From: Microcoleus sp. FACHB-1515
Lineage (GTDB): Bacteria; Cyanobacteriota; Cyanobacteriia; Elainellales; Elainellaceae
Assembly: GCF_014696105.1 (NCBI RefSeq)
Contig: NZ_JACJPO010000038.1
Coordinates: 248,001 to 312,000, forward strand
Direction: 5' to 3'
Length of the DNA stretch: 64,000 nt
Part shown: positions 1 through 64,000 of the stretch, in pieces
Numbering within the stretch: the stretch's first letter is position 1
How the letters are laid out: each line of letters starts with the position of its first letter
Translations under genes and position numbers: made by a program
Notes under the pieces: generated by a model
What the model saw: the letters and a program-made list of their open reading frames with translations, nothing else
Databases searched by the model: none
What the model was told of the DNA's origin: nothing

Positions 1-473
1 ACGGGCATCAACTCGATCGCATTCACGCCCAATTCTGCTAAATAATCAAGTCGGTCAGTCGCATGTTGCAGTCGCGTTTTGTGCGTTCCCAAATCTTTGC
101 CGCAAAAGTCCGCCAGATGCATTTCATAGATGATTAAATCTTTGTTGGCAGCAAGTTCGCGATCGTCATATTGCCAGGTGTAGGTATCGCTAAATCGCTT
201 GCCAGATTTCACCAAAACGGTGCCGTTTTGCGTTTCGCGATCGATCGCTGTGACGTAGGGATCGTTGACCTCAACGGTTCGGCCTGCGGGTTCGGTGAGT
301 GACTGGACGCGAAATTTGTAGTGATGAACGCCGTCTTCCAGCTTTATGGTTGTCCGAAAGGTGCCGTCTTCGCCTTTCTGCATCGGAATTTCTTCCCAGT
401 TGGAAAATGAACCGATAAGTTTCACTTCAGACAAACGCGGTGCAAAAAGCTGAAATTCAATTCCGTCCGCCAT
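1..473 (-). CDS. Alpha-amylase family (GH13) glycosidase, N-terminal part
   Basis: The reading frame begins at an ATG at 473 on the minus strand and runs off the window edge, so only about 157 residues are visible. The first ~95 residues form a CBM48/E-set immunoglobulin-like domain (FQLFAPRLSEVKLIGSFSNW, then HHYKFRV). After a linker comes the beginning of the GH13 barrel (IIYEMHLADF, LDYLAELGVNAIELMP), where the first strand and the conserved N-A-I-E-L-M-P segment are typical. The family acts on alpha-glucans such as glycogen or maltodextrin. The catalytic residues lie outside the window, so branching, debranching or amylase activity cannot be decided. Confidence 0.85.
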   Translation of the reverse strand, partial: MADGIEFQLFAPRLSEVKLIGSFSNWEEIPMQKGEDGTFRTTIKLEDGVHHYKFRVQSLTEPAGRTVEVNDPYVTAIDRETQNGTVLVKSGKRFSDTYTWQYDDRELAANKDLIIYEMHLADFCGKDLGTHKTRLQHATDRLDYLAELGVNAIELMP

Positions 474-503
474 TAACCCAATCCTTTGCTGTAAATGTTG
501 CTG

Positions 504-533
504 AAAAACCCTTCAAACAATTTGCTTGAAGGG
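504..533 (-). terminator. Intrinsic terminator of the DUF2795 gene
   Basis: An 8-bp inverted repeat (CCCTTCAA at 509-516 and TTGAAGGG at 526-533) is followed on the minus strand by five T residues (A at 504-508). It lies just after the stop of the gene at 545-739 and points the right way to end its transcript. Confidence 0.8.
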
Positions 534-544
534 CTAAAAACAAT

Positions 545-739
545 CTATTCGAGTTCGCCAACGGCTTTATTTACATCCGTTGGTGTTTCAAATTCTTCGT
601 CAGGCAACTGCTCTAAAATCGACTTCATGTCTTTGTCTGCACCGTTCTTTTCTGCGTGATTAATCACGTCTTCTTTGCTTGCAGGATAGTCAAGACCTTT
701 CAAGTGCTTTTGCAGTTCGATCGGGTTCACCTTTGCCAT
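545..739 (-). CDS. DUF2795 family protein, 64 aa
   Basis: A small charged protein beginning MAKVNPIELQKHLKGLDYPA and ending in an acidic helix; this is the DUF2795 fold. Family members are about 60-70 residues, so it is full length. Some DUF2795 proteins occur with stress or desiccation genes, but the biochemical role is unknown. The start is supported by AAGAGG six bases before the ATG on the minus strand. It is monocistronic: an intrinsic terminator follows at 504-533 and the next gene upstream is divergent. Confidence 0.8.
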   Translation of the reverse strand: MAKVNPIELQKHLKGLDYPASKEDVINHAEKNGADKDMKSILEQLPDEEFETPTDVNKAVGELE

Positions 740-980
740 ATTTGCCTCTTAAAAACAATTGAATACATTACTGAAACTGAACAGTAGAAATGTAAACGCT
801 AATATGTTTAAGAAGCTTCATTCTCAGGCATTGTTTGCAGTTTGAAGCAGGTCTATCTCGATGCAGATGCTAGAAAAATCAAATTCTGATTTCAGTCGCG
901 ATCTCTCTCGATCGACTGAGGCTGGTCAGTTCACCATTTCTTAAAACGAAAAGGTGGATTATTAAACTTTGTTGCGATCG

Positions 981-1625
981 ATGCAGAATCTTTCTTTTGA
1001 GCTTGGGATGCGGCGGACGGCAACGGTTCTTGCTGTCATCGTCCTGACGTTGACATTGGTAGCGGGCGTGACAGGCGTATTGCTGGCGTTTTACTATGAG
1101 CCTGCCGCAGGTCGAGCCTACACCTCGCTGCAAGAAATTGTGAATGATGTGCAAAATGGTCAGCTCATCTTGGGTTTGCACAACTATGCGGGGCATGGGC
1201 TAATTGGTGTAGCTTTGATCGAAATCATCTTAATGTTTCTCGGTCGCCGCTTTACAAGAAGCTGGCTGACCACTTGGATTAGCGGCATTTTGCTGACGCT
1301 GACGGCGATCGGCCTGGGCTGGACTGCGATGATTTTGGGCTGGGATCAGCTTGGCTACTGGCGATTCCGCATTGAACTGGGCACGATCGAAGCGATTCCG
1401 GTCATTGGCGGGACGCTGCGCGACATCCTCGTCGGCGGTGGCAGCGTCAACACGACAACAGTTGAACATCTCTACACCATTCACAGCTACCTGCTGTCGG
1501 CAGGCGCAGTGCTGCTGGCGATCGTTCACCTTGCTGCATCGATTCTGGCTGCTCGTCCGGTTGCCCAAGAACAAGCCTCTCCTGTGCAGGAAGACGCACC
1601 TGTGCCGACTGGCGTGGGCAGCTAG
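981..1625 (+). CDS. Stand-alone cytochrome b6-like membrane protein with one heme ligand changed
   Basis: About 214 residues resemble the N-terminal four-helix half of cytochrome b/b6. Counting from the TTG at 969, His71 and His172/His187 sit where heme ligands of b6 lie (H-x14-H in the last helix), and GWDQLGYW plus EAIPVIGG match the conserved Q-loop region. The position 14 after His71, normally His, is Glu85 (GAA at 1221-1223). No Rieske protein, cytochrome f or subunit IV is next to it, so it is probably not the photosynthetic b6. The start is uncertain: ATG 981 is used here, but AAGGTGG at 951-957 is better spaced for TTG 969 or 972. Its stop overlaps the stop of the convergent antiporter gene. 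Confidence 0.75.
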   Translation: MQNLSFELGMRRTATVLAVIVLTLTLVAGVTGVLLAFYYEPAAGRAYTSLQEIVNDVQNGQLILGLHNYAGHGLIGVALIEIILMFLGRRFTRSWLTTWISGILLTLTAIGLGWTAMILGWDQLGYWRFRIELGTIEAIPVIGGTLRDILVGGGSVNTTTVEHLYTIHSYLLSAGAVLLAIVHLAASILAARPVAQEQASPVQEDAPVPTGVGS

Positions 1626-3529
1626 GAGCGGACTTCTTCAACGGGAGGCAGCAGACTGGCAACCGGAATTTCTTCGATCGCTGGAAGTTTTTCGACGGTC
1701 AGTGGCGCTTGGCTGACGCCGCCTGCCAATCTGCGGAGCAGCAGCGGTTTCGGGTCATGCAGCAGATAGATGAGGCGATCGCCCGCCTGCCACTCTTCGA
1801 TCGGAGGCACAAGCTGTAGGTATCCGTCGCGATCGATTAGCAGGGGCAGGAGTTCGCCCGATCGAATTAAAGCTTCCAAGTGAACCTGCTGAAAGTCAAA
1901 GCCAATTTCCCGCAGTACGGTTTCGCCCAGCTTGACGGTGCGATCGCGCAGATATTGATTCCAAATCTTCAGCGGCATCTGTGGCAAAAAGGCGGGCTGA
2001 ATTTTGCTGGAGGGTGCAGCCTCGGCAGGCATCAAGGCAAAAACGCGAGGCGGTTTGAATTCTTCGGCGGCTCGCTGGGCGAGGACGAGATTGACTTCGG
2101 CATTGCTCGTCATGCTTAAAAAAGTGCCGACTGTGGCAAGTCCGGCGGATTCAAGAACTTCGGTGTCGAGGGCAGAGGCGGCGATCGCCTTGAGATTTTC
2201 TGCTTCTGCCTCGGCACAAGCTTCCGCATCGGTATCGATCAAGACAACCGAGTCACCCCGCTCTTGAAACAATCGGGCTAACAAGCGACTGAGCGGATTG
2301 CAGCCGACGATCACCGCGCCTGTGGCTTCAGACGACGTGATACGCAATAGTTTCGCCACCCATCGCGCTGTCACGCCTTGCAGCAGTACGGTGGAAATGA
2401 TGGTGAGGAAGACGATCGCCTTGATCGCCGCGCCGCCGCTGATTCCGCGCTCGGTCAGCAAAATCGCGAACAGCGAAGCTACCGAAGCCGCCACAATGCC
2501 GCGAGGCGCAACCCAGCACAGGAAAAGTTTTTGTCGCCAGTTGAGGTCGCTATTCCAAGTACAAATCCAGATGTTGAGGGGTCGTACCAGAAACATCAGA
2601 ACGGCAACCGTCAGCAGTGCGCCGCCGCCCAAAGCGAAGAGGCTGGCGATCGACAAATCTGCTGCCAGCAGCACAAACAGCACCGACACGGCCAAAATCG
2701 TCAACTGGCTTTTAAATCTCAGCAATAAGCGCTGTTCCGGCAGCGATGACGCCCGCATCACAATTCCGGCCAGAACGGTTGTCATCAGTCCGGCTTCGCT
2801 GCGAATCGACTGCGCCAAGCCAAACAACCCCCAGACGCCTGCCAAAACGACAAGATTTTTCAGCTCTTCTGCTAAAAAACTGGCGCGTTTGAGAAACAAG
2901 CTGAGCAGCCAGCCGCCGATCGCCCCGATGCTTGCGCCGATTCCCAGGCGCACCAACAGCCCGCCAATGACAAGCTGAAAATCAGCATCGCCGTTTAGGA
3001 GCACATCCAGAACGACAACCGCCAAAATTGCACCGATCGGGTCGATCAAAACGCTTTCGCCTTCTAGCAGCGCGGCGACTTGGCGATCGACCTTCACCTG
3101 TTTCAGAAGCGGGCTGATCACGGTGGGGCCAGTGACAACAACGAGTGCAGCATAAAGGAAGGCGATTCCCCAGGGGAATTCACCGAGCCAGTGTGCTGCC
3201 ACGCCGCCGCCCAACAGCGTGATCAGCGTTCCGATCGTCACTAGATTTCGCAGACTGCCGGACACGCGACCGAGATCGCGCAGTTCCAAATTCAAGCCGC
3301 CCTCAAACAAAATGAGGGCAACAGCAAGTCCGACGATGACTTCTAAACCGTCGCCCAGCATTTGCGGATGCAGCAAATTCAAGCCGTCTGAACCTAGCAG
3401 AATGCCGAACAGCAGCAGAAAAACAATGCTGGGAATTTTTAGAAAATCCCCAACCACTTGCGCCGCAATGCCGACGAGAACGGTGAAAACGATTTGCAGA
3501 GTTAGTTCAAGCGTTGCATCCATCGGCAA
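1622..3529 (-). CDS. Cation/proton antiporter (CPA family) with C-terminal TrkA-type domains
   Basis: A 635-residue protein. Residues ~1-400 hold about twelve hydrophobic helices of the Na+/H+ exchanger fold, including ALLEGESVLIDPIGA, the ion-binding helix. The Asp is kept but the Asn that usually precedes it in CPA1 proteins is Ile. Residues ~400-520 form a Rossmann-like TrkA-N domain (AVIVGCNPLSRLLARLF) whose glycine motif is degenerate, and the tail resembles TrkA-C. It is expected in the plasma or thylakoid membrane, exchanging Na+ or K+ for H+ in pH or salt homeostasis. Transported ion and direction cannot be read from sequence. It is convergent with the cytochrome b-like gene and shares the palindromic stop CTAG. 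Confidence 0.88.
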   Translation of the reverse strand: MPMDATLELTLQIVFTVLVGIAAQVVGDFLKIPSIVFLLLFGILLGSDGLNLLHPQMLGDGLEVIVGLAVALILFEGGLNLELRDLGRVSGSLRNLVTIGTLITLLGGGVAAHWLGEFPWGIAFLYAALVVVTGPTVISPLLKQVKVDRQVAALLEGESVLIDPIGAILAVVVLDVLLNGDADFQLVIGGLLVRLGIGASIGAIGGWLLSLFLKRASFLAEELKNLVVLAGVWGLFGLAQSIRSEAGLMTTVLAGIVMRASSLPEQRLLLRFKSQLTILAVSVLFVLLAADLSIASLFALGGGALLTVAVLMFLVRPLNIWICTWNSDLNWRQKLFLCWVAPRGIVAASVASLFAILLTERGISGGAAIKAIVFLTIISTVLLQGVTARWVAKLLRITSSEATGAVIVGCNPLSRLLARLFQERGDSVVLIDTDAEACAEAEAENLKAIAASALDTEVLESAGLATVGTFLSMTSNAEVNLVLAQRAAEEFKPPRVFALMPAEAAPSSKIQPAFLPQMPLKIWNQYLRDRTVKLGETVLREIGFDFQQVHLEALIRSGELLPLLIDRDGYLQLVPPIEEWQAGDRLIYLLHDPKPLLLRRLAGGVSQAPLTVEKLPAIEEIPVASLLPPVEEVRS

Positions 3530-3575
3530 TCTGCGTCAGGGTGAGCGGAGCGATTTTGTACCGCAAGCGAGAGCG

Positions 3576-3625
3576 ATACCGTTCCGAGAGCGCTAAAGCA
3601 ATACCGTTCCGGGAGCGCTGAAGCG
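3576..3625. repeat. 25-bp tandem repeat, two copies
   Basis: Two adjacent 25-bp units (3576-3600 and 3601-3625) both begin ATACCGTTCCG and differ at three positions. A shorter, degraded copy precedes them at about 3558-3575. They lie between the antiporter and mltA genes, upstream of the antiporter start. Confidence 0.8.
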
Positions 3626-3668
3626 ATCGAGCCTCATTGTACTTCGCTTTTTCAATCCTCTGAAAGCC

Positions 3669-4799
3669 TCATTCCCTCAGCAGCAGGTAATAAAGCTGTC
3701 CGGGTGCGTTGATTAGGCCAGCGCGATCGCCCGCCAATTCGCCGCTGCCCATAAAAATATCGACTCGTCCGGCTCCACGAATTGCGCCGCCTGTGTCTTG
3801 ATCGAGGACATAGCGGCTGACGGATTCGAGTTGAAGTTGCGTGTTAGGGATCTGGGTTCGGATGAGGGCAAGTGCGCCCGGAGGCATCAGCGATCGATCG
3901 GTAGCGATCGATCTTTCTGGCGTGACAGGGACGTTGAGGCTTCCTGTTGCGGGTGCGCCTTGTGTGGAGCGGAAGAAGACGAAGCGATCGTTTCTGGGCA
4001 AATACTGGCTTAACTCTTCGGGATGCTGTTGGAAGTAGGCGACCACGTTTTGCAGCGTCAAGCCTTCCGCTGATAGCTTGCCGTCGCGCACGAGTTCTCG
4101 CCCGATCCCCGTATAGGGATAGTTGGTGTGTCCGGCATAGCCGACTGTCATGATGCTGTCGTCGGTGAGTTGTAGTCTTGCTGAGCCTTGCACCTGGATT
4201 AGGAAGGCGTCGAGGCGATCGCGTAGCCAAACCAGTTCCAATCCGCGCAGTCGCCCTTGCGATCCCTGCAAGCCGTCTACGCCTTCTAGTTGAATGCGTG
4301 TCGGATGTGGCTGCGGCCAACTGGCAAGATCCGGCGGTTCGCGATAGATCGGATAGCGAAATTCCGCTGTTGGGGTGCGGCTGGCCGCGAAAACGGGTTC
4401 AAAATAGCCTGTGAAATCGACGGTTCCTTGTCCGTCGCGCCCGATCGATTGATGAAACTCGAATTCGCGCTGCACAGCGGCTTGCAGGTCAGCAGGAGAG
4501 CGGGTTGTTTGCAGCAGTTGCCGAAAGCGAATCAGGCTGCGCTGGACACGATCGCGAGTGATCCCCGGTATTGCCAACGCTTGATAGTCGGTTTGGGCGT
4601 TTGCTGTCCGCAGGTAGGTGAGGGAGTGGTCGATCGATCGCATCAGGGCTGGACGGCTCGATCGATCGATGAGTGATGTGTCTTGCGCGATGGCAGGCGT
4701 TGCAGGTTGCAGAACGAGCAGGGCTTGCGATCGAACGGGGATCGCCAGCAGCAGGACGGCAATCAGACCAAGCGTGAACAGCGCGAATCGGTTGAGCAT
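3669..4799 (-). CDS. mltA: Membrane-bound lytic murein transglycosylase A
   Basis: A 376-residue exported protein: an N-terminal hydrophobic signal segment (residues ~5-25) precedes the MltA double-psi barrel. Recognisable family elements are VDFTGYFEPVF, the substrate-groove motif FLIQVQGSARL, and the C-terminal 3D-like segment DTGGAIRGAGRVDIFMGSG, which carries conserved aspartates. The enzyme cleaves the MurNAc-GlcNAc bond of peptidoglycan with formation of a 1,6-anhydro end. No lipobox cysteine is obvious at the signal-peptide end, so it may be periplasmic or signal-anchored rather than a lipoprotein. The next gene upstream on the same strand is the 83-residue protein, 9 bases away, so the two are probably co-transcribed. 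Confidence 0.92.
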   Translation of the reverse strand: MLNRFALFTLGLIAVLLLAIPVRSQALLVLQPATPAIAQDTSLIDRSSRPALMRSIDHSLTYLRTANAQTDYQALAIPGITRDRVQRSLIRFRQLLQTTRSPADLQAAVQREFEFHQSIGRDGQGTVDFTGYFEPVFAASRTPTAEFRYPIYREPPDLASWPQPHPTRIQLEGVDGLQGSQGRLRGLELVWLRDRLDAFLIQVQGSARLQLTDDSIMTVGYAGHTNYPYTGIGRELVRDGKLSAEGLTLQNVVAYFQQHPEELSQYLPRNDRFVFFRSTQGAPATGSLNVPVTPERSIATDRSLMPPGALALIRTQIPNTQLQLESVSRYVLDQDTGGAIRGAGRVDIFMGSGELAGDRAGLINAPGQLYYLLLRE

Positions 4800-4808
4800 T
4801 CCGGTTTT

Positions 4809-5060
4809 TTAGTAGCGATCGACGCTGCCGGAGAAGATCGGTTCCACGCGAATGCTGATGACGCGGGAGGGGCGCACGACCATGTATTCGCCTTGGATGT
4901 TGCGGATGGGGACGCTGATGAATTCGTCGGAGCTGGATTTGGGTACGAGCTGGCCGCTGTACCATTTTTGGAAGTCTTCGATTGTGGGAAAGCGGACTTC
5001 TTCGCGGTGGCCGCCTTCCATCATGATGTAGACGGCGATTTCGCTGGGGGTTCTGGGCAT
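4809..5060 (-). CDS. Conserved cyanobacterial hypothetical protein, 83 aa
   Basis: Starts MPRTPSEIAVYIMMEGGHRE and contains VRFPTIEDFQKWYSGQL. A perfect GGAGG lies six bases before the ATG at 5060, which decides this start over a longer in-frame extension to 5462 that runs through a dispersed repeat. I recall similar short proteins in other cyanobacteria but no function. It is soluble, without signal or membrane segment. It precedes mltA on the same strand with a 9-base gap, so a shared transcript is likely. Confidence 0.75.
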   Translation of the reverse strand: MPRTPSEIAVYIMMEGGHREEVRFPTIEDFQKWYSGQLVPKSSSDEFISVPIRNIQGEYMVVRPSRVISIRVEPIFSGSVDRY

Positions 5061-5392
5061 GGTTGCCTCCGGTATGGCACTGGAGTCAATATTCCCAGAG
5101 GTGGGGAAAAAAATGAAGGGATTGTTTTTTTGGTGATGGATTGCTTTAAGTTGAGGGATCGATCGCCTTTTGACTTGCCTTCGATTTTCCGAACCCTTGG
5201 AGGCTAGGGCCACCCCCACACAAACCTCCAACCCCGACCAAAGGCCACCCTCTGGACTCCCAAAGGTCATATCTATGAGTGTCAATGTGGCGCTACGCAT
5301 CTGCTTACCCGCCGCGACCCTCGTGCGATCTGCTTTCCCAACGGTCATTGCATCCAGCAAACCATCCTCAAAGTTCTCCACCAGTGGGGGAT
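5061..5392. other. Intergenic region with one copy of a dispersed repeat
   Basis: No gene is supported here. The part nearest the 83-aa gene carries repeat copy A (5138-5233). The rest (5234-5392) is open in one minus-strand frame but has no recognisable protein and no ribosome binding site. Confidence 0.6.
5138..5233 (-). repeat. Dispersed ~96-bp structured repeat, copy A
   Basis: Read on the minus strand it aligns along its whole length with 10063-10160. Shared blocks are TTGGAGG, TGTGTGGGG, CCCTAGCCTCCA and TCGGAAAATCGAA. TGGAGG and CCTCCA form an inverted repeat that closes a GC-rich hairpin. It sits about 80 bases upstream of the 83-aa gene, in the same orientation. Confidence 0.75.
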
Positions 5393-6571
5393 TTAGGGGG
5401 CTTTTCCCGATCGCTTCACCTGCAAAATTGCGATCGCCAACCCTCCCGCCACCAATCCCCAAAAGGCTGATCCAATGCCAAAGAGCGTGACGCCGGAAGC
5501 TGTGACGAGGAACGTGATCAGGGCGGGTTCGCGTTCTTTTTCGTGGGTGAGTGCGGTGGCGAGGCCGTTGCCGATCGTGCCCAGAAGGGCGAGGCCGGCG
5601 ATCGCTAATACAAGCTCTTTGGGAAAGGCGGCGAAAACTTCGGTGACGGTTGCGCCAAACAGTCCGACCAGCAGGTAGAAAAGTCCGGCGAAAATGGCGG
5701 CGACGTAGCGTTTATTTGGGTCTTCGTGAGCTTCGCGACTAAGGCAGATTGCCGCTGTGATCGCAGCAAGATTGAGGGCGAATGCGCCGAAGGGGGCGAG
5801 GGCGATCGTGGCGGCACCCGTCCAGCCAATTAGCGGTGAAATCGGGACGGAGTAGCCGGATGCTCGAATTACCGCAACGCCAGGAACGTTTTGCGAAGCC
5901 ATCGTGACGACAAATAAGGGGAGGGCAATGCCGATCAGTCCCTGAAAGGAAAATTGCGGCAGCGTCAAAATCGGCTGGGCGAACTGTAAGCGGATATTTT
6001 CAAGGTGTAGGAGTCCTTGCAGGGCAGCGATCGCGATCCCCAGTGCCAGCGCGGACACAACGGCATAGCGCGGTAGACGACGGCGCATCACCAAATACAC
6101 GCAAAACATCGCGAACACCATTACAAACTGCGTTTTCATTGCGGTGAACACATCCAGCCCGAAGCGCAGGAGGACACCTGCCAGCATTCCGGATGCGATC
6201 GAAATCGGAATGCGATCGATCGCCCGCTCAAACCAGCCTGTGAAGCCACTGATTGTGATCAGGAGGCCACAGATCAAGAATGCACCGATCGCTTCCGTCA
6301 GAGGAATGCCTGCCGCCGCCGTGATCAGCATCGCCGCACCCGGAGTAGACCAAGCCGTCACGACGGGAATGCGATAGCGTAGCGACAGCACGATGCAGGT
6401 GAGTCCCATACCCAAGCCGAGCGCAAACATCCAGGAGCCAATTTCGGCAGGAGAAGCACCCAACGCTTGAGCCGCCTGAAAGACGATCACGGCGGAACTC
6501 GTGAAGCCGACGAGGACGGTGACGAAGCCTGCGATCGCTGCCGATGCTGAAAAATCTTTGAGGAAAGCCAT
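5393..6571 (-). CDS. BenE-family (benzoate:H+ symporter-like) membrane transporter
   Basis: A 392-residue, almost entirely hydrophobic protein with about twelve membrane segments. The N-terminus (GFVTVLVGFTSSAVIVFQAA) and VVTAWSTPGAAML match the BenE family of the nucleobase-ascorbate/sulfate permease fold, which imports benzoate with protons in soil bacteria. No aromatic degradation genes lie nearby, so the substrate in this organism is open. The gene stands alone; the next gene, pcrA, is divergent. Confidence 0.87.
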   Translation of the reverse strand: MAFLKDFSASAAIAGFVTVLVGFTSSAVIVFQAAQALGASPAEIGSWMFALGLGMGLTCIVLSLRYRIPVVTAWSTPGAAMLITAAAGIPLTEAIGAFLICGLLITISGFTGWFERAIDRIPISIASGMLAGVLLRFGLDVFTAMKTQFVMVFAMFCVYLVMRRRLPRYAVVSALALGIAIAALQGLLHLENIRLQFAQPILTLPQFSFQGLIGIALPLFVVTMASQNVPGVAVIRASGYSVPISPLIGWTGAATIALAPFGAFALNLAAITAAICLSREAHEDPNKRYVAAIFAGLFYLLVGLFGATVTEVFAAFPKELVLAIAGLALLGTIGNGLATALTHEKEREPALITFLVTASGVTLFGIGSAFWGLVAGGLAIAILQVKRSGKAP

Positions 6572-6738
6572 GTCTTTCGATCGAGCAAATGAAAGTTAGT
6601 CTAGGCAGACCGAGCGCGATCGGATTGAACAAAATTGCTGTCTTTTGCCGCTTTTCGTGGGTGAACCGTACCGCAGCTTGCGCCCAATTCGCCCGAATTT
6701 TCGATACTCTTGACTAGATACGCGATCGCCTCCGATTC

Positions 6739-9084
6739 ATGACCCAAACCACCAGCTTCCTCAGTCATCTCAATCCTTCTCAGCGGCAAGCGGTCGAGCA
6801 TTTTTGCGGCCCCCTGCTTGTTGTGGCGGGCGCAGGGTCGGGCAAAACGCGAGCGCTCACCTATCGAATTGCCAATCTCGTTTTGACGCATCGCGTTGAT
6901 CCCGAAAATATTTTGGCGGTGACGTTTACGAACAAAGCTGCCCGCGAAATGAAAGAGCGGATTGAAAAGCTATTTGCTGATCGAGAAGCTTTTTCCAAAC
7001 ACGGCAAACGGCTGGAAGAATTGCCGATGTTGGAGCAGACGAGATTGCGATCGCAAGTCTATAAATCGATTACAAAAGAATTGTGGATTGGTACGTTCCA
7101 CGCACTTTGCTCTCGAATTTTGCGCTTTGACATTGAGAAATATCAGGACGCCCAAGGCCGCAAATGGAACCGCAGCTTTTCGATTTTTGACGAATCGGAT
7201 GCACAAAGTCTGGTGAAAGATATTGTGCAAAATCAGCTTAATTTGGACGATAAAAAGTTTGACCCGCGATCGGTTCGCTATGCCATTAGCAACGCCAAAA
7301 ACCAAGGCTGGACACCCAGCGATCTAGAGCGCGAGCAGCCTAACTATCGCGGTCGTGTTATCGCCAACGTTTACTCAGAATATCAAGCTGCACTTGCTGC
7401 CAATAATGCGCTGGATTTTGATGATTTAATTCTTATTCCCGTTCAGCTATTTCGCCAGAACGAACAGGTTTTAGGCTACTGGCATCGCCGTTTTCGCCAT
7501 ATTTTGGTAGATGAATATCAAGATACCAATCGCACGCAGTACGATCTAATTCGTCTGTTGGTGACGAATGGCGAAGACTCGAAAAACTTTCATGATTGGA
7601 ATAATCGATCGATCTTTGTCGTTGGCGATGCGGATCAGTCAATCTACTCGTTCAGAATGGCCGACTTCCGCATTCTGATGGATTTTCAAGATGACTTTGG
7701 CGACGGCTTGCCTGATGACGATACGCGGACGATGGTGAAGCTGGAGGAGAACTATCGATCGACCGAAAATATTCTGCAAGTTGCCAATCACCTAATTGAA
7801 AATAACACCGAACGCATCGATAAGATTCTGCGTCCAACTCGCGACCAAGGCGAATCGGTCTACTGTTATCGTGCTGACGATGAAATTGCTGAAGCCAATT
7901 ACGTTGTCAGTCAAATTCGTCAGCTTGAACTCACCAATCGCAACCTCAATTGGGGCAGCTTTGCCATTTTATATCGCACCAATGCTCAATCTCGCGCCTT
8001 TGAAGAAGTGCTGGTGAGTTATGCAGTTCCTTATACGGTAGTTGGCGGATTGCGCTTTTACGATCGCAAAGAAATCAAAGACGTGCTTGCTTACCTCAGA
8101 GCGATCGCCAATCCCTCCGATACGCTCAGCCTGAAGCGAATTATCAATACGCCTCGTCGTGGAATTGGTAAGTCAACGATCGATCGTTTGGAAACTGCCG
8201 CTCGTGAACTGAACGTTTCGCTGTGGGAAATTATTTCGGATGAAACTTCGGTACAGTCTTTAGCGGGGCGATCGGCCAAGCCTGTGATAGCCTTTGCTCG
8301 TATGATCGCACGACTGCAAGAACAGGTGGAAAATACTTCAGCTTCTCAAATTGTGCAGGAGGTTTTAGAGGATTCGGGCTATCTCAAAGATCTGCGGATG
8401 CAAGATACCGATGAAGCTGCCGATCGCATTCAAAACGTGCAGGAACTTTACAATGCTGTTTTGCAGTTTGAAGAGGAAAATGAAGAAACTAATTTGGCAT
8501 TATTCCTTGCGAATGCTTCACTAGCTTCTGAGCTTGACAACCTGAAAGAATCGAAAGAACAAGTGTCTTTGATGACGCTGCATTCCTCAAAAGGACTGGA
8601 ATTTCCGGTTGTATTTTTGGTGGGAATGGAACAGGGTTTGTTTCCAAACTTTCGATCGCTTGAAGACCCGATCGCGATCGAAGAAGAACGCCGTCTTGCC
8701 TATGTGGGCATCACTCGTGCTCAAGAACGGCTCTTCCTCACATATGCTCGCGAACGTCGTTTGTATGGAAATCGCGAACCTGCTAGCCCGTCTTTGTTCT
8801 TAGGTGAACTGCCTAGAGATTTGCTGCTAAGTAATACGGCAACCGCAATTCCAACCCGCTTTACAAAACCGATTCGTGAGATTCGAGAGCAGGCGAAAGA
8901 CTTGCCAAATACGCATGAAGATGATTGGACGGTGGGCGATCGCATCATTCACAAAGCGTTTGGTGCAGGTCAAGTCACGCATATTTTTGGAGCCGGAAAC
9001 AAGATTTGCCTGGCGGTCAAGTTCCCTGGCATTGGACAAAAAATTGTTGACCCGAAGCTGACACCGTTGCAGCGAGTTGAGTGA
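6739..9084 (+). CDS. pcrA: UvrD/PcrA-type superfamily 1 DNA helicase
   Basis: A 781-residue helicase. Walker A AGAGSGKT lies at residues 30-37, the Q motif LNPSQRQAV just before it, motif II is VDEYQDTN, motif III GDADQSIYSFR, motif IV LEENYRS, motif V TLHSSKGLEF and motif VI YVGITRAQ. The C-terminal ~60 residues (VGDRIIHKAFGAGQV) form the Tudor-like domain that in PcrA contacts RNA polymerase. It unwinds DNA 3'-5' using ATP in repair, plasmid replication and removal of replication-transcription conflicts. The length is normal. It is transcribed away from the BenE gene and convergent with the PepSY-type gene. Confidence 0.95.
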   Translation: MTQTTSFLSHLNPSQRQAVEHFCGPLLVVAGAGSGKTRALTYRIANLVLTHRVDPENILAVTFTNKAAREMKERIEKLFADREAFSKHGKRLEELPMLEQTRLRSQVYKSITKELWIGTFHALCSRILRFDIEKYQDAQGRKWNRSFSIFDESDAQSLVKDIVQNQLNLDDKKFDPRSVRYAISNAKNQGWTPSDLEREQPNYRGRVIANVYSEYQAALAANNALDFDDLILIPVQLFRQNEQVLGYWHRRFRHILVDEYQDTNRTQYDLIRLLVTNGEDSKNFHDWNNRSIFVVGDADQSIYSFRMADFRILMDFQDDFGDGLPDDDTRTMVKLEENYRSTENILQVANHLIENNTERIDKILRPTRDQGESVYCYRADDEIAEANYVVSQIRQLELTNRNLNWGSFAILYRTNAQSRAFEEVLVSYAVPYTVVGGLRFYDRKEIKDVLAYLRAIANPSDTLSLKRIINTPRRGIGKSTIDRLETAARELNVSLWEIISDETSVQSLAGRSAKPVIAFARMIARLQEQVENTSASQIVQEVLEDSGYLKDLRMQDTDEAADRIQNVQELYNAVLQFEEENEETNLALFLANASLASELDNLKESKEQVSLMTLHSSKGLEFPVVFLVGMEQGLFPNFRSLEDPIAIEEERRLAYVGITRAQERLFLTYARERRLYGNREPASPSLFLGELPRDLLLSNTATAIPTRFTKPIREIREQAKDLPNTHEDDWTVGDRIIHKAFGAGQVTHIFGAGNKICLAVKFPGIGQKIVDPKLTPLQRVE

Positions 9085-9091
9085 AGCGATT

Positions 9092-9658
9092 TTATGTCTC
9101 GGTCGATCTGCGCCTGTGGCGAAAAATGCCCGTCATGTTGATTCCCGTAATTAATAAGGCGACTAGTCCGACGCCAATCAGCAGCACGTAAACGACCCGC
9201 AGGAACGAACCGAGGTAAGCTCCCTGATGAATTCCTAAAAAGATCGCGGCCTGCTGTGGAGACAAGCCAAACCAGTCTTGACCGAGTTCATAAATGATGC
9301 CCGTGACGGCAGAAATTGCCAGCGGTAAAAACAAAATTGGCGTGAGCCAACGGTGAATTTTGCGGCCTGTCAGCTTTTGCGAAGTGCCGCGCCGCCAGCG
9401 AATCATCGTCAGACCCGTCGCGATCATGGCAATCAGACTCAGGCCAACGATCGCCACATAAAACGGAACCAGCGGATCGCCCAAAAACTCGCCTGTGTGA
9501 ATTGAAATCACCACTCCAGCGATCGATCTGGGCAAGCCAAACCAGCTTCTCCCGACTCGATAAACAACGCCTGTTAGCGCCGTCGCCAGCAAAGGCAAAA
9601 AGACGATCGGCGCGATTTTGCGATGAAACTGCCGAAAATTGCGCTTGGTATCCTGCAT
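9092..9658 (-). CDS. PepSY-associated TM protein with an internal duplication
   Basis: A 188-residue membrane protein made of two homologous halves: FRQFHRKIAPIVFLPLLATA pairs with RKIHRWLTPILFLPLAISAV, SWFGLPRS with DWFGLSPQ, and VVISIHTGEFLG with IFLGIHQGAYLG. Each half has two membrane segments with a paired His, as in PepSY-TM proteins, some of which bind heme or act in iron/siderophore reduction. The conserved histidines could ligate heme, but this is inference. It lies 7 bases from the pcrA stop, convergent, and 23 bases downstream of the 102-aa gene on the same strand. Confidence 0.75.
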   Translation of the reverse strand: MQDTKRNFRQFHRKIAPIVFLPLLATALTGVVYRVGRSWFGLPRSIAGVVISIHTGEFLGDPLVPFYVAIVGLSLIAMIATGLTMIRWRRGTSQKLTGRKIHRWLTPILFLPLAISAVTGIIYELGQDWFGLSPQQAAIFLGIHQGAYLGSFLRVVYVLLIGVGLVALLITGINMTGIFRHRRRSTET

Positions 9659-9681
9659 TGTTTTTTAAGTTCGAGACGAGG

Positions 9682-9990
9682 TTAGGGAAGCGAAGTGCCC
9701 GCCTGTGCAAGCAACGAGCCTAATTCTGCAAGCTTGGCCGCCAAATCGCCGCTGGCATTTCCCGCCGCGCTCGTCGTTTGTGCGCCCAACTCGCTCAAAA
9801 TTTCCGCGAGCGCCCGTCGATTACTCGACCCGTTCAACGTCGCTTTCAATTCTTCCAGCAACTTACCAATTTCAGTGCCCTGCAACTGCTGCTGCCAATC
9901 GTCAATCATGCCAAACGCCGCATCCGGTGCAAGCGAGGTAACGCCATTTTTCAGAGTGGCGATCGTTGTATCTAGATCAATATTTTCCAT
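9682..9990 (-). CDS. Hypothetical protein, 102 aa
   Basis: Begins MENIDLDTTIATLKNGVTSL and is mainly helical and soluble, with LGSLLAQAG near its end. I do not recognise the family. An in-frame upstream start at 10014 exists, but the ATG at 9990 gives the more natural N-terminus. It precedes the PepSY-type membrane gene on the same strand with a short gap, so they may be co-transcribed. Confidence 0.6.
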   Translation of the reverse strand: MENIDLDTTIATLKNGVTSLAPDAAFGMIDDWQQQLQGTEIGKLLEELKATLNGSSNRRALAEILSELGAQTTSAAGNASGDLAAKLAELGSLLAQAGTSLP

Positions 9991-10062
9991 CAAAATCAAA
10001 TGCCGCAACGTCAATCAACCTATTGCTCCAGACTACTGCGCTTTTCCAAGTTCAGGTATTAA

Positions 10063-10160
10063 TTTTGGAGGTGTGTGTGGGGCAACGCCCCTAGCCTCCA
10101 CTGGCTCGGAAAATCGAAAGGAGTTCAAAGAACAATCAATTCCTTACAGAACCACAATCC
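10063..10160 (+). repeat. Dispersed ~98-bp structured repeat, copy B
   Basis: The partner of copy A at 5138-5233. It contains the nested inverted repeats TGGAGG...CCTCCA and GGGGC-AAC-GCCCC, then CTCGGAAAATCGAAAGG. It ends about 115 bases before smc, in the same orientation as that gene, and lies between the divergent 102-aa gene and smc. Confidence 0.75.
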
Positions 10161-10274
10161 AATTTCAAAATCACGTGCAGAAAGTTCCTTTTTCTGCTAA
10201 AAATACTGGTTAATGACGCCCAAGCTAGTATATTTGTATTAAAGCGTCCCACTGCCCCGCTCCCAGAGGCTTTT

Positions 10275-13200
10275 GTGTACGTCAAGCGCGTCGAACTCTC
10301 CCACTTCAAATCCTTCGGCGGCACGACCCAAGTTCCCTTGCTGCCCGGATTCACCGTGATTTCCGGCCCCAACGGTTCCGGCAAATCCAACATTCTTGAC
10401 GCGCTCCTATTCGCCCTCGGCCTGTCAAGCTCTAAGGGAATGCGAGCCGATCGCCTCCCCGATCTGGTCAACCAAAACCAATCCAGTCGAGGCCGCACCG
10501 TCGAAGCCAGCGTCACCGTCACCTTCTCCCTCGACGAAGATTTTCTGGAGGCAGATGAGGAAGAAGCAATCGAAAACGGCAATGGAAACGGCAACGGCAA
10601 CGGCAACGGACACTCGATCGCCGATCCCCAACTCCTTGAATGGAGTGTCACCCGCAAACTGCGCGTCACCCAGCAGGGAACCTACACCTCCAACTACTAC
10701 ATCAACGGCGAACCCTGCACCCTTACCGACCTGCACGAGCAGCTTCACCGCCTCCACATCTACCCGGAAGGCTACAACGTCGTGCTGCAAGGCGATGTCA
10801 CCAGCATCATCTCGATGAATCCGCGAGAACGGCGCGAAATTATTGACGAACTAGCAGGCGTTGGCGCATTCGATCGCAAAATCAATCAGGCCAAAGACAA
10901 GCTCGATGCCGTCAAAGAACACGAAGAAAAATTCCGCATCGTCGAAAAAGAACTGATCGTGCAGCGCGATCGCCTCGCCCAAGACCGCCTCAAAGCCGAA
11001 AAATATCAGCGCTTGCGTCAAGAACTCCAAGACAAATCGCAGTGGGAAAGCGTTCTGATTTGGCGGATGCAGCAGCAGCAGCGCGATCGCATCACAACGG
11101 GCATCAACCAAGACCTGTCCGCCATCACGCAAATCAACCAGGAACTCGACACGCTCAACTTACAGATTGCTCAATCGACCACGACTCTTGACGAACTGAA
11201 TCGGCGCGTCAAAGCTTTGGGTGAAGAAGAACAGTTAGCCCTGCAATCCACGCTGGCAACCAGAGAAGCCGAACTGCGATCGCTCCAGCGCCAAGCCCAA
11301 GACCTCGACTGGACAGCGCAAGAGACGACGACGCAAATCGATCGCACTCAGCGCGAACTGCACGAACATCAGCAGCAAATCAATCAGTTCGCCTCAACCC
11401 GCCAGCAAGCACAACTCGAACTCGGCGCACGTCAGGCCGAATGCAAAGCCGCGCAGGAACAACTCGATCGCCGCCGTGCCGATGCCGATGCGATCGCGTC
11501 TGCCTCCGATGAATCGGTGCAAGAACAAGCCGCCGTCCGCAAGCAAATCGAATCGCTCCTGAAGTCGATCGAACCTCAGCGGACAGAGCAAGCCCGACTT
11601 CAAGAGCGATCGAGCCAGCTTCAGCAAAATATCCAGACGCAATCGGCCAGCTTAACCGAAGTGGTGCAGGCGTTGGCGGAAAAGCAGGCGGAAGGCGATC
11701 GCGTGAATGCAGGAGAGGCGATCGCGCAAGTCCAAACGCTTGCCGCCAGCCTCGCCCAAGCCGAACAGGAATTGCAGATTCAGCAGGAAACCCAAACCCG
11801 ACTCCTACAAGAACAGCGCGACAAACAGCGCCAGCTTGACAAGCTCGAAGCCCAGCGGCAAGCGATGCAGGAAGCTCAAGGTACAGGCGCAACTCAAGTC
11901 TTGATCGATGCCGGAATTCCGGGAATTTGCGGACTCGTCGCCCAATTGGGTCGCGTCGATTCACAGTATCAGCTTGCTCTCGAAATTGCAGCAGGTGGAC
12001 GATTAGGCTTTCTGGTTGTCGAGGATGACGGGATCGCGGCGGCAGCGATCGAACTGCTCAAACGCAAACGCGCCGGACGCGCCACCTTCCTGCCGCTCAA
12101 CAAAATCCGCGCCCCGCAGTTCAACCCTGTCTCCAAGTGGAACCGCCCGCAAGGATTCATCGACTACGCCGCCAATTTAATCGACTGCGACGATCGCTAC
12201 CGCGACATTTTCGCCTACGTCTTCGGCAACACGGTCGTCTTTGCCAACATGGAAGCCGCCCGCCGCCAGATGGGACAATACCGCATCGTGACGATGGACG
12301 GTGAACTGTTGGAGACCAGTGGCGCAATGACCGGAGGTAGCGTATCGGGGCGATCGGGATCGCTGAGATTTGGTACGGTCGCGCCTGCGGAATCGGCTGA
12401 GGCCATGCAGCTAAGAGATCGATTACAGGAGATCGATCGCATCTTGGGACGCTGTGAAGGCGCGATTGCCAAAGCCAGCGTTGCGGTTAAAACTCACTCG
12501 CAAGCCCTCAACGAAACTCGTCAGCAGCAGCGCGAAATTCAGCTTCGCAGCGAACAAATTCAGCAGCAAATCCGCCAGCTTGTCACACAAGAAGCGCAGT
12601 TGCGAACTCAACTCGGTCAGCAAAATCAAGAACTCGCGACGGCACAAGATCGACTCAATGAGCTAAATCGATCGCTCCCCAACCTCGAAACCGACCTTCA
12701 GCAGCAGCGACAAATTCTCGCAGAACTCGAACAGTCTCAAGCGCACAGCGAATGGCAGCAGATTCAGGCGAACCTGCGGCGATTGGAAGGGGAACTGAGC
12801 GATCGCCAACTTGCCCTCCGCAACGTCGAATCGTGTCTGCAAGATCTGGATCTTCAGCAGCAGCGCATCGGGGAGAAGATTCAGACGGCTCAGCAGAAAG
12901 TGCAGGAATTGCGATCGCAGCAAACCCATCAGCACAACCAGCAAGCCGCCTTCGCGCAGCAACAGTCCGAGATCAGCGCTCAGATTGCTCAGGTGAAAAC
13001 GCAGATTGCCAACCTTGAGCAAACGTTGGCGGCAGAGAAACAAGAGCGCGATCGAGCCGAACGGCAGTTGCGCGATCAGCAAACCCAGCAGCAACAGCAG
13101 CAATGGCAGCGGCAAAAACTCCAGGAAAGTTTGCAAGCTCGTCGCGAACAGCTAGCAGAACTTGAAGAACAACTGGCACAAAAGCAAGCGGAACTGCCCG

Positions 13201-13889
13201 ATCCCCTGCCCGATGTGCCGCCGGATTTGGGATTGGAGCAGCTACAGCAAGAATTGCGATCGCTGCAAAAGCGGCTTCAGGCGATGGAGCCTGTAAATAT
13301 GCTCGCCCTTGAGGAGTACGATCGCACTCAAGCTCGACTGGACGAACTCAGCCAAAAGCTCGGCACATTGGAAGAAGAACGCACCGAACTTTTGCTGCGA
13401 ATCGAAAACTTTACAACTTTGCGGCAAATTGCCTTCAAAGAAGCGTTTGATGCCGTCAACGAAAACTTTCAGGCGATCTTTGCTGAACTGTCAGACGGCG
13501 ATGGACACTTGCAGCTTGATGATCCTCAAGATCCATTTGCCAGCGGCCTAAACCTCGTCGCCCATCCGAAGGGTAAGCCTGTTCGCCGCCTCGCTTCGAT
13601 GTCGGGGGGCGAAAAATCTTTGACCGCCCTGAGCTTCATCTTTGCGCTCCAGCGCTATCGCCCCTCGCCCTTCTACGCCTTCGATGAAGTCGATATGTTC
13701 CTGGACGGGGCAAACGTCGAGCGATTGGCTAAAATGATCAGACACCAAGCGCAGCAGGCACAGTTCATCGTCGTCAGTCTGCGTCGTCCGATGATCGAAT
13801 CTGCCGATCGCACGATCGGCGTCACGCAAGCTCGCGGCGCATACACCCAGGTTTTGGGAATCAATCTGCGCTCGCCAGCGTCAGTATGA
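10275..13889 (+). CDS. smc: Chromosome segregation protein SMC
   Basis: A 1204-residue condensin ATPase. The N-terminal head has Walker A GPNGSGKS at residues 31-38. Long glutamine-rich coiled coils flank a hinge at about residues 525-680. The C-terminal head has the signature MSGGEKSLTAL and Walker B FYAFDEVDMFLD. SMC dimers with ScpA/ScpB organise and separate chromosomes. The start is GTG at 10275, which gives the usual YVKRVELSHFKSFGG beginning; no nearby ATG fits. A low-complexity run of six Asn-Gly pairs (residues 101-112) is inserted in the head. The PRC-barrel gene follows on the same strand. Confidence 0.95.
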   Translation: MYVKRVELSHFKSFGGTTQVPLLPGFTVISGPNGSGKSNILDALLFALGLSSSKGMRADRLPDLVNQNQSSRGRTVEASVTVTFSLDEDFLEADEEEAIENGNGNGNGNGNGHSIADPQLLEWSVTRKLRVTQQGTYTSNYYINGEPCTLTDLHEQLHRLHIYPEGYNVVLQGDVTSIISMNPRERREIIDELAGVGAFDRKINQAKDKLDAVKEHEEKFRIVEKELIVQRDRLAQDRLKAEKYQRLRQELQDKSQWESVLIWRMQQQQRDRITTGINQDLSAITQINQELDTLNLQIAQSTTTLDELNRRVKALGEEEQLALQSTLATREAELRSLQRQAQDLDWTAQETTTQIDRTQRELHEHQQQINQFASTRQQAQLELGARQAECKAAQEQLDRRRADADAIASASDESVQEQAAVRKQIESLLKSIEPQRTEQARLQERSSQLQQNIQTQSASLTEVVQALAEKQAEGDRVNAGEAIAQVQTLAASLAQAEQELQIQQETQTRLLQEQRDKQRQLDKLEAQRQAMQEAQGTGATQVLIDAGIPGICGLVAQLGRVDSQYQLALEIAAGGRLGFLVVEDDGIAAAAIELLKRKRAGRATFLPLNKIRAPQFNPVSKWNRPQGFIDYAANLIDCDDRYRDIFAYVFGNTVVFANMEAARRQMGQYRIVTMDGELLETSGAMTGGSVSGRSGSLRFGTVAPAESAEAMQLRDRLQEIDRILGRCEGAIAKASVAVKTHSQALNETRQQQREIQLRSEQIQQQIRQLVTQEAQLRTQLGQQNQELATAQDRLNELNRSLPNLETDLQQQRQILAELEQSQAHSEWQQIQANLRRLEGELSDRQLALRNVESCLQDLDLQQQRIGEKIQTAQQKVQELRSQQTHQHNQQAAFAQQQSEISAQIAQVKTQIANLEQTLAAEKQERDRAERQLRDQQTQQQQQQWQRQKLQESLQARREQLAELEEQLAQKQAELPDPLPDVPPDLGLEQLQQELRSLQKRLQAMEPVNMLALEEYDRTQARLDELSQKLGTLEEERTELLLRIENFTTLRQIAFKEAFDAVNENFQAIFAELSDGDGHLQLDDPQDPFASGLNLVAHPKGKPVRRLASMSGGEKSLTALSFIFALQRYRPSPFYAFDEVDMFLDGANVERLAKMIRHQAQQAQFIVVSLRRPMIESADRTIGVTQARGAYTQVLGINLRSPASV

Positions 13890-13906
13890 ATTCATGAATA
13901 TCTATT

Positions 13907-13935
13907 AATATTGGTATCGATGGGGTATCAATATT
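13907..13935. other. Imperfect AT-rich inverted repeat after smc
   Basis: AATATTGGTATC (13907-13918) and GGTATCAATATT (13924-13935) pair at 10 of 12 positions around a 5-base loop. There is no T-run, so it could be a weak terminator, an mRNA end or an operator for the PRC-barrel gene 45 bases downstream. Confidence 0.4.
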
Positions 13936-13980
13936 GTAAAGATCGGATACCTCAGCCCGCTTCGAGATTAGGACTCGAAA

Positions 13981-15006
13981 ATGACATCTGAACAACTTCG
14001 TCAACGCTCGGAATTTTTGGGAACCCAGGTCATCACCCGCACAGGGGGCAGACGGCTGGGTGTGATTAGTCAGCTTTGGGTGGATATCGATCGCCGCGAA
14101 GTCGTCGCCCTGGGTCTGCGCGAAAGTATGCTCTCTGGCGTTCTCTCCAACACGCAGCAAATGATGTTGCTCAGCAGCATCCGGCAGATTGGCGATGTAG
14201 TTCTCGTCGATGACAGTGAGGCGATCGAAGAAGATCTCGATGTTGAAGCCTACAGCACCCTAATCAACTGCGAAGTGATCACCGAAACGGGCGAACTGTT
14301 AGGCAAAGTCCGAGGCTTCCGCTTCAACGCCAACAACGGCAAACTCGTTTCGCTCGTCATCGCCTCGCTCGGCATTCCCTTGATCCCCGATCAGGTCGTC
14401 AGCACCTATGAGCTTTCGATCGATGAAGTCGTCAGCAGCGGCCCCGATCGCCTGATTGTCTTTGAAGGGTCAGAAGAAAAACTTCAGCAGCTTACAGTCG
14501 GCCTGCTCGAACGTCTGGGCATCGGTCGGCCACCTTGGGATCGCGACGGCGAAGACGACTACTATGTCATGCCCGCCTCGCCCGCCAACCAGCTTGGCAC
14601 AGGTCAGCGCGTTGAGCCGAAGCCGTTCCAAGCGGTTGCGCCTGTGCGAGAGCGCGAACTGGAAACTTGGGACGACGACACCTACGAAGACGAACGCCGC
14701 CCGATCCGTGAACCGCTGCGCCAGCGGATGCCAGAGCCGGAGCCAGCCTACTATGACGATCGCGAAGAAGAAAACTGGGGCGAAGCTGAAGCTGACTATC
14801 AGTACATGCAGGCTCCTTTGACGACACCGGAAGACGACGTGGAAGAAGTTCCCTATGTGGAATATCAGCAGGCCGAGGTCGAACCGGAAGCGAGCAACGA
14901 CGATCCTTGGCAAGATGACGAAAACCCGAAGCCCTATCAAGCTCCGGAAATCAATCTGCCTGAACGCAAAAAAGTAGTCGAATACGAAGAAGAAACCGAC
15001 TACTAA
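13981..15006 (+). CDS. PRC-barrel domain protein with acidic disordered tail
   Basis: A 341-residue soluble protein. Two PRC-barrel domains are visible, at about residues 10-85 (FLGTQVITRTGGRRLGVISQ) and 93-170 (NCEVITETGELLGKVRGFRF). PRC barrels are small beta barrels found in RimM and photosynthetic reaction-centre H subunits, where they mediate protein contacts. Residues ~190-341 are rich in Glu, Asp, Pro and Tyr and likely disordered. No catalytic motif is seen. It follows smc by 91 bases and ends at a perfect palindromic terminator. Confidence 0.82.
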   Translation: MTSEQLRQRSEFLGTQVITRTGGRRLGVISQLWVDIDRREVVALGLRESMLSGVLSNTQQMMLLSSIRQIGDVVLVDDSEAIEEDLDVEAYSTLINCEVITETGELLGKVRGFRFNANNGKLVSLVIASLGIPLIPDQVVSTYELSIDEVVSSGPDRLIVFEGSEEKLQQLTVGLLERLGIGRPPWDRDGEDDYYVMPASPANQLGTGQRVEPKPFQAVAPVRERELETWDDDTYEDERRPIREPLRQRMPEPEPAYYDDREEENWGEAEADYQYMQAPLTTPEDDVEEVPYVEYQQAEVEPEASNDDPWQDDENPKPYQAPEINLPERKKVVEYEEETDY

Positions 15007-15020
15007 ATTGGATTTCTAGC

Positions 15021-15046
15021 GGGCGATGTTCGATCGAACATCGCCC
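15021..15046 (+). terminator. Palindromic hairpin terminating the PRC-barrel gene
   Basis: A perfect 26-base palindrome with 13-base arms (left arm GGGCGATGTTCGA) lies 15 bases after the stop and is followed by ATTTTG. The short T-run makes it a weak intrinsic terminator; being symmetric it could work on either strand. Confidence 0.65.
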
Positions 15047-15137
15047 ATTTTGCTGTGGAGATATTTATCAGAATTTCTTGATTTTTCTCAGGCCGTTCTC
15101 GTGACACAATCGAGAGATAATTTCTGATAGACAGAAT

Positions 15138-15151
15138 GTATCTTGTGCTAC
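15138..15151 (+). promoter_or_regulatory. NtcA-type binding site upstream of glnB
   Basis: GTATCTTGTGCTAC is an exact GTA-N8-TAC NtcA consensus, 82 bases before the glnB ATG. A -10-like TAGAAA lies about 23 bases downstream, the spacing of NtcA-activated class II promoters. It predicts induction of glnB under nitrogen limitation. Confidence 0.8.
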
Positions 15152-15224
15152 TTAATCTAGAGCGGCAGCGGTGCTAGAAACATTCATGCGACAAATCAGC
15201 AGAATTGATGATGGTAAGGAGTGA

Positions 15225-15572
<348 letters not shown>

Positions 15573-15605
15573 CGCTGAATGTAAATTCCGCAAACCGCTT
15601 GCCTG

Positions 15606-15630
15606 GGGCACACAACTGTGTGCCCTTTTT
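15606..15630 (+). terminator. Intrinsic terminator of glnB
   Basis: GGGCACAC (15606-15613) and GTGTGCCC (15618-15625) form a perfect 8-bp stem with a 4-base loop, followed by TTTTT. It lies 33 bases after the glnB stop. Confidence 0.93.
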
Positions 15631-15641
15631 GCTTTTTGGCT

Positions 15642-16232
15642 TTAACTGCGTCCAATTTCTTCGTGCAGCGATCGCAACTGCGGCAGCAAGACAGCAAAAG
15701 CTAATCCACGATGGCTGACTTGATGCTTGAGGTCGGGCGGCATTTCGGCAAAGGTCATCTGATACTCTGGCACATAAAGAATCGGGTCATATCCGAAACC
15801 GCCACTGCCGCGAGGAGCCGTCAGCACTTCACCTTCACACACCCCCTCCGCCTGAAGCACGATCGCCCCAGTCGGATCGGCCACTGCCAGCGCACAGATA
15901 AACTTGGCGTGGCGGTTGGTCTCGTTTTCCATTTCGCGCAGAACACGCTCGATCGCTTCTTTTGGCGTCGGCGCATAGCGAGCCGAATACAGTCCAGGTG
16001 CGCCATTCAAGGCTTCAACCGCCATTCCTGAATCATCTGCGATCGACCACTGCCCCGTTGCTGCTGCCACCTGACTGGCTTTAAGCTGCGCGTTTGCCAT
16101 AAAGGTCGTCCCGGTTTCTTCAACCTCGATCGAGTCCGGCTTCAGCACAGGTTCCCAGTGGGTATCAATCAGGTAGGCTTGCATTTCGCGTACCTTGTTG
16201 GGGTTGCCAGTGGCGACGACAAGGGTAGTCAT
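15642..16232 (-). CDS. rdgB: XTP/dITP diphosphatase (RdgB/HAM1)
   Basis: A 196-residue house-cleaning enzyme that hydrolyses dITP and XTP to monophosphates. Family motifs are VVATGNPNKVREM at the N-terminus (T/S-x-N-x-x-K), the metal-binding SIADDSGMAVEAL, GLYSARYA, the base-contact segment GSGGFGYDPI and the C-terminal SHRGLA. The length is standard. It is convergent with glnB, whose terminator separates them, and lies downstream of the phosphohexomutase gene on the same strand. Confidence 0.95.
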   Translation of the reverse strand: MTTLVVATGNPNKVREMQAYLIDTHWEPVLKPDSIEVEETGTTFMANAQLKASQVAAATGQWSIADDSGMAVEALNGAPGLYSARYAPTPKEAIERVLREMENETNRHAKFICALAVADPTGAIVLQAEGVCEGEVLTAPRGSGGFGYDPILYVPEYQMTFAEMPPDLKHQVSHRGLAFAVLLPQLRSLHEEIGRS

Positions 16233-16363
16233 GGGAGTATCAGGTGTCAGGTGTTGAACGTCGGCAAACCGCCAGCGAAAAGCAGGCTGAACCGCAATTC
16301 AACGCTACATCCACAACGGCAATCCTGCAAATCCACTTCATCCAACACCTGATCCCTGTTGCC

Positions 16364-17806
16364 CTAAATCGCGTTCGCCCAAGCTTCTGCCCAAGCGAGA
16401 TTTTGCTGCACCTGCTCGATCGAAGGCGCTTCGCTGTACAGGCGCAAAACAGGTTCCGTTCCGCTAAAGCGAATCAGCAGCCAGCTAGCGTTTGCCAGTT
16501 GAAATTTGAAGCCGTCGATCGCGTTTACGTCCGTCACGGCTGCGCCTGCAACTTCCGCTGGCGGATTGGTTTGAAGCTGTGCGATCAGGCGCGATCGCAC
16601 GTCCATGCTGGCAAGCGGTAAGTCGATGCGGTCATACGCTGAGAAAAATCCGGTTTGTTCCTGAAGCTGACGGTAGCGATCGGACAAATCTTGGCCGGAC
16701 TGCACGATCGCCTCCAGCACATACAGGGCAGACAGCAGCGCATCGCGTTCGGGAATATGGTTGCCGTAGCCGATGCCGCCAGATTCTTCGCCGCCAATTA
16801 GGACGGAAGCGCTCAACATTCGATCGGCAATGTATTTGTAGCCGATCGGCGTTTCGTAAACAGAGCGATCGTGCAGCTTGGCAACAGCCGGAATCAAATT
16901 CGAGCCGCTAATCGTTTTGATCACTTCGCCCTGCATTCGAGCCGCCAAGTGGTCGATCAAAATCGGAATCAAAATTTGCGAACTGAGAAAATTTCCGGCT
17001 CCATCCACTGCCGCAATGCGATCGCTGTCACCATCAAACACAAGTCCGACTTTTAGGCCGTTTGTCGTGTGCGATCGAATCTCCTCACAGAGTTCGCCCA
17101 AATAGCGCGGCAAGGGTTCGGGTGCGCCGCCGCCAAACAGCGGGTCGGCATTGCTGTGCAGTTCGCGAATCGGAACGCCCAACAACTGTTCGAGTCCTGT
17201 CGCGGCTGCACCGTGCATTACGTCTGCAAAAACGGTGAGCTTGCCCGCTGCGATCGCCTCGCGCAGTCGATCGATTTCCACCTTGCTGCGGAGTTCTTGG
17301 CAATAGCTCGTCCAGGGATTGAACGTGCCGATCGTTCCGGCCTCGCCGCTGATTTGTTCGCCGGACTTCAGCATCGCCTCAATCCGTTCGGTGACAGCAG
17401 GCGAAACCGAACCGCCAAAGCTCCCTTTCACTTTTAGCCCAGAATAAATACCGGGATTGTGGCTCGCGGTAATCACGATCGCTCCTAGCGCCCCTTGCGC
17501 TTTGGCCGCCCAGCTAAACGCCGGAGTCGGCGCATAGCCTTCTGAGAGCAGCACATCAAAGCCTGCCGATCGCACCGCCTCGGCAGCGGCTTGAGCAAAT
17601 TCTGGCGACAAAAAGCGGCGATCGTATCCGACGATGATTAGGCCGTTTTCGACGCCAGCTTGTTCGGCCAAGGCTTGTGCTGCAAGTGGCGCAACTTGGC
17701 GGACGCGATCGAACGTAAAGTCAGCGGCGATGATGCCGCGCCAGCCGTCGGTGCCAAAGGCGATCGGTTTGGTGGCGAGCAGCGCAGGAGAAAGAGGAAC
17801 TGCCAT
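16364..17806 (-). CDS. Phosphoglucomutase/phosphomannomutase family protein
   Basis: A 480-residue alpha-D-phosphohexomutase. Visible motifs are FGTDGWRG at the N-terminus, the phosphoserine loop ITASHNPG, the Mg2+ loop VFDGDSDR, the sugar-binding loop GGEESGGIG and the phosphate-binding RFSGTEPVLRLY. It interconverts hexose-1- and hexose-6-phosphates for glycogen or polysaccharide synthesis; glucose versus mannose preference is not certain. The start is ATG 17806 without a clear Shine-Dalgarno. Both ends of the gene are bordered by degenerate copies of ATCAGGTGTTGGA. Confidence 0.93.
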   Translation of the reverse strand: MAVPLSPALLATKPIAFGTDGWRGIIAADFTFDRVRQVAPLAAQALAEQAGVENGLIIVGYDRRFLSPEFAQAAAEAVRSAGFDVLLSEGYAPTPAFSWAAKAQGALGAIVITASHNPGIYSGLKVKGSFGGSVSPAVTERIEAMLKSGEQISGEAGTIGTFNPWTSYCQELRSKVEIDRLREAIAAGKLTVFADVMHGAAATGLEQLLGVPIRELHSNADPLFGGGAPEPLPRYLGELCEEIRSHTTNGLKVGLVFDGDSDRIAAVDGAGNFLSSQILIPILIDHLAARMQGEVIKTISGSNLIPAVAKLHDRSVYETPIGYKYIADRMLSASVLIGGEESGGIGYGNHIPERDALLSALYVLEAIVQSGQDLSDRYRQLQEQTGFFSAYDRIDLPLASMDVRSRLIAQLQTNPPAEVAGAAVTDVNAIDGFKFQLANASWLLIRFSGTEPVLRLYSEAPSIEQVQQNLAWAEAWANAI

Positions 17807-17810
17807 AGGG

Positions 17811-17860
17811 TGTTGAATTTTAGGTGTTGGGTATCAGGTGTTGGACATCGGGTGGCGGCA
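17811..17860. repeat. Short tandem repeats based on GGTGTTG
   Basis: GGTGTTG-like units recur about every 14 bases here (after a TGTTGAA, AGGTGTTGGG, CAGGTGTTGGA). Related copies lie on the other side of the phosphohexomutase gene at 16237-16259 and, inverted, at 16338-16352 (TCCAACACCTGAT). Such heptamer-type intergenic repeats are common in cyanobacteria. Confidence 0.6.
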
Positions 17861-17967
17861 ACAGCTTGGGCGATCGCATCAGATCGACTGCTTGAGCAAA
17901 TTCGGGCGATCTGCGCTGTTCTGCCGATTCCGATTTCGACGCCCCTTCAGGCATAGCCGCTTGAATT

Positions 17968-19521
17968 TTAACAAGGTTGCCCCAACGCCTCCACGCGATC
18001 GCGTCCGGCTCGTTTTGCTAGGTAGAGGGCGCGATCGGCACGTTGCAGCACGTCCCAAGCAGTGCGATCGCCAAGCGAATCTTGCTGGGCAACGCCAAAG
18101 CTAGCCGTCACGCGGATTGAGCCTACACTGGTTGAGATTGGCGTTGTGCAGATTGCCTGCCGCAAGCGTTCTGCGACATCGATCGCCTTTTCCAAGGTTG
18201 CTTCGGTCAAAATCACAACAAATTCTTCGCCGCCATAGCGGTAGGCTTGCGTTTCGCGGCGGAGTTGTTTTTGCAGTCGCGCCGCAACGCTGTGTAGCAC
18301 CTGATCGCCGATCGGATGGCCGTGCGTATCGTTGACGAGTTTGAAATAGTCGATATCGCAAACGATGATGCTAAAGGCGGGCTGCACCGTCCAAACGGCG
18401 CGAGCGCTCAGTTGAGACAGTTCGCGCTCTAGCGATCGCCGATTCAGCAGGTGCGTCAGTTGATCGCGAATCACTTCTTGCTGAAGCGAATTGTTTTGCA
18501 GCCTCAGCGCTTCTTGCTTGAACCACAAGCTTTGATAGTGCTGAGCGTTTGTCAGGGCGATCGCCGCTTGATCGGCAACTTGGCGGATCGTTTGCAGTTC
18601 GTCAATTTGATAGGTGCGCGTTTGCCCATACTCCAGCAAGGCAACCGCGCCAAAAAATTCCGACTGCGTAAACAGCGGAATCAACAGAACTGAAGCGGCT
18701 TGAATGTCGCGCAGCCAGTCTTGCAGCGGGTCAGGCTCGCTGTCGAGATCAAAAGCGAGAAACGAAGCGCCCGCCTGCAAAAACATCTCGATCACTTCTT
18801 GCCACACCGATCGATCGATCTGCCGCGACTCCAGCGGTTCGATCGCCGAGTCGCCGTCCCAAACTGCCAACACGCTGACCGGATCATGCCGCAAATCGAT
18901 CAGAACGCAGCGATCGCAGTGCAGCCCTTGTCCCAGTTCCGCAACAATGCGCTCCACAATTTCATCCGGGTTGAGGCTGGAGTTGAGCAACCGAGCAATC
19001 CGCCCGACCAGTGCCGCCTGTGCTCTTGACTGTTCTAGCCGATCGCGCCAAAATAACGCGCTGTAGGCCATCTCAAGCTGGCTGCACACAATTTCGATCG
19101 ATTCAAGCTCCGGCTTGCTCCAGCCTGGGCTGACCGCACGGCGAATTTGCAGCACAAAGCGAAGCGGCTCGCCGCTCGATTCTTGGGGAATGGGCACGAG
19201 CAAATCGCCTTCAGCGGTTTCGTGGAGCTGCGAATGCTGAGTGAGCCAAGCGGGAATGGTTTGCGTTTCATACAGCCGCACATCGCTGGCTGAATCGATC
19301 GCGCCCAGAGGCGAAGCTATCGCGTTCTGCTCCAGGGCAGCCCACCAGCCCTGCGAGGCATACAGGCGCGGCGTTGCTTCTAGAACTGTCCACAGCAGGC
19401 AGTCGGCACGATAGGCCAGTGCGATCGAGCGAACGGTTTGCCGCAGAAGTGAATCGATCGAATCAAGGTCAACGACCGCCGCTTTGATGCCGGAATATAT
19501 CGATTTCCAGGTAGATTTCAT
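17968..19521 (-). CDS. GAF-domain diguanylate cyclase (GGDEF)
   Basis: A 517-residue soluble protein: a GAF-like N-terminal region (~1-155), a second GAF domain (~165-325) and a GGDEF domain (~345-517). The active site is GGEEF within YRYGGEEFVVIL and the Mg2+ loop DIDYFKLVND is intact, so it should make cyclic di-GMP. The inhibitory RxxD site five residues before the GGEEF reads RRET, so product inhibition through the classical I-site is not expected. No bilin-type Cys is obvious, so the GAF ligand is unknown. The gene stands alone; a long non-coding stretch follows upstream. Confidence 0.9.
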   Translation of the reverse strand: MKSTWKSIYSGIKAAVVDLDSIDSLLRQTVRSIALAYRADCLLWTVLEATPRLYASQGWWAALEQNAIASPLGAIDSASDVRLYETQTIPAWLTQHSQLHETAEGDLLVPIPQESSGEPLRFVLQIRRAVSPGWSKPELESIEIVCSQLEMAYSALFWRDRLEQSRAQAALVGRIARLLNSSLNPDEIVERIVAELGQGLHCDRCVLIDLRHDPVSVLAVWDGDSAIEPLESRQIDRSVWQEVIEMFLQAGASFLAFDLDSEPDPLQDWLRDIQAASVLLIPLFTQSEFFGAVALLEYGQTRTYQIDELQTIRQVADQAAIALTNAQHYQSLWFKQEALRLQNNSLQQEVIRDQLTHLLNRRSLERELSQLSARAVWTVQPAFSIIVCDIDYFKLVNDTHGHPIGDQVLHSVAARLQKQLRRETQAYRYGGEEFVVILTEATLEKAIDVAERLRQAICTTPISTSVGSIRVTASFGVAQQDSLGDRTAWDVLQRADRALYLAKRAGRDRVEALGQPC

Positions 19522-20296
19522 GGAGAAAGTGAACAGCGCCGACGGTAAAACTCAAACTTTACCGCACGCTGATAAAGAAGAATGCTGCGATCGACTGGCG
19601 ATCGCACAATCCGAACACAATGGAAGACACGCCCTAAGACCCAATAAGTTTCCGCTCACGATTCATAGTGTTACGGTTGGCACAAACTGCGACGCAACTG
19701 CACTGCCAAAACCAATTCCGAGGCAAGCTTGCTGGCACGATCGCTTATGAGAACAACGGTCATGAAGACAACCCAGCGACCCGCCAAAGCGCTAGCAAGA
19801 CTCAACACTTTGCTGTAGCGATATTACAAATCATACAGGTAAATTCCACAATCGTCTGTTACTACAACGGTGCTATCGAATGTGTTGTCGAGCCAACCGC
19901 TGACTCATTTTGCTTTGTGGAACGAGAGCGCATCGATCGCAGTCAATCAGCTTGCTAAATCAAAAGATAGAAATTTCGGCTTTGCTCACTTGAAACTGCC
20001 TGAATTGCCCTCAAATTTCACGAACCTGTCAGCCAAGAGCGCTAGATTAAGAAAGATAAACTGGATGAACCGCGATCGCGCTGCATCCGAGACTTCAATC
20101 AATTCAATCGATTAACAATGCTTGATATCAAAAAAGCTAGCTGAAATCGGCGGGTCAGCGAGCGGGCAACTTTAGCAAAATTGCATCGCTCGCGTAACAG
20201 CCAACGCATCCTAAGAAGCACTGGAAAGCATTGATTTGAGCTTCCACCGTCTGAGAAACGACCTGCGAATTGCTAGCAGTTTTTGATGGAGTGTTC
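19522..20296. other. 775-base region without a supported gene
   Basis: Several open frames of 60-100 codons exist but none has a recognisable protein, a good ribosome binding site or consistent codon use. The stretch is poorer in GC than its flanks and probably holds the two divergent promoters of the GGDEF and acyltransferase genes. I see no hairpin with a T-run and no tRNA. Confidence 0.5.
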
Positions 20297-21751
20297 ATGA
20301 CCAGCCCCGCCTCAACATCACAGCGCATTGCGTGGATCGAGGGAATTCGCATTCTCGCCGCGATCGCGTTCGTGCCCTACCACGCTCAGCTTCTCTTCAC
20401 CAACTATGCTTTTACGCCGCAGCCGACCGGAATTGTCAGCAATCTTACATCGCTCAGTGAAGCGAGCAGTCGCCTAGGAGCGCTGAGTGGATTGAGCATT
20501 CCGCTGTGGTTTGGCTATCAGTTTGTGGATGTGTTTGTGCTAATTAGCGGCTTTAGCTTGGTGCTGTCGCTCCGGAGTCGATCGATCGATCCGCTGCTAT
20601 TTATCCGCCACCGCTTTTTCCGTATCCTGTGGCCGTTTTGGACGGTTGCGTGGCTCTCGTATCCGGTTTTGTGGGCGATCGGCACGGCAACGAACAGCTA
20701 CATTCCCGATCGCTGGCACATCTTTGCGGGAGCTAGCTTTCCTCTCCTGTTCGACTACGCCAGCGATTTGCTGCTGCCGACTAGCGGTCCCTGGTGGTCG
20801 ATTCCGCTGATTTTGAGCTTTGCGATCGTCTTTCCGTTTCTCTGTTACTTGCAGGCGCGCTGGGGCGATCGCAATTTGCTGATCATGAGCGTAATTGTGA
20901 CGATCGTGTATCGCCTGCTGGGAGTGTTTGCCTTTGGTGGTCATCCGACCTATGTGGCGCTCGATACGCCCTCAAGCTGGCTGCCGTTCGTGTCATTCAT
21001 GGCAAAGCTCAGCACGTTTGTTGTTGGCATGGTGGTCGCTCGTGCCTATCAAGCGAGACGCGGTCCCATCTTTTGGTCGGCAGGTCGCGCTCTGCGCTAC
21101 GGAATCGGCTTCTATGTTGTTGGATTCATCTGTCAGTTCTACTGGACAGGGTGGATCATTGCAGATTTGCTGCTTCCGATCGGGCTATTGCTTTGTGCGA
21201 TGGTGATCTTTCGATTTCTCGCGCAAAATCGCAAACTGGCGACGGCAATGATCTGGCTGGGGGCGCACAGCTACAGCTACTTTTTGATTCACAACTTCGT
21301 GGTCGATCGCACGATTCATCTCATCGTCGGCGTCAACGTCTTACGCTTTTGGCTGCTGCTGCCCGCGATGATGGCAGGAACGTTGGTGTTGGCTGTGCTG
21401 GCCGATGCCATTACGCCGTTGCTCAAGCGAGTGATGGCGGCAATCGGGCGTGACCTGGATTATGTCTTGAGCAAAACCAAGCCGCGATCGCGCATTTGGC
21501 AGCCCAAGGTGGGCGATCGCGTTCGCTATCGGGGTGAATCTGGCTGGGCAATCATCAAAGTGGAACAGCTATTAGATGATCACGCCTGCTACCTATGTCA
21601 AATCTGGGATGGGCATAGGACAATGTGGCAGAGCGAAGACGAGCTTGTGCTTGACCCCGACGTTTTTCCCGAAGACGATCGCTCTCCGGCTCGATCGAAT
21701 CGTGCTCCTAACCCCTTCGACCCAACGTATCCATCTGAATCTGGAGAATAA
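20297..21751 (+). CDS. Acyltransferase 3 family membrane protein with a C-terminal SH3-like extension
   Basis: A 484-residue protein. Residues ~10-390 form the acyltransferase-3 fold with about ten membrane helices; the early catalytic region reads IRILAAIAFVPYHAQLLF with the family His. Such proteins O-acetylate or succinylate extracellular polysaccharides. After a basic linker, residues ~405-455 (VGDRVRYRGESGWAIIKVEQ, then CYLCQIWDGHRTMWQSEDEL) look like a small SH3/Tudor-like barrel, unusual for this family, followed by a Pro/Ser tail. ATGGAG five bases before ATG 20297 supports this start over an upstream TTG at 20270. The GT2 gene begins 5 bases after its stop, indicating an operon for a modified polysaccharide. 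Confidence 0.88.
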   Translation: MTSPASTSQRIAWIEGIRILAAIAFVPYHAQLLFTNYAFTPQPTGIVSNLTSLSEASSRLGALSGLSIPLWFGYQFVDVFVLISGFSLVLSLRSRSIDPLLFIRHRFFRILWPFWTVAWLSYPVLWAIGTATNSYIPDRWHIFAGASFPLLFDYASDLLLPTSGPWWSIPLILSFAIVFPFLCYLQARWGDRNLLIMSVIVTIVYRLLGVFAFGGHPTYVALDTPSSWLPFVSFMAKLSTFVVGMVVARAYQARRGPIFWSAGRALRYGIGFYVVGFICQFYWTGWIIADLLLPIGLLLCAMVIFRFLAQNRKLATAMIWLGAHSYSYFLIHNFVVDRTIHLIVGVNVLRFWLLLPAMMAGTLVLAVLADAITPLLKRVMAAIGRDLDYVLSKTKPRSRIWQPKVGDRVRYRGESGWAIIKVEQLLDDHACYLCQIWDGHRTMWQSEDELVLDPDVFPEDDRSPARSNRAPNPFDPTYPSESGE

Positions 21752-21756
21752 TACAA

Positions 21757-23217
21757 GTGAGGAAGTGGACGGCTGAACTTTACAAGCTGATTTTCACGCA
21801 TATTGTGCTGATCGGCATTCCGACAATTTTCTTTTACTGTCTCAGGCGCGGCGGCTGGAGCTTAACAGGCATCCACATGTCGATCGCCACTTTTTATGTG
21901 ATCAGCTCGATCGTGCTGATTGTGGAAGCGACCGTATCGAGCTTTCGCCGCTACGCCACACGTGAAGCCGTTCCAAAGTCCAGTTGGGAAAAAGGATTCG
22001 ATCGCCTCAAGCAAAAGCTGGGTGTGGGCGGAGCGCGGCTGCCAGAGCCGTCTGTTCCTGTCCCGAAATGCTCATTTCTTGTGGCTGCCTATTTGCCAAA
22101 CGAGCAAGACATTATTCTTGATACGCTCAAACATCTGCTAGAGCAAGTTGAAATTCCCGCAGGCGGGCTGGAAGTGATTTTGGCGTACAACACGCCGATC
22201 GATTTGCCCGTTGAAGATGACCTCGAACGCTTGGCCGAACGTCAGCCGAATTTGAAGCTATTGCGCGTTGAAGGCAGTCGATCGAAAGCGGAAAACCTCA
22301 ACGCTGCCCTGGATGAAGTGACCGGAGAAATTGTTTGCGTCCTTGATGCCGATCATCATCCGGCTGCCGACTGCTTTCGACGGGCGTGGCGCTGGCTCGA
22401 TCGCGGCTACGACGTGGTGCAAGGCCGCAATATTATTCGCAATCATCGCCAGAATTTGCTGACTGAAAATATTGCGATCGAGTTTGAAATGATCTACGGC
22501 GTGTGTCATCCGGCCAAATCATTTCTGACCGATACGAGTATTTTTGGTGGCTCCAATGGCTACTGGCGCACCTCGGTTTTGAAGCGAATTCGCTTTAATC
22601 CGACGATGCTGACCGAAGATATTGATGCATCGATGCGAACCTTGCTGAACGGCTATCGGATTTTGCACGATCGCAGCATTGTCACAACCGAACTGGCTCC
22701 GGCAGATTTGCGATCGTTTTGGTTTCAGCGCAAACGCTGGGCGCAAGGCTGGCTAGAAGTCAGTTTGAAATATCAGCGACGCATTTGGAAATCCAGTCAA
22801 TTCACGTTTCTACAAAAAGCCTACTGGACATATTTGCTGTATTTTGCCGAGCTTTATACGCTGGTTGCCATTCAAATTATTCCAATTTCGCTGAGTGAAT
22901 TGCTGTTTCACGGCTTCATCCCCCAGTCACACAATCATTACCTATGGTTTAGCAGCGTGATTGCGATTTTTAGCGGCCTTTATCAAACGGTCATCGCCGC
23001 CAAAATCGCTTCCCGACGCTATCCGCTTTACTATTTTCTTCAGCACGCCGCTTTGATTTACCTGTTCGTTGCGCTGAAGAATTCGATCGCGATCGTCGGC
23101 TTCTACGACCACATCAAAGGCAATACCTCCTGGCTGATTACGCCCCGCAGTCGCCAAACTGGGCGATCGAAGCTGCGCGATCGAGAAGCCGCGCTCACCA
23201 CAGGCGGACGCCATTAA
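21757..23217 (+). CDS. Processive family 2 glycosyltransferase
   Basis: A 486-residue membrane enzyme of the cellulose/hyaluronan/poly-GlcNAc synthase type. Two N-terminal membrane helices precede the GT2 domain with LDADHHP (197-201, metal and UDP binding), TED (286-288, catalytic base) and QRKRW (324-328, QxxRW of processive enzymes). Three or four membrane helices follow. It should polymerise and export a beta-linked polysaccharide; the sugar cannot be told from sequence. The start is GTG at 21757, 11 bases after GGAG. Coupling with the preceding acyltransferase suggests an acylated extracellular polymer. No PilZ domain is present. Confidence 0.9.
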   Translation: MRKWTAELYKLIFTHIVLIGIPTIFFYCLRRGGWSLTGIHMSIATFYVISSIVLIVEATVSSFRRYATREAVPKSSWEKGFDRLKQKLGVGGARLPEPSVPVPKCSFLVAAYLPNEQDIILDTLKHLLEQVEIPAGGLEVILAYNTPIDLPVEDDLERLAERQPNLKLLRVEGSRSKAENLNAALDEVTGEIVCVLDADHHPAADCFRRAWRWLDRGYDVVQGRNIIRNHRQNLLTENIAIEFEMIYGVCHPAKSFLTDTSIFGGSNGYWRTSVLKRIRFNPTMLTEDIDASMRTLLNGYRILHDRSIVTTELAPADLRSFWFQRKRWAQGWLEVSLKYQRRIWKSSQFTFLQKAYWTYLLYFAELYTLVAIQIIPISLSELLFHGFIPQSHNHYLWFSSVIAIFSGLYQTVIAAKIASRRYPLYYFLQHAALIYLFVALKNSIAIVGFYDHIKGNTSWLITPRSRQTGRSKLRDREAALTTGGRH

Positions 23218-23298
23218 CGGATCTAGGCGATCGACTCGACAGAGGATAGGCTGGAAGAAGTTTGGCTTTTAGCGCTCTAAGAAGCAAAGGCAAGGGCA

Positions 23299-24510
23299 AT
23301 GGTGTGGCACAACGATTGGCGACGAGTAGGCGCACAAAGCGCCGTCTTGATGCTGCTGTGGGGCGGAACAGCCGCCGCAAGTTTAGCGCAAGACACGTTT
23401 CCGCCGAATCCCTTAGAGATGAGCGAGCCTGATCCGCTGTTGCCCCGCCTGCTGGTCGATCGCCCGCTCAGTCCGCAAGAGCTGAGTACGCTGACGGCGG
23501 CTGTTGATGAACTCGATCGCCAAGCTCAGCTTGAATTCGATGCGGGCAATCCAGCAGGCGCGTTTGAACTGTGGCTGCGCGTGCTGCGGCTGCGGCGCGT
23601 GTTGGGAACTGAGCAGGAAGTTGAGTCGCTCAGCCGCGTGGGAGCGATCGCATGGCGCGAAAATCAAACGACCGAGGTGCGATTGATCACGCAGCGGCTT
23701 CAGCAGATCGAAGTTGATTTGCGGGCGCAAACACCCTTAAATTACGATTTGCTGCTGACGATCGCCCAAGCCTATCAGTCCATGCGGGCGATCGATCCGG
23801 CTTTGGCCGCCTACCAAGATATTTTGGTGCGGGCACAGCAAGAGCAAAATCGCGATCGCGAACTGCAAACCCTAGAAGCAATGGCGCAGCTACATCTGGC
23901 CTGGTTTGACTATGCCAATGCTGCCAACGTCTATCAGCAGCTACTCGCCCTTGTTTCCAACGATCCCCTTCGTCAAACGCAGTACTTGCAGCAGCTTGCC
24001 TACAGCTATCAGCAGGGCAATCAGCCGCAGCAGGCGATCGACGCACAGCAGCAGCTTGTGACAGTCTATGAACAGCAAGAGCAGTACGTTGAAATTCCGC
24101 CATTGAAGCTGGCGATCGGCGATAGCTACATCGCGCTGAATCGCCCGGATCTCGCTGCACCCAGCTATCAAGAAGCGTTTGCCGTGTCGCGATCGACTCA
24201 GCAGTACGCCTACGCTGCCGATGCGCTGCAACGACTGGCAAATCTGTATCAATCGATCGATCGCCCCAACGATGCGCTAACGGTGTATCAGCTACTTCTA
24301 GACGTGCATCAGCAGTCCTACAACACCTACGGACTGATGGACACCTATGACCAAATCGGCCAGCTTTATCGATCGCAGGGCGACACTGCACAGGCGATCG
24401 CGGCTTTCCAGCGCGGCCTCAGCCTAGCGCAGGAGCTAAACTACCGCACCGCCTATTTCGCCACGCAGATTCAGCAGATCAATTCGCCGCCGACCAATTT
24501 ACCGCAGTGA
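23299..24510 (+). CDS. Exported tetratricopeptide-repeat protein
   Basis: A 403-residue protein with a signal peptide (basic start, hydrophobic VLMLLWGGTAAASL, cleavage near SLAQD). From residue ~75 to the end it is built of TPR-like helix pairs rich in Gln and Tyr (YANAANVYQQLL, DALTVYQLLLDVH, AQAIAAFQRGLSLA). TPR proteins of this kind scaffold periplasmic or outer-membrane assemblies. It follows the GT2 gene by 81 bases and might assist polysaccharide export, but that rests only on proximity. It is convergent with the DUF928 gene, 6 bases away. Confidence 0.8.
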   Translation: MVWHNDWRRVGAQSAVLMLLWGGTAAASLAQDTFPPNPLEMSEPDPLLPRLLVDRPLSPQELSTLTAAVDELDRQAQLEFDAGNPAGAFELWLRVLRLRRVLGTEQEVESLSRVGAIAWRENQTTEVRLITQRLQQIEVDLRAQTPLNYDLLLTIAQAYQSMRAIDPALAAYQDILVRAQQEQNRDRELQTLEAMAQLHLAWFDYANAANVYQQLLALVSNDPLRQTQYLQQLAYSYQQGNQPQQAIDAQQQLVTVYEQQEQYVEIPPLKLAIGDSYIALNRPDLAAPSYQEAFAVSRSTQQYAYAADALQRLANLYQSIDRPNDALTVYQLLLDVHQQSYNTYGLMDTYDQIGQLYRSQGDTAQAIAAFQRGLSLAQELNYRTAYFATQIQQINSPPTNLPQ

Positions 24511-24516
24511 GGGGAG

Positions 24517-25278
24517 CTAGGGCTGAGCGGGCGGAACGGATAGATCAGTTTCGCTGAGCGGAACATCAGCAAGATCGCCCAGATCAACGGATTCAAGCAG
24601 CGATCGCCAAGCTGTTTCAGCAGACGAATCAAACGGCGATGGCTGACGACGCTGAGCGGCGATCGCAAAGAGGGCGTCGTACCAAAAGCCGTTGGCGGCG
24701 GCGCTTTCTGGTGAAACTTCATCTGTGTCGGACGCCAGTTCTTCGAGCAATGCCGGACTGAGTGCGACAGAGCGAATCCAGCCCTCGGTGAAGATGTCTT
24801 GCGCTCGATCGTCCGGGTTGCAAACGATCGAAAAATACCACTGGTACTCGGCATCGGCGGCGATCGAAACCGCTTCGGGCAGCGTGAAGCTGACAATTTG
24901 TGCTTCAGCAGGCAGCGACAGCGTTGTTTCATACACTGGATTGCCCGCTGCATCGAGCAAGGAAAATTCTGCTGTCGTCACGCTCGTCTCAGGCTTGTAC
25001 CAAAACCAAGTCGGACTCTCGCCAATTTTCAGTCCGTAGCTGTTTTCTGGCTGCAAGGCGGTCAGGGGAATGTCGCCTGTGACACAACTGGGAGCGCGAG
25101 TTCCCGCTGCGCGGCGGCGTCCGGGAATGCCCACGTTTGGGGGCGGCACATACTCCTGCGCCAGCGCGATCGATTCCCAGCTAAAGCTGGCTGCCAGCGC
25201 GATCGCCAAACCGAGTGCGATCGGTTTGATCGGAGGCCGCTTGTGATCAGAAGAGTTTGGCGTTGAGGTGTGCTGCAC
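24517..25278 (-). CDS. DUF928 domain exported protein
   Basis: A 253-residue protein with a hydrophobic signal segment (IALGLAIALAASFSWESIAL, cleavage near ALAQ). The mature part has the DUF928 pattern: PGRRRAAGTR, CVTGDIPLTAL, PTWFWYKP and YQWYFSIVCN, with two conserved Cys that could form a disulfide. The family is almost confined to cyanobacteria and has no known function; a beta-sandwich in the periplasm is likely. The start is GTG 25278, chosen because GGGAGG lies 9 bases upstream; a TTG at 25299 would cover that site. Confidence 0.82.
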   Translation of the reverse strand: MQHTSTPNSSDHKRPPIKPIALGLAIALAASFSWESIALAQEYVPPPNVGIPGRRRAAGTRAPSCVTGDIPLTALQPENSYGLKIGESPTWFWYKPETSVTTAEFSLLDAAGNPVYETTLSLPAEAQIVSFTLPEAVSIAADAEYQWYFSIVCNPDDRAQDIFTEGWIRSVALSPALLEELASDTDEVSPESAAANGFWYDALFAIAAQRRQPSPFDSSAETAWRSLLESVDLGDLADVPLSETDLSVPPAQP

Positions 25279-25450
25279 TTGTAGAATCCTCCCATGCAAT
25301 AACTTATGCTACAAGCTCAAGGGGTGACGATTTCGCAAGCGCAATTCTGCGTGAGGATGCAGCACCGCGCTGTTGATCGAATCGACGGCAATCCGCTTGA
25401 TCGTCAAGAGTCGATCAGAACCCGAAAGCCGCAACTTTGTTCCCGCTCCA

Positions 25451-28087
25451 TTAGATAGGGCTGCGTACCAAAATCACCGTGCAGTTGCTCTGTCTAGCGA
25501 TCGCCTCCGGGATATTGCCGTTGATCGCTTGCTGAAGCAGTCCTTCCCGACTTGCACCCAGCATAATAATGTCGCAGCCGTCCTGCTTAGCAAGATCCAC
25601 GATCGCATCCGCCACCGAGATCGACCGGAGCGGGCGCGGCATGACCGGACAGTTGATTTGCGGCGCGATCGTTTGAGTCGCCTGCCGCAGCAAGTTCAAA
25701 TCCAGCGCGGTCAGCAGCGGATCGAACACCTGCGCCAAACGAACGATCGGCGTTTTGCTAATCTGCGTTAGAGCGGGCAGCAGTTGCAGCGCGAATTGCG
25801 AATTGGGACCACCTGCGATCGGCACCAGCCAGCGATCGTACCCGATTCGATCGCCCAACTTCACCAGCAAAACTTCACAGCTTGCCTGCCGCACGATCGT
25901 ATCCACCGCGCTGCCAAACACGCGCCCCGGTGTGGTTGTGCTGCCCTTCCAGCCCATCAAAATCAAGTTGATGTGTCGATCGCCAATCGCTTCCAGCATC
26001 GCCTGTGCCGCATCATGCGCGACGCGAATTTGCGTGTGAATCGGGATTTCCCACTCGCGGGCGATCGATTCCGCCTGCCGCAACAGCCGCCGACTGTGGG
26101 TCGTTCTGACTGAAGCTTCAGCCGGAGAACTGCTGCGCGGCACAATCATTACCTGAAGGCACTCCAGTTCATAGTTTCGATCGTGGGCGATCGCTGCCGC
26201 CAGCTTCAGCAGCATCGGCGCAGTTTGCGGATTGCTCAGTGGCACAAGCAGGCGACCTTTTCCCGTTGCGGGCGATCGCGTTTGATAAACCACATACGAC
26301 GGTTCGGCTTTGGGACCTAGTTTTTGCCCGGACTGATTGAGGTGATCGGATTCGGCACGAATAATGTCAGCACGGGTAATGATGCCGACCAGCTTTTGCC
26401 CCTCGGTGACGGGAAGACGGCTGAGCTTAAAGTGATTGAGCAAAAACAGAACGTGACTGAGCGGATCGCGCGGGCTGACCGTGACGGGCTGCGGCGTCAT
26501 CAAGTCGGCCAGCGTGGTCGCTTCGCCGCTCAAGTAGCGCGATCGATCGGCCAAATCGCTTTGCGTCACAATGCCCACGAGTCGATCGCCCTGCATGACC
26601 GGAAAGCCGCGATGGTGCGATCGGGCAAACGCCTCCACAACTTCATTCACCTGCAACGTACTCGATAGCGTTTCAACGCGCGGCTGCATCAAAGCGGCGG
26701 CAGTAAGTTCCTGCCAGGGATCGCGTCTTGCTGCGGGTTCCAGCTTGATGCCGTTCCAGGCGAGCAGTCGCGTGTAGATTGATCCTTCGTGGCGATGCCC
26801 GATCCGATCGGCCACCAGCGAGGCAACCACTGACCCGATCATCAGCGGCAGCACCAAGTTAAAATCTGTCGTAATCTCAAACACAATCACGATCGCCGTG
26901 ATCGGTACTCTGGTGACACCGCTGAAGAATGCGCCCATTCCGGCCAGCGCGTAGGTGGTGGACGAACCGACGCCCGGAGGCAAACCGATCGCCGCGCCCA
27001 CCGACTGTTCGATCGCCCCCGCCGAAAGGCCGACCAGATAGCCCAAGGCCGAACCGAGAATCAGCGCAGGCGCAAACAAGCCACCCGGCGCACCCGACCC
27101 AAAGGCCACGATCGTCAGCAAAAACTTGACGCCAAACGTCAGCAGCGTCACCTGCCAGCCTGCTTCTCCGGTAATCACCGCATCTTGAAGGCTGGTGTTG
27201 TCGCGAAAGGCGGCAGGCAGCAGCATCGCGATTGTGCCCGACACCAATCCGGCCAATCCCATTTTCAGCGGCAGGCTCAGACGCGATCGCCGATAGATCG
27301 CCAAGCTCCAAAAAATCCCTTCGCTCAGCAGCGCTCCCAAGCCACCTGCCAGCAAGCCCAACAGCAGAAAAAACGGAACATCTTGCAGCGACGCTCCGGC
27401 CTGAAAGCTGGTCACTTCGGAATTGAGGCTGAGTCCTTGTCCGCCCAGCACTCGCGAGACAACGGCTCCCACAAAAGAAGCTAAGATCGCCGTTCCCAAG
27501 GCCAAGCCGGAAAAATCTTGCAGAAACTCCTCAACCACAAACAGCACTCCGGCGATCGGTGCATTAAATCCGGCTGCCAAGCCTGCCGCTGCGCCTGCCG
27601 CGATCAGTTGTCGTCGATATTCGGGCGAGGTAGGAATCCAGCGGCTAAGCTGGGCAGCAAGAGCCGCCCCGACCTGCACCGTTGGCCCCTGCCGTCCCAA
27701 ATTGAAGCCGGAACCCAGCGTCAGCATTACGCTGGCGAGCTTCACCAGGGCAACGCGCAAATTCAAAGCGATCGGCACGTTCGCCAAGGCTGCTTTCACC
27801 TGCGGAATGCCGCTGCCTGCCGCTTCAGGAGCGAATCGCTCAACCAGCACTCCAGCGATCGCGCCGCCGCCGAACCCGATCGCAGGCAGGGCGATCGCGA
27901 TTGAAAACGCATAGGACGCCTGCACCCGAAAGCCGCCAATCCAGCCGACGCCGTTTTTCAGCAGCACAGCCGCTAAGCCGGAAACGATGCCGATGACGAT
28001 CGCCTCAAAAATTGCCAGTCGGCGTGATCCGAGTAGCAGTTGCCGCAGTTGATTTGGAAGTTGCCGAGAAAAGGCCGTCAGCTTCAT
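25451..28087 (-). CDS. ClC-type chloride channel/transporter with CBS pair and two universal stress domains
   Basis: An 878-residue fusion. Residues ~1-430 are the ClC membrane domain, with GSGIPQVK, LGRQGPTVQVG and GAPGGLFAPAL forming the anion pathway. The position of the external gating glutamate (GREGP in E. coli ClC) is Gln (codon at 27689-27691), while the internal EE of VLFVVEEFL is kept. Two CBS domains (~455-590) could bind adenine nucleotides. The C-terminus (~600-878) contains two USP-like domains. It should move chloride or another anion across the membrane. ATG 28087 (MKLTAFSRQL) is preferred over upstream in-frame 28159. It lies downstream of sasA on the same strand. Confidence 0.9.
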   Translation of the reverse strand: MKLTAFSRQLPNQLRQLLLGSRRLAIFEAIVIGIVSGLAAVLLKNGVGWIGGFRVQASYAFSIAIALPAIGFGGGAIAGVLVERFAPEAAGSGIPQVKAALANVPIALNLRVALVKLASVMLTLGSGFNLGRQGPTVQVGAALAAQLSRWIPTSPEYRRQLIAAGAAAGLAAGFNAPIAGVLFVVEEFLQDFSGLALGTAILASFVGAVVSRVLGGQGLSLNSEVTSFQAGASLQDVPFFLLLGLLAGGLGALLSEGIFWSLAIYRRSRLSLPLKMGLAGLVSGTIAMLLPAAFRDNTSLQDAVITGEAGWQVTLLTFGVKFLLTIVAFGSGAPGGLFAPALILGSALGYLVGLSAGAIEQSVGAAIGLPPGVGSSTTYALAGMGAFFSGVTRVPITAIVIVFEITTDFNLVLPLMIGSVVASLVADRIGHRHEGSIYTRLLAWNGIKLEPAARRDPWQELTAAALMQPRVETLSSTLQVNEVVEAFARSHHRGFPVMQGDRLVGIVTQSDLADRSRYLSGEATTLADLMTPQPVTVSPRDPLSHVLFLLNHFKLSRLPVTEGQKLVGIITRADIIRAESDHLNQSGQKLGPKAEPSYVVYQTRSPATGKGRLLVPLSNPQTAPMLLKLAAAIAHDRNYELECLQVMIVPRSSSPAEASVRTTHSRRLLRQAESIAREWEIPIHTQIRVAHDAAQAMLEAIGDRHINLILMGWKGSTTTPGRVFGSAVDTIVRQASCEVLLVKLGDRIGYDRWLVPIAGGPNSQFALQLLPALTQISKTPIVRLAQVFDPLLTALDLNLLRQATQTIAPQINCPVMPRPLRSISVADAIVDLAKQDGCDIIMLGASREGLLQQAINGNIPEAIARQSNCTVILVRSPI

Positions 28088-28247
28088 ACGCACCGATGCG
28101 AAATTCGATCGATCGAGCAATTCCACATCGCAAATTCTAGATGCTCCGTTCCTCTTCACGGTAAAGCAGCATCTTTACTGAGGCAAGGTTGTCACTTCGC
28201 ACACCTGCGCTCGAAGACGCGAGAAGCCTTCCACTCAATTCTTCCGC

Positions 28248-29396
28248 TCAAGTGCGAAAAACTGGCAGCGTGAAGTTAAAGCAGCTTCCTTGATTGGGTG
28301 TGGAATCCACCCAAATATGCCCATAGTGAGCACGAATAATGCGGCGACACAAGGCCAATCCGAGGCCATAGCCTTCCTTGTCGGTATCGCGCTCTAGGCG
28401 ATAGTGGTCTTCAAAGATGCGATCGCAGTCGGCTTCGGGAATGCCGGGACCTGTATCACAAATGCTCACCTGCACTTTTTGCGTGGTGCGGTGCAGCGTG
28501 GAAAGATGAATCTTGCCGTGTTCGGGCGTGTATTTGATTGCGTTGTCTAGCAGATTCATCAGCACCTGACGGACGCGAGCCGAATCTGCCAGCACCGACG
28601 GCAACCCGCTAGGCAGATCCGTGTGGATTTGCAGCGATTTGGTCTGGAAATGCTCGTGCAGGTGAGCCACAACTTCCAGGCAGAGCGATCGCAAATCTAC
28701 CTTTTGCGGCTGAATCTGCAAATTGCCTTCTGCGCCCTGCGCCGCCTGCAAAATTTCGGTGATCATGCGATCGATCGCTTTGGTCTGCGTGCGGGCGTGC
28801 TTGAGCAGTTGAGCGCTCATCGTTGGCGTGAGCCGCGCGGTTCCATCCGGCTTTAGCTCGATGCCCATCGCCATCGTTTCCAGCGCGATCGACACGGCAG
28901 TCAGGGGATTACGCAGATCATGCGCCAAAATCGCGATCAGGCGGTCTTTGAACTGCACCTGCGCCTGGAGTTCTTCTTTTTCCTGCTGGAGTCGAAAAAT
29001 TTCGTCCGAAAGCCGCATCAGTTCGCTCGACAGCGCGATCGACTGAATTGGCTGCATCGCCTCGGCTTGCTGCGCCGTGAATTCTTCTGCCGATCGCTGC
29101 CAGCGCGTCCAGCAGGTTTCAAGCTGGGCAACTAGGTTGCTGCCTGCCAGGGTTTGACGCGGTTCCGGATGAACTTTGATCAAGGTTGGCGTTGCGATTA
29201 GCCTGTAATGTTCGGCCAGATGCGGCTGTTCGCTAACATCAACGATCTGCAAATCGAACGGATAGCCTGCTCGCAGTTCATCCAGATAGGCACGAATGCG
29301 GCGAATTTTTTCGCTCGACGTTGGCCGCTTGTCCACAAACAGCAACAGTTGCAAAGGCGCATCCGAATCAGAACCCAATTTGAGCGAAGCCTCCAT
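28248..29396 (-). CDS. sasA: Circadian clock output histidine kinase SasA
   Basis: A 382-residue kinase. Residues ~12-105 are a KaiB-like thioredoxin domain ([20 protein letters not shown], then [11 protein letters not shown]) that binds KaiC. A short coiled coil leads to the HisKA box [13 protein letters not shown] with phospho-acceptor His159, and the ATPase domain has [18 protein letters not shown] and GYGLGLALC. SasA autophosphorylates in response to the KaiC cycle and phosphorylates RpaA. The start at 29396 gives the usual N-terminus; an upstream in-frame start at 29441 is less likely. kaiABC are not in the window. Confidence 0.95.
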
Positions 29397-29668
29397 GCAC
29401 AGTTTCTCTAACAGGACGCAACGGCAAAAAACTACAGCCAACAGTTATCCCGCAAGATTTGAGGATTGCGCGAGACAGCGTGCGAATTTCTGCCACGCTT
29501 TGCGGTTTGGCATCCAAAGCATCCGCTCGATCGCCCAGCGGCATCGCGCTTCGATCGAAAAACTTCAGCTTTTCTTCACCATCTATAGCCTATCGCGATC
29601 GGGCAGTTTGCGAAAAGGGAATCAAGATTGACTCAGTGCTGTGGCGATCGAGTGGCGGTTTGCAGTGC

Positions 29669-29674
29669 TATAAT
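29669..29674 (+). promoter_or_regulatory. Extended -10 promoter of tRNA-His
   Basis: A perfect TATAAT preceded by TGC (extended -10) ends 9 bases before the tRNA 5' end. No -35 match stands at the normal distance, in keeping with an extended -10 promoter. Confidence 0.7.
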
Positions 29675-29683
29675 CGGAGCAAT

Positions 29684-29757
29684 GGCGAGCGTAGCCAAGT
29701 GGTTAAGGCAGCGGGTTGTGGTCCCGCCACTCGTGGGTTCGAGTCCCATCGTTCGCC
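29684..29757 (+). tRNA. trnH: tRNA-His (anticodon GTG)
   Basis: All four arms fold: anticodon stem GCGGG/CCCGC around TTGTGGT with anticodon GTG at 29718-29720, D-arm GCC...GGC, and T-arm GTGGG-TTCGAGT-CCCAT. The acceptor GCGAGCG pairs with CGTTCGC, leaving an encoded G-1 (29684) opposite C73 (29757), the identity element of tRNA-His. CCA is not encoded. Confidence 0.96.
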
Positions 29758-29801
29758 CTCTAAATGGTTCTTAAGCCAATGGTTCCTAAGAGCCAACTGC
29801 T

Positions 29802-29821
29802 CTCTATTAGGCTCTATTAGG
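29802..29821. repeat. Perfect 10-bp tandem duplication after tRNA-His
   Basis: CTCTATTAGG occurs twice in a row. Just before it, at 29764-29794, two related copies of ATGGTTC(C/T)TAAG follow each other. No gene is present between the tRNA and the dnaB stop. Confidence 0.7.
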
Positions 29822-29973
29822 TAGGAATAGGCTGGAATCCATTCATCCACTCGCTGGAGAAGGGGGCGCGATCGATCCGTTAGCTGGATAGAACACAGAA
29901 TCGATCGCAACAAAAGCGCTGACTTTCGATCGAACTGGCTGCCCACCGCTCAATTCTTTCTAATTAAAGTTAA

Positions 29974-31323
29974 TCAAGGTCGATTCGGAGCGGCCAAATT
30001 TCGGAAGCGCGTAAACTGCGGTTCAAACAACAGTTTAATTGTGCCAACTGGCCCATTTCGATGTTTCGTGATGATGATTTCTGCAATACCGCGATCGGGC
30101 GTATCTGGGTTATAATATTCGTCGCGATACAGCATCATCACGAGATCCGCATCCTGCTCGATCGAACCGCTTTCACGAAGATCCGACATCATCGGACGTT
30201 TATTGGTGCGCGATTCAACACCGCGACTCAGTTGCGAAAGCGCAATAATTGGAACGTTCAGTTCGCGAGCCAGTCCTTTGAGCGATCGTGTCACGCGCGA
30301 CAGTTCCTGCACTCGGTTTTCGCTGCCCGTACCTTCCATCAATTGCAGATAATCGATCAAAATTAAACCCAACGTACCGCCTTGTTCTGCTTGAAGGCGA
30401 CGGGCTTTCGATCGCATTTCACTAACTGAAATATTTGGCGTATCGTCAATAAAAATTGGAAGCTGAGATAGAGTTCCGATCGCGTGCGTCAAAGGTTCCC
30501 ATTCGGTTTGAGAGATGCGACCCGATCGCAATCTACCGCTTTCAATTTGCACTTCGCTTGACAACAAACGATACACCAGTTGCTCTTTCGACATTTCCAA
30601 ACTAAAAACTGCGACCGGAAGCTGATGGGCAATGTTGCGAGCCATTCCCAAACAGAATGCTGTTTTGCCCATTGAGGGTCTTCCTGCCGCAATAACCAAG
30701 TCCGATCGCTGGAAGCCCTGCGTCAGCGCGTCGAGGTCGTAAAATCCGCAGGCAATGCCGGGGATCGCCATGCCGAGCGATCGACTTTCGATATCCATGA
30801 AGGTCGAAGTCAAAATATCGGCAGTGGCAACTAAGCTTTGATTCGGGCGAGCCTGCGTGATTCCAAAGATTTTTTGCTCGGACTGATCGAGGATTTTTTC
30901 CAGCGGCGTATTCGTTTCGTAGCCCAAATGCGCGACTTCGTTGCCCGCTTTAATCAAATTGCGGCGCAGAAACTTGTCCATCACCAGTTGGGCGTACTGG
31001 TCAATGTTAACGGCGCTGATCGTGCGATCGACCAGTTGTGCCAGTCGTGCCTGTCCGCCGACGCGATCGAGCAATTTCTGATCGTGCAGCCACGTGGTCA
31101 TGCTCATCAGGTCGGTCGGTCGGCCTGCCTGATTGAGGGCGATCGCCGCCTTGAAAATTTCCTGATGGGTACTGATGTAGAAAGCTTCGGGGCGCAGAAT
31201 TTCCAAAACGCGCCCGATCGCTTCAGGGTCAAGCAAAATGCCGCCCAGAATCGCTTCTTCAGCGTCGATGTTTTGCGGCGGCAGTCGATCGCTAGCAGCT
31301 TGAAAATTAAGTTCTTGCACCAT
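29974..31323 (-). CDS. dnaB: Replicative DNA helicase DnaB
   Basis: A 449-residue hexameric helicase. The N-terminal primase-binding domain (PPQNIDAEEAILGGILLD) is followed by the RecA-like core with Walker A GRPSMGKTAF, Walker B LILIDYLQLM, and the SQLSRGVE and SIEQDADLVMMLYR segments. It unwinds the fork 5'-3' and recruits primase. No intein is present, although cyanobacterial DnaB often carries one. It lies 45 bases downstream of rplI on the same strand, a conserved bacterial pairing. Confidence 0.97.
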   Translation of the reverse strand: MVQELNFQAASDRLPPQNIDAEEAILGGILLDPEAIGRVLEILRPEAFYISTHQEIFKAAIALNQAGRPTDLMSMTTWLHDQKLLDRVGGQARLAQLVDRTISAVNIDQYAQLVMDKFLRRNLIKAGNEVAHLGYETNTPLEKILDQSEQKIFGITQARPNQSLVATADILTSTFMDIESRSLGMAIPGIACGFYDLDALTQGFQRSDLVIAAGRPSMGKTAFCLGMARNIAHQLPVAVFSLEMSKEQLVYRLLSSEVQIESGRLRSGRISQTEWEPLTHAIGTLSQLPIFIDDTPNISVSEMRSKARRLQAEQGGTLGLILIDYLQLMEGTGSENRVQELSRVTRSLKGLARELNVPIIALSQLSRGVESRTNKRPMMSDLRESGSIEQDADLVMMLYRDEYYNPDTPDRGIAEIIITKHRNGPVGTIKLLFEPQFTRFRNLAAPNRP

Positions 31324-31368
31324 AACAAGCGCGATTCCGGGAGCGAGTTGACAAGGGGTTTCGCTAGC

Positions 31369-31827
31369 TTAGTTGGGAACCACCTGAATTTCAACCGTAG
31401 CCGTCACTTCAGGATGCAGCTTAATCTCCACCTTGTAGGAGCCGAGCTTGTGAACTTCGGGAACGGTGATGCCGCGTCGATCGATCTCCTGCCCAACGGC
31501 GGATTGAATCAGTTCGGCCACTTCGCGATCGGTGACGGTTCCAAAAATTGCATCGTTTTCACCAACCTGCTTGGAGATCGAGAAGCGCGGCGATTTTTCC
31601 AGCGTGGCCTTAATTTTCTCGGCTTCGCCTTTCAGTTCCGCTAAGCGCTGCCGCTCGATTTCGCGCCGCCGTTCCACCTGCTTGAGGACGCCCGGAGTCG
31701 TGCGGACAGCAAGACCTTTGGGCAACAGGAAGTTGCGGGCATAGCCGGGTGCGACTTCGACGAGATCGCCTGCCTGACCCAGCTTGTAGACATATTCGTT
31801 TAAGACCAGTTGAACGCGCTTTGCCAT
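31369..31827 (-). CDS. rplI: 50S ribosomal protein L9
   Basis: The 152 residues begin [20 protein letters not shown] and contain the L9 signature [13 protein letters not shown]. The two globular domains joined by a long helix ([19 protein letters not shown]) are complete. It binds 23S rRNA near the L1 stalk. Start 31827 is used rather than an upstream in-frame start at 31848 because it matches L9 N-termini. It leads the rplI-dnaB pair; the next gene upstream is divergent. Confidence 0.97.
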
Positions 31828-32161
31828 TGTTCTAATCGATGAGGGCAAGATTTACACAAAAGAAATGACTGCTCAGCCATTCTGTTAAACAGCCAATGAC
31901 TGATCAGCAATTCGGGGGATTTAACCCCCATTCGACCTTGAGAAAAGGCAGACACACTATCCTAGCGAAATTCGGGACGCAAAGGCAAGCGCGATCGAGT
32001 TCGGGGGTAGGGCAAACGCAGCTAAATTTACCAAACCCCATAAATAGTAATTGCTCTAGTCACTTCGGCTGTGGCTGGAGAATAACGGTTTACTACATCG
32101 TTTTACCTCGCGTGCGTAGCTTTCCAGAGCCTACCAAGGCTAAACCATGTAAACTTTGGAC
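31828..32161. other. Divergent promoter region between rplI and marC
   Basis: No gene is supported. The region is AT-richer than its surroundings and contains a 19-bp direct repeat close to rplI (31864-31913). I see no clear terminator. Confidence 0.5.
31864..31913. repeat. 19-bp direct repeat spaced 31 bases
   Basis: AATGACTGCTCAGCCATTC (31864-31882) and AATGACTGATCAGCAATTC (31895-31913) differ at two positions. The start-to-start distance of 31 bases is about three helical turns, and a CTGTTAAACAG palindrome lies between them. They are 37-86 bases upstream of rplI. Confidence 0.65.
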
Positions 32162-32770
32162 ATGGCTGATAAAGCGCTGAACGATCTCCTGACATTGTGG
32201 GTAACAATCGAACCGATTGGAACGGTTGTTCTTTTTGCTGCATTGTCTGCACATCTACCCCAAACGCAGCGTCGTAGAGTCGCGTTTAAGGCTGTTTTTT
32301 ACTCCACAATCATTCTATTAGGATCTATTGTGGTAGGACAAGCAATTCTGTCAGCAATGCAAATTCGGTTGATTTCTTTGCAAGTTGCAGGCGGTTTGAT
32401 CTTGTTCTTGTTTGCCTTACAAATGATTTTTGATTTCTCACACGAACGACCAACAACCCCTGAAAAGGGACACGATATTGCAGTTTTTCCGCTGGCAGTG
32501 CCGTCTATTGCAGGAGCAGAAGCAATTATGGCTGTAGTTCTGCTAACGGACAATCAAATTTATTCAATTTCATCACAGATAGTAACAGCTTGTGTTGTTG
32601 TCTGCATTATGTCTATTACTTACGGATTGATGCTGCTGGCTGAACCAATTTTACGGATCATCGGCAACAATGGTGCTGCAATCTTAGAGCGTGTTACAGG
32701 CATGATTTTAGCTGCACTGGCTATCGAACTCATTATGGAGGCGATCGGTGTTCAACAATGGCTCAATTAA
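32162..32770 (+). CDS. MarC family integral membrane protein
   Basis: A 202-residue protein with six predicted membrane segments. WVTIEPIGTVVLFAAL matches the family's N-terminal helix with conserved Pro-Gly, and FPLAVPSIAGAEAIMAVVLL is the internal repeat characteristic of MarC (UPF0056). The name comes from the E. coli multiple antibiotic resistance locus, but no role in resistance is established and its function is unknown. ATG 32162 is preferred over TTG 32156. The gene and its flanks are lower in GC than the window average. Confidence 0.88.
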   Translation: MADKALNDLLTLWVTIEPIGTVVLFAALSAHLPQTQRRRVAFKAVFYSTIILLGSIVVGQAILSAMQIRLISLQVAGGLILFLFALQMIFDFSHERPTTPEKGHDIAVFPLAVPSIAGAEAIMAVVLLTDNQIYSISSQIVTACVVVCIMSITYGLMLLAEPILRIIGNNGAAILERVTGMILAALAIELIMEAIGVQQWLN

Positions 32771-33071
32771 GGAATAAAGTTGGAAAGATTATATGCCGAT
32801 TCCTAACACCTAAAGCTTATGTAGAGTACTAAAGCGCTTTCAAGCATTGTTCAATCTTCTCCAGTGCTGACATTAGAGCAGGTTTACGGATCGCCCTCTG
32901 TCTTGTCAATCGTGCCGCGATCGATGCTTATTCATCAGCCGAAGCAGCCGCTTCTGATGCAATGGCGTAGCTTTTACAAACGACTCATCCAGATTCGTAC
33001 AACAGACTCAAGCGTAATTGTTATTTTTAGAAGCGATCGATCGAATTGCGAAGCAGCCGCTTTAAGGCTGG
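32771..33071. other. Low-GC intergenic region after marC
   Basis: About 300 bases between the convergent marC and SulP genes. I see no supported gene, tRNA or clear intrinsic terminator. Confidence 0.5.
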
Positions 33072-35297
33072 TTAGGCAGACTCCAAGAGGTTCTTGAGTT
33101 CCTGTTCGCGATGCTGGAGACGTTCGGCCAGCAAATTGACGATGAATCGATGAATATTGGAGGCTAAAAGCGGGTCGGTTGCTTCAATTTTTTCAAACGT
33201 TTCTGTTGAGAGAAAATACAGCGTGCTGGGTTTATCGGCAACGACTGAAGCCATGCGAAGCGTTCTGCGATAGAGTCCCATTTCACCGATCGTATTGCCG
33301 ATCGTGTAGGTGCGAATCCGCTTTGTCGTATGGTCGCCCAGCTTCAGCACGACGCTAACTTGCCCAGAAGCAACAAAGTAAAGTCCATCAAACGGATCGC
33401 CTTGATGAAACAAATATTCTTCTGCTTCAAGGTGATGAATTTCGAGGTAGGAAAGGAGGCGATCGACCTGTTTAGGATCAGAGAAATCCGTTTTTAACTG
33501 TTCAGCTAAAGCGGCTGCGGGCGAGTCAAACTGTGGCTGCTCTTCAGGCTGGTAGTACTGCTGCAAAATTTGCTGTTCATACCACTCTAAGCCTCGATCT
33601 AGGTCGGCAAAAATGTGGCAGTAGGGATCATCTTCCTCGATGCAATCTCCTTGCTTAAGCCGCTGCATTGCCTCAGCGGACAAGTTTGTGTAGAGCAGAT
33701 GAACTTGCTTTTGGGTTGCAACCTGCTTGAGTTTGGCAAAACTTAAAACCGCAGAAGCGTCGAGTCCGCTGACCAATCGAAAATCTAAAACAACGCAGCG
33801 AACAGGTTTTGCATCGGCGTGATTGATGCGATCGCGCACTTGATTTAGCAGCTTGTTGGCAGTTCCAAAAAAAATTAGTCCTTGCAGTTCAACAATGTAG
33901 GCTTGGTCGCCTTCTGCTTCAAGAATTTCTATTTCTTCGGAAGTTCTTAAAACGTTACTGTGATGATAGGTTCCAGTGCTAATGCGCCGAACGACGGTTA
34001 AGCGGCTGTAGTTAATCACAAATAAAACGATCGCGGCCAGTAGGCCAACGCTAATCGCTTGCAGAAAGCCAACCGTTGCCGTCACCAGCACAATTAAAAC
34101 GATAATTGCATAGTCCGAACGTGAGAATTTGAACCAGGCTTCGTAAAGCCATTCGTTGAAAAACTCCAGCGTCACCAACAGTGGCATTCCAATCAAAATA
34201 AATTTGGGAAATAGGGACAGAATCGGTGCGCCGCCTAGCACCATTGCTAAACAAATGGCAGCAACGATCCATCCGGTCAACCGTCCGGTTGTTCCCAACT
34301 GTTTTGCTAATGCGTTTTCACCCGCGCTAGCAAATCCACCCACGCCACCACCTACACCCGAAAGCAGCCACGCCAAGCTAGCTACTTTGAGTTCACGATT
34401 AAAATTCAGGTCGCGAGTAGCGACGAGTTCAACGCCGTTTCCATGCAGCAAAAGCGCGATCGTCGCTACGAGCCAAAGTGCTGCCAGTGTGGGAATTTGC
34501 TGAATCACAACGTTCCAGTCCGCCTGGGCGATCGCGCTGAAGGTCGCGAATTGGTACAGCCCTCCAGAAGGAACGCTACCCAGCAGCAAACCTTGGGCAT
34601 TTGCCTCAGCGATCGGCGTTCCCGTGAGCGCGAGTCCAATGTAAAAAAGGGCAACCGCAACCGCCAAGATGCTCGGATAAACAGCCACATGCGTGATTCG
34701 CTGAGGCACTAAGAACATGACCGCAGCAAAGATTAAGCCCGGAACCCATTGCAGCAGGGCATTTAGTTGGAAAAAAGCCGCGATCGAGGATGAGTTGAGT
34801 TCTGAAACAGATTGGAAGGCTGCGATTAATAAAAGCACTCCGGTTCCTGCTAGAAAACCGCCAACAACCGGATAGGGAATGAAACGAACAAAACTGCCAA
34901 GCTTGAAAAAGCCTAACGCGAAAAAAATAGCACTAACAATCAAGCTATTGAGCGCGATCGTCGCGACAACCGTGAGCAGTTTCTGTTCAATCGGAGCGTC
35001 CGGCATCAGCTCAACAATCTGCCGCGCAACCAGGCTAAAGATTGGCACGGTTGATTCAGCAATGGTGGCGACGATCGCCGGATAAGAACTAAAGGAAGTA
35101 ATGACCGCGCTAATCACAACCGAGCTAAACAGCAGCAACCCGATTCCAAAGGGCAGCGCAGGTGCTAAATCGCCTGAGAAGATCACCGTACCAAACGATA
35201 CAGCACTGGTGACAGTCAACAGCCCCATGATGCCGCCTGAAATCAGATCAGAGACGACAGGATTCGCAGTAGGCTTAGGGTATACGATGTGAGCCAC
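33072..35297 (-). CDS. SulP/SLC26-type anion transporter with STAS and cyclic-nucleotide-binding domains
   Basis: A 741-residue protein. Residues ~15-420 are the SulP membrane domain (ISGGIMGLLTVTSAVSFGTV; FIPYPVVGGFLAGTGVLLLI). A STAS domain follows (~440-560; CVVLDFRLVSGLDASAVLSF). Residues ~605-735 are a cNMP-binding domain with EYLFHQGDPFDGLYFVASG and the phosphate cassette IGEMGLYRRTLRMASVVA, keeping the Glu and Arg that hold cyclic nucleotide phosphate and ribose. Relatives carry sulfate, bicarbonate or other anions; the substrate is not known. It is divergent from the chemosensory-cyclase operon, so its activity might respond to the cAMP made there. Confidence 0.9.
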   Translation of the reverse strand: MAHIVYPKPTANPVVSDLISGGIMGLLTVTSAVSFGTVIFSGDLAPALPFGIGLLLFSSVVISAVITSFSSYPAIVATIAESTVPIFSLVARQIVELMPDAPIEQKLLTVVATIALNSLIVSAIFFALGFFKLGSFVRFIPYPVVGGFLAGTGVLLLIAAFQSVSELNSSSIAAFFQLNALLQWVPGLIFAAVMFLVPQRITHVAVYPSILAVAVALFYIGLALTGTPIAEANAQGLLLGSVPSGGLYQFATFSAIAQADWNVVIQQIPTLAALWLVATIALLLHGNGVELVATRDLNFNRELKVASLAWLLSGVGGGVGGFASAGENALAKQLGTTGRLTGWIVAAICLAMVLGGAPILSLFPKFILIGMPLLVTLEFFNEWLYEAWFKFSRSDYAIIVLIVLVTATVGFLQAISVGLLAAIVLFVINYSRLTVVRRISTGTYHHSNVLRTSEEIEILEAEGDQAYIVELQGLIFFGTANKLLNQVRDRINHADAKPVRCVVLDFRLVSGLDASAVLSFAKLKQVATQKQVHLLYTNLSAEAMQRLKQGDCIEEDDPYCHIFADLDRGLEWYEQQILQQYYQPEEQPQFDSPAAALAEQLKTDFSDPKQVDRLLSYLEIHHLEAEEYLFHQGDPFDGLYFVASGQVSVVLKLGDHTTKRIRTYTIGNTIGEMGLYRRTLRMASVVADKPSTLYFLSTETFEKIEATDPLLASNIHRFIVNLLAERLQHREQELKNLLESA

Positions 35298-35536
35298 TTC
35301 TAGCTTGAATAAAATTGCAAAAATTGCAGCCTTATTCTACAAAACTTTGTAGGAATTTACTTCGCTCAACCTCAAACTTCTGACTTTCGAGATAGATGAA
35401 GGCGATCGAGAAGTCAAAAACTGCTCTGTTTCCAGTTTGAACCTTAGGAAGATGCATAAAAAAATCAATTTCGCTACTGTAACAAGATAGAAGAGCGATC
35501 GCATTACTGCTGTTCCTATTAGCTCTATTTCAAGCG

Positions 35537-36052
35537 ATGCTGTTGCTGCTATTTCGGCTTGGTGAAAATCGATATGCGATCGATACGGCGGATATTGCTG
35601 AAATTGTGCCGATGGTACTGCTGACAAAAATTCCGGCTGCGCCTGCTCACATTGCCGGAGTTTTCAACTACCACAGCAGCATCGTTCCGGTAATTGATTT
35701 GTGTCAACTTATTCGAGGAACTGCCTGCCAAGCTTGTTACAGTACCCGCGTTGTGATTGTGAATTCGATTGCAGGAGCAGCGGAAGTAGAACCAACAAGA
35801 AAAGGCGATCGCCAATTCGCTACTCGCCTGCTCGGACTGATGGCAGAACGAGTTACGGAGACATTGAAAATCAGTGAGGATTATCTTGGAAACGCTCAAC
35901 AAATTAGCACAGTTCCTTACTTGAGCGAGCCATTTCTTGATGAGCAAGGTATGATTCAACAGGTGCATTGGCAGTATCTTGTGTCAGAAGCTCATCAAGC
36001 TGCATTGTTGACAGAAGGCGGAAATCAGGCGAATGGTGCAGGACGCAATTGA
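35537..36052 (+). CDS. CheW-like coupling protein (WspB type), first gene of a Wsp-like operon
   Basis: A 171-residue CheW fold: MLLLLFRLGENRYAIDTADI, IAGVFNYHSSIVPVIDLCQL and GLMAERVTETLKI match the SH3-like subdomains that link receptors to CheA. In Pseudomonas the corresponding protein is WspB. It overlaps the next gene, cheR, by 20 bases, implying translational coupling. The divergent SulP gene lies 239 bases upstream, and a CTACAAAACTTTGTAG hairpin stands in the gap at 35337-35352. Confidence 0.88.
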   Translation: MLLLLFRLGENRYAIDTADIAEIVPMVLLTKIPAAPAHIAGVFNYHSSIVPVIDLCQLIRGTACQACYSTRVVIVNSIAGAAEVEPTRKGDRQFATRLLGLMAERVTETLKISEDYLGNAQQISTVPYLSEPFLDEQGMIQQVHWQYLVSEAHQAALLTEGGNQANGAGRN

Positions 36053-37232
36053 GGAAATTCTGCGTCAGCAGTTAGGACTTGATCCGAACAGCATTGGGTC
36101 GCGAATTATCGATCGCGCTGTTAAGCAGCGACAGGCCGCTTGCCACCTAAGCGATCGCGCTTCCTACCTCAAACTTCTACAATCTTCTCCACAAGAATTC
36201 AACTGTTTAATTGAGGCAGTCGTTGTTCCTGAAACCTGGTTCTTTCGAGACAAAGAACCGTTTGCTTATCTGCGTCAGTATGTTCATGAATGGCGATCGC
36301 TCGCTTCTAGCAAGCTACATATCCTCAGCGCTCCTTGTTCAACAGGTGAAGAACCTTATTCGATCGCGATGACGCTGCTCGATGCTGGACTCTCGCCTCG
36401 TCAGTTTCACATTGATGCGGTAGATATTAGCCAGGTTGCCCTATCAAAAGCGAAGCAAGCCGTTTATAGCAAAACATCTTTTCGAGGTGTTGAGGCGCAA
36501 ACTATTCAGCGTTATTTTCGGGAAGTAGGGGCAGGATATGAGGTGCAATCGATCGTGCGAGAATCGGTAGATTTCATGCGAGGAAATGTTCTAGAACCTC
36601 GGTTCTTGACACAGAAGAAATATCAAATTATCTTTTGCCGCAATCTATTCATCTACCTTGACCAAGTAGCTCGCGATCGCCTCATCCAGTCACTAGATAC
36701 TGCCTTGATGGATAACGGAATTCTATTTTTAGGAGCAGTAGAAACATCGCAGCTTAGGGGTAAACCCTATACACCAATTGACCATCCCTTTGCGTTTGCC
36801 TTTCGCAAAGAACGACCTGCTACGCCTATTCCGGCGAGCAAAAAAGTAGCGATCGCTCCATCCAAAGCGATTCGTCCTTTACCGCAGCTTCCAGCACCAC
36901 CAGTAATCGATTCTCCGCCTGAACTTTCATCCTTGGAAACCGCAAAACAGCTTGCCGATCGCGGACAGCTTCGCGATGCTGTTCAATTGTGTGAAGCGGT
37001 TCTGAGAACGAATCCAACCCAGGCAAATGCCTATTTGCTGTTGGGTGAAGTTTATCAAGGTCTCAATCAGCCTAAACAGGCAGAGCAGAATTTTCAAAAA
37101 GCAATTTATCTTAATCCTGAAGCGTATGAAGCACTCATTCATCTGGCATTATTAAAAGAGCAGCAGGGCGATCGATCGGCAGCACAGCGATTGAAACAGC
37201 GGGCACAGCGGCTTGTTAACTCTCAAAAATAG
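36033..37232 (+). CDS. cheR: CheR-type methyltransferase with C-terminal TPRs (WspC type)
   Basis: A 399-residue protein. Residues ~1-260 are the SAM-dependent chemoreceptor methyltransferase: VVPETWFFRDKEPFAYLRQY, the SAM loop ILSAPCSTGEEPYSIAMTLL and IIFCRNLFIYLD. A Pro-rich linker leads to TPRs at ~295-395 (ANAYLLLGEVYQGLNQPKQA), the layout of Pseudomonas WspC. It methylates glutamates of the receptor encoded next, setting its sensitivity. It overlaps cheW upstream by 20 bases and precedes the receptor gene by 18. Confidence 0.92.
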   Translation: MVQDAIEEILRQQLGLDPNSIGSRIIDRAVKQRQAACHLSDRASYLKLLQSSPQEFNCLIEAVVVPETWFFRDKEPFAYLRQYVHEWRSLASSKLHILSAPCSTGEEPYSIAMTLLDAGLSPRQFHIDAVDISQVALSKAKQAVYSKTSFRGVEAQTIQRYFREVGAGYEVQSIVRESVDFMRGNVLEPRFLTQKKYQIIFCRNLFIYLDQVARDRLIQSLDTALMDNGILFLGAVETSQLRGKPYTPIDHPFAFAFRKERPATPIPASKKVAIAPSKAIRPLPQLPAPPVIDSPPELSSLETAKQLADRGQLRDAVQLCEAVLRTNPTQANAYLLLGEVYQGLNQPKQAEQNFQKAIYLNPEAYEALIHLALLKEQQGDRSAAQRLKQRAQRLVNSQK

Positions 37233-37250
37233 GTTGAATTGGGCGGTATT

Positions 37251-38858
37251 ATGGCTCGATCGATTTTGAATAGCGTCACGAATCGCATTCTGTTAGGTTA
37301 CTCTATTCCGCTGTTGGCGCTATTAGGATTAAGCGCTTTTGTTTACAGTTCTACGACTCGCGCTTTTCAACAAGAGCAGATCAGCAATCAAACCGAACAG
37401 TACATCCGCAATACAAATTTGATGGTGGATGGACTCAATCGTATGATTGGAAGCGCCCGTGCCTATTTGCTGTTCCCAGGAGAGCAAAATTATGTCAGAA
37501 CCTACAATGAAGCGCAAGAAGATTTCACTGAAAGCATTAACGAGATTTCAACCGTTGCCGATCCTGAAACGCGAGAACTTGTGAACGATTTGAATCAGCT
37601 TGGCGAGGAATACGAGCGAATACTGCAAAATGTATTTCGTTTAGTTGACCAAAATCAAATTTCTCAAGCGCGAGAAGAAGTAACGAGACCAAGAATTGCT
37701 GAAGTCATCGCCCAGCGCGATCGCCTGCTCAGTGAACTGCAAGATGAACTCGATCAAAACAATCAAGCCGTCCGCAATTCGCAGCAAGCCTTACTGCGTT
37801 TAATTATTATTGGCACTGGATTAACCATTCTAATTACGCTGCTAACCGGACTATTTTCAACATTGGCACTGCGGCGACAGCTTCCCAGAGTAGTGGACGC
37901 AGCAACAGCGATCGCAAACGGAGATTTAACGCAATCGATCGAAGCGGGCAAAGATTCAACTGAAGTTGGACGGCTCTTAAATGCATTTCAAGAAATGGTG
38001 AAAAGTTTGAACAGCCTAATTACGCAGGCGCAGCGATCGGGCATTCAAATTAGCACTTCAGCCACGCAAATTGCGGCAGCAGGGCGACAGCTTGAAGCAA
38101 CCGTGAACGAACAGGCAGCATCAATGCATGAAGTTAAAGCGACTTCTCGACAAATTGCTTCGACTGCGGGCGAACTGGCGCAGGCAATGGATGAAGTTAC
38201 CGAAACCGCGCAAGCTACTGCACTCGCTGCTTCTAACAGTCAAACGAATCTGGATAAGATTCAGTCAGCAATGCAAAATTTGGTATTGGCGACCAGTTCT
38301 ATCTCATCCAAGTTGAAGGCAATGGATGAGAAGGCAAATAACATTAACAACGTTGTGACAACGATTACTAAAGTTGCAGATCAAACAAATTTATTATCAT
38401 TAAATGCGGCGATCGAAGCTGAAAAAGCCGGAGAATATGGAGCCGGATTCGCCGTTGTTGCGAGAGAAATTCGGCGTTTAGCTGACCAATCTGCGGTTTC
38501 CACATTGGAAATTGAACAGATGGTGAAAGGAATGCAAACATCGGTTTCAACAGGCGTTATGGAAATGGATAAGTTCAGCCGAGAAGTTGCAAAATATGTG
38601 GAAGAAGTGGGTGGAATTAGTCAGCAGATTGCCAGTTTCATTCAGGATGTTCAAGGACTGTCACCCCGCTTTGAAACTGTTAGTCAGCGTATGGATGAGC
38701 AGTATCGCGGAGCCGAACAAATTAGCACGGCGATCGCCCAACTCAGTGATGCTTCCTATCAAACTATGCAGTCTTTGCAGGAAACGAATACGGCTTTGAC
38801 GCAGTTAGATGATGCGGCACAAGGATTGCAGCGAGAAATTTCTCAATTCAAGGTTTGA
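37251..38858 (+). CDS. Methyl-accepting chemotaxis protein (WspA-like receptor)
   Basis: A 535-residue receptor: membrane helix at ~12-32, a helical periplasmic domain (~33-185, four-helix-bundle type), a second membrane helix at ~188-208, HAMP, and a long signalling coiled coil. The hairpin tip reads KVADQTNLLSLNAAIEAEKA then GFAVVAREIRRLADQS. The C-terminal part (IEQMVKGMQTSV, VMEMDKFSREV, PRFETV, GAEQISTAIAQLSDA, GLQREISQFKV) resembles Pseudomonas WspA, which responds to surface contact, more than flagellar receptors. ATG 37251 is preferred over TTG 37239. The next gene starts one base after its stop. Confidence 0.93.
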   Translation: MARSILNSVTNRILLGYSIPLLALLGLSAFVYSSTTRAFQQEQISNQTEQYIRNTNLMVDGLNRMIGSARAYLLFPGEQNYVRTYNEAQEDFTESINEISTVADPETRELVNDLNQLGEEYERILQNVFRLVDQNQISQAREEVTRPRIAEVIAQRDRLLSELQDELDQNNQAVRNSQQALLRLIIIGTGLTILITLLTGLFSTLALRRQLPRVVDAATAIANGDLTQSIEAGKDSTEVGRLLNAFQEMVKSLNSLITQAQRSGIQISTSATQIAAAGRQLEATVNEQAASMHEVKATSRQIASTAGELAQAMDEVTETAQATALAASNSQTNLDKIQSAMQNLVLATSSISSKLKAMDEKANNINNVVTTITKVADQTNLLSLNAAIEAEKAGEYGAGFAVVAREIRRLADQSAVSTLEIEQMVKGMQTSVSTGVMEMDKFSREVAKYVEEVGGISQQIASFIQDVQGLSPRFETVSQRMDEQYRGAEQISTAIAQLSDASYQTMQSLQETNTALTQLDDAAQGLQREISQFKV

Positions 38859-38859
38859 G

Positions 38860-39549
38860 ATGAAGACGGAGGCTTGCTGGGATGAAATTGGCGTGAATGG
38901 CGATCGATCGTGCGATCGCCTCGAAACCGCTTTGCACTGCTTCAATTGCCCCGTCTATATCTGTGCCGGGCGCAGTTTACTAGATCGTGAAATTCCGATC
39001 GATTACCTTCAGGAAACCACGCAGGCATTAGCCACTGAAACGAGCGCGATCGCCACAGCAATTCAGCAAGATTCGCTTAAGATTGGACAAAATCAGGACA
39101 CGCTCTCCGTGATGATTTTTCGCTTGGGAAACGAGCGATTTGCCCTGCCTGTTTCTGTTCTACAAGAAATTACTCGTCCGGCTGAGATTCACGTTTTGCC
39201 GCACCGTAGCAATGAGTTGTTTTTAGGATTGGTAAACATTCGCGGTGAAATTTTGCCTTGTGCTTCTTTGAGTCAGATTTTGAGTGTAGAGATGCCGATC
39301 GATCCGACCTACAGCCGAATTAATCTTCGGTGCATGATCGTCGTTGGACAAGCAAGCCGTTGGGTGTTTCCGGTTGATGAAGTGCATCGTGTTCATCGAT
39401 TTCATGTCAGCGAACTGCAAGCCGTGCCCGTTGTAATTGCCAAGGCGTCACAAGCTTATACCCAAGGCATCATTGACTGGCAGCAAGAAAAAGTCAATTA
39501 TCTAGATGCGACCCGTTTGCTTGACGCGATCGATCGCCGCCTGCTTTAG
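38860..39549 (+). CDS. CheW-like coupling protein with N-terminal Cys motif (WspD type)
   Basis: A 229-residue protein. The N-terminus CWDEIGVNGDRSCDRLETAL followed by HCFNCPVYICAGRSLLDREI is the hallmark of WspD-type CheW proteins, with Cys-x2-Cys and flanking cysteines of unknown purpose, perhaps metal binding. The CheW domain spans ~75-225 (SVMIFRLGNERFALPVSVLQ; LVNIRGEILPCASL). The ATG lies one base after the receptor stop, so translation is probably coupled. A second CheW in the same operon is normal for Wsp systems. Confidence 0.92.
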   Translation: MKTEACWDEIGVNGDRSCDRLETALHCFNCPVYICAGRSLLDREIPIDYLQETTQALATETSAIATAIQQDSLKIGQNQDTLSVMIFRLGNERFALPVSVLQEITRPAEIHVLPHRSNELFLGLVNIRGEILPCASLSQILSVEMPIDPTYSRINLRCMIVVGQASRWVFPVDEVHRVHRFHVSELQAVPVVIAKASQAYTQGIIDWQQEKVNYLDATRLLDAIDRRLL

Positions 39550-39560
39550 CAAAAGCTGCC

Positions 39561-42236
39561 ATGTCCAACTACTCGATGCTGGATTTATTTCGTCAAGAAG
39601 TAGAGATTCAAGTTGCCAACTTGAAGCAGCAATTGGCGATGCTGAAACAGCAACCGGAAGCGATCGATCGCCAAAATGCTCTGCAAGCGCTTCACGCCAT
39701 TCAGGGAATTGCTCAAATGGTGGAAGTCGAAGCAGCAGTTACTTTAACTGAGGCGATGCAGTCTAAACTGGCAGAAGGACAATTGTTAGATGAAATGGCG
39801 ATCGATCAACTGCTACAAGCAAGTGATTGGCTAATTGAAATTAGTCAGTTAAACGCGGCTGAGCAAGAGCGCTGGCTGTTCTCGCACGTGTCAGAAATCG
39901 ATGTGATTCAAGAGCGGCGCTTCGATCGCGATAAGCAGCTTGCAACTGAAGTTTCAGAAGCCAATTTAATCAAAGAAGTTGCTGCGCCGCTGCCAATTGT
40001 TGATGCTCAAATTATGGATTTGTTTCGCTTGGAAGTGGAGGAGCAAGCGAAAATTTTGAACGAGGGTTTGTTGGTGCTGGAAACGACCCCGAATGCGACA
40101 CAATCTTTGGAAGCGCTGATGCGAGCAGCCCACTCGATCAAGGGAGCCGCTCGCATTGTTGGACTGGATACGGCTGTCAATTTGGCGCACGAGATGGAAG
40201 ATTGCTTTGTCGCCGCTCAAAATCACACGCTGACGCTCAGCCCTGACCTGATTGACGGACTGCTACGCGGAGTTGATTTGCTGCAAAGTTTGAGTCAGGT
40301 GAGCGATCGCGACCTCCCCGACTGGCTGTCCACACACAATCTTGACCTAAATTCAGTGCGATCGCTGATTGACGCGCGGCGCCATCCTGCTTCAGCACCG
40401 CCATCCGAACCGACCGCCGTTCATGCAAATGGTGCAACTCCGCCCGCTCCTCCAGCGATTGCGTTGCCTCCGCCGGAAGATGCGCCCGCGATCGCACCTG
40501 CTGCCCGCGATCGCGTCGTGCGGGTCAGTGCGGACAACCTGAATCGGATGATGGGACTGGCCGGAGAATCGCTGATTGAGGCGAATGCTCTGCCTGCGCT
40601 GGCCGATGCCTTGATGCAGGTGCGATCGCAGCAAATCAAACTGGCGCAAAGTCTGGAAACGCTGGAGCAACAGACGCTCGGTAATTCCACGATCGATCGA
40701 TCGCTGGTTGAATCAATTCGCCGTCAGGAACAGCACTGCCGCAATCTGCTGAGCGATCGTGTCGCGGAACTGGAAGAATTTATTCGCCGGACAATTAATT
40801 TATCCGATCGGCTGTATCGCGAGGTGATTGCTTCGCACATGCGTCCGTTTGAGGAAGGAGTGCAAAGTTTTTCGCGGATGGTGCGCGATTTAGCTCGCAG
40901 TTTGGATAAGCAGGCGAGACTAGAAATTATCGGTAAAACAACCGAGGTCGATCGCGATATTCTCATGAAGTTGGAAGCTCCGATTACGCATATTCTTCGC
41001 AATGCGATCGATCACGGAATTGAATCGCCTGCCGATCGTCTCGCAGCCGGAAAGCCTGCCCAAGGCCGCATTCGCCTGGAAGCTGTTCATCGCGGTGGCA
41101 TGCTGGCAATTACGATCGCGGATGATGGTAAGGGAATTGATGTGCAAAAACTGCGGCAGCGAATCATTCAAAAACAACTTGTTCCTCCAAATTTAGCGGC
41201 AAAATTAACCGATTCTGAACTGCTGGAATTTCTCTTTTTACCCGGATTTTCTTTGTCGAATCAGGTGACAGAACTTTCGGGGCGCGGCGTTGGGTTAGAC
41301 ATTGCGAAAAGCATGGCGCAAGAAGTCGGCGGCACGGTGCGTGTTACATCACGACCTGGAAAAGGTACGACTTTCTATTTTCAACTGCCGCTAACTTTAT
41401 CGGTGTTGCGGACGCTTTTAGTCGAAGTTGCCGGAGAAGCGTATGCCTTTCCGTTGTCGCGAATCGATCGAATTGCTACGGTTCAATCAAGCGATCTTTC
41501 AGTTGTTGAAAATCGTCAATATCTCACGCTCGATCACGAAAACATCGGCTTAATTCCGCTGTATCAAGTTCTCGATTTACCCGCTCCCAATTCACCATCT
41601 GAATCGCTTTGGGTCGTCATTCTTAGCGATCAAACCAGCACCTATGGACTAATCGTCGATCGTTGTTTAGGCGAACGCGAACTCGTTGTGCGACCGCTCG
41701 ATCCACGCTTAGGAAAAGTTCAAGATATCTCAGCCGCTGCTTTAATGCCCAACGGCTCGCTGGTGCTGATTTTAGATGTTTCAGATTTAATGCGATCGCT
41801 CAACAGTTTACTGGGAGAAGAACGCATCGCAAAAATAACTGAAGCGCGATCGCCCAAGGCCGAAAATGCCAAGCGCGTTTTGGTAGTGGATGATTCGATT
41901 ACGGTGCGAGAAATGGAGCGCAAGCTATTACAAAATCGTGGCTACTTGGTGGATGTGGCGGTGGACGGGATGGAAGGCTGGAATGCGGTTCGTTCCTACC
42001 CGTATGATTTAGTGATTAGCGATATTGATATGCCGCGCATGAACGGCATTGAACTGATTCAAGAAATGAAGCGACATTCGCGCTTCCAGTCGATTCCGGT
42101 AATTGTTGTCTCATATCGCGATCGAGAAGACGATCGAATTCAGGGATTAGAAGCAGGGGCAGATTACTATTTAACGAAAAATAGTTTTCATGATGACACG
42201 CTTATTCGCGCTGTTGTCGATTTGATTGGTGAATAA
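39561..42236 (+). CDS. cheA: Hybrid CheA kinase with two Hpt domains and C-terminal receiver (WspE type)
   Basis: An 891-residue kinase. The first Hpt-like domain (~1-105) has [11 protein letters not shown] with His45; the second (~150-265) has the canonical [12 protein letters not shown] with His191. An Ala/Pro linker is followed by the dimerisation region, the ATPase domain ([47 protein letters not shown]), a CheW-like domain (~630-755) and a receiver ([26 protein letters not shown]). The fused receiver matches WspE. It should phosphorylate the downstream CheB and the receiver-cyclase. The first Hpt has Gln in place of the Lys of HSIKG and may be accessory. Confidence 0.94.
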
Positions 42237-42237
42237 T

Positions 42238-43263
42238 ATGCGAATTGCAATTGTCAACGATTCGATCATCGCCACTGAAGCAATGCGAAGGGTGCTGCTC
42301 ACCGTTGCAGAATATCGAGTCGTTTGGATGGCAAAAAATGGCGCGGAAGCGGTGACAAAATGCAGCCATGATTTGCCTGATTTAGTGTTAATGGATTTGC
42401 TTATGCCCGTGATGGACGGTGTTGAAGCCACTCGTCAGATTATGAAGCGATCGCCCTGCGCCATCCTCATCGTGACAGTAGACGTGAAGCAAAACGCCGC
42501 CAAAGTTTACGAAGCGATGAGCTATGGTGCTTTGGATGCCGTTAACACTCCGGTTTTAGGCAGCTACGGCAGTCCCGAAGTGACGCAAACGCTATTGCGA
42601 AAAATCGCCACGATCGAAAAGCTAATCCGCAAACCTACTCGACTTCCATCGACTTCTCCACCTCTGCTGGCTGCCGCTCCAATTTCTACGCTTTTGCCGC
42701 CATTAATTGCGATCGGATCTTCTACAGGTGGCCCCAAAGCGCTCGCGACAATTCTTGCACCGTTGCCCCAAGATTTCCGCGCTGCGATCGTCATTATTCA
42801 GCATGTAGACGCACAGTTTGCCCCTGGATTAATTGACTGGCTCGATCATCAAACCGCCTTGAAAGTGAAGAAAGCAGAAGTGGGCGATCGTCCTGAAAAA
42901 AGCTTGGTTCTGGTTGCTGCAACTGACGATCATCTAACTTTGAAATTCGATCGCACTTTAACTTATGTAAAAGAGCCAATTCACTATCCTTATCGACCCT
43001 CGATCGATGTTTTCTTCAAAAGCATTGCTCAATATTGGAGTGCTAAAGGAACGGCAATTTTGCTAACCGGAATGGGGCGAGACGGCGCAGAAGGACTCAG
43101 CTTATTGCGACAGCGTGGCTGGCGGACGATCGCCCAAGATCAAGCAAGCTGCGTCGTTTACGGAATGCCAAAAGCCGCAGCGGAACTGAATGCTGCCTCT
43201 CAAGTGATGAACCCCGAAGCGATCGCTTCCACCCTGCTCCACGATACCGCTCTGAAGCATTAA
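42238..43263 (+). CDS. cheB: CheB protein-glutamate methylesterase (WspF type)
   Basis: A 341-residue protein: receiver domain (~1-120) with Asp53 in [13 protein letters not shown], a short linker, and the methylesterase domain with [15 protein letters not shown] (Ser161/162), IIQHVDAQF (His189) and [13 protein letters not shown]. It removes methyl groups from the receptor when phosphorylated, opposing CheR. Loss of its Pseudomonas counterpart WspF locks the pathway on. ATG 42238 starts one base after the kinase stop; an in-frame TTG lies at 42226. Confidence 0.94.
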
Positions 43264-43269
43264 TTCGCT

Positions 43270-44751
43270 ATGAATGATCCAATTACTGTTTTACTGATTG
43301 ACGATCAAACGATTATTGCAGAAGCTGTGCAGCAGATGCTTTCAACTGAAACAGATATCGCTTTTCACTACTGCGATGATCCGCTGCAAGCTCTAAAAGT
43401 AGCGAAGTTTTGTCAGCCAACAGTGATTTTACAAGATTTAATCATGCCGCAAATGGCCGGATTATTACTCGTGCGATTGCTGCGATCGATCGATGCACCG
43501 ACGCATCAAATCCCGTTAATCGTTTTATCCAGTAAAGAAGACCCAGTAATTAAGGCACAAGCCTTTGAATATGGCGCAAATGACTACTTGGTGAAACTGC
43601 CCGATCGCGTTGAATTACTAGCGCGAATTCGCTATCACTCCAGAGCCTATACGAACTCGCAAAAAAGACAGGAAGCTGAAGTACAACTGCGAAATGAAAA
43701 TGAGCGACAGGCGCTGTATATCGAACAAGTTGGCAAACTCACTGATGCGGCATTTGCGGTCGAGCAAAATACGTTTGAACCTGCAAAGTTAGATGGCATG
43801 AGCGATCGCGATGATGAATTAGGTCAGTTAGCGCGAGTGTTTACCCAGATGGTGAAAACGGTGAAGGTGCGCGAAGCTGAATTGGAACGACTAAAAGATT
43901 CTTTGGCTCGATTTTTTCCAGATGAATATCTCAGATTTTTGCGAAAAGATAGCGTAACTGAAGTTCAGCTTGGCGATTACGTCAGCAAAATTATGGCGGT
44001 GATGTTTAGCGATATTCGATCATTTACAACCATTTCTGAAAGTATGTCGCCCCGTGAAAACTTCGACTTTATTAATGCCTATTTAAAGCGCGTCAGCCCC
44101 GAAATTCGCAATCACTATGGCATCATTGTTAAATTTTTGGGCGATGGCATGATGGCCGTTTTTCCAGATGGCGCAGATGATGCACTCGCGGCGGGAATTG
44201 CGAAACATCAGCGTGTTCAAGAATATAATCAACAGCGATTAGCGAGGGGCGATCGACCCATCCAAATTGGCATCGGCATTCACGTTGGTTCGATGATGCT
44301 AGGAATGGTGGGCGAAAGCAATCGAATTCAAGGCGATGCTTTCTCAGACAATGTAAACTTAACGTCGAGACTAGAAGGACTAACAAAAATTTATGGCAGT
44401 TCGATGTTAGTGACAGGTCAAACATTGGAGCATTTGAGCCGTCCTGAAGCCTGCAAGGTTCGCTTTTTAGCCCATACGATCGTCAAAGGTCGCACAGAAC
44501 CAATCGCCGTTTACGAAGTACTCAACACCGAACCCGACATCAGCCGCGATCGAAAACTGCAAACATTACCGCAATTTGAACAGGGCATTCAATGCTACTG
44601 CGATCGGAATTTCACTGAAGCGAAAGCCTGTTTTGAACAAGTGATAGCCGTTCATGCTGAAGATAAAACAGCACGACTTTATTTCGATCGAATTGAATTA
44701 TTACTTTCCCAAGGTGTTCCCCAAAATTGGAGTTCAGCCTGGTCATTTTGA
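43270..44751 (+). CDS. Response regulator with class III adenylate/guanylate cyclase output
   Basis: A 493-residue protein in the position of WspR. The receiver (~1-125) has the acidic pair D11/D12, Asp56 in LQDLIMP and K109. A HAMP-like linker (~155-210) leads to a class III cyclase (~235-420): metal ligands Asp248 (MFSDIRSFTTIS) and Asp292 (KFLGDGMMAVFP), substrate residues Lys288 and Asp356, and transition-state Asn363/Arg367 (NVNLTSRLEG). The Lys/Asp pair is that of adenylate cyclases. The tail (~440-493) has a TPR-like helix pair ending GVPQNWSSAWSF. No GGDEF domain is present. It starts 6 bases after cheB and ends the operon. Confidence 0.93.
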   Translation: MNDPITVLLIDDQTIIAEAVQQMLSTETDIAFHYCDDPLQALKVAKFCQPTVILQDLIMPQMAGLLLVRLLRSIDAPTHQIPLIVLSSKEDPVIKAQAFEYGANDYLVKLPDRVELLARIRYHSRAYTNSQKRQEAEVQLRNENERQALYIEQVGKLTDAAFAVEQNTFEPAKLDGMSDRDDELGQLARVFTQMVKTVKVREAELERLKDSLARFFPDEYLRFLRKDSVTEVQLGDYVSKIMAVMFSDIRSFTTISESMSPRENFDFINAYLKRVSPEIRNHYGIIVKFLGDGMMAVFPDGADDALAAGIAKHQRVQEYNQQRLARGDRPIQIGIGIHVGSMMLGMVGESNRIQGDAFSDNVNLTSRLEGLTKIYGSSMLVTGQTLEHLSRPEACKVRFLAHTIVKGRTEPIAVYEVLNTEPDISRDRKLQTLPQFEQGIQCYCDRNFTEAKACFEQVIAVHAEDKTARLYFDRIELLLSQGVPQNWSSAWSF

Positions 44752-44841
44752 CTTGTATTGCTGTCAGTACCAAATTGGCGATCGTGGTTTCGCGACGTGG
44801 TATCGTATCAATGAAATGCTGTTCTATAGTTAGACGCAGGC

Positions 44842-45519
44842 TCAAAACAAACCTCGTCTCTTTAACTGAAATAGAGCATCTTCGGCAGCTTGCTTTTCTG
44901 CTTCTTTTTTTCCACGTCCTTGACCTTCACCATAGAGTTCATTGCCCACATAAACTTTGGAAGCGAATTTTGGTGCGTGATCCATTCCGCCAACTCTCTC
45001 ATTGATATAAGTTGGAATAGCTCCAAAATTTGCTTGTGCCCATTCCTGAAATCGATTTTTAGAATCGATATTGGAACGAGATACAACAATGTCTTGAGGC
45101 ACAGAATCAAATAGCTCCTCCACTAAAGGTCGAAGCACATCAACATTTTGATTGTTGTCCAGATAGTATGCTCCGATTACCGCCTCGAAGGTGCTGCTGA
45201 GAAGATTTGGATTTTGAAACCCTCCTTCGCGAATTGCACCTTGCCCCAATCGCATTCTGAAGTCTAATCCAACTTCAGTCGCAAACTTTGCCAGTTGCTT
45301 TTCGTCCACTAGTGCCGATCGCCGTCGCGTCATTTCATCTTCTTCCATTTCCGAATAATGTTGATACAGATACTCGCCACTCAAAAAATTGAGGATTGCA
45401 TCACCCAAGAATTCCAGTCGTTCGTTATGAGCTTCGCCAGGGTTCTCGTTAACATAAGAACGATGAGTCAACGCCTGTCGTAAAAGCTTTTCGTTTTGGA
45501 AATTTAGCAGTTTGTGCAT
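44842..45519 (-). CDS. rnc: Ribonuclease III
   Basis: A 225-residue enzyme cutting double-stranded RNA. The signature ERLEFLGDAILNFL carries catalytic Glu/Asp, the second acidic site is STFEAVIGAYYLD, and a dsRNA-binding domain occupies ~155-225 (GQGRGKKEAEKQAAEDALFQ). GGAAG before the ATG supports the start. The NYN-domain gene ends 12 bases upstream on the same strand, forming a two-nuclease operon. GC content is visibly lower than in neighbouring gyrA. Cyanobacteria often have more than one RNase III-type gene, so it may not be the only copy. Confidence 0.95.
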   Translation of the reverse strand: MHKLLNFQNEKLLRQALTHRSYVNENPGEAHNERLEFLGDAILNFLSGEYLYQHYSEMEEDEMTRRRSALVDEKQLAKFATEVGLDFRMRLGQGAIREGGFQNPNLLSSTFEAVIGAYYLDNNQNVDVLRPLVEELFDSVPQDIVVSRSNIDSKNRFQEWAQANFGAIPTYINERVGGMDHAPKFASKVYVGNELYGEGQGRGKKEAEKQAAEDALFQLKRRGLF

Positions 45520-45531
45520 TTTTGACTTCCG

Positions 45532-45978
45532 TTAAGGTAGCTGATTCAAACGATAGGCTTTGCTGGCTAGCTGGACAAGTTTTCGATTGGCCTTCTCCAA
45601 GCATTGCGCAATCACAATCACTTCTTTCCCAGCCTGTTTAAGTTTGCGAACAAGCGTTTTGAAGTCGCCATCTTCAGACACTAAAATTACCGTTTTGATG
45701 CTTGGATCATTCACAATAAATTGTTCGCAGTCAGCAATGAGTTTTCGATCGGCGTTGTTTTTGTTGCTTTTTGAAGCGGGAGCATTCGAGCAACGGAAAC
45801 TCAAATTATCGAAAAGTTCTTCCCATTTAGCTTTTTCGCATCGCCAATGTGCATACACATTTTTGTAGCTGACTGTTCCAATTGTTTGAGCAAAGCTGAT
45901 GAGTTTTTCAATTTGCTCTTTCGCACTTGCACGAACGTTCTGCCAATCCCAAAGAATTGCCACATTCGACTTAATCAT
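45532..45978 (-). CDS. NYN-domain (PIN-like) nuclease family protein
   Basis: A 148-residue single-domain protein of the NYN/LabA type. Acidic residues expected for a PIN-like Mg2+ site are visible in ILWDWQNVR, NADRKLIADCEQF and ILVSEDGDFKTLVRKLKQAG. NYN proteins are thought to process or degrade RNA; cyanobacterial relatives include LabA and LabA-like proteins tied to clock output. It is first in an operon with RNase III, which strengthens an RNA-processing role. GC content is low compared with neighbours. Confidence 0.87.
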   Translation of the reverse strand: MIKSNVAILWDWQNVRASAKEQIEKLISFAQTIGTVSYKNVYAHWRCEKAKWEELFDNLSFRCSNAPASKSNKNNADRKLIADCEQFIVNDPSIKTVILVSEDGDFKTLVRKLKQAGKEVIVIAQCLEKANRKLVQLASKAYRLNQLP

Positions 45979-46525
45979 GATTCACCTCAGTAAATTTGAG
46001 GCAGCATCAGAAATCAACTTGTATCAACAAAGCAAGCGCTCCAAAACGCTTGAAAGTTTGCTCTGAAGAGCGTTGATTGTCGTCTCAAACTCGCAATACC
46101 ATTAAGCCTCAAACCACCATAGAGTTGCTAACTTGACCTAATATTCATGCTCTGAAAAAACTTCAAGCAGTCAAAACTGGTTCACTGCTTCAGAATTTGA
46201 CCAAGCTAAATGTTAGACCAAGGTAAAAACTTTATGGTGAGTCAAGGTTCAGTGGTGCTGCTCATGAGACGAAAATCCAAGCATTACGCTTGACTTTAAT
46301 CTCTGCTAGCTGCATTGAGCAAAAATTTAGCACTGCCGTTCTGCTCTTGTCAAGGTCTCAACTGCGATCGCCTCAGCCTTCGAGCAACGGGAAGCCCCGA
46401 AAATGCGCTAAAATTGTAGGAGCGAATGGCGGTATTTGGCAAGTATTTCGAGGTTGAATCGGAGCGATCGCTCAGCCTCGTCCGCTAGCGAAACAAAGAG
46501 CGCAACGTTTGGAGTTTTTACCCGT
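45979..46525. other. 547-base region upstream of gyrA
   Basis: No gene is supported. It is AT-rich up to about 46.35 kb. A hairpin without a T-run lies at 46165-46190 (AAGCAGT/ACTGCTT). TAAAAT at 46409-46414 is a possible -10 element for gyrA, giving a leader of about 100 bases. Confidence 0.5.
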
Positions 46526-49093
46526 ATGACTTTTTCCCAGGAGCCGACGCAAGAGCGGATTATTCCAACTGATCTGCGGGGTGAAATGTCCCGGTCTTAC
46601 CTGGAATACGCGATGAGCGTCATCGTCGGTCGAGCGCTGCCCGATGCCAGAGATGGCCTCAAGCCCGTTCACCGTCGCATCCTCTACGCCATGCACGAAC
46701 TTGGCTTGAGCGCCGATCGCCCCTTCCGAAAGTGCGCCCGTGTGGTTGGGGAAGTGCTGGGTAAATATCACCCGCACGGCGACACCGCTGTTTACGACGC
46801 TTTGGTGCGGATGGCGCAAGATTTTTCGATGCGAGCGCCGCTGATTAACGGACACGGCAACTTTGGCTCGATCGACAACGACCCGCCCGCCGCGATGCGA
46901 TACACCGAATGTCGCTTGCAGGCGTTGACTTCCAATGCTTTATTGCGCGACATCGAAGCCGACACGGTGGATTTTGGCGACAACTTTGACGGGTCGCAGC
47001 AGGAACCGCTGGTCATGCCCGCCCGGATTCCGCAGTTGTTGCTGAACGGATCGTCGGGGATCGCGGTCGGCATGGCGACAAACATTCCACCGCACAACTT
47101 AAATGAACTGATCGACGGCGTGATCGCGCTGATTCAAAACCCAGAGATCACCGATCTGGAGTTGATGCAGCACATTCCTGGCCCCGACTTTCCGACTGGC
47201 GCTCAGATTTTAGGAACCAGCGGCATTCGCGAAGCCTACACGACCGGACGCGGATCGATCACGATGCGCGGCGTGGCGACGATCGAAACGATCGAACAGC
47301 GCGGCAGACCCGATCGCGAAGCGATTATCATCACCGAATTGCCGTTCCAGACGAACAAAGCCGCGATGATCGAGCGGATCGCCGAAATGGTGAATGAGCG
47401 CCGACTGGAAGGGATTCGCGATATTCGCGACGAGAGCGATCGCGACGGAATGCGAATTGTGATCGAACTGCGCCAAGACGCTTACGCTCGCGTCGTCCTG
47501 AACAACCTCTATAAGCAAACGCCGCTGCAAGCCAACTTCGGCGTGAATATGCTGGCGCTCGTCAATGGCGAACCGCAGCTTTTGACGCTGAAGCATTTCC
47601 TGCAAGTCTTCCTCGACTTCCGCATCGAAACGATCGAGCGTCGCACCCGCTACGAACTCCGGAAAGCCGAAGAACGCGATCATCTCTTGCAAGGCTTGCT
47701 GATCGCATTAGAAAATCTCGATGCAATTATCGATCTGATTCGTCATGCCGCCGATGCACCCACTGCTCGCGTCGAACTGATCGAAACTTACGGACTCTCG
47801 GAAGCTCAAGCGGATGCGATCTTGCAGATGCAGCTACGCCGTTTAACTGCGCTGGAAGCGGAGAAGATTCAGCAAGAACACGAAGAATTGCAGCGTCGGA
47901 TCGCGGATTTGCAAGACATTCTCGATCGCCGCGAGCGTGTTTTGGAAATTATCCAAACCGAAATTAGCGAACTGCGATCGATGCACGGAACGCCGCGCCG
48001 CACCGTGATCGAACACACGGACGGCGAACTGGGCGACATCGATTTGATCGCCAACGACCAAGCCTTGATCCTTGTGACCGAGCAGGGCTACGTCAAGCGA
48101 ATGCCCGTCAGCGAATTTGAAGCGCAAAGCCGAGCCACACGCGGCAAGGCCGGAGCGAAGATGAAGGAAGACGACAACATCGAACACTTCTTCACCTGCA
48201 ACGACCACGACAGCGTGTTGTTCTTCAGCGATCGCGGCGTCGTCTACAGCCTGCGAGCCTACCAAATTCCGATCGCGTCTCGAACTGCGCGAGGTGTGCC
48301 GATCGTGCAAATGCTGCCGATCCCGCATGTTGAGAAAATTACCTCGATCGTGCCTGTGAGCGAATTCACGGACGACGAATATCTCGTCATGCTGACGCAA
48401 AACGGCTACATCAAGAAAACGGAACTCTCGGCCTTCAGCAACATCCGTGCCAACGGTCTGATCGCCATTTCGCTCGAAGAAGGCGATCAGCTACGCTGGG
48501 TGCGTCGCGCTCGTTCCGAAGACAGCGTGATTATCGGATCGCGCAAAGGCATGACCATCCACTTCCGCGCTAACCAAGAGCAACTGCGGCCTCTGGGCAG
48601 ACCGACGAGGGGTGTCCGCGCCATGTCTCTGCGCGAAGGGGACGAACTGATCAGCATGGACATTCTGCCGAGTCAAGTGGCCGATATGGTCGCCAGTGCC
48701 GCCGATGCTGAAGTCGAGTCGGAAGCTGAAGACCTCGATCTCGCCGCACCGAGCAATCAAGGCCCTTGGGCACTGGTGATCACGATGGGCGGCTTGGGCA
48801 AGCGCGTTCCGGTTTCGCAGTTCCGCCTGCAAAATCGGGCGGGCATGGGTCTACGCGCCATCAAGTTCCGCAAAGCCGCTGACCAACTTGCTGCCCTGCT
48901 AATCGTCAATGACGAAGACGAAATCATGATGGTGTCGAGCCGAGGCATCATCATCCGCCAAGCCGTCAACGCGATCTCCTGTCAGTCTCGCGCCGCAACA
49001 GGTGTCCGCGTCCAGCGCTTAGACGAAGACGACGCGATCGCCGCCGTTGCGATCGTGCCTCCCTCGCAAGAAGGTGAAGAGGAAGAGGGCTAA
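46526..49093 (+). CDS. gyrA: DNA gyrase subunit A
   Basis: The 855 residues start [20 protein letters not shown]. The winged-helix region has [20 protein letters not shown] and the quinolone region [20 protein letters not shown], with Thr where E. coli has Ser83. The catalytic Tyr is in [13 protein letters not shown]. The C-terminal beta-pinwheel has six repeats of the GyrA type, including [13 protein letters not shown], which fits the GyrA box, and ends in an acidic tail. With GyrB it introduces negative supercoils. ATG 46526 follows GGAG by 11 bases and is preferred over a TTG at 46436. lnt follows 4 bases after the stop. Confidence 0.95.
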
Positions 49094-49097
49094 TCGG

Positions 49098-50624
49098 GTG
49101 GGGGGGTCTGCCGCGATCGCCCTCGCCAGTGGCATCGCAATGGGGCTGACCGTTGCGCCCGTCAATGCCTGGTTTTTGGGCTGGATTGCCCTCGCTCCGC
49201 TGTGGTTTTTGTTGCAGCAAGATCGATCAATTCGATCGCGTCTTTTGCTGGCTGGACTCTGGGGCATGGGCTATCACGGGACTGCGATCGTCTGGATTCT
49301 CGGCCTCCATCCGCTCACCTGGATGGGCGTTCCCTGGCTGGCAAGTGTGGCGATCGCCCTGTTCTGCTGGGTATTCATTGCCTGCTGGGGGGCGCTGCTG
49401 GTGATGAGTTGGGCGATCGCGCTCCACTTTCTGACTCGAAAATCTGGCTCGATCGAGCGTGTTTTGATCGGGACAGCCTTATGGTGTGCGCTCGAAGCAA
49501 TTTGGTCGTCGGGCGCGTTGTGGTGGACATCGCTTTCGCTGACGCAAAGCCCGCATGACCTGGTGATTTTGCATCTGGGACAGATTTCGGGACCAACGGC
49601 AGTCGTGGCGGCGATCGTTGCCGTGAATGGCCTGCTGGCAGAAGGCGCAATTGCAATACCGCAACTCGATCGCGCCCGCAAATATTTCGCTACTGCTTTA
49701 GTGCTCCTTGTCGGATTGCATCTGATCGGCTTTGCGCTGTATAGCCGTCCGATCGCCCGACTTCCCGAAGCGGCAATCAATATCGGCATCGTGCAGGGGA
49801 ACATTCCGACCCGCGAAAAGCTGTTTGACAACGGCATCCGCCGCGCTCTGACGGCTTACACCGAAGGCTATCGCAGTCTGACAAAAGTGAAAAATCCGGT
49901 GGATGCAGTTTTGACGCCAGAAGGGGCATTGCCTTGGCTGTGGATCGATTCCCCTCAGCAAAACTTGCTGTATCAGGCGATTCTCGATCGCAACATTCCC
50001 GCCTGGATTGGCACAGCCGGAAGCGTTCCGGATGGCTTAACCTGGAGCTTGTTCACCGTTTTGGGCAACGGTGAAATTGCGGGACGCTACGACAAGGTGA
50101 AGCTGGTTCCTTTAGGTGAATATATTCCGTTTCGATCGATTCTCGGCGGCTTCATCAATCGTCTTTCACCGCTCGAAGCGTCGATGATTCACGGAGCGCC
50201 AAATCAACAGTTTGCAACGCCGTTTGGACGGGCGATCGGCGGAATTTGCTTTGATTCTGCCTTCGCTTCGCTGTTTCGCAATCAGGCGGCAAATGGCGGC
50301 GAATTTATCTTAACTGCGTCAAATAATGATCCCTATAATGACGCGATGAAGTTGCAGCATGAAGCGCAAGATATCATGCGATCGATCGAAACCGATCGAT
50401 GGGCAGCCCGCGCTACCAATACCGGATTTTCCGGTATCGTCGATCCGCATGGCCGCATCGAGTGGCGATCGCCCTCCAACGTCTACACCGTTCACGCTCA
50501 CACGATCTATCGCCGTCTGACGCAAACGCTCTACGTCCGCTGGGGAGATTGGCTGCTGATTGTGTTGCTAATTGGCAGTGCGATCGCAATTAGCTACGAA
50601 GCGATCGCTTCGCGCAATTCCTGA
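49098..50624 (+). CDS. lnt: Apolipoprotein N-acyltransferase
   Basis: A 508-residue membrane enzyme adding the third acyl chain to lipoproteins. About seven hydrophobic helices (~1-220) precede a nitrilase-type periplasmic domain with the Glu-Lys-Cys triad: LTPEGALPWL, YDKVKLVPLGEYIPF and GGICFDSAFASLF. The residues after the catalytic Cys are Phe-Asp, where the family usually has Tyr-Glu. The start is taken as GTG 49098, just after the gyrA stop with AGAGGG nearby; an upstream TTG at 49047 inside gyrA adds a basic extension. Its 3' end overlaps the convergent mug gene by 31 bases. Confidence 0.88.
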   Translation: MGGSAAIALASGIAMGLTVAPVNAWFLGWIALAPLWFLLQQDRSIRSRLLLAGLWGMGYHGTAIVWILGLHPLTWMGVPWLASVAIALFCWVFIACWGALLVMSWAIALHFLTRKSGSIERVLIGTALWCALEAIWSSGALWWTSLSLTQSPHDLVILHLGQISGPTAVVAAIVAVNGLLAEGAIAIPQLDRARKYFATALVLLVGLHLIGFALYSRPIARLPEAAINIGIVQGNIPTREKLFDNGIRRALTAYTEGYRSLTKVKNPVDAVLTPEGALPWLWIDSPQQNLLYQAILDRNIPAWIGTAGSVPDGLTWSLFTVLGNGEIAGRYDKVKLVPLGEYIPFRSILGGFINRLSPLEASMIHGAPNQQFATPFGRAIGGICFDSAFASLFRNQAANGGEFILTASNNDPYNDAMKLQHEAQDIMRSIETDRWAARATNTGFSGIVDPHGRIEWRSPSNVYTVHAHTIYRRLTQTLYVRWGDWLLIVLLIGSAIAISYEAIASRNS

Positions 50625-51145
50625 TAGACAAGCTGCAAATCTTTGAGCTGATAGTGAGCATTCAAACCGCTGGGATTGGGCAAAACCCAAATTCTCGTAT
50701 TGTGCAGCATTTCGGATTGTTCACCCATCTTCGCTTTCGGCTGATTAAATGCCGTTCGATAGGCACTAATTCCCAGAATGGCTAATACTTTTGGCTGAAA
50801 TCGATCGATCTTCTCCGCTAAATTCACATGACCTTGAATCAGTTCTTCCGGTGCAAGTTCATCGGCTCTGGCAGTGGCGCGATCGACAATATTCGTAATT
50901 CCAAATCCGAGTTTTGGCAAGTCGCGATCTTCGCTGGGAGAGAAGAGGCGGTCGGTAAATCCTGCCCCGTGCAGCGTTTTCCAAAAGCGATTGCCCGGAC
51001 GCGCAAAATGATGTCCGACCACTGCGCTGTAAAGGCTGGGATTAATGCCGCAGAACAGTACCTGTAAATTTGGCGCGATGATATCTGGAACCGTTTGATT
51101 AACGGCGGCCTGAATTTCAGCTTTGGTCGGTTTCGGTAGCGACAT
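50594..51145 (-). CDS. mug: G/U(T) mismatch-specific DNA glycosylase
   Basis: A 183-residue uracil-DNA glycosylase superfamily enzyme of the MUG/TDG branch. Motif 1 is FCGINPSLYSAVVGHHFARP and motif 2 LPNPSGLNAHY, both at the expected ends of the fold. It removes uracil or thymine from G mismatches and etheno-cytosine. ATG 51145 (MSLPKPTKAEIQ) is chosen over an in-frame start at 51214. The gene overlaps the 3' end of lnt tail-to-tail, so transcription of one could interfere with the other. Confidence 0.92.
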   Translation of the reverse strand: MSLPKPTKAEIQAAVNQTVPDIIAPNLQVLFCGINPSLYSAVVGHHFARPGNRFWKTLHGAGFTDRLFSPSEDRDLPKLGFGITNIVDRATARADELAPEELIQGHVNLAEKIDRFQPKVLAILGISAYRTAFNQPKAKMGEQSEMLHNTRIWVLPNPSGLNAHYQLKDLQLVYQELREAIAS

Positions 51146-51198
51146 TTTCGATCGAGTTTGACAGCGGAAAAAGGCGATCGCCTTTCTGCTTGATTGCC

Positions 51199-51308
51199 GT
51201 GAAATCAATTTCACGCCTCAAAGCGAAAACCCGTTCAAACGGGTTGACACAATCGATTCAGTCCGTTTCAACGGACTTCAGCAATTAGCCCGAACTTTAG
51301 TTCAGGGC
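51199..51308. repeat. Array of four consecutive hairpins
   Basis: Four inverted repeats follow one another in 110 bases: GTGAAATCAATTTCAC (51199-51214), AACCCGTTCAAACGGGTT (51228-51245), AGTCCGTTTCAACGGACT (51260-51277) and a GCCCGAACT...AGTTCAGGGC stem (51288-51308). Each closes a loop of 2-4 bases. The second, read on the minus strand, is followed by TTTTC and may end the DAHP synthase transcript. The design resembles multi-hairpin intergenic repeats I know from other cyanobacteria. Confidence 0.8.
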
Positions 51309-51354
51309 ACTCCAGCAGAAATCCGATCGCCTTCTTCCATCATGCCTGACGAGT

Positions 51355-52215
51355 TTAAACAAGCGAAAGGCAAGGTAAACTCCCGGCTTTTGAAGGAATA
51401 GTGCGGCCAACGGCGGTGGCGATCGCTTCCAAACCTTCTGCCAATTCTGCCATCGCATCGAGCGACAAGGCTTGGCGAGCATCCGACACGGATTCTTCGG
51501 GAACCGGATGACATTCGACCATGATGCCGTCGGCTCCGCAGGCGATCGCAGCCCGTGCCAAATCTGCGACGAGTTCGCGCTTTCCCGCTGCATGACTGGG
51601 ATCAGCGATCACGGGCAGATGCGTGATTTGCTTGAGGGCGACGACTGCGCCCAAATCCAGGACGTTGCGCGTGTAGGAATCGAAGCTGCGGATGCCCCGT
51701 TCGCACAAAATCACGTTCGGATTGCCGTGACTGAGAATGTATTCCGCCGCCATCACGAATTCTTCGATCGTTGCGGCCAGTCCGCGCTTCAGCACAACGG
51801 GCTTATCGACTTCCCCCACTGCCTTGAGCAAATCGAAATTTTGCATGTTGCGGCTGCCAATTTGCAGCACATCGGCATACTGGGAAATCGTTTCAATTTG
51901 CGAAATTGCCATGACTTCCGTGATTACCGGGAAGCCGTAGCGATCGCGCACGTTTGCCAAAATCTGGAGTCCTTCCACGCCCAACCCCTGGAAATCATAC
52001 GGCGAGGTGCGCGGTTTGAAGACGCCACCTCGAAGGGCTTGCACGGGCGCAACGGCTAAACGGCTTGCCACCGCTTCCATCTGCGCTGCATTTTCAACCG
52101 AACAGGGACCGCCCACAATCAGAAGATCCTGACCGCCGACCGTGACGCGATCGGACAGGTGCACGATCGATCGGTGGTCGGCATCAATTTTGCGGGCGAG
52201 CTTTGCTTTTTGCAT
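51355..52215 (-). CDS. aroF: 3-deoxy-7-phosphoheptulonate (DAHP) synthase, type I beta, catalytic domain only
   Basis: A 286-residue enzyme condensing phosphoenolpyruvate and erythrose-4-phosphate, the entry to the shikimate pathway. Signature segments are IVGGPCSVENAAQM, ALRGGVFKPRTSPYDFQG, IGSRNMQNFDLLKAV, VVLKRGLAATIEEF, ILCERGIRSFDSYTRN and VIADPSHAAGKRE, which carry the PEP, phosphate and metal ligands. The barrel begins about residue 30; there is no N-terminal ferredoxin-like regulatory domain and no fused chorismate mutase, so feedback inhibition by Phe/Tyr through such a domain is not expected. AAAGGA lies about 12 bases before the ATG. The upstream leader contains two aromatic-codon attenuators. 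Confidence 0.93.
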   Translation of the reverse strand: MQKAKLARKIDADHRSIVHLSDRVTVGGQDLLIVGGPCSVENAAQMEAVASRLAVAPVQALRGGVFKPRTSPYDFQGLGVEGLQILANVRDRYGFPVITEVMAISQIETISQYADVLQIGSRNMQNFDLLKAVGEVDKPVVLKRGLAATIEEFVMAAEYILSHGNPNVILCERGIRSFDSYTRNVLDLGAVVALKQITHLPVIADPSHAAGKRELVADLARAAIACGADGIMVECHPVPEESVSDARQALSLDAMAELAEGLEAIATAVGRTIPSKAGSLPCLSLV

Positions 52216-52247
52216 GACTTGAAGAATTCCTTTGTGGGTTGGACATT

Positions 52248-52278
52248 AAAAAACCCGGAAGCCTTGTCGGTTCCGGGT
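52248..52278 (-). terminator. Attenuator terminator 2 in the DAHP synthase leader
   Basis: On the minus strand ACCCGGAA and TTCCGGGT form an 8-bp stem followed by TTTTTT, a complete intrinsic terminator 32 bases before the aroF ATG. Its 5' arm can pair instead with GGTTCTGGGT (52304-52313), which lies at the end of leader peptide 2. Confidence 0.9.
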
Positions 52279-52301
52279 GGCGCGACTTCACAGGACGACC
52301 T

Positions 52302-52361
52302 TTACCCAGAACCGTTTCGGGGCCAAAAAAAGTAAAAGCCGTAAAAAGAAGCGCGTTGCAT
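52302..52361 (-). CDS. Leader peptide 2 (19 aa, aromatic-rich)
   Basis: ATG at 52361 to TAA at 52304-52302 encodes MQRASFYGFYFFWPRNGSG. Seven of the eight residues from Phe6 to Trp13 are aromatic (Phe x4, Tyr x2, Trp x1). The stop codon lies 24 bases before the terminator stem, and the last codons overlap the presumed antiterminator segment. No good Shine-Dalgarno is visible, which is common in cyanobacteria. The layout parallels pheL-type leader peptides in enterobacteria. It is too short for ordinary gene finding; coding status is inferred from composition and position. Confidence 0.82.
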   Translation of the reverse strand: MQRASFYGFYFFWPRNGSG

Positions 52362-52380
52362 TGAGACTTGGGATTTCTAG

Positions 52381-52414
52381 AAAAACAAAAACCGCAGTGT
52401 TCGGAACTGCGGTT
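52381..52414 (-). terminator. Attenuator terminator 1 in the DAHP synthase leader
   Basis: On the minus strand AACCGCAG and CTGCGGTT form a perfect 8-bp stem around a 9-base loop, followed by TTTGTTTTT. It stands 28 bases after the stop of leader peptide 1. No other minus-strand gene lies between it and the divergent gene at 52674, so it can only act on the leader transcript. Confidence 0.88.
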
Positions 52415-52442
52415 CACTCAGAGGTTCAATCCAAAACTGGAC

Positions 52443-52499
52443 TCACTCCAAGTGAACCTCTCTAAACCAAAAATAAAAGTAGCGCGGCGAAAATTTCAT
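52443..52499 (-). CDS. Leader peptide 1 (18 aa, aromatic-rich)
   Basis: ATG at 52499 to TGA at 52445-52443 encodes MKFSPRYFYFWFREVHLE. Residues 7-12 are six aromatics in a row (Tyr-Phe-Tyr-Phe-Trp-Phe). Its sequence differs from leader peptide 2 except for this composition, so the two are not a recent simple duplication. The 3' codons (AGAGAGGTTCACTTG) contain a segment that can pair with either of two downstream sites, one overlapping terminator 1. A promoter-like TTGACG/TGTTACTGT lies just upstream. No clear Shine-Dalgarno is seen. Confidence 0.8.
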   Translation of the reverse strand: MKFSPRYFYFWFREVHLE

Positions 52500-52529
52500 G
52501 AAGTTAGCCGTAGCTTTACTGATTCCTCG

Positions 52530-52559
52530 ACAGTAACAGACGATCGCAAATCCCGTCAA
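52530..52559 (-). promoter_or_regulatory. Candidate sigma-70-type promoter for the DAHP synthase leader
   Basis: On the minus strand TTGACG (52559-52554) and an extended -10 TG-T-TACTGT (TACTGT at 52535-52530) are 18 bases apart. Transcription would start near 52523, about 24 bases before leader peptide 1. Confidence 0.5.
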
Positions 52560-52673
52560 GCGCTCGATCGATAGCAGTACAGCCGTTCATTCCGGTTCAC
52601 TTTCCGCTTTTTCTGTAAACTATGGGATGGATTCACCGGATGGTTCGTTCACTCCATTCCACTCTAAATCGCC

Positions 52674-53471
52674 ATGACTGACCGTTCTGCTGCTTCGCCG
52701 TCTCGTCGTCCCAAAGAAGCAAAACCCCTGCGCCAAACTTGGCTGGATGTGTTGGCGGTTGTAGCTTGGGGATTGGTTTTGCTCCGGTTCTGGCTGGCTG
52801 GCAAAATGCCTCTACTGCTGCACCCCAACTATGTCTGGTTGGCAGTGACAGCGGGCATCGCACTTTTGGGGCTGGGCGCTTGGAAGGCGAGGCAGGGCTG
52901 GATCATGCAGCGCAGGCGATCGCGATCGGTTCTGCCCAATCCTCAGCACTTCAATCTGCTGCCGCCCCGGTTGAGTAGCCTGCTGCTGCTGGTGGTCGCG
53001 CTGGTCGGATTGGGATTCACGCCGCGTCCGTTTGCCAGCGATGTCGCGCTCAATCGCGGCGTGACGGAAACGCTGACGATGACCAGAGCGCAGCCGCAGT
53101 CGTTTCGCGCCACTGTGAATCCAGAAGATCGATCGATCATCGACTGGATTCGCACCCTGAGCGTTTACCCGGAACCGGATGCCTACAGCGGTCAAAAAGT
53201 GGATGTGAAAGGCTTTGTCATTCATCCGCCCAATTTGCCGGAAGGCTATTTTGTGATTTCGCGGTTTGTAATTACCTGCTGCGCTGCTGATGCATATCCG
53301 GTCGGCTTGCCTGTGAAAATTGAAGGAAATCGATCGCAATATCCAGCCGACAGTTGGCAGCAAGTTCGCGGCAATATGATCACCGAAACCCTAGACAATC
53401 AGCGGCAGCTTGTGATTCAAGCGAGTGCGATCGAATCGGTTCCTCAACCGCGCAATCCCTACGCTTATTAG
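52674..53471 (+). CDS. TIGR03943/DUF1980 family membrane protein
   Basis: A 265-residue protein with three or four N-terminal hydrophobic helices (~25-125) and a C-terminal periplasmic or cytosolic domain containing VDVKGFVIHPPNLPEGYFVI and SRFVITCCAADAYPVGLPV. The latter is the TIGR03943 signature with a conserved Cys-Cys. Members usually sit beside a DUF318-type permease, thought to be a metal or two-component transporter; no such gene is present here. It is divergent from the aroF leader and convergent with the DUF554 gene. Confidence 0.85.
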   Translation: MTDRSAASPSRRPKEAKPLRQTWLDVLAVVAWGLVLLRFWLAGKMPLLLHPNYVWLAVTAGIALLGLGAWKARQGWIMQRRRSRSVLPNPQHFNLLPPRLSSLLLLVVALVGLGFTPRPFASDVALNRGVTETLTMTRAQPQSFRATVNPEDRSIIDWIRTLSVYPEPDAYSGQKVDVKGFVIHPPNLPEGYFVISRFVITCCAADAYPVGLPVKIEGNRSQYPADSWQQVRGNMITETLDNQRQLVIQASAIESVPQPRNPYAY

Positions 53472-53535
53472 GCAAACGAAATCCCAGATTTTCGCTGAAA
53501 TTCGATCGCTTTTTGCACACAATAAAGCAAGACTT

Positions 53536-54309
53536 TTAGCTAATTTTATCGGCGATCCAGTAGATGATCGGAGCGATCGCCAGCGCAGGCAAAAACGAAC
53601 CGATTCGTACCTTTGCCACTTCCAGCAAGTTGAGTCCCAATCCGACAATCATCAGCCCGCCAACGCCCGTCATCAGCAGAACCGGAGCGGAATTTGCCGG
53701 ATCGGGAATGGCTTGTGCCAAGCTGTTCGCTAGCAGCGACACGCCACCCTGATAAATCAGAACGGGCAGAATTGAGAACCCCACGCCGATGCCGTAGCCG
53801 CCCGTCAGCGCAAACGAGGCTAAGCCGTCCATTGTGGATTTAAGCGTCAGTAGCGTATTGTCTCCGGTCAGGCCGTTGTTGAGACTGCCGATCAGGGCAA
53901 GGGGGCCAATGCAAAACAGCAAGCTGGCGGCCACAAAGCCTTCGGTAAATTTGCCTTGACCGCGAAATTTGGTTTTTAGCCAGTCGCCGATCGCCTCCAA
54001 CCGCTTTTCGACCTGCCACCACTCGCCCAGCAAGCCGCCAAACACGATCGCCAGCAGTCCCAAAATTACGCCTGCAATTTGTCCGCCCTTTGCCTGATTG
54101 AGGCTTCCGGCCATATCAAAGCCAACAAATAATGTGAGAATTCCGATCGCCTGCGGAATAATTTTTTGCATTTCGAGGGGCAAGCGTCCGCGCAGCAGCA
54201 AACCCATTCCCGTTCCAATTAAGACCGTTGCGACATTAATCCAAGTGCCGCTAGTTTTCATCCAAAAATTCAGCATCAGCGCGATCGAGTAGGCAACATG
54301 CTCGATCAT
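53536..54309 (-). CDS. DUF554 family membrane protein
   Basis: A 257-residue protein with about seven hydrophobic helices. INVATVLIGTGMGLLLRGRL, CIGPLALIGSLNNGLTGDNT and LKSTMDGLASFALTGGYGIG are the conserved glycine-rich stretches of DUF554, a widespread transporter-like family without known substrate. The start is uncertain: 54309 gives an extra 16 residues compared with 54261 (MKTSGTWINVATV), which looks like the usual family N-terminus. It stands alone between convergent TIGR03943 and the epimerase gene on the same strand. Confidence 0.87.
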   Translation of the reverse strand: MIEHVAYSIALMLNFWMKTSGTWINVATVLIGTGMGLLLRGRLPLEMQKIIPQAIGILTLFVGFDMAGSLNQAKGGQIAGVILGLLAIVFGGLLGEWWQVEKRLEAIGDWLKTKFRGQGKFTEGFVAASLLFCIGPLALIGSLNNGLTGDNTLLTLKSTMDGLASFALTGGYGIGVGFSILPVLIYQGGVSLLANSLAQAIPDPANSAPVLLMTGVGGLMIVGLGLNLLEVAKVRIGSFLPALAIAPIIYWIADKIS

Positions 54310-54392
54310 AGCGAGGTGGCGCGATCGCTCGCGTCGATATCTGGTAGGGGTACGCCGTGCCCCTACCGTTTTCTTACCGCAATGAGCCGACT

Positions 54393-55361
54393 TTAAATGC
54401 CGTAGTAGTCGCGATACCAGCGGACAAATCGATCGATTCCCTGCTGAATTGAAGTGCTGGGCTTAAAGCCAACATCGCGCATCAAATCATCAACATCGGC
54501 AAAGGTGGCAGGCACATCTCCGGGCTGCATCGGCAAAAAGTTTTTCTGAGCGGTTTTGCCCATTGCCTGCTCGATCGCTTCGATGAACGTCATCAGTTCA
54601 ACGGGATTATTATTGCCGATGTTGTAGAGTTTGTAGGGCGCAGATTCAGACTGCGGCGGCTGGTGAGTGACGCGCACCACGCCTTCAATAATGTCGTCAA
54701 TATAGGTGAAGTCGCGCTGCATTTTGCCGTAGTTGTAGATGTCGATCGATTTGCCGTGAGCGATCGCATCTACGAACTTGAAATAGGCCATATCTGGGCG
54801 TCCCCATTCGCCGTAAACCGTAAAAAATCGCAGTCCGGTCGTTGGCAAACGATACAGATGACTGTAGGAATAAGCCATTAGCTCATTGGCTTTCTTCGTG
54901 GCAGCGTATAGCGAAATTGGATGATCGACATTATCGCTAATGGCAAACGGAACTTTGGTGTTGGCACCGTAAACAGAACTGGAAGAAGCGTAAACCAGAT
55001 GCGGAGTATTTTGATGGCGGCAGCCTTCGAGAATGTTCAAAAATCCGACCAGGTTGCTGTCTGCATAAGCATGAGGATTTTGTAGCGAATAGCGAACGCC
55101 AGCTTGGGCTGCAAGATGCACTACCGCATCGAAGTGCTGGCCTGCAAACAGTTGAGCCATACCCGATCGATCGCCCAAATCTAAATACTGAAACGTAAAG
55201 TTCTTCTGATTGCTAAGCTGCTCCAACCGCGCTTTTTTCAGATTGACATCATAGTAGTCATTAAGATTGTCAATGCCATAAACCTGATGGCCGTCTGTCA
55301 GCAGTCGCTTCGCCAAATGATAGCCAACAAAGCCTGCCGCACCAGTCACTAGAATGTTCAT
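54393..55361 (-). CDS. NAD-dependent nucleotide-sugar epimerase, probably UDP-glucuronate 4-epimerase
   Basis: A 322-residue short-chain dehydrogenase-fold enzyme. The NAD-binding [47 protein letters not shown], the catalytic YAATKKANE and [19 protein letters not shown] are present. The combination of AGVRYS and the GRPDMA segment is typical of UDP-glucuronate 4-epimerases that make UDP-galacturonate for surface polysaccharides. GTG 55373 is an alternative start four codons upstream. No glycosyltransferase cluster adjoins it. Confidence 0.9.
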
Positions 55362-55719
55362 TACTTTACTCACTCGACTGATCAGAATCTAGCTGCCTGT
55401 TTGGAGTTTCTACCCATTGCTCTTCACCTTCGTCAAATCTTCACCGAATTTGCGTGAATTCAACAGACTTTATTAAAAACATCGATCGATTTGAGCACAA
55501 GCGCGATCGCCCACAGTAAATTAAGAAGGCTCAGCGTTTGAGCATTGATGGTGTTCGATCGTAAAGGCTTCATGAATGCGCTGCGGCGGCTCTGTATTGA
55601 ATGGGATATGGGTGGCTCTCCTCTCCTGCCGCGATCGAATTTTCGTTCGGTAGGGAAAACTGAAACGGCAACGATGCCGAACTGAGTTCCTCTGTCACTG
55701 GCGCGATCGGAGTTCCAAA
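55362..55719. other. Divergent promoter region of the epimerase and c-heme kinase genes
   Basis: About 358 bases without a supported gene. I find no strong terminator, repeat or RNA motif. Confidence 0.5.
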
Positions 55720-57900
55720 ATGCTGCAAAAACTCAAGCTGGGTTCCAAGTTTACCCTTCTGCTCACGCTCGTTTTTCTGGGCGGCATTGTGGTGAGTGGC
55801 ATCACGCTGTCGAGCGCGATGCAGAACAAAGCCGAAAGCGAAATTACCACGAAAGCTCGCATTCTCACTGAGACGATGAACTCGGTGCGCGACTACACAA
55901 GCCAAAATGTCGTGCCCTACCTGAGCGAACAGCTAGCAACCGAAGCGGTTTTTGTGCGCGAGGCTGTGCCCGCCTTTGCCGCTCGTGAAGTGTTTGAGCG
56001 ATTTCGGCAGCAGGGGAACTATCGCAATTTTCTCTACAAGGAAGCCGCCCTCAATCCGACTAATCCCAGAGACAAAGCAGACGAGTTTGAAACGCAGTTG
56101 GTGCAGGAGTTTCGCGCTCAGCCGCATTTGAAAGAAAAGTCGGGTTATCGATCGCTCGACGGCAAAAATTTGTTCTACATTGCTCGCCCGATGACCGTGA
56201 CCGAAGCAAGCTGCCTGCAATGTCACGGCAGACCGGAAGTTGCGCCCAAAAGCTTAATTGCGATGTATGGCGACCAAGGCGGCTTCAACTGGCCGCTGAA
56301 TACCGTGATTGCCGCCCAAACGATTTATGTGCCGATCGATACCGTCATTGCTCAGGGACATCAATATCTGCTGCTGACGATGAGCATTTTTGTCGGCATT
56401 TTCGCGGGCGTGATTTTGCTGATCAACAGTTTGCTGAAGCGAACGGTGATCAATCCAATCCGTAAGCTAACTGCGATCGCCCGTCGCGTCAGCGAAAGCC
56501 GCATGACGATCGAACAGGTCGGCGAATTTGACGCGCCCAGCATGGTGCAGGTGGCTCGTCGTGCTGATGAACCCGGACAGTTAGCTCGCGCCTTTCAGCA
56601 CATGGCGCACGAAGTCGCAGCGCGTGAGCAAAATTTGGCGCAGGCCGTTGACGAGCGCACTGCCCAGCTTGCCCACAGCATGAAAGCCGCACAGCAAGCC
56701 AAGGCCGAAGCCGAGCAAGCAAATCAGGCGAAAAGCCAATTTCTTGCCAATATGAGCCACGAACTGCGAACGCCGCTCAACGCGATCATCGGCTACAGCG
56801 AAATGCTGCAAGAAGAAATGGAATTTGAGGCGGCAGATTTAGTTCCTGATGTGCAGAAAATTCACGGCGCAGGAAGACACCTGCTGGAACTGATTAACAA
56901 CATTTTGGATTTGTCCAAAGTGGAAGCGGGCAAGATGGAGCTTTACCTAGAATCCGTGTCGATCGCTCTTTTGGTCGAAGAAGTTGCCAGCACAATTCGC
57001 CCGATCGTCGCCAAAAACGAAAACACTTTGGTTGTCCACTGCCCGTCTGATCTGGGCGGCATGATTGTGGATGTCACGAAGCTCCGTCAAAGCTTGCTGA
57101 ATCTGCTTTCAAATGCCAGCAAATTTACTCAAAACGGCACGATTACGCTTTCGGTGAAAAAGGTAGAAGCCAAAGCGGAAGCCGAATCCGCGCTGAGTTT
57201 GCCTATCACCTTGTGCCTGTTTCAAGTTTCTGATACAGGCATCGGAATGACAGCCGAACAGCAAGCCAAGCTGTTTCAAGCCTTTACCCAGGCCGATGCT
57301 TCAACAACGCGCCACTATGGAGGCACTGGGCTGGGACTGGTGATTACGCAGAAATTCACGCAGATGATGGGCGGCAAAATTTCCGTTCGCTCTCAGGCCG
57401 GAAAAGGCACGACCTTTACGATCGCCCTGCCCGAACGAGTTCAAGATTCAACGATTTCTGCTGAACCGATCGAACCTGTGTCGATCGACTCCAGACTGTA
57501 TTTGTCAGATTCCGATTTGCCGATCGTCCTGGTGATCGACGACGATCCTGCCACGCATGACCTGATGCAGCGCAACTTGAGCCGCGAAGGATTCTACGTG
57601 GTTGGTGCTGAAAATGGCGCAGCCGGGCTGCAACTGGCTCGCAGCAAACCGCCCAGTGCGATCGTGCTGGATGTGAAGCTTTCCGCTCACGAAGACGGCT
57701 GGGCAGTGCTTAGCGCTCTGAAAGCCGATTCTAAGCTGGCAGAAATTCCGGTGATTATGGTGACGATCGTGGATGACAAAAAACTGGGCTATGCGCTGGG
57801 CGCAGCGGATTATCTGGTCAAGCCGATCGATTTCGATCGGCTGATCACGCTGTTGCGTCAGCATTGTCGCCCTGCTACTGCCAAGTTGCCACAGGTCTAA
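55720..57900 (+). CDS. Hybrid sensor kinase with periplasmic c-type heme domain (DUF3365/Tll0287-like)
   Basis: A 726-residue protein: membrane helix ~12-32, a sensor domain ~35-212, second helix ~215-237, HAMP, coiled coil, HisKA with His348 in [15 protein letters not shown], ATPase domain ([30 protein letters not shown]) and a C-terminal receiver with Asp651 (IVLDVKLS). The sensor domain contains [11 protein letters not shown] (Cys165, Cys168, His169), a CxxCH heme-attachment site within the DUF3365 fold. It probably senses redox state or a gas ligand at the heme. No separate response regulator is adjacent. Its last 26 bases overlap the convergent small gene. Confidence 0.92.
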
Positions 57901-58171
57901 GGACAGCAGGAATTTCGCCTTGATCGAGCGGAAATTCCAGCATTGTTTCTTTTAGCCCAAGGTAGCCCGATTCGGTGAACGACATCAGCATTCGCTGTAG
58001 GGCGAGCCACACTTCCGATTCATATTCCCAGTCTTTGTAGCGCGAAGCGTGTCCGGCGATCGACTTGAGCGCCCAAAAATAGCTGTTGCGTACGATCGAC
58101 CCGCCTTTTTTGAATTCGGGCAAATCTTCGTGGTGTAAAAAAATAACATCGTCTTCAATTCTTGCTCGCAT
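57875..58171 (-). CDS. Conserved hypothetical protein, 98 aa
   Basis: Begins [20 protein letters not shown] and continues with [20 protein letters not shown] and [20 protein letters not shown]. It is soluble, acidic and helical, without a recognised domain. The regular codon use and compact fold-like pattern favour a real gene. The 3' end overlaps the sensor-kinase gene by 26 bases on the opposite strand. I do not know a function. Confidence 0.65.
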
Positions 58172-58304
58172 AGCGTGTTTGATTAAATTGACACAAACGA
58201 TCCAACTTTTGATGCAAATTTGCCGTGAATTCCCGCAGTTTTAGTAGATTGTGAAGCCAAATCCTTCTATTCTCATTCTAGAAACTTCAATTCATTTCGC
58301 CCCC

Positions 58305-60251
58305 ATGACTGCATCTGCGATCGCGCCTTTCGGCTCCTGGAAATCTCCGATTACTTCTGATTTGATTGTCGCTGGCACAATTAGCCTAGGGCAAATTGCG
58401 ATCGACCACGAAGACATCTACTGGAGTGAAATGCGTCCCACTGAAGCCGGACGCAATGTAATTGTCCGGCAAAGCACGGATGGGAAAATCACGGACATCA
58501 CGCCGACGCCGCTCAACGTCCGCACCAGAGTTCACGAATACGGCGGCGGCGCATATGTCGTTGAAGCTGGCGTGGTTTATTTCTCCAATTTTGCCGATCA
58601 GCGGCTTTATCGACAGCCGATCGACAAAGAACCCGAAGCCATCACGCCCGAAGCGCCAATGCGCTATGCCGATGCGGTCGTCGATCGATCGCGCCACCGC
58701 TTGATCTGCGTTTGCGAAGACCACAGCGGCAAAGGTGAACCCGTCAATTCAATCGCCAGCGTTTCGATCGAGTCGGGTGAAGTTACCGTCCTGGCATCCG
58801 GCTTTGACTTCTACGCCGCGCCGCGCTTGAGTCCCGATGGAGCAAAGCTGGCATGGATCTGCTGGAATCATCCGAATATGCCTTGGGACGGCACCGAGCT
58901 TTGGCTGGCCGATGTGCAGACAGATGGATCGATCGTGGCTCCGGTGCGAATTGCGGGCGGCATCTCAGAATCGATTTTTCAGCCGGAATGGTCGCCGGAT
59001 AACGTTCTGTATTTTGTCAGCGATCGCACAGGCTGGTGGAATTTGTATCGCTGGCGGAACGAGTCGAATGCTTCGCAGCCAGGAAGTAGCGAGCCGCTGT
59101 GCGAAAAGTCGGCAGAATTTGGCTTGCCACACTGGATTTTTCGCATGTGTACCTATGGTTTTGAATCGGCGCAGAGCTTGATTTGCACCTATGTTGAAAA
59201 CGGCATTCAGCACATTGCCCGACTTGATACAAAAACGCTTGATCTCACCGAAATTCCCATTCCCTACGCCAGCGTGAGCGGTCTGCGCGTCGGGGCAGGA
59301 TTCGCTGTGTTTGGAGCCGGATCGCCCACCATGCCCGGCGTCATTACGCGGCTGGATCTTCAGTCGGGCGAAGTCACTGTTCTGCGGCGATCGAGCGGAC
59401 TGGAAATTGATCCTGGCTATCTGTCGATTCCCGAAGCGATCGAGTTTCCCACCGAAAACGGCTTGAGCGCTTATGGATTCTACTACGCACCAAAAAATCG
59501 CGATTTTGCTGCGCCAGCGGGCGATCGACCTCCCTTACTCGTCAAAAGTCACGGTGGCCCCACTGCCGCCACTTCGCCCAACTTCAATCCCAGCATTCAG
59601 TATTGGACAAGTCGCGGCTTTGCAATTCTGGATGTCAACTATGGCGGCAGCACCGGATATGGACGCGCCTATCGAGAACGCCTGAAAGATTGCTGGGGTA
59701 TTGTTGATGTGGATGACTGCGTGAACGGCGCAAAATACCTGGTCGATCGCGGTTTGGTGGATGGCGATCGACTCTGCATCGATGGCGGCAGTGCCGGAGG
59801 CTACACAACACTGGCCGCGCTGACGTTCCGCGATTTGTTCAAAGCAGGCGCGAGCTTTTATGGCGTCAGCGACCTGGAAGCACTTGCCACCGACACACAC
59901 AAATTCGAGTCGCGCTATCTTGACGGCTTGATTGGCGCATATCCAGCGAGAAAAGATTTATATCACCAGCGATCGCCCATTCACGCGGTCGATCGCCTGT
60001 CGTGTCCGGTCATTTTCTTTCAGGGCGACGAAGACAAAATCGTGCCGCCCAATCAAGCGGAAATGATGGTCAACGCTTTGCGCCAAAAGGGATTGCCCGT
60101 TGCCTACGTGCTATTTGCAGGCGAACAGCATGGCTTTCGTAAAGCTGAAAACATCAAGCGCACGCTTGACGGGGAATTCTATTTTTACTCTAGGGTGTTT
60201 GGGTTTGAGCCTGAGGACGCGATCGAGCCTGTGGCGATCGAAAATCTGTGA
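58305..60251 (+). CDS. S9 family (prolyl oligopeptidase-type) peptidase
   Basis: A 648-residue serine peptidase. Residues ~20-390 form a beta-propeller with WD-like blades ([35 protein letters not shown]). The alpha/beta-hydrolase domain has the nucleophile elbow [15 protein letters not shown], the Asp region [11 protein letters not shown] and the His in [10 protein letters not shown]. It should cleave short peptides, like acylaminoacyl or dipeptidyl peptidases, in the cytoplasm as no signal peptide is seen. ATG 58305 is preferred over an in-frame GTG at 58251. It is a single gene, with panC-cmk following after 127 bases. Confidence 0.92.
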
Positions 60252-60378
60252 GGGCGCTGATAGGATGCGAATGGTGGTCGGGGCGGTTCGCAAACCGTTC
60301 CCACCGTAAATGCGGCAGGTTTTTATCTGAATTTAGTAAACTAAGGCGAAGGGATTCCAAGCAAAGCGGGAGAAACGG

Positions 60379-61959
60379 GTGCGGCTGTTCACAACAATCG
60401 CAGGCTTGCGCTGCTACTTGCAAATCGAAAAATTTGGGCAGCGGCAGCACTGGGCGACAGCAGCATCCGCGACCGCTTCACCATCGATGATTTCCGTCGC
60501 GCTCGTGCCGACAATGGGCGCTTTGCACGCCGGACACCTGAGCTTGATCGATCGCGCCCGTCAGGAAAACGATCGCGTTATTGTTAGCATTTTCGTCAAT
60601 CCTCTTCAGTTTGCGCCCAACGAAGATTTTCAGCAGTATCCGCGAACACTAGAGGCCGATCGCCAGCTTTGTGAACAGGCAGGCGTGGACGCAATCTTTG
60701 CGCCAGATGCGGCTGAGTTATATGGCGTAAATTTTGACGATCGATCCTTGACGGAGGTGATTCCGCCTGCGATGATGATTCGCGGCTTGTGCGGAAAATC
60801 GCGTCCCCATCACTTTCAGGGTGTGGCAACCGTCGTCACCAAACTGCTCAACATCGTTCAGCCCGATCGCGCCTATTTCGGTCAGAAAGATGCTCAGCAG
60901 TTGGCCGTTTTGCGGCGCGTGGTTGCCGATCTGAATTTGCCCGTCGAGATTGTTCCCTGTCCGATCGTGCGCGAAGCGAACGGTTTGGCTTTGAGTTCGC
61001 GCAATCAGTATTTGTCGGCTGAATCGCGATCGCAAGCCGCTGTGATCTACCGCAGCTTACAGCGGGCAAATCAGCTTTTCGCCAAAGGGGAACGCCAAAG
61101 CCAACCGTTGATTGCTGCCGTTCGTGCAGAACTCGCGATCGCGTCGGATCTTCAGCCTGAATATGTCGAGCTTGTCCATCCAACCACCATGATGCCGCTA
61201 AAGAGAATCGAAGAAACTGGTTTGCTAGCCGTTGCTGCCCGCTTGGAGTCCACCCGTTTAATTGACAATTTGATTTTGCGCGATCGCCGTCCGATCGTGG
61301 CGATCGACGGACCGGCGGGAGCCGGAAAATCAACGGTTGTGCGGCAGGTCGCGCAGGAATTGGGACTGCTGCACCTCGACACCGGAGCAATGTATCGAGC
61401 CGTAACCTGGCTGGTTTTGCAGTCGGGGATCGCGATCGAAGACGAACCTGCGATCGCAGAATTTGCCAGCCGCTGCGACATTCAGCTTGAGGGTCAGCAG
61501 GTTTTAATCAATGGTCAAGATGTGACGCACGACATTCGCAGCCTGGAAGTGACAGCGCAGGTGTCGGCGATCGCGGCTCAGCCCGCCGTCCGGCAGGAAC
61601 TCGTGAAGCGGCAGCAGCAGTATGGTCGGCGCGGTGGCGTCGTGATGGAAGGGCGCGATATCGGCACGTTCGTTTTTCCCGATGCGGAACTGAAGATTTT
61701 TCTCACCGCCTCGGTGCAGGAACGCGCTCGGCGGCGGCAGCAAGATTTGAAAGATCAAGGCCGTCCGGAAGTGAGCCTAGAAGATTTGGAGTGGGCGATT
61801 TTGGAGCGCGATCGCAAAGACAGCACGCGCACGATCGCCCCGCTCCGCAAAGCGGCAGACGCGATCGAAATTCAGTCAGACGGACTCAGCATTGAAGCAG
61901 TCGTAGCGGAAATTGTGCGGCTGTATCGCGATCGCTGTGAACCGCGATCGGCTGAGTAG
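60379..61959 (+). CDS. panC/cmk: Bifunctional pantothenate synthetase / cytidylate kinase
   Basis: A 526-residue cyanobacterial fusion. The PanC half (~1-300) starts MRLFTTIAGLRCYL and has the HIGH-type PTMGALHAGHLSLI, the adenylate-site IVSIFVNPLQF, RPHHFQGVATVVTKLL and CPIVREANGLALSSRN; it joins pantoate and beta-alanine using ATP. The Cmk half (~305-526) has the P-loop AIDGPAGAGKSTV, HLDTGAMYRAV and GRDIGTFVFPDA, and phosphorylates CMP/dCMP. About 15 extra residues precede the PTMGALH motif. The start is GTG 60379, giving the usual N-terminus. Confidence 0.95.
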   Translation: MRLFTTIAGLRCYLQIEKFGQRQHWATAASATASPSMISVALVPTMGALHAGHLSLIDRARQENDRVIVSIFVNPLQFAPNEDFQQYPRTLEADRQLCEQAGVDAIFAPDAAELYGVNFDDRSLTEVIPPAMMIRGLCGKSRPHHFQGVATVVTKLLNIVQPDRAYFGQKDAQQLAVLRRVVADLNLPVEIVPCPIVREANGLALSSRNQYLSAESRSQAAVIYRSLQRANQLFAKGERQSQPLIAAVRAELAIASDLQPEYVELVHPTTMMPLKRIEETGLLAVAARLESTRLIDNLILRDRRPIVAIDGPAGAGKSTVVRQVAQELGLLHLDTGAMYRAVTWLVLQSGIAIEDEPAIAEFASRCDIQLEGQQVLINGQDVTHDIRSLEVTAQVSAIAAQPAVRQELVKRQQQYGRRGGVVMEGRDIGTFVFPDAELKIFLTASVQERARRRQQDLKDQGRPEVSLEDLEWAILERDRKDSTRTIAPLRKAADAIEIQSDGLSIEAVVAEIVRLYRDRCEPRSAE

Positions 61960-62079
61960 CGTTCGTCAACAAGCCGCGATCGCTGCTGTGAATCAGCAAA
62001 AGATCCGGCTCAATTTGCAAAAGAGTGGCGTCTTGCAAGGTTTGCTCTGCAAGCAGTTGCGGCGGTTGGCCTCCTGCTC

Positions 62080-62223
62080 ATGAGCGTAGTTTTCCAGGTC
62101 GTCAACCGCCAGCAGGCTGGCTGCAAGTTTTGGTTGTCGCTACCGTTGATTGCAGGATTGGTTTGGCGAGTTGGCAATCAAATTACGACCCACGTGAATT
62201 ACGGCCAACCGGGAATCCACTGA
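62080..62223 (+). CDS. Possible small membrane protein or gene remnant (47 aa)
   Basis: From ATG 62080 the frame encodes 47 residues with a hydrophobic start (MSVVFQVV) and FWLSLPLIAGLVWRVG. The same frame stays open upstream to the panC-cmk stop and there reads another hydrophobic stretch, LQAVAAVGLLLMSVVFQVV, but offers no start codon. A two-helix membrane protein whose start was lost, a frameshifted remnant, or chance are all possible. The last 25 bases overlap the convergent FMN gene. The remaining spacer (61960-62079) holds nothing else that I recognise. Confidence 0.25.
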   Translation: MSVVFQVVNRQQAGCKFWLSLPLIAGLVWRVGNQITTHVNYGQPGIH

Positions 62224-63551
62224 GTTCCGGCTAGCGGCAATCGCGCCATTGCTGCGGCTTCCACTGTAAGGGCGACGAGATCTTCGCGTTCGAGGTGGTG
62301 AACGTTTTGTTTGCCGCAGGCGCGGGCGATCGTCGTCATTTCCATATTCAGCGTCTTCAGGTAGTTCTTCACCCGCCGCGCTCCGATTTCTGGCTCCAGT
62401 CGCTTTTCCAAAATTGGATCTTGTGTTGTCACGCCAACCGGACATTTCCCCGTGTGGCAGTGATGACAGTAGCCCGGAGCCGTGCCCAAATCGGCGTAAT
62501 CTTCCGCCGCTGAATGGTGTTCGCCGTCTTGAATGTAGGTGTGACTGTTGCAGCCCAAAGCGACTAAGATACCTTGCCCGATCGATACGGCGTCTGCGCC
62601 CATTGCGATCGCTTTCGCCACATCCGCGCCCGTGCGAATGCCACCAGAAACAATCAGTTGCACCTGATCCTTCATGTTCATATCTTCCAGCGCATCCACT
62701 GCCTGACGCACAGCCGCCAGCGTAGGAATGCCGACATGCTCAATGAAGACGGTTTGCGTTGCCGCCGTCCCGCCCTGCATTCCATCAACAACGACGACAT
62801 CGGCTCCGGCATGAACGGCGAGCTTGACATCGTTGAAGGTTCGCGATGCGCCAACTTTGACATACACTGGCTTTTCCCAGTCGGTGAGTTCACGCAGTTC
62901 TTGAATTTTGATTGTCAGGTCGTCGGGGCCAGTCCAGTCGGGATGGCGACAGGCCGATCGCTGATCCACGCCTTCTGGCAAAGTCCGCATCTCGGCAACT
63001 CTGGGATTAATTTTCTGACCGAGCAGCATTCCGCCGCCTCCGGGTTTTGCGCCCTGCCCGATGACGATTTCGATCGCATCCGCCTTTCGCACATCATCTG
63101 GGTTGAATCCGTAGCGCGACGGCAAGCATTGATAAATCAAAGTTTTGGAAGATAATCTTTCTTCGGGCGTCATGCCGCCATCGCCCGTTGTGGTTGAAGT
63201 GCCGACTTCCGTAGCTGCTAGTCCGATCGCTTCTTTTACGTTGGCTGAGAGCGATCCGAAGCTCATTCCGGCGATCGTAATTGGCATTTCCAGTTCGATC
63301 GGTTTGCTGGCGTAGCGCGTTCCTAAAATCGTTTTCGTCACGCACTTTTCGCGGTAGCCTTCCAGCGGATATCGCGTCAGAGATGCACCCAAAAATACGA
63401 GATCATCGAAGTGCGGTAATCTTCGTTTTGCGCCAAGTCCGCGAATTTCGTAGAGTCCGTGTGCGGCGGCATTTTGGATGTAGTTGAGGGTGCGGCGATC
63501 GTATCCTGCCGATTCTTCGAGTGATGGTGGATTGTGTGAGGGAAAATTCAT
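62199..63551 (-). CDS. FMN-binding glutamate synthase family protein
   Basis: A 450-residue protein corresponding to the synthase (FMN) domain of GOGAT without amidotransferase or FAD domains. Visible are IAGMSFGSLSANVKEAIGLA, STTTGDGGMTPEER, the FMN/substrate barrel segments GQGAKPGGGGMLLG and VVVVDGMQGGTAATQ, SGGIRTGADVAKAIAMGAD and a cysteine cluster GYCHHCHTGKCPVGVTTQDP. The last probably holds an iron-sulfur cluster as in GOGAT. Such stand-alone proteins may make glutamate derivatives or act with partner subunits; none is adjacent, so the true reaction is unknown. Confidence 0.88.
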   Translation of the reverse strand: MNFPSHNPPSLEESAGYDRRTLNYIQNAAAHGLYEIRGLGAKRRLPHFDDLVFLGASLTRYPLEGYREKCVTKTILGTRYASKPIELEMPITIAGMSFGSLSANVKEAIGLAATEVGTSTTTGDGGMTPEERLSSKTLIYQCLPSRYGFNPDDVRKADAIEIVIGQGAKPGGGGMLLGQKINPRVAEMRTLPEGVDQRSACRHPDWTGPDDLTIKIQELRELTDWEKPVYVKVGASRTFNDVKLAVHAGADVVVVDGMQGGTAATQTVFIEHVGIPTLAAVRQAVDALEDMNMKDQVQLIVSGGIRTGADVAKAIAMGADAVSIGQGILVALGCNSHTYIQDGEHHSAAEDYADLGTAPGYCHHCHTGKCPVGVTTQDPILEKRLEPEIGARRVKNYLKTLNMEMTTIARACGKQNVHHLEREDLVALTVEAAAMARLPLAGTQWIPGWP

Positions 63552-63575
63552 GATTTTAGTTCGTTGAAAAGTTTT

Positions 63576-64000
63576 TTATGAAACGGGTTGAAGTTTGCTG
63601 CGTAGAAGATTTAACCCTAGCGCAATGTAAACTCCGCCTGAAATTCGCTCTAGCCAAACGGCAAACTGAGAGTTTCTTCGGATGGTTTGAGTGGTGGATG
63701 AGGCGAAGAGGGCGATCGCCAAACACCAAACAGTCGAACCCACTACAAACAAGATGCCAAGCAACAGGAAAGGCAATGCTCCAAAACCTGACCGAGAATC
63801 AACAAATTGCGGCAAAAATGCTAAAAAGAAAATTGCAATCTTCGGATTCAAAACGTTTGTGATAATTCCTTGACGATAAATTTGCCAGCGACTCATCAGC
63901 TTTACTTCAGGTGTAGCCAAATTAGACTTTTTGAATAAAGCTTGAACGCCCAAATAAATCAAATATGCGGCTCCTGCTAGTTTGACTGCTGTAAATGCCC
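63576..64000 (-). CDS. LysE/RhtB family exporter, C-terminal part
   Basis: The frame is open to the window edge, so the N-terminus is missing; about 141 residues remain. TAVKLAGAAYLIYLGVQALF is the third helix of the family, followed by GIITNVLNPKIAIFFLAFLP, the most conserved LysE segment, and two more hydrophobic helices. These proteins export amino acids such as homoserine, threonine or lysine. The FMN-binding synthase gene lies 24 bases downstream on the same strand, suggesting co-transcription. Confidence 0.88.
   Translation of the reverse strand, partial: AFTAVKLAGAAYLIYLGVQALFKKSNLATPEVKLMSRWQIYRQGIITNVLNPKIAIFFLAFLPQFVDSRSGFGALPFLLLGILFVVGSTVWCLAIALFASSTTQTIRRNSQFAVWLERISGGVYIALGLNLLRSKLQPVS

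Follow-up and report, generated by a model that had tools for sequence, protein, structure and literature searches.

The seven genes at positions 35537-44751 of the window (the whole stretch of 64,000 nucleotides from Microcoleus sp. FACHB-1515 that was analysed) probably encode a Wsp-class (ACF-type) chemosensory array with an adenylate cyclase as its terminal output, CheA phosphorylating the receiver of the cyclase; we give this reading a probability of about 0.8. All seven genes lie on one strand and comprise the Wsp and ACF layout, i.e. a receptor, two CheWs, CheR-TPR, CheA-REC, CheB and a multidomain response regulator, in the order B-C-A-D-E-F-(R), which differs from A-B-C-D-E-F-R. A seven-gene Wsp-like set had been claimed in the preliminary description of this DNA, and every open reading frame is present at the coordinates below, scoring far over the curated Pfam cut-off for the expected family. 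The genes, preceded by a neighbour outside the operon, are as follows.

33072-35297, minus strand: SulP transporter-STAS-cNMP_binding protein, divergent neighbour outside the operon, candidate cAMP effector (Pfam Sulfate_transp, STAS, cNMP_binding)
35537-36052, plus strand: CheW, WspB-like (Pfam CheW 2.8e-20)
36033-37232, plus strand: CheR methyltransferase-TPR, WspC-like (Pfam CheR 1.8e-44 plus TPRs)
37251-38858, plus strand: receptor, WspA-like, with a CHASE3-like periplasmic domain, HAMP and MCPsignal (Pfam; tip NLLSLNAAIEAEKAGE)
38860-39549, plus strand: CheW with an N-terminal four-Cys motif, WspD-like (Pfam CheW 6.6e-23; motif)
39561-42236, plus strand: CheA hybrid kinase, WspE-like, with two Hpt-like domains, HATPase, CheW and a C-terminal REC (Pfam; core tree)
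42226-43263, plus strand: CheB methylesterase, WspF-like (Pfam CheB_methylest 1.2e-57, REC)
43270-44751, plus strand: output protein, REC plus Guanylate_cyc (Pfam; WspR as best PDB match; AF2 model; Foldseek)

The domain content, homology, residues, conservation and neighbourhood of the operon are read directly from sequence. The genes overlap or abut each other (spacing of -20 to +18 bp), so that co-transcription of all seven as a single transcript is likely. The receptor probably starts at the ATG at 37251 rather than at the TTG at 37239, and the start of the Cys-motif CheW is probably the ATG at 38860 rather than position 38809. The Hpt-like motifs of CheA are HAIQG (at 45) and HSIKG (at 191). 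The operon goes beyond a chance arrangement, since many other cyanobacteria have the same operon, including a full-length orthologue at 63-78% identity.

The core of the window CheA is 42-51% identical to the CheAs of proteobacterial Wsp operons with a GGDEF output, and 32-37% identical to nine outgroup kinases that include E. coli CheA and the three other CheAs of its own genome. In the kinase-core tree, which like the receiver tree is a quick one with long outgroup branches, it falls together with 73 other Wsp-class CheAs in a clade of 74 rows (SH-aLRT 99); this clade also holds proteobacterial WspE and excludes E. coli CheA, the three other CheAs of the same genome and other ACF CheAs. The phylogeny therefore places the kinase inside the Wsp class and not outside it. 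Plasmid-borne CheAs are 45-50% identical to the window protein, among them the CheAs from Mesorhizobium pMLb and Azoarcus pAZKH; the operons of these two are annotated as MCP-CheW-CheR-CheW-CheA-CheB followed by a PleD-type/DGC regulator, which corresponds to wspABCDEFR. The receptor tip NLLSLNAAIEAEKAGE is common to the window and the proteobacterial Wsp receptors and differs in the E. coli receptor. The WspD-type CheW carries the motif CW..IG..GD.SC...HC.NCPVY, which is common to Wsp-class loci and was found in none of the outgroup loci tested; the N-terminal four-Cys motif (38860-39040 in the window) is kept across phyla. The GGDEF output is the one defining feature of Wsp that is lacking, and a class III cyclase is found instead; the operon is to be classed as a Wsp-class chassis with another output rather than as a WspR system. 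Its Wsp relationship and its cAMP-type output are well supported, and in these respects the preliminary description is borne out; its idea of a single rewiring is not, as discussed below.

The protein encoded by the last gene consists of the following parts.

Residues 1-145: WspR-type REC
Residues ~150-210: HAMP-like linker
Residues ~237-417: class III adenylate cyclase
Residues 423-481: TPR-like tail

The receiver finds P. aeruginosa WspR (3bre, 7e-43) and P. syringae WspR (3i5a, 1e-40) in the PDB, the best non-WspR receiver being PleD (5e-13), and the receiver alignment and tree that contain the window cyclase are made up solely of Wsp-type response regulators. The AF2 model (mean pLDDT 83) has one helix from 113 to 165 that leads from REC alpha5 into the HAMP-like linker, and a Foldseek search with the whole model returned WspR (3bre, 3i5a) at the top, followed by the class III cyclases Cya2, OaPAC and P. 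aeruginosa CyaB. PDB match, receiver tree and Foldseek thus agree with the earlier view of the last gene as the counterpart of WspR, and since the WspR-type receiver is located on the cyclase itself, we regard the cyclase as the cognate output. The proposed REC-HAMP-like-class III cyclase architecture was likewise recovered, the linker scoring below the Pfam threshold (19.0 bits in the window and 22.9 in an orthologue, with a cut-off of 25). The set of class III adenylate cyclase residues is complete: two metal Asp (D248 and D292), the Lys/Asp purine pair (K288/D356) and the Asn/Arg transition-state pair (N363/R367), all of which, together with D56 of the receiver, are invariant across nine orthologues. 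The Lys/Asp pair specifies ATP in class III cyclases, and with this pair in a complete site, cAMP is the predicted product. The host genome contains eight further class III cyclase matches, so that bulk cAMP does not have to depend on the enzyme of the window, and it also contains CRP-family candidates.

For phosphotransfer, sign of regulation, product and effectors we infer the following course of events. The membrane receptor, with the two CheWs as couplers and with CheR-TPR and CheB for adaptation, would control the hybrid kinase CheA, and CheA would phosphorylate Asp56 of the WspR-type receiver. The signal would then run through the continuous REC-alpha5/HAMP-like helix and change the activity of a dimeric class III cyclase, so that the pathway would set the level of cAMP in place of cyclic di-GMP. 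The probable targets of the cAMP are CRP-family regulators encoded at other loci and, in the clade of the window, adjacent membrane proteins with a cyclic-nucleotide-binding (CNB) domain, namely SulP-CNB and, in two relatives, MscS-CNB. In Synechocystis, motility is under cAMP control via Cya1 and SYCRP1 (PMC7690835). The term surface, if applied to the input of the window array, should be taken as an analogy only; the periplasmic part of the receptor is CHASE3-like.

A survey of cyanobacterial genomes for the operon, as proposed in the preliminary description, covered 386 genomes, with WspR-GGDEF rows included in the query and outputs read from the fetched loci. It gave 25 WspR-type receivers in 23 genomes, linked to a cyclase (13), a histidine kinase (8) or PP2C/SpoIIE (4); GGDEF was on none of the 25. 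The cyclases comprise nine of the window type (AC1, REC-HAMP-cyclase) and four of a second Lys/Asp type with an HNOBA-like linker (AC3). Two genomes (G074 and G328) have one REC-adenylate cyclase and one REC-histidine kinase each. A scan of 84,980 species gave as named AC1 hosts Leptolyngbya FACHB-8 (78%), Phormidesmis priestleyi BC1401 (75%) and Phormidium tanganyikae (72%), as well as Calothrix, Moorena, Oscillatoria PCC 10802, Nostoc FACHB-973 and Roseofilum, and showed that many phyla have Wsp operons whose output is of another kind; the 80 loci examined were ranked by similarity to the window protein and the phyla are unevenly sampled, so the ancestral output cannot be inferred from them. 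A third cyclase type occurs in Wsp operons of Desulfobacterota, Thioploca, Thiomargarita and the cyanobacterium Iningainema. In the last of these the cyclase domain closely matches the guanylyl cyclase Cya2 (2w01) at 1e-86 and has the Glu and Gly of Cya2 at the purine positions, hence it is predicted to make cGMP. Two AC1 outputs are located away from a Wsp CheA: in Roseofilum the CheA is on another contig, and in Calothrix FI2-JRJ7, which has an orphan REC-adenylate cyclase (L073), no Wsp-type CheA was found in the genome (best identity 34%), meaning that the receiver-cyclase can exist without an array. There are a few further peculiarities of individual loci. Two Pseudanabaena loci (L137, L139) combine a cyanobacterial Wsp chassis with a REC-GGDEF output; a second receptor lies between cheB and the REC-cyclase gene at L042:7294-9738 (dCache-type) and L044:4503-6944; CheA of a Moorena MAG occupies two ORFs (L041:1051-3677), either as a real split or as an assembly error; and in three Desulfobacterota loci (L108, L110, L121) cheB is followed by a tandem of outputs, one a Cya2-type REC-cyclase and the other a REC-SpoIIE phosphatase.

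Mapped on the quick CheA tree, the output labels need at least 15 changes, and the same holds for the receiver tree. The deep branches carry PP2C-type outputs, in a sample biased towards the window protein. AU tests in which the groups were named by output and not taken from the tree rejected a single clade of all cyclase-type CheAs (p-AU 2e-8), and with it one common origin of the cyclase output, as well as a clade of the AC1-type CheAs alone (p-AU 2e-5); the GGDEF-type CheAs do not form one clade either (p-AU 0.04). The single rewiring of the first reading gives way to many exchanges, of which the window is one. The clearest swap is found in Cuspidothrix (L090). Its CheR, receptor, CheW, CheA and CheB are 62-77% identical to those of cyclase-type Nostocales (75-77% for CheW, CheA and CheB alone), but its REC-PP2C output shares 79-80% identity with PP2C outputs from operons in which the chassis reaches only 42-66%; judged from these identities, the entire output gene was replaced and the chassis retained.

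The neighbourhood of the cyclase-type operons contains several proteins with a CNB domain. An orthologue of the divergent SulP-STAS-CNB gene (63-74%) also adjoins the operon in the three closest relatives of the window; this neighbour is limited to them, and it was absent from the Nostocales-type genomes tested (E<=1e-60). Phormidesmis and P. tanganyikae have a further gene between the SulP-STAS-CNB gene and cheW, for an MscS-family channel that carries a cNMP-binding domain at its C-terminus (MscS-CNB). MscS-CNB channels also occur near the Moorena operon, and the guanylate-cyclase operon of Iningainema has one inside, between cheA and cheB. The phosphate-binding cassettes of the SulP-CNB and MscS-CNB proteins retain Glu and Arg. 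A family of related MscS-CNB channels (bCNG) is already known (references in PMC4560390); in the plasmid collection the MscS-CNB protein had no close relative and no match covering 80% of its length. A CNB neighbour is present in 7 of 19 AC1/GC cyanobacterial operons versus 0 of 24 with histidine kinase, PP2C or GGDEF outputs (Fisher p 0.0016), a tally made by hand, with uneven flanks and non-independent relatives, with about five separate gains involved, and with a degenerate cassette in one of the seven operons (G064). None of the seven AC3 operons has such a neighbour. The cassette arginine is missing from the double-CNB protein downstream of the G064 operon and from a 173-aa CNB protein of Thiomargarita, which makes both weak effector candidates. 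Overall, the neighbourhood suggests that CNB proteins beside cyclase-type operons may be local effectors. We tentatively extend this to a general scheme, to which we give somewhat less than even odds: the Wsp chassis and the WspR-type receiver would form a plug-in core in which the output gene is exchanged as a whole (GGDEF, two kinds of adenylate cyclase, guanylate cyclase, PP2C phosphatase or histidine kinase), the cyanobacterial cyclase versions having as local targets SulP transporters and MscS-type channels gated by cyclic nucleotides, i.e. working as arrays that gate ion flux. Six PP2C-type Wsp operons (L087, L088, L090, L091, L092, L180) have an MscS-family channel without a CNB domain downstream of REC-PP2C. 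At L180 the two are separated by a DUF6272 gene and a STAS/SiaC-like gene, L049 has REC-PP2C-CheB followed by DUF6272, SiaC-like and HAMP genes, and a GGDEF gene is found near the operon at L188; in such PP2C-type loci the Wsp system seems to be joined to a Sia-like partner switch.

The 2016 Phormidesmis paper searched the genome for wspR homologues and leaned to a WspR encoded elsewhere (PMC4971617), and one can imagine that in the window, too, the true output of a Wsp-class operon is a distant REC-GGDEF protein and the cyclase a bystander. GGDEF response regulators were indeed found elsewhere in the P. priestleyi genome (PMC4971617); however, the WspR-type receiver is carried by the cyclase itself, it is the only receiver of this type in the host genome, and none of the 25 such receivers in the 386 genomes is fused to GGDEF, all of which makes a remote output quite unlikely. 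We consider it very unlikely that the window cyclase makes cGMP or is unspecific, so that the messenger would be other than cAMP: the two purine-specifying positions are occupied by Lys and Asp in the window protein and in all its AC1 orthologues, even though residues are not a certain guide to class III specificity and Cya2-like relatives with Glu/Gly at these positions hold the same place in other Wsp operons.

A different possibility concerns the input. The array might sense the osmotic, ionic or envelope state rather than surfaces, and control ion or anion flux through the CNB transporters and channels. This would agree with SulP-CNB beside the operon in four genomes, with MscS-CNB adjoining the operon or lying within it in Phormidesmis, Phormidium, Moorena and Iningainema, and with the different MscS-family channel that PP2C-type operons have instead, but most cyclase-type operons of Nostocales are without such neighbours, and we regard the idea as possible though on balance doubtful. 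The reading of a Wsp-class array with an adenylate cyclase output is the one that we carry forward. It shows that a well-studied surface-sensing pathway is not tied to one second messenger: the same pair of kinase and receiver is found with cyclases that make cAMP, c-di-GMP or, probably, cGMP, and with phosphatases or kinases. What is new here is the WspR-type receiver on the cyclase, the count of outputs for 25 receivers, the repeated swaps (as in Cuspidothrix and in the Cya2-like version) and the CNB neighbours of several cyclase-type operons; for receiver identity, output census, in-place swap, guanylate-cyclase version and effector neighbourhood no precedent was found in the literature searched, which most subscription papers lie outside. 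Natural swap pairs and named neighbour effectors are now available for bench tests.

It is instructive to compare the window operon with systems described before. Its layout was already noticed in 2016 in Phormidesmis priestleyi, as a Wsp-like operon where a class 3 adenylate cyclase takes the place of WspR (PMC4971617), and the window is a further example. The BC1401 cassette (L071) has the same B-C-A-D-E-F order and a cyclase 75% identical to ours. The authors also noted a gene for a cyclic nucleotide binding protein before wspB and called regulators and effectors unclear; their study neither recognised the receiver of the cyclase as WspR-type nor included a survey of output exchange, and we propose an answer to their question on the response regulator of the cyanobacterial Wsp system. 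Earlier still, a mononucleotidyl cyclase was listed among the response regulators of cheR-TPR clusters in a paper that describes the ACF class (PMC3447774, 2012). The WspH system of Burkholderia (PMC8552884, 2021) resembles the window in having a Wsp chassis with a non-GGDEF output, but there the output is a REC-histidine kinase and not a cyclase. The same paper states that WspR and WspH are the sole outputs of Wsp systems and that there is one system per organism; this is contradicted by the cyclase and phosphatase outputs and by the two genomes with both REC-adenylate cyclase and REC-histidine kinase. Compared with Pseudomonas Wsp, the window has homologous CheA, CheB, CheR-TPR, two CheWs, receptor tip and receiver, but a class III cyclase instead of GGDEF, the order BCA instead of ABC, and a CHASE3-like sensor where proteobacterial Wsp receptors have 4HB_MCP. 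Finally, in the Pil-Chp system of P. aeruginosa a chemosensory array controls the class III adenylate cyclase CyaB, which is without a receiver, is encoded outside the array operon and is linked to the array indirectly; in terms of fold, CyaB is among the cyclases nearest to the window output model in the Foldseek search.
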